Positions 1-11,675 of a DNA stretch of 11,675 nucleotides are shown one piece after another. Position numbers and translations under genes: made by a program. Positions within the stretch are counted from its first letter, which is position 1. Each line of letters opens with the position of its first letter. Origin of the DNA: Candidatus Kuenenia stuttgartensis (GTDB lineage Bacteria; Bacteroidota; Bacteroidia; Chitinophagales; Chitinophagaceae); contig CALQJH020000029.1 in the NCBI GenBank assembly GCA_943330835.2, forward strand, positions 1 through 11,675, written 5' to 3'. The notes beneath the pieces were generated by a model. That model saw only the letters and a list, made by a program, of their open reading frames with translations, was not told the origin of the DNA and searched no databases.

Positions 1-468
1 AAGGAACAAGTTTTGATGATGTTTAAAAAAATGAAACCTGTGATGGATCCAAGAGCAATCTGGTTCGCTTATTATCAGGGAAATCCCATAGCGATGTTTA
101 TCAACCTGCCGGATTTGAATCAATGGTTCAAATACCTGAACGGTAAATTTGGCTTGTTGAATAAATTATATTTTCTGTGGCTAAAAACATTTAAAATAAA
201 TAGAAAATTGACAGGCTTGGTTTTTGGCATCATTCCGGAATTTCAAAGCAAAGGAGTAAATGCCTATATCATAGCAAAAACATCAACCATGCTGCTTAAA
301 AAGGAGCTGCCCTATACCAATTATGAAATGCAGTGGATTGGCGACTTTAATCCCAAAATGTTGAATATGGCCAAAAATGTTGGAGAGGTATTTAATTCTC
401 GTCAATTGACAACTTACCGATATCAATTTGACAGAACAAAGCCATTTAAAAGACACCCAATAGTGTAA
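1..468 (+). CDS. C-terminal part of a GNAT-like acyltransferase-fold protein (5' end outside window)
   Basis: The reading frame is open from base 1 (K-E-Q-V-L-M-M...), so the gene almost certainly begins before the window; the TTG at 13 and the ATGs after it are not needed as starts. About 155 C-terminal residues are visible and they end at a TAA. The middle contains an IIPEFQSKGVNAYII stretch, which resembles the acetyl-CoA-binding motif of GNAT proteins (a Q/R-x-x-G/A loop followed by a helix). The end, roughly NYEMQWIGDFNPKMLNMAKNV then YRYQFDRTKPF, resembles the tail of large GNAT-like proteins that Bacteroidota genomes carry as uncharacterised. The substrate cannot be told. No terminator hairpin is evident after the stop; the next gene has its own promoter box. 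I am confident it is a gene and moderately confident of the fold. Confidence 0.8.
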   Translation, partial: KEQVLMMFKKMKPVMDPRAIWFAYYQGNPIAMFINLPDLNQWFKYLNGKFGLLNKLYFLWLKTFKINRKLTGLVFGIIPEFQSKGVNAYIIAKTSTMLLKKELPYTNYEMQWIGDFNPKMLNMAKNVGEVFNSRQLTTYRYQFDRTKPFKRHPIV

Positions 469-487
469 TAGTCTAAGATTAAAGAAT

Positions 488-495
488 TAAATTTG
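488..495 (+). promoter_or_regulatory. Bacteroidota -7 promoter box upstream of dnaX
   Basis: TAAATTTG matches the Bacteroidota primary sigma factor -7 consensus TAnnTTTG exactly. It lies 24 bp before the dnaX ATG at 520, which would give a leader of roughly 15-20 nt. No convincing -33 TTTG is visible at the usual spacing, so this is a plausible promoter rather than a proven one. Confidence 0.5.
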
Positions 496-519
496 ACCTC
501 TGAAAAATAAAGATTAGCC

Positions 520-2316
520 ATGGCTAATAAGAATATGGATAAATTTATCGTTTCCGCCAGAAAATACAGGCCACAAAATTTTAGTACGGTCATTGGGCAG
601 GCTCATATTACCACTACGCTCAAAAATGCCATCAATAATAACCAGTTAGCTCATGCTTTTTTATTTTGCGGTCCTAGAGGTGTGGGAAAAACAACCTGTG
701 CCAGAATATTAGCCAAGACAATTAATTGTGAAAGCCGAACGAAAGATGGGGAAGCCTGTAACAAATGTAACAGCTGTATTTCTTTTGACAATGGCAATTC
801 CTTCAACATACATGAACTGGATGCGGCCAGTAATAATGGCGTAGATGAAATGCGAAAGCTCATTGAGCAGATCAGATTTGCACCTCAGGCAGGGCAATAC
901 AAAGTGTATATTGTAGATGAGGTTCACATGCTTAGTACGAATGCCTTTAATGCCTTTCTTAAAACACTTGAAGAACCACCACCGTATGCTATTTTTATTT
1001 TAGCCACTACAGAAAAACATAAAATTCTTCCAACAATTCTCAGCAGGTGTCAGATATTTGATTTCAAGCGTATAACCATTAACGATACTGTTGAGCATTT
1101 AGAAGAAATTATTAAAAAAGAAAAGATTGTTGCAGAAAAAACTGCCCTTCATTTTATCGCACAAAAAAGTGAGGGCTGTTTGAGAGATGCACTTAGTATC
1201 CTAGATAAAATTGTAAGTTTCACAGGCGGAAAACTCACTTACAAAAATACACTTGAGCACCTCAATATTCTTGATGAAGATTACTATTTTAAGCTATTAG
1301 ATCAAATGCAGCATCAACAATTAGCAGACACTTTGCTATTGTTTGACGAGATCAACCAAAAGGGATTTGAAGGAGATACTTTCCTTGAAGGATATACAGA
1401 ATTCATCAGAAATCTGCTTGTTTGTAAAGATGAAAAAGCTGCAAAATTACTAGAGGTAGCTGAAGAATTCAAGCCCAGATATGTTGAAAATGCTGCAAAA
1501 ATTGAAATAGGCTGGCTCATTGCTTCTTTAAATATCATCAACGATTCTCTTATACAATACAAACAAACGCGTAACAAAAAGTTACATGTAGAATTGCTTT
1601 TAATAAAATTGGCTTATTTAAAACAGGCCATTGAAATTACTTCTACAGAAAGCGGGTTAAGTAAAAAAAAAATAATTGACACGGTAAAAGCTGTTTCCTT
1701 TAAAGCAATACCCATTACCCTCGCTCCACATTCAAAAAAAGCCGAAAGCACTTCAGCTTCGAAAACGACTACTACAGCGGTTCTCCTTATTGAGGAACCC
1801 AAAAAAACAATTAAACCAATTGCAGCGCCCATATTAAGTCAGGAAATTCCAATCCCTGAAAAAGCAACTGCAAAGCTTGGGTCTTTGAGTAAAATCAGAC
1901 AACAAATTGCCAGTCAGCATAACAAAGAAGTATTATCGACAACGCTCAATATTGAAAAACTATCAGAAGCATGGGAGCTTTTTGTTGAAAAACTTCAACT
2001 TCAAAATAATCATTCTGCCGCCACAAATTTTAAAAATGCGGAGTTGAACATTATTGATGAGCATTCTTTTGAAATCATTACAGAAAGCAATATTCAGCAA
2101 AAATTTATTGAGGGGGAAAGATCCTCTCTTGTTGCGCACGTTCAGGATTTTTTCAACGACAGGACCTTAAAATACCAATTGTTACTTGTAGAAAAAAAAA
2201 TGGAGAGTATCGAGGAAAATGTAAAGGCTATAAATACAAAAGAACATTACAGGATTCTTTCAGAACAATATCCTTTAATAAAAATTTTGAAGGAAACCTT
2301 GAAATTAGACCTATAA
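520..2316 (+). CDS. dnaX: DNA polymerase III subunit gamma/tau
   Basis: This is the clamp-loader ATPase that opens and loads the sliding clamp and, as tau, tethers the polymerase core. Visible motifs are Walker A GPRGVGKT (51-58), four zinc-binding cysteines (70, 80, 83, 86), Walker B/DExH-type VDEVH (132-136) and the sensor motif SRC (175-177). Clamp-loader domain III follows to about residue 375, then a Thr/Ala/Pro/Lys-rich linker (about 390-450) and a C-terminal tau domain to residue 598, a normal tau length. ATG 535 (MDKFIVSARKYRP) is an alternative start five codons later and matches the usual family N-terminus well; neither has a clear Shine-Dalgarno sequence. A run of ten A residues at 1663-1672 sits at the domain III/linker border and may produce a short gamma form (separate entry). 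Identity is near certain. Confidence 0.98.
   Translation: MANKNMDKFIVSARKYRPQNFSTVIGQAHITTTLKNAINNNQLAHAFLFCGPRGVGKTTCARILAKTINCESRTKDGEACNKCNSCISFDNGNSFNIHELDAASNNGVDEMRKLIEQIRFAPQAGQYKVYIVDEVHMLSTNAFNAFLKTLEEPPPYAIFILATTEKHKILPTILSRCQIFDFKRITINDTVEHLEEIIKKEKIVAEKTALHFIAQKSEGCLRDALSILDKIVSFTGGKLTYKNTLEHLNILDEDYYFKLLDQMQHQQLADTLLLFDEINQKGFEGDTFLEGYTEFIRNLLVCKDEKAAKLLEVAEEFKPRYVENAAKIEIGWLIASLNIINDSLIQYKQTRNKKLHVELLLIKLAYLKQAIEITSTESGLSKKKIIDTVKAVSFKAIPITLAPHSKKAESTSASKTTTTAVLLIEEPKKTIKPIAAPILSQEIPIPEKATAKLGSLSKIRQQIASQHNKEVLSTTLNIEKLSEAWELFVEKLQLQNNHSAATNFKNAELNIIDEHSFEIITESNIQQKFIEGERSSLVAHVQDFFNDRTLKYQLLLVEKKMESIEENVKAINTKEHYRILSEQYPLIKILKETLKLDL
1663..1672 (+). promoter_or_regulatory. A10 slippery run in dnaX, candidate gamma-producing slippage site
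   Basis: Ten consecutive A residues encode Lys382-384 plus the first base of the Ile385 codon. Loss of one A gives AAA AAA AAA TAA, a stop at once (1673-1675). Gain of one A, or a -1 ribosomal shift, gives ...AAT AAT TGA, a stop two residues later (1677-1679). Either event yields a protein of 384-386 residues that keeps the ATPase and oligomerisation domains and lacks the tau tail. Thermus thermophilus dnaX is known to make gamma by transcriptional slippage on nine A residues, and E. coli by -1 frameshifting at A AAA AAG. I see no strong stem-loop downstream, nor a Shine-Dalgarno-like stimulator upstream, so transcriptional slippage is the better guess. Function is inferred. Confidence 0.5.
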
Positions 2317-2331
2317 TATTAAAAGAATTTC

Positions 2332-2356
2332 AAATTAACTGCTGAAAAGTTAATTT
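2332..2356 (+). terminator. AT-rich hairpin after dnaX, possible weak terminator
   Basis: AAATTAACT (2332-2340) pairs perfectly with AGTTAATTT (2348-2356) around a 7-nt loop. The stem has only one G-C pair, and the T-run (TTTTT, 2362-2366) begins a few bases after it, so termination would be weak. It lies between the dnaX stop and the next promoter candidate and could equally be an operator or chance in AT-rich DNA. Confidence 0.35.
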
Positions 2357-2370
2357 TAATCTTTTTGCAT

Positions 2371-2378
2371 TAATTTCG
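2371..2378 (+). promoter_or_regulatory. Near-consensus -7 box upstream of the acetyltransferase gene
   Basis: TAATTTCG differs from the Bacteroidota -7 consensus TAnnTTTG at one base. It is 32 bp before the ATG at 2410, a normal leader distance, in a 93-bp gap after dnaX. No clear -33 element is seen. It is weak evidence that the gene is transcribed separately from dnaX. Confidence 0.3.
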
Positions 2379-2409
2379 GGCTCACAAAATAATAATAAAA
2401 GAAAAACAT

Positions 2410-3639
2410 ATGGCAGAGGTAATTAGAATGCCCAGACTGAGTGATACCATGACAGAAGGCAAGATTGTATCTTGGATGAAAAAAGTGGGGGATAAAATTA
2501 AACCAGGAGATGTATTGGCTGATGTAGAAACAGACAAAGCCACGATGGAGTTGGAAAGTTATAATGATGGTGTTTTACTGCATATTGGTGTAGAAGCCGG
2601 TAATGCCGTTCAAGTTAATGGAATATTAGCTATCGTTGGAAAAGCAGGAGAAGATTTCCAAGATTTATTAAATGATAAAAAAGTGGAAAGTCCGGCAGCT
2701 GTTGCAGAACCAGTTTCAACAACAACTACAGCTATCGATCAACCTATCGCAGAAGCAGCAGTAGCGACTTCAAATGATGATAGAGTTAAAGCATCTCCAT
2801 TGGCTAAAAAAATTGCAGCTGATAAAGGAATAGATATCAGCAAATTAGCAGGAAGTGGTGATGGTGGAAGAGTGATCAAAAAAGATGTGGACGACTATAC
2901 GCCATCAAGCGCTAAAACAGATTCCATCCCCGTTTTCAATTTTGTATCCCATTCAGAAGAAGGCCATACCGATATTCCGCTGACTCAAATGCGAAAAACA
3001 ATTGCACGCAGACTAAGCGAAAGCATGTTCAATGCGCCTCATTTCTATCTCACGATGGAGATGAATATGGATAATGCAATAGCCGCAAGACATTCAATCA
3101 ATGAAATCAGCCCAGTAAAAGTTTCTTTCAATGATATGATTATAAAAGCTTGCGCTGCAGCTTTGCTCCAGCATCCAGACGTTAACAGCAGCTGGATGAA
3201 TGATTTTATCCGTCGAAATCATCATATTCATATTGGTTCAGCAGTTGCAATGCCAGAAGGACTTATTGTTCCTGTTATAAAATTTGCTGACCAAAAATCA
3301 CTTTCGCAAATTGCAGCTGAAACAAAAAGTTTGTACGCAAAGGCAAAAGATAAAAAAATACAACCCGCTGAATTCAGTGGAAACACCTTTACCATTTCTA
3401 ACTTGGGAATGATGGACATCGAAGAATTTACCGCCATCATAAATCCTCCAGACAGTTGTATTCTTGCTGTTGGCAGAATAAAAGAAGTGGTCGTTAAAAA
3501 AGCAACAGGATTTGATGTGGCTAATATGATGAAAGTAACATTAAGTTGCGACCATAGAAGTGTGGATGGCGCAGTTGCTGCATCATTTTTACAAACCTTG
3601 AAAAAATATATAGAGAATCCTGTAACCATGTTAGTATAA
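2410..3639 (+). CDS. pdhC: Dihydrolipoamide acetyltransferase, E2 of the pyruvate dehydrogenase complex
   Basis: E2 moves the acetyl group from E1 on a swinging lipoyl arm and transfers it to CoA, forming acetyl-CoA in the cytoplasm. Domain order: one lipoyl domain (about 1-78) with the lipoylated Lys43 in ETDKATMELES; a flexible Ala/Thr/Val-rich linker; a peripheral subunit-binding domain (about 123-164, ASPLAKKIAADKGID...GGRV.KKDV); and the catalytic acyltransferase domain (about 190-409) with the active-site motif DHRSVDG, His382 and Asp386, near the C-terminus. The length of 409 residues suits a one-lipoyl E2. Neither E1 nor E3 is adjacent. The sequence resembles Bacteroidota pyruvate E2 proteins, but a branched-chain 2-oxoacid E2 is the alternative I cannot fully exclude. 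ATG 2410 is chosen because the lipoyl domain begins immediately. Confidence 0.95.
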   Translation: MAEVIRMPRLSDTMTEGKIVSWMKKVGDKIKPGDVLADVETDKATMELESYNDGVLLHIGVEAGNAVQVNGILAIVGKAGEDFQDLLNDKKVESPAAVAEPVSTTTTAIDQPIAEAAVATSNDDRVKASPLAKKIAADKGIDISKLAGSGDGGRVIKKDVDDYTPSSAKTDSIPVFNFVSHSEEGHTDIPLTQMRKTIARRLSESMFNAPHFYLTMEMNMDNAIAARHSINEISPVKVSFNDMIIKACAAALLQHPDVNSSWMNDFIRRNHHIHIGSAVAMPEGLIVPVIKFADQKSLSQIAAETKSLYAKAKDKKIQPAEFSGNTFTISNLGMMDIEEFTAIINPPDSCILAVGRIKEVVVKKATGFDVANMMKVTLSCDHRSVDGAVAASFLQTLKKYIENPVTMLV

Positions 3640-3655
3640 CTTTTTATAGTCCTCT

Positions 3656-3696
3656 AAAATAAAAATGGCAGCATTCAACTCTGCCATTTTTATTTT
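3656..3696 (+). terminator. Perfect 16-bp inverted-repeat terminator, probably bidirectional
   Basis: AAAATAAAAATGGCAG (3656-3671) is exactly complementary to CTGCCATTTTTATTTT (3681-3696) around a 9-nt loop. The core is a GGCAG/CTGCC stem flanked by A-rich and T-rich arms, so either strand ends in a U-rich tail. It begins 17 bp after the E2 stop and ends 9 bp before the start of the next gene, so the next gene needs read-through or a promoter overlapping this element. Confidence 0.88.
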
Positions 3697-3705
3697 GATA
3701 AACCC

Positions 3706-4116
3706 ATGGTGTATTTGAAAAAAAAGCAACTAGTATTATTTGATGGCCATTGTCTTTTATGTAATAGGATCATATTGTTTATTATAAAAAAGGACCCTGA
3801 AGCTGTTTTCCAATTTGCGTCACTAGAAAGTGAAATAGGAAAAAAAATATGCGCCCAATACCTTTCGAATATCAATCCTATAAATTCATTCGTTTTAATA
3901 CAAAACAATATAGCTTTTACGAAATCTACCGCAGCATTGAAAGTGGCAAAACAATTAAAAGGTTGCAGTAAATTATTCTATGTATGTATTATCATCCCAC
4001 CTGTTTTTAGAGATGTTATTTATAATTTGATAGCATCAAACCGAATAAAATGGTTTGGCAGACAAGAAAGTTGCATGACACCGACGGATAATATTTCAAG
4101 TAGATTTATTGACTGA
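3706..4116 (+). CDS. DCC-family (DUF393) thiol-disulfide oxidoreductase-like protein
   Basis: This is a small soluble protein of 136 residues. Its N-terminal motif LVLFDGHCLLCN contains the family-defining D-x-x-C-x-x-C (Asp13, Cys16, Cys19), which suggests a thioredoxin-like redox role, though the biochemical function of the family is poorly known. The ending FGRQESCMTPT...SRFID is also typical of DCC proteins, so the gene looks complete. The ATG at 3706 is 9 bp after the terminator and leaves little room for a promoter; the first codons include an eight-A run. The last third of the gene (from 3962) is repeated at 4210-4364 as a broken copy, followed by an 11-bp repeat array. The copy at 3706 has no internal stop and is the functional one. 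Confidence 0.9.
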   Translation: MVYLKKKQLVLFDGHCLLCNRIILFIIKKDPEAVFQFASLESEIGKKICAQYLSNINPINSFVLIQNNIAFTKSTAALKVAKQLKGCSKLFYVCIIIPPVFRDVIYNLIASNRIKWFGRQESCMTPTDNISSRFID

Positions 4117-4135
4117 TAGAGGTATGCATTGGTAC
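3962..4135 (+). repeat. Direct repeat, copy 1: 3' end of the DCC gene plus flank
   Basis: These 174 bp match 4210-4383 without any gap at an offset of 248 bp, with seven mismatches (at 3969, 3982, 3983, 4003, 4015, 4032 and 4037). The last 98 bp (4038-4135) are identical. The repeat covers about 51 codons of the DCC gene, its TGA stop and 19 bp beyond, and leads straight into the first 11-bp array. In this copy TATGCATTGGTAC also occurs twice (4123-4135 and 4138-4150), a local 15-bp duplication absent from copy 2. Confidence 0.95.
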
Positions 4136-4147
4136 TGTATGCATTGG

Positions 4148-4202
4148 TACGAAACAGGTACGAACCATGTACGAACCACGTACGAACCACGTACGAACCA
4201 CA
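4148..4202 (+). repeat. 11-bp tandem repeat array 1 (5 units)
   Basis: There are five uninterrupted 11-bp units starting at 4148, 4159, 4170, 4181 and 4192. The consensus is TACGAACCAnG: TACGAAACAGG, TACGAACCATG, TACGAACCACG twice, and TACGAACCACA. The core GTACGAACC is near-palindromic. The period is close to one helical turn. Function is unknown; the array lies downstream of the DCC stop and is part of the larger duplicated block. Confidence 0.95.
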
Positions 4203-4209
4203 ATTTTAA

Positions 4210-4364
4210 GTTGCAGAAAATTATTCTATCCATGTATTATCATCCCACCTTTTTTTAGAGATCTTATTTATAATTTGATTGCATAAAACCGAATAAAATG
4301 GTTTGGCAGACAAGAAAGTTGCATGACACCGACGGATAATATTTCAAGTAGATTTATTGACTGA
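4210..4364 (+). pseudogene. Truncated duplicate of the DCC gene 3' end
   Basis: In the frame of the intact gene this copy encodes SCRKLFYPCIIIPPFFRDLI and onward, matching the C-terminal third of the DCC protein. It has no start and lacks the D-x-x-C-x-x-C region. A C-to-A change turns the Ser codon into TAA (4284-4286). After that stop the frame continues identically to the parent as far as the TGA at 4362-4364. It is a by-product of tandem duplication and is not expected to make a functional protein. Confidence 0.9.
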
Positions 4365-4383
4365 TAGAGGTATGCATTGGTAC
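4210..4383 (+). repeat. Direct repeat, copy 2
   Basis: This is the second copy of the 174-bp block at 3962-4135. It begins directly after array 1 (about 7 bp later) and runs directly into array 2, so the duplicated unit is best described as gene tail plus array, 248 bp long. Confidence 0.95.
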
Positions 4384-4468
4384 GAACCAGGTTCGAACCA
4401 AGTACGAACCAAGCACGAACCACATACGAACCTGGTACGAACCACATACGAACCTGGTACGAACCACA
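4381..4468 (+). repeat. 11-bp tandem repeat array 2 (8 units)
   Basis: There are eight uninterrupted 11-bp units from 4381, in the order TACGAACCAGG, TTCGAACCAAG, TACGAACCAAG, CACGAACCACA, TACGAACCTGG, TACGAACCACA, TACGAACCTGG, TACGAACCACA. Units 5-6 and 7-8 form an identical 22-bp higher-order repeat (4425-4446 and 4447-4468). CGAACC is invariant in all eight. Unit 2 joins unit 1 to make the perfect palindrome GGTTCGAACC (4390-4399). The array is followed by three CAATTT repeats. Confidence 0.95.
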
Positions 4469-4786
4469 ATTTCAATTTCAATTTTTTTCCTATATATTTT
4501 GATAATAACCAATACAAAAGAAAATATTACAGCATATCCACAAATTTAAAATACCAACGCTAGTACTTTTTTAAAAAATCCCACATCAACAATAGCATAA
4601 ACGGCGCCTTATTATAACTTATTGATTTATAGCAAAATATAGCCGAATATCCTCTATTATTATATTGCGGAATATCATCATTTCTGGCATAAATAAAGAA
4701 AATTTTATCAAAATTTATACTAAAAGGTACTCAACGAGCGTTTTAAGTTTTGGAATAGTAATTTAATATCCATTCAAACCCAACCT
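4469..4786. other. AT-rich intergenic stretch between the repeat array and the secreted module
   Basis: No convincing intact gene is seen in these 318 bp. It holds the short CAATTT repeats at its left edge, a single DnaA-box-like ATATCCACA (4534-4542) that I treat as chance, and a stop-free minus-strand stretch (4560-4730) described separately. It must also contain the promoter for the exported-protein gene at 4787. No exact TAnnTTTG box is present; TAAGTTTTG at 4744-4752 has one base too many between the TA and the TTTG. Confidence 0.6.
4560..4730 (-). pseudogene. Possible decayed 3' end of an unidentified minus-strand gene
   Basis: Read on the minus strand from 4730, 56 codons are open before TAG (4562-4560). 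They give a protein-like sequence with YARNDDIPQYNNRGYSA in the middle and an ending KAPFMLLLMWDFLKKY. A TGA (4733-4731) lies directly upstream in frame and there is no start codon in the first 40 or so codons, so if it is coding it is the remnant of a longer gene. I do not recognise the family. A stop-free run of this length in AT-rich DNA is somewhat unlikely by chance but not exceptional when all frames are considered. Confidence 0.25.
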
Positions 4787-5245
4787 ATGAAAACAATAAC
4801 TCAAGCAGTTGTATTACTGTTATTAGTAACAACAACAAACATTGGATTTGCTCAACAAAAAACGGATGCAAATTCAAAAGAAATTTTCGCCAACTTCTCT
4901 GGCAAAGTAGATTTTTCCAAAAGTATTTTACAAACAACCATTGCCGCTAAATCTGGCGAATCAATTTCAATTCCTTTTAATAATGATTTTATTTTTAACG
5001 GCATCGTTTTAACCAACGAGTATAAATATAAAAATCTACAGACGATAATTATCAAATCAGCATTATTGAAAAATGCTTTGTTACAACTTTCTAAAATAAC
5101 CAACGAAGATCTTACCGAATCTTATGTAGGAAGAATTATCAATACTGATGCTAATGACGGTTATACTATTGAAAAAGATGAAGCCAATAATTACAAAATA
5201 GAAAAAATAGAAATGAAAAATATACTACAAGATTGTAGTTTCTAA
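4787..5245 (+). CDS. Small exported protein of unknown function, next to a T9SS metalloprotease
   Basis: The protein has 152 residues and a clear Sec signal peptide: MKT, a hydrophobic core rich in V/L, and a likely cut after IGFA (residue 22) before QQKT. The mature part is about 130 residues, with alternating polar and hydrophobic segments that suggest mostly beta structure, and a final Cys three residues from the end (DCSF). No known domain is recognised, and no lipobox or T9SS sorting domain is seen. It lies 51 bp upstream of the metalloprotease gene on the same strand with no terminator between them, so co-transcription is likely. A dedicated inhibitor, detached propeptide or chaperone of the protease would fit the context, but this is inference only. 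It is not similar to the N-terminal part of the protease as far as I can see by eye. Confidence 0.85.
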   Translation: MKTITQAVVLLLLVTTTNIGFAQQKTDANSKEIFANFSGKVDFSKSILQTTIAAKSGESISIPFNNDFIFNGIVLTNEYKYKNLQTIIIKSALLKNALLQLSKITNEDLTESYVGRIINTDANDGYTIEKDEANNYKIEKIEMKNILQDCSF

Positions 5246-5296
5246 ATAAAAATCCAACAACCGATCCAATTTTTAATTACGATTAATCCTACTAAA

Positions 5297-6883
5297 ATGA
5301 AAAACTTTACAACATCTATTATTGCATTACTGTGTAGCTTATTAAGTATAACTGCATTCAGTCAGCCAGCTTTAAACAGCTATCCAACAGCAGCCTCTAC
5401 AATTTATCTTGACTTTAATGGACAAGCTGTTACTGGGACTCTTTGGAATGGTGGCAATTCGATTTTTTGTGATGCAGCATTACTCTCTGATACTCAAATT
5501 GAAGAAATCTTTAACCGTGTAGCCGAAGATTATCGTCCATTTGAAATAAATATCACAACTGATTCCACAACTTTTTTAAGAACACCTATCAATAAAAGAA
5601 TCAGAATCATTATCACGCCTACGAGTAGCTGGAAGCCCAATGTTGGCGGAGTTTCTTTTACAGGATCTTTCAAGTGGGGTGATGATACACCAGGATTTGT
5701 ATTTTCAGACAGATTAGACAACAACACTAAGAATATTGCAGAATGCTGCAGTCATGAAAGTGGTCATACACTAGGATTATCTCATCAAAGTAAATATAAT
5801 GTTAATTGCGCTTTAGTAGAAACGTATAATACTGGTATTGGAAGTGGTACAGATGAAACAAGCTGGGCACCAGTTATGGGTAGTAGTTATGGTAAAAATA
5901 TGACCGGATGGAATGACGGCCCAACTCCTTCTGGATGTGGTAGTCTACAAGACAACTTGAGTATTATTACTACCGCAAATGGATTTACTTATCGCTCTGA
6001 TGATTATACTGACTCTCTAAATGCCACTACCCTAGCACTCACAAGTAATAGTTTTAGTGTAGCTGGATTAATAACAACAAGTAATGACAAAGATGCTTTT
6101 ACCTTTTATTTAGATCATACAAAAAGAATATCATTCCAAGCAAATCCTTACGCCGTTGGATTAAAAAATGATGGCGCAAATTTAGATATCAAGATGATGC
6201 TTTATGATGAATCAAAAAATTTAATTCGCACTTATGATCCAGGAGATAACATGAGTGTCGATATTGATACCGTATTAACAAAAGGAAAATACTACATCAT
6301 AATGGATGGTACAGGTAATAATAACACCAGTAATTATGGAAGTTTAGGATCTTATACTTTTAATGGAACAAGTAATAAAATAATTATTAAGTCACTTGGA
6401 TTAGTGGGATCTGCAAATTTAAATGGACATGATCTTCACTGGGACATGATGAATCCACAAGTAGTAAACCAAATAAGCATTGAGCTTTCTGTTGATGGCG
6501 TAACTTTTACTACGTTTAACAACACTTCTATTCGTTCTAAAAGTTTTACTTATACCCCAACGGATAATAATATTAAATACTACAGAATTAAAGCTGAGTT
6601 GATGTCTGATGAGATTGTGTATTCTAATGTGATTAGTTTGAAAGCAACTGAAATAGCAACCAAATCATTTAAAGTTTCTACGCTGATTACCAATCAGATT
6701 ACCGTAAATGCAACTGAAAATTATCAATACAGAATTATGGATATGAGTGGAAGAATGATAGCAAATGGAAATGGAACAACAGGAATGAACAATATTAATA
6801 TGTATAATCCAACAAAAGGAATGTATGTGATTCAATTGTTTGGAAAAAATAATAAACAAGTAGAAAGAATTGTAAAACAGTAA
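5297..6883 (+). CDS. Secreted zinc metalloprotease (metzincin-type) with PPC and T9SS type A sorting domains
   Basis: This 528-residue protein is predicted to leave the cell through the type IX secretion system. Parts in order: a signal peptide (1-22, cleavage after AFS); a catalytic domain (about 30-245) opening with an IYLDFNGQAVTGTLWNGG-like stretch; the zinc-binding motif HESGHTLGLSH, with ligands His153, His157 and His163 and catalytic Glu154; a probable Met-turn in APVMGSSY; a PPC-like beta domain (about 255-360, DAFTFYLD...YYIIMDGTG); an FN3-like segment (about 372-450); and a T9SS type A C-terminal sorting domain (about 455-528, YRIMDMSGRMI...GMYVIQLFG) ending in VERIVKQ. All zinc ligands are present, so it should be active. 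The substrate is unknown. It follows the small exported-protein gene and ends at a strong terminator. Confidence 0.93.
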   Translation: MKNFTTSIIALLCSLLSITAFSQPALNSYPTAASTIYLDFNGQAVTGTLWNGGNSIFCDAALLSDTQIEEIFNRVAEDYRPFEINITTDSTTFLRTPINKRIRIIITPTSSWKPNVGGVSFTGSFKWGDDTPGFVFSDRLDNNTKNIAECCSHESGHTLGLSHQSKYNVNCALVETYNTGIGSGTDETSWAPVMGSSYGKNMTGWNDGPTPSGCGSLQDNLSIITTANGFTYRSDDYTDSLNATTLALTSNSFSVAGLITTSNDKDAFTFYLDHTKRISFQANPYAVGLKNDGANLDIKMMLYDESKNLIRTYDPGDNMSVDIDTVLTKGKYYIIMDGTGNNNTSNYGSLGSYTFNGTSNKIIIKSLGLVGSANLNGHDLHWDMMNPQVVNQISIELSVDGVTFTTFNNTSIRSKSFTYTPTDNNIKYYRIKAELMSDEIVYSNVISLKATEIATKSFKVSTLITNQITVNATENYQYRIMDMSGRMIANGNGTTGMNNINMYNPTKGMYVIQLFGKNNKQVERIVKQ

Positions 6884-6901
6884 GGTTGATTATGTGTTAG
6901 T

Positions 6902-6932
6902 AAAGGGCAGTGTTAGGAGCTGCCCTTTTTTT
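6902..6932 (+). terminator. Rho-independent terminator after the metalloprotease gene
   Basis: AAAGGGCAG (6902-6910) pairs with CTGCCCTTT (6920-6928) around a 9-nt loop, followed by further T residues to 6932. It is 18 bp after the TAA of the protease gene and 18 bp before the end of the convergent yihA gene. The plus-strand T-tail is good; the minus-strand tail is short, so it mainly stops plus-strand transcription. Confidence 0.92.
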
Positions 6933-6950
6933 ATTTCCCTTAATAAAAAA

Positions 6951-7589
6951 TTACGTTTTCAACTGGTTCATCACCTCTTCAATATAAGTAAGGATTTTAT
7001 CTTTGCCAGATTTTTTGACTGCACTACTCACAAAATGTTGTGGTAAAAATTGCCAGGTCTTTTTCATCGCTTCTAAAAAATCTTTTACATTCTTACTAAC
7101 GGTGCGCTGGTTCTCCTTATCACTTTTTGTAAAAATTAAACAAAATGGAATCTGCCAGATTTTTAAGTTTTCCAGAAACTGCAAATCGATTTTCTGAGGG
7201 GTATGTCTTGAATCTATTAACACAAAAACCATCGTCAGGTTTTCGCGCTTTCTTAAATAATTCTCAATCATCTGCTCCCATCTTCTTCGGCTTCGTTGAC
7301 TGATTGTTGCAAAGCCATAGCCAGGCAAATCAACCAAATACCATAGTTGGGCAGTAGCTTTTGCATTTGATTCAGAAAGGGTACTGATTACTTCAAAATG
7401 GTTTATTAATTGTGTTTTACCAGGAGACCCTGATGTTTTAGCCAGCTTTTCATTATTACAAAGCATATTAATCAATGAAGATTTGCCCACATTACTTCTT
7501 CCAATAAAAGCAAACTCAGGCCTGTCTGGATTTGGACATTTTTCAAAATCAGGATTACTAATGATATAAACCGCTTTCTTAATCTGCAT
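6951..7589 (-). CDS. yihA: Ribosome biogenesis GTP-binding protein YihA/YsxC (EngB)
   Basis: This is a TRAFAC-class GTPase needed for assembly of the large ribosomal subunit. The G1 P-loop GRSNVGKS is at 30-37, the switch I region SGSPGKTQ at 53-60 (Thr59 as G2), G3 DLPGYG at 87-92 and G4 TKSD at 154-157; G5 is expected near SSAVKKSG in the C-terminal part. The RRRWEQMIENYL helix after G3 is characteristic of the family. The length of 212 residues is normal. ATG 7589 is supported by a perfect -7 box 18 bp upstream. The gene is divergent from ubiE and convergent with the metalloprotease gene, so it is probably monocistronic. Confidence 0.96.
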   Translation of the reverse strand: MQIKKAVYIISNPDFEKCPNPDRPEFAFIGRSNVGKSSLINMLCNNEKLAKTSGSPGKTQLINHFEVISTLSESNAKATAQLWYLVDLPGYGFATISQRSRRRWEQMIENYLRKRENLTMVFVLIDSRHTPQKIDLQFLENLKIWQIPFCLIFTKSDKENQRTVSKNVKDFLEAMKKTWQFLPQHFVSSAVKKSGKDKILTYIEEVMNQLKT

Positions 7590-7606
7590 GTAAAATTTTT
7601 GTTAAA

Positions 7607-7614
7607 CAAAAGTA
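7607..7614 (-). promoter_or_regulatory. -7 promoter box for yihA
   Basis: On the minus strand the sequence is TACTTTTG, an exact TAnnTTTG match, ending 18 bp before the yihA ATG. The expected start of transcription would leave a leader of only about 10 nt. A TTTG occurs further upstream (7631-7628), but the 13-bp gap is shorter than usual for a -33 element. Confidence 0.55.
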
Positions 7615-7665
7615 CTCAATATATAATCAAACTTCGGTCACAGAAACATAAACATCCAAACCTTG

Positions 7666-7673
7666 TATATTTG
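7666..7673 (+). promoter_or_regulatory. -7 promoter box for ubiE, implying a leaderless or near-leaderless mRNA
   Basis: TATATTTG is an exact match to TAnnTTTG and ends 7 bp before ATG 7681. Transcription would begin at or within a few bases of the start codon. This also decides the start: the TTG at 7663 lies upstream of or inside the promoter box and cannot be the true start if this box is used. Confidence 0.6.
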
Positions 7674-7680
7674 CAGACTT

Positions 7681-8424
7681 ATGACCGAATTTGCACATGA
7701 TAAAATTGTCCCTGATCAACATTCTGCACTTAGCAAAAAAGAGCAGGTTGCTAATATGTTCAATAGTATCGCAGTAAAATATGATTTTTTAAACCATTTT
7801 CTTAGCGCAGGAATAGATGTGTATTGGCGGAAAATCGCTTTAAAACAATTAGCAGCTATTAAGCCCCAATCATTGCTGGATGTAGCAACGGGAACTGCAG
7901 ACCTCGCTATAATGGCTGAAAAACTATTAAAGCCCACTAAAATAATCGGAATTGATATTAGTGATGGAATGCTTGAAATTGGAAGACAAAAGATAAAAAA
8001 AGCTGCATTAGAAGATATTATTGAATTAACAAACGGAGATAGTGAAGCAATAAAACATCCCGACAATTCGTTTGACGCAGTAACTGTTTCCTTCGGAGTC
8101 AGAAACTTCGAACATTTGGAACTCGGATTGGAAGAAATTTACAGAGTATTAAAGCCCGGCGGTAAACTGGTTATTCTGGAGTTTAGTAAACCAAAACAAT
8201 TTTTTATTAAGTTTATATACAATTTTTATATGAAAGTCATCACCCCATTAATTGGTAAAATGATTTCAAAAAATAAAACCGCTTACAGTTATCTTGATGC
8301 TTCAATAAAAAAATTCCCTGAAGGAAAAAATTTCATTAAAGTACTCGATAAAATCGGATATCAACATACACAAAGTAAAACCTTGAGCCTCGGCATATGC
8401 ACTATCTATTGCGGAATAAAATAA
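7681..8424 (+). CDS. ubiE: Demethylmenaquinone methyltransferase (UbiE/MenG)
   Basis: The enzyme methylates demethylmenaquinone with S-adenosylmethionine, the last step of menaquinone synthesis; Bacteroidota generally use menaquinone, so the menaquinone role is the relevant one. Visible features are the UbiE signature around YDFLNHFLSAGIDVYWRK (34-51), SAM motif I LLDVATGTADLA (65-76), the acidic GIDIS after the second strand, VTVSFGVRNFEHL, and RVLKPGGKLVILEFSKP (second UbiE signature). The length from ATG 7681 is 247 residues, normal for the family. The frame continues upstream to a TTG at 7663, but that codon overlaps the promoter box and adds nothing conserved. The 3' end overlaps the porT start by 28 bp, so the two genes are likely one transcript. 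Confidence 0.96.
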   Translation: MTEFAHDKIVPDQHSALSKKEQVANMFNSIAVKYDFLNHFLSAGIDVYWRKIALKQLAAIKPQSLLDVATGTADLAIMAEKLLKPTKIIGIDISDGMLEIGRQKIKKAALEDIIELTNGDSEAIKHPDNSFDAVTVSFGVRNFEHLELGLEEIYRVLKPGGKLVILEFSKPKQFFIKFIYNFYMKVITPLIGKMISKNKTAYSYLDASIKKFPEGKNFIKVLDKIGYQHTQSKTLSLGICTIYCGIK

Positions 8425-9128
8425 CAATTATTATCATCAGCATGGTTGTCTTGCCATTCTTTGCATTCTCGCAATGGAATGATGAATTAAACTTGCAAGA
8501 CCACGATGATAAGAAATTTCATTTTGGAATAAATCTTGGCGTAAACAGAGCTTATTATCATTTTTCAAACAACCCTCTTTTTATTGCCCGGGATAGTGTG
8601 CTTGATGTTGAAAGTATTCAAAGCAGTGGTATTTGTCTGGCATGGTTAGTAAATATGAGATTAGGGGAACATTTCGATTTATGTACTTACCCATTAAATT
8701 TAATCTTTACAGAAAAAGCCTTCCAATACACACTAAAATATCCAGAGCCTTTTTCTAATGAAGGAACAATGGTTACCAGGAAAATACAGGGTATTACTTT
8801 GGCACTTCCATTGCAATTAAAATTCAGTAGCGACCGCATCGACAATCTGAAAGTATATATGATGGCAGGTGGTAAAATCGAATATGATTTCGCGGCAAAT
8901 AAAGGAGAGAAGAATGCAGAAAAATTAATGAAACTTGATAAATTAGATTACGGAATTGAAGCCGGTATTGGCTTCCATTTTTACTTCCCGGTATTTGTAT
9001 TGTCCCCCGAAATAAAAATAGGCTGGGGATTAAAGAATGTACATAGCAGAGATCCTAATCTCAAGTATTCCAATATTATTGATGAAATAAAATCAAGGAC
9101 GATAAATTTATCCTTTATTATTGAATAG
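8397..9128 (+). CDS. porT: PorT family protein, type IX secretion system component
   Basis: PorT is an outer-membrane-associated beta-barrel protein required for the T9SS, which exports proteins carrying C-terminal sorting domains. The sequence has a signal peptide (NKITIIIISMVVLPFFAFS, cleavage near residue 25 before QWND), then FHFGINLGVNRAYYHF, a LPLQLKFSS-type strand near the middle, GGKIEYDF, and closing amphipathic strands (EIKIGWGLKNVH, INLSFIIE) typical of this family of about 240 residues. The start at 8397 lies inside the end of ubiE; the next in-frame ATG (about 8442) would destroy the signal peptide, so the overlapping start is preferred and suggests translational coupling. Its stop is only 8 bp from the stop of the convergent gene. 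The T9SS cargo-like protease at 5297 is a plausible client. Confidence 0.87.
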   Translation: MHYLLRNKITIIIISMVVLPFFAFSQWNDELNLQDHDDKKFHFGINLGVNRAYYHFSNNPLFIARDSVLDVESIQSSGICLAWLVNMRLGEHFDLCTYPLNLIFTEKAFQYTLKYPEPFSNEGTMVTRKIQGITLALPLQLKFSSDRIDNLKVYMMAGGKIEYDFAANKGEKNAEKLMKLDKLDYGIEAGIGFHFYFPVFVLSPEIKIGWGLKNVHSRDPNLKYSNIIDEIKSRTINLSFIIE

Positions 9129-9136
9129 CCACTCTT

Positions 9137-10807
9137 CTAAAAATCATACGCTCTTGGTTGAATATTCAACCTGATTCCAAAATTGATGATGGTAGACTTT
9201 TGATCGATACTTGCTGTTTTGAAAGTACGATGTTGAATTCCTGCATCAATATAAAGATTGTGTCTGAATTCATAAGAGACATTGAGAATGGTATTCATAC
9301 AAGTAGCCTTATTTCCACTTCCAATACTAAATCCATTGTCTTTCGGACGTGATGAATAGGATTTAAAAATATTACTTCCAAAATTTAAACCTGCAGAATC
9401 CAATCCCTGATAATAATAAATCGTTCTCGCATAAATATTCAATCGCTTGAAGGGCTGATACCTTAATATACCAATGACCTCTTGAAAATTAGCCCCCAAA
9501 GGATGAGCAAGAGTCTGGTTATAATGAGTATAGTTGGCGATCGTATCTGAATGAGAATAAGTGTAAGGTCTTACACGATTCATTTCAACTTGCAAATCAA
9601 GATTTCTGATTCCAAAAGCATCGATATATTTTCCACCTAATTGTATGGCAAATTTATTAGCCCAATTTGTTGGATCATTTTTAACTCTGGATAAAATAAA
9701 CTCGTCAAGCAAAATCTGTCCGTAAAACTGCATACGGTGACGCACATTCGCTTTGAAGTCAAATCCTGCAACAGCATTATCAGGACTACCTACACTACCC
9801 TCAATGTGACGATAAAAAATAATCGGATTTAAATATTGAAAATCGAAATGATCTTTTCTTCCAAAGATTACCCCTTCAAACAATCCAATGTTAAGCCACT
9901 TTGTTGCATTAATACTTAAATGGTGCATGGCTGCATATTTTCTGCCTAATAAAGTATCCCCTATTTTATTATATTGAGGCATCAATTCCATAAAGATATT
10001 CTGATAATTCAACTTCCAGATCTTTGTATTGATTTTTGCAAAAAGATAGCTATTCCCCCAATCGCTTAAAAATAAACTCCTGTAACCATTTCCAATAAAA
10101 TTCTTATCATAACCCAATTGGAAATTAATATATTTTGTAGCTGTAAAAGTTAGATACCCTCTTGCATCAAAATAATCCTGAGCAGATAAATCATTTTTGA
10201 AATCTTTATAAAAACCCACTCCCGGAACTGCTCTAAACTTCCTGACTTGTTGTTGAAAAAAAAGTGGACCTCTCTCCTGGTTATCAATTAACGTTGTAGA
10301 AAATCCTATTTTACCAGCAATCATTCCTCTTACCGAAACACCTCTTGCATTTACATAAAGTTGTTTGTCATTATCAGGTTCCTTGCCCATTTGAAAATTT
10401 ATGATGGGGTTGACTGCAAGAAAAAAATCTTTGCTGTTCACTTCAAAAAAATTCGCTTTCGAATGGTAAAATGTTTTAAGTAAGGAAGTTTTGCTTTTGA
10501 AATAATCGGGATCCTTATTCGTCCACTCACTATTATTAAAATACAAGTGCTGCAAATTATACTGATCAATGGAATTAGTTGAAACAATATTTTGACTATC
10601 CAAAAAACGAGCTTCTTCCACTACATATTTACGATTATAGGGCTTTGCGACAGAAAAATTAAGATGGGTATTTTTTTGTTGTTTTATTTCAAGTCTGTCT
10701 ATAAAATGACAATCATTTGATCCCTGAGAAAAATAAGTCGATTGCGCTTTGCTGTAAATTGGGAAAACCATCAAGAGGAATAAAGAAAGTCTGCAGATAT
10801 ATCTCAT
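9137..10807 (-). CDS. Outer-membrane beta-barrel protein, RemB-like (gliding motility/capsule-assembly type)
   Basis: The product is a 556-residue exported protein with a signal peptide (MRYICRLSLFLLMVFPIYSKA, cut before QST) and a large body of alternating strands rich in Tyr, Phe and Asn, ending in INFGIRLNIQPRAYDF, as expected for an outer-membrane barrel. The segment around residues 307-335, with LFEGVIFGR, FDFQYLNPIIFYR and soon after GSPDNAVAGFDF, resembles Bacteroidota proteins annotated as gliding motility protein RemB and is also reminiscent of Wzi-type capsule-assembly barrels. RemB is known in Flavobacterium johnsoniae as a cell-surface protein with a role in gliding; whether this organism glides is not known. 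The gene is convergent with porT. The family call is moderate, the outer-membrane barrel call is strong. Confidence 0.72.
   Translation of the reverse strand: MRYICRLSLFLLMVFPIYSKAQSTYFSQGSNDCHFIDRLEIKQQKNTHLNFSVAKPYNRKYVVEEARFLDSQNIVSTNSIDQYNLQHLYFNNSEWTNKDPDYFKSKTSLLKTFYHSKANFFEVNSKDFFLAVNPIINFQMGKEPDNDKQLYVNARGVSVRGMIAGKIGFSTTLIDNQERGPLFFQQQVRKFRAVPGVGFYKDFKNDLSAQDYFDARGYLTFTATKYINFQLGYDKNFIGNGYRSLFLSDWGNSYLFAKINTKIWKLNYQNIFMELMPQYNKIGDTLLGRKYAAMHHLSINATKWLNIGLFEGVIFGRKDHFDFQYLNPIIFYRHIEGSVGSPDNAVAGFDFKANVRHRMQFYGQILLDEFILSRVKNDPTNWANKFAIQLGGKYIDAFGIRNLDLQVEMNRVRPYTYSHSDTIANYTHYNQTLAHPLGANFQEVIGILRYQPFKRLNIYARTIYYYQGLDSAGLNFGSNIFKSYSSRPKDNGFSIGSGNKATCMNTILNVSYEFRHNLYIDAGIQHRTFKTASIDQKSTIINFGIRLNIQPRAYDF
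9156..9171. repeat. Perfect 16-bp palindrome in the convergent porT/RemB-like 3' junction
   Basis: GGTTGAATATTCAACC equals its own reverse complement. It lies inside the last codons of the RemB-like gene and 28 bp beyond the porT stop. As RNA it could form a 6-bp stem with a 4-nt loop on either strand. No T-run follows on either side, so it is not a standard terminator, though it is the only hairpin noticed at this junction. Confidence 0.5.
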
Positions 10808-11015
10808 TATTATATTGATTCTTAAATTAAAAATGAAGATATGGAAAATTATCCCTCTATTATTGTAGAAAATAAAAATAATGTCATGCTGAATCAGAGT
10901 TTAAATTTTTTTATTAAAAACAACACGGAAATAACTGTTGATTTACTACTAAAATTGAACTTTTAATCCCCTTAGAAACTGTTTAATACAACTTCTCTTT
11001 TTTTGCGGATATGAC

Positions 11016-11023
11016 CATATTTG
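11016..11023 (+). promoter_or_regulatory. Near-consensus -7 box directly before yifB
   Basis: CATATTTG differs from TAnnTTTG only at the first base and ends 3 bp before the yifB ATG at 11027. If used, the transcript would be leaderless. It lies at the right end of the 219-bp divergent gap (10808-11026), in which I see no matching -7 box for the minus-strand gene and no terminator or RNA gene. Confidence 0.4.
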
Positions 11024-11026
11024 CAC

Positions 11027-11675
11027 ATGCTAGTAAAAACATTTGGTAGTGCTGTTTATGGAGTGGATGCTATTACAATATCTGTAGAGGTGGATGTAAA
11101 TAACCAGGGTAAACATTATTTTATTGTAGGCTTACCTGATAATGCTATTAAAGAAAGTTTACAACGGGTTGAAAGTGCCATTAAGAGTAATCATTTTTAT
11201 ATGCCGCGAACAAAGCTGGTTGTAAATCTTGCACCTGCAGATATCAAAAAGACGGGAACAGCATTTGATTTATCAATTGCCATTGGCACTTTAGCTGCAA
11301 CAGGACAAATTGAAAATGCAGAAAGACTGAAAGCATTTGTCATTATGGGTGAATTAAGTCTGGATGGTACCATTAAACCTATAAAAGGCGCTCTATCTAT
11401 TGCACTTCAGGCAAAAAAAGAAAAGTTTGAAGGATTAATTGTTCCATTATCAAATGCCAAAGAAGCTGCGATGGTGAACGGTTTAAAAGTATTTGGGGTC
11501 AATCATATGAAAGATGTAGTTGATTTTTTTAAAAATGAACATACCTTAACGGAAACTATTGTAAAAACAGGAGAGACTTTTTTGAAGGCGCAAAGTAAAT
11601 ACGATATTGACTTTGGTGATGTTAAAGGACAACAAAACATAAAAAGAGCTTTAGAAATAGCCGCAGCCGGTGGAC
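11027..11675 (+). CDS. yifB: YifB family Mg chelatase-like AAA ATPase (3' end outside window)
   Basis: The first 216 residues of a protein normally about 510 long are present. It begins MLVKTFGSAVYGVDA, typical of YifB/ComM N-termini, followed by the Lon-protease-like ChlI domain: GLPDNAIKES near 38-47, LVVNLAPADIKKTGTAFDLSIA, and a GELSLDGTIKPIKG segment near 105-118. The linker then gives DFGDVKGQQNIKRALEIAAAGG, after which the window ends just before the expected AAA Walker A motif. The E. coli relative ComM (YifB) is a hexameric helicase that promotes branch migration during natural transformation, so a role in DNA uptake or recombination is likely, by family. ATG 11027 is the start that gives the conserved N-terminus. 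No break is seen. Confidence 0.96.
   Translation, partial: MLVKTFGSAVYGVDAITISVEVDVNNQGKHYFIVGLPDNAIKESLQRVESAIKSNHFYMPRTKLVVNLAPADIKKTGTAFDLSIAIGTLAATGQIENAERLKAFVIMGELSLDGTIKPIKGALSIALQAKKEKFEGLIVPLSNAKEAAMVNGLKVFGVNHMKDVVDFFKNEHTLTETIVKTGETFLKAQSKYDIDFGDVKGQQNIKRALEIAAAGG

What the first reader, a model, noticed from the sequence alone, without database searches (positions are those of the whole stretch)
1660..1679. A10 run at the gamma/tau border of dnaX with stops in both shifted frames
The ten A residues lie exactly where the clamp-loader domains end and the tau-specific region begins (codons 382-385). Reading one base short stops at TAA immediately; reading one base long, or a -1 ribosomal shift, stops at TGA after two Asn. 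Both give a 384-386-residue gamma form. This mirrors T. thermophilus dnaX, where RNA polymerase slips on nine A residues. Recoding of this kind is little documented for Bacteroidota dnaX. A second long A-run in the gene (A9 at 2192-2200) does not lead to an early stop with one extra A, which argues that the placement of the first is meaningful.
Basis: partly seen in the sequence, partly recalled or inferred. Interest (0 to 1): 0.72.

Follow-up and report, generated by a model that had tools for sequence, protein, structure and literature searches.

The report
Slippery A-run making two DnaX proteins
A run of ten A's inside the DNA-replication gene dnaX of a Bacteroidota bacterium sits where a slip by the gene-reading machinery would yield a second, shorter clamp-loader protein, and the run is kept at this spot in most sampled relatives, which suggests that the slip is useful and not an accident.

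Summary
dnaX is 520-2316 (+); A10 is 1663-1672 (codons 382-385). One A fewer gives TAA at once (384 aa); one A more, or a -1 ribosomal shift, gives Asn-Asn-TGA (386 aa). Both end shortly after clamp-loader domain III.

In 66 of 69 Chitinophagaceae-type genes A9-A11 stands at this place. Of 274 genes from the phylum, 210 have A9-A11 in the border stretch; 64 do not (8 of these have A7-A8). The same ORFs hold 4 other A>=9 runs in 491 kb. Both shifted frames stop early above chance.

In 62 of the 210 the frame is broken at the run in the DNA, so tau needs the slip. The tau part is under purifying selection in 17 of 20 tested pairs, 3 being saturated. The layouts need at least 19 changes on one quick tree.

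Best explanation: programmed RNA-polymerase slippage as in Thermus thermophilus dnaX. RNA and protein were not tested; -1 ribosomal frameshifting may share. Mechanism and two-ORF layout are in print (PMC1088944, PMC3711429, PMC5009743); I found no paper on the phylum-wide pattern in the library searched.

The parts
520..2316 (+). dnaX, zero frame = tau form (598 aa): clamp-loader ATPase domains I-III plus tau-specific C-terminal part
1663..1672 (+). A10 slippery run, codons 382-385, proposed site of RNA-polymerase slippage
   Evidence: conservation
1673..1675 (+). TAA met at once if the mRNA has one A fewer (384-aa gamma)
   Evidence: sequence; computed
1677..1679 (+). TGA met after Asn-Asn if the mRNA has one A more, or after a -1 ribosomal shift (386-aa gamma)
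   Evidence: sequence; computed
1675..2316 (+). tau-specific coding part (from codon 386), read only from mRNA whose run length is 10 plus or minus a multiple of 3
   Evidence: tau part of window vs L001 dN/dS 0.15 at near-saturated dS of 2.56
2192..2200 (+). second A-run (A9), no A>=8 near this codon in the relatives, no early stop with one extra A: background, not part of the device

Best explanation
The A10 is a programmed transcriptional-slippage site. While copying it, RNA polymerase makes a mixed mRNA pool. mRNAs with 10 (or 10 +/- 3n) A's are read through as tau (598 aa). mRNAs with one more or one fewer A run into a stop within two codons and give gamma (384-386 aa), the clamp-loader ATPase without the tau part that holds polymerase and helicase (function of tau recalled). 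Shown here: the site, its products by translation, its conservation, and early stops in both shifted frames above chance. Inferred: that slippage happens at the RNA level, its rate, and that gamma is used. The same device is proposed for most sampled Bacteroidota. If slippage fills both frames, the DNA may encode either tau (as here) or gamma in the zero frame, and the two layouts are scattered over the tree; in the three sister pairs looked at base by base they differ by one A in the run.
For: 1. Position and length: 66 of 69 Chitinophagaceae-type genes have A9-A11 at this place (the peptide patterns do not cover the site). Over 274 genes the longest A-run in the 195-nt border stretch is A9 63, A10 134, A11 13, A8 1, A7 7, A6 4, A5 7, none of five or more 45. 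Lengths jump from short to >=9, the length at which slippage in bacteria is discussed (PMC1088944 and PMC5009743, passages). 2. 210 runs at the border vs 4 elsewhere in 491,242 nt of dnaX. 3. One-ORF genes: fewer than 4 codons to a -1-frame stop after the run in 138 of 148 (null 27.5%), fewer than 6 to a +1-frame stop in 112 of 148 (null 30.8%) (which lists nine thresholds; at fewer than 4 the +1 frame has 60 of 148, null 21.8%). Thinned at 80% identity 46 of 51 and 34 of 51, at 70% 23 of 26 and 15 of 26. Stops in the +1 frame are not expected from -1 ribosomal shifting alone. 4. All three codon phases are used (34 in phase 0, 78 in phase 1, 98 in phase 2 of 210). 5. No downstream hairpin excess: 50-nt fold energy -6.81 vs -7.27 in-gene control in one-ORF, -8.36 vs -8.59 in two-ORF genes. 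6. 62 of 210 have the frame broken at the run with a long open frame after it; in 17 of 20 hand-picked pairs with a two-ORF gene the tau part has dN/dS 0.08-0.33, in 3 synonymous sites were saturated; the 17 pairs cover 24 of the 62 genes. 7. The run is present in 8 of 13 loci of 60-66% GC.
Against: No RNA or protein evidence. 64 of 274 genes lack A>=9 here, including all 9 loci above 66% GC, so the phylum can live without it (L070 and L230 are cut off before the site). Presence of the run itself changes at least 22 times on the tree, gain or loss not told. In-frame A_AAA_AAG, the E. coli ribosomal shift heptamer, ends the run in 46 of 60 two-ORF (+1 A) and 23 of 148 one-ORF genes, and by arithmetic every A>=9 run holds an in-frame A_AAA_AAA. 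SD-like 4-mers upstream are above control (48 of 148 and 15 of 60, control 12-13%), mostly 0-5 nt from the run. The stretch after the run is 0.28-0.59 kcal/mol more stable than mononucleotide shuffles. 60 of 62 two-ORF genes need the same direction (+1 A), as -1 frameshifting would give. 52 of the 148 -1-frame stops are one combination, TGA 5 nt after the run, so the stop test leans on related genes; at 60% thinning it is 5 of 7 and 3 of 7.
Confidence: 0.82

Rival explanations
1. Programmed -1 ribosomal frameshifting on A_AAA_AAA / A_AAA_AAG makes gamma (or tau in the two-ORF genes), as in E. coli dnaX, with or beside slippage.
For: In-frame A_AAA_AAG in 69 of 210 run genes, 46 of them two-ORF; SD-like 4-mers upstream above control; 60 of 62 two-ORF genes need the -1 frame.
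Against: The window has no AAG at the site and none of AGGA, GGAG, GAGG in the 20 nt upstream (sequence). Six A's and a G would do, yet lengths 9-11 prevail and 7-8 are nearly absent (8 of 274). The +1 frame is also stopped early. No stem-loop excess over in-gene control. L058 and L242 need the other direction.
Confidence: 0.12
2. No recoding: the A-run is a by-product of a conserved Lys-Lys-Lys linker in AT-rich DNA.
For: Lys x3 is common here in Chitinophagaceae; A>=9 in the window as a whole is within chance.
Against: All-AAA in 59 of 69 vs 6 of 19 control KKK; run present in 8 of 13 loci of 60-66% GC; early stops in both shifted frames; frame broken at the run in 62 genes, with selection on tau where tested.
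Confidence: 0.03
3. DNA-level contingency locus: replication slippage at the run turns tau on and off in part of the population (phase variation).
For: One-base differences switch layout between sisters: L137 A9 vs L154 A10, L134 A9 vs L129 A10, L063 A9 vs L049 A10.
Against: Tau is expected to be essential for replication (recalled), and layouts are shared by clades of up to 15 genomes, with tau under purifying selection in the pairs tested.
Confidence: 0.02
4. Assembly or sequencing error in a homopolymer makes the broken frames.
For: 14 of the 23 two-ORF clusters on the tree are single genomes, among them L058, L063, L134, L137, L242.
Against: Cannot explain the window or the other one-ORF genes, where the frame is intact, nor two-ORF clusters of 15, 9, 6, 6 and 4 genomes; 14 changes remain without five doubtful tips.
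Confidence: 0.01

Closest known systems
Thermus thermophilus dnaX, A9 transcriptional slippage (PMC1088944 and PMC5009743, passages seen; original Larsen 2000 not held)
   Same: One open tau frame, A-run late in the gene, nearby stops in both shifted frames, gamma from slipped mRNA
   Different: Different phylum; A10 at codon 382 here; no experimental proof here, whereas T. thermophilus slippage is reported as demonstrated
Two-ORF dnaX with A7-A10 found by GeneTack (Antonov et al. 2013, PMC3711429, section 23 and passages seen)
   Same: Run at the break, tau needs recoding; the same layout as 62 of the 210 run-bearing genes here; transcriptional slippage proposed there too
   Different: 17 genes from 12 genera; for the A-run genes the section names only Chloroherpeton and Chlorobium species, the nine A10 species are in a supplement that could not be read; one-ORF relatives and switching are not described in the section read
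E. coli dnaX -1 ribosomal frameshifting, and the reversed type in which tau is the shifted product (PMC5009743, passages seen)
   Same: gamma = truncated tau; [quoted passage not shown]
   Different: A_AAA_AAG heptamer with SD-like element and stem-loop; the window has neither AAG nor those SD-like 4-mers, and no hairpin excess over control was found in the run genes

Membership tests
DnaX gamma/tau clamp-loader gene | dnaX_nterm profile and domain III | tested here: met
   TIGR02397 435.5 bits vs 250; PF13177, PF22608, PF12169
dnaX with programmed transcriptional slippage (T. thermophilus type) | A-run of at least 9 at the gamma/tau border | tested here: met
   A10 at 1663-1672; A>=9 in 66 of 69 close relatives, window included
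dnaX with programmed transcriptional slippage (T. thermophilus type) | Stops close by in both non-zero frames | tested here: met
   TAA and TGA; group-wide excess in both frames
dnaX with programmed transcriptional slippage (T. thermophilus type) | mRNA with variable run length, about half of the product short | not testable with these tools
   no RNA reads or protein data available
dnaX -1 ribosomal frameshifting (E. coli type) | A_AAA_AAG in frame | tested here: not met
   window reads AAA AAA AAA ATA; met in 69 of 210 run genes
dnaX -1 ribosomal frameshifting (E. coli type) | upstream SD-like element and downstream stem-loop | tested here: inconclusive
   over 208 genes no hairpin excess over in-gene control; SD-like 4-mers in 63 of 208 vs 12-13% control; none of AGGA/GGAG/GAGG in 20 nt upstream of the window's run (sequence)
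Two-ORF dnaX (GeneTack type) | tau frame broken in the DNA at the run | tested here: not met
   window tau frame is open; met in 62 of 210 run genes

The most novel reading that the evidence does not exclude
Programmed RNA-polymerase slippage at the gamma/tau border is an old and widespread trait of Bacteroidota. It makes the DNA frame downstream of the run nearly neutral, so lineages drift between a tau-encoding and a gamma-encoding dnaX by small changes at the run (at least 19 changes among 210 genes on one quick tree, 14 without five doubtful tips), while both proteins go on being made. About a third of Bacteroidota genomes (60 of the 193 phylum-sample genes) would then carry a dnaX that looks truncated but is not.
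Probability: 0.7. Interest if true: 0.7.

Novelty: new member of a known kind. Interest (0 to 1): 0.55.

Why it matters
How far gamma matters outside the few bacteria studied is, to my knowledge, open. A slippage site kept across much of a phylum, also in a number of GC-rich genes, says that the short clamp-loader form is under selection there. The repeated exchange of the two layouts is a natural experiment on how a recoding site frees the reading frame, and it warns annotators that dnaX genes of about 360-420 codons in Bacteroidota are probably not defective. It can be tested directly in existing RNA-seq data.

Tried and rejected
Composition alone: A>=9 is within chance for the window, so chance was tested by conservation and position instead. 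Downstream hairpin as a ribosomal stimulator: no excess over in-gene control, a slight one over mononucleotide shuffles. SD-like element: a mild excess that lies mostly 0-5 nt from the run; left as evidence for a ribosomal share. The A9 at 2192-2200: no counterpart seen, rejected as part of the device. The own genome of the window is not held, so the lineage of the window rests on relatives (nearest full-length matches L001-L004 at 68-72% are labelled Chitinophagaceae or Ferruginibacter). No structure prediction and no search of the large protein collection was made. The tree is one FastTree of the gamma part, run columns left out; change counts are minimum parsimony counts on it, and other topologies were not tried. 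Rows dropped: 4 duplicates (L206, L213, L214, L281) and 5 non-dnaX loci (L253-L256, L282) before all counts; 12 of L001-L080 (ten labelled Bacteroidales, Paludibacter or Paludibacteraceae, one labelled Verrucomicrobia, and the cut-off L070) before the 69-gene count. The 68 kept carry mixed labels (mostly Chitinophagaceae, also Sphingobacteriales, Flavobacterium, uncultured). Two of the 198 sampled genomes (G022, G050) had no match over the family cut-off. An earlier pass with a narrower stretch is superseded.

Full report
The finding. dnaX lies at 520-2316 on the + strand and matches DNA polymerase III gamma/tau. Pfam places clamp-loader domain III up to residue 369. The A10 is 1663-1672 and begins thirteen residues after it. 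Translation of run variants gives 384 aa (one A fewer, TAA) and 386 aa (one A more or a -1 ribosomal shift, Asn-Asn-TGA); the full frame gives 598 aa.

Chance. The window is AT-rich and A>=9 is no commoner than shuffles give, so the run alone would prove nothing. Relatives decide. One scan of genome contigs gave the best 80 of 584 loci, by peptide patterns that do not include the run. 69 genes (window + 68) are Chitinophagaceae-type; 12 of the 80 were set aside (ten labelled Bacteroidales or Paludibacter-like, one Verrucomicrobia, and the cut-off L070). In 66 of 69 a run of A9-A11 stands at this aligned place; exceptions are L012 (A8), L017 (A7) and L042, which has none there but an A9 at codon 418. 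The three Lys codons are AAA AAA AAA in 59 of 69, against 6 of 19 KKK tracts in 189 neighbouring ORFs, where single Lys codons are 3845 AAA to 1107 AAG. Seven genes have AAA AAA AAG; six of these still reach A9 or A10 because the run begins before the Lys codons, by two bases in L007, L008 and L039 and by one base in L028, L032 and L033, the latter as in many all-AAA relatives. This fits selection on run length, though six cases are few.

Breadth. A draw of 198 genomes of the phylum was followed locus by locus. G022 and G050 had no match over the cut-off. With duplicates and stray loci removed, 274 genes remain: window, 80, 193 from the phylum draw. The longest A-run in the border stretch (195 nt from about the end of domain III) is A9 in 63, A10 in 134, A11 in 13, A8 in 1, A7 in 7, A6 in 4, A5 in 7 and none of five or more in 45. 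So 210 of 274 (141 of the 193 phylum genes) have A>=9, and lengths 7-8 are nearly empty. The same ORFs hold only 4 other A>=9 runs in 491,242 nt; flanks of the named loci hold 14 in 264,677 nt. Runs are present in 8 of 13 loci of 60-66% GC, but in 0 of 9 above that, one of which (L230) is cut off before the site. Presence of the run changes at least 22 times on the tree, so it has been gained or lost repeatedly.

Frames. In 148 genes the DNA keeps the tau frame (one-ORF). There fewer than 4 codons separate the run from a -1-frame stop (one A inserted) in 138, against 27.5% at other positions of the same genes, and fewer than 6 from a +1-frame stop in 112, against 30.8%. Thinning at 80% identity leaves 46 of 51 and 34 of 51; at 70%, 23 of 26 and 15 of 26; at 60% the sample is small, 5 of 7 and 3 of 7. 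The -1-frame stops come in 34 combinations of codon and distance, the commonest (TGA 5 nt on) in 52 of 148. In 62 genes the frame breaks at the run (two-ORF): 60 need one extra A to reach tau and 2 (L058, L242) one fewer. Of 23 hand-picked pairs, 20 hold a two-ORF gene; in 17 of these the tau part shows dN/dS of 0.08 to 0.33 (some at high dS), in 3 synonymous sites were saturated. The 17 pairs cover 24 of the 62 genes; the rest, L058 among them, were not tested.

Switching. On a FastTree of the gamma part the two layouts need at least 19 changes among 210 tips (200 label shuffles: mean 53.9, least 48), and 14 when five doubtful tips are left out. 14 of the 23 two-ORF clusters are single genomes; the largest have 15, 9, 6, 6 and 4. 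Sister genes differ by one A: L137 (A9) and L154 (A10); L134 (A9) and L129 (A10); L063 (A9) and L049 (A10). If both frames are filled by slippage, which one the DNA encodes hardly matters; Atkins et al. make this point for shifts near 50%, with dnaX as example (PMC5009743, passages).

Mechanism. For RNA-polymerase slippage speak the lengths of nine and more, the use of all three codon phases, early stops in both shifted frames, and no hairpin excess downstream over in-gene control. For a ribosomal share speak A_AAA_AAG in 46 of 60 two-ORF and 23 of 148 one-ORF genes, the SD-like excess and the slight excess of fold stability over mononucleotide shuffles, and the bias to the -1 frame, which insertion-prone slippage would give too. 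The window itself has neither AAG at the site nor AGGA, GGAG or GAGG in the 20 nt upstream. I hold programmed recoding as near certain and transcriptional slippage as its main form at about 0.8. Nothing here measures RNA or protein.

Known work. Slippage in T. thermophilus dnaX is described in PMC1088944 (passages) and PMC5009743 (12 of 20 passages shown, first 300,000 of 475,107 characters held); the original is not held. PMC3711429 (section 23 and passages) reports 17 two-ORF dnaX genes, nine with A10, in species listed in a supplement not readable here; its survey held 20 Bacteroidetes species, so some of the nine may be Bacteroidota. PMC3017870 (passages) reports an A-tract frameshift in the tau part of Blochmannia dnaX, a different place. 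Searches for dnaX with slippage, realignment, homopolymer, Bacteroidetes, Flavobacterium or Prevotella, for slippage with Flavobacteria, and for clamp loader with Bacteroidetes (one search listed 25 of 30 papers, 12 of 13) showed, by titles and starts of abstracts, no paper on this pattern in Bacteroidota; the library is open-licence PMC only.

Verdict. The window is a new member of a known kind (slippage dnaX). The wider pattern, a site kept in much of the phylum with repeated exchange of layouts, is the more interesting result and is ready for a test on existing RNA reads.

Noticed in passing
L042 codon 418; L074 codon 464; L079 codon 471: Genes without the run at the usual place have an A9 or A10 farther downstream, each with a stop 4-7 codons from the run start after one extra A: possible relocated slippage sites.
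   Followed up: partly
L150, L160, L162, L169, L171, L216, L222, L226, L230: The loci of highest GC (above 66%, read off) lack the run; L230 is cut off before the site. How or whether gamma is made there is unknown.
   Followed up: no
two-ORF genes such as L240-L242, L244, L248, L273-L276: Open frames of only 363-374 codons in the family search would look like truncated dnaX although a long tau frame follows in another frame.
   Followed up: yes
window 5297-6883 (+): 528-aa protein with an HExxHxxGxxH metal-binding motif (seen by eye) and a weak type IX secretion sorting tail (Pfam PF18962 24.7 bits, cut-off 27).
   Followed up: no
window 9137-10807 (-) and 4787-5245 (+): 556-aa and 152-aa ORFs with signal-like N-termini (by eye) and no Pfam match at 1e-3.
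   Followed up: no
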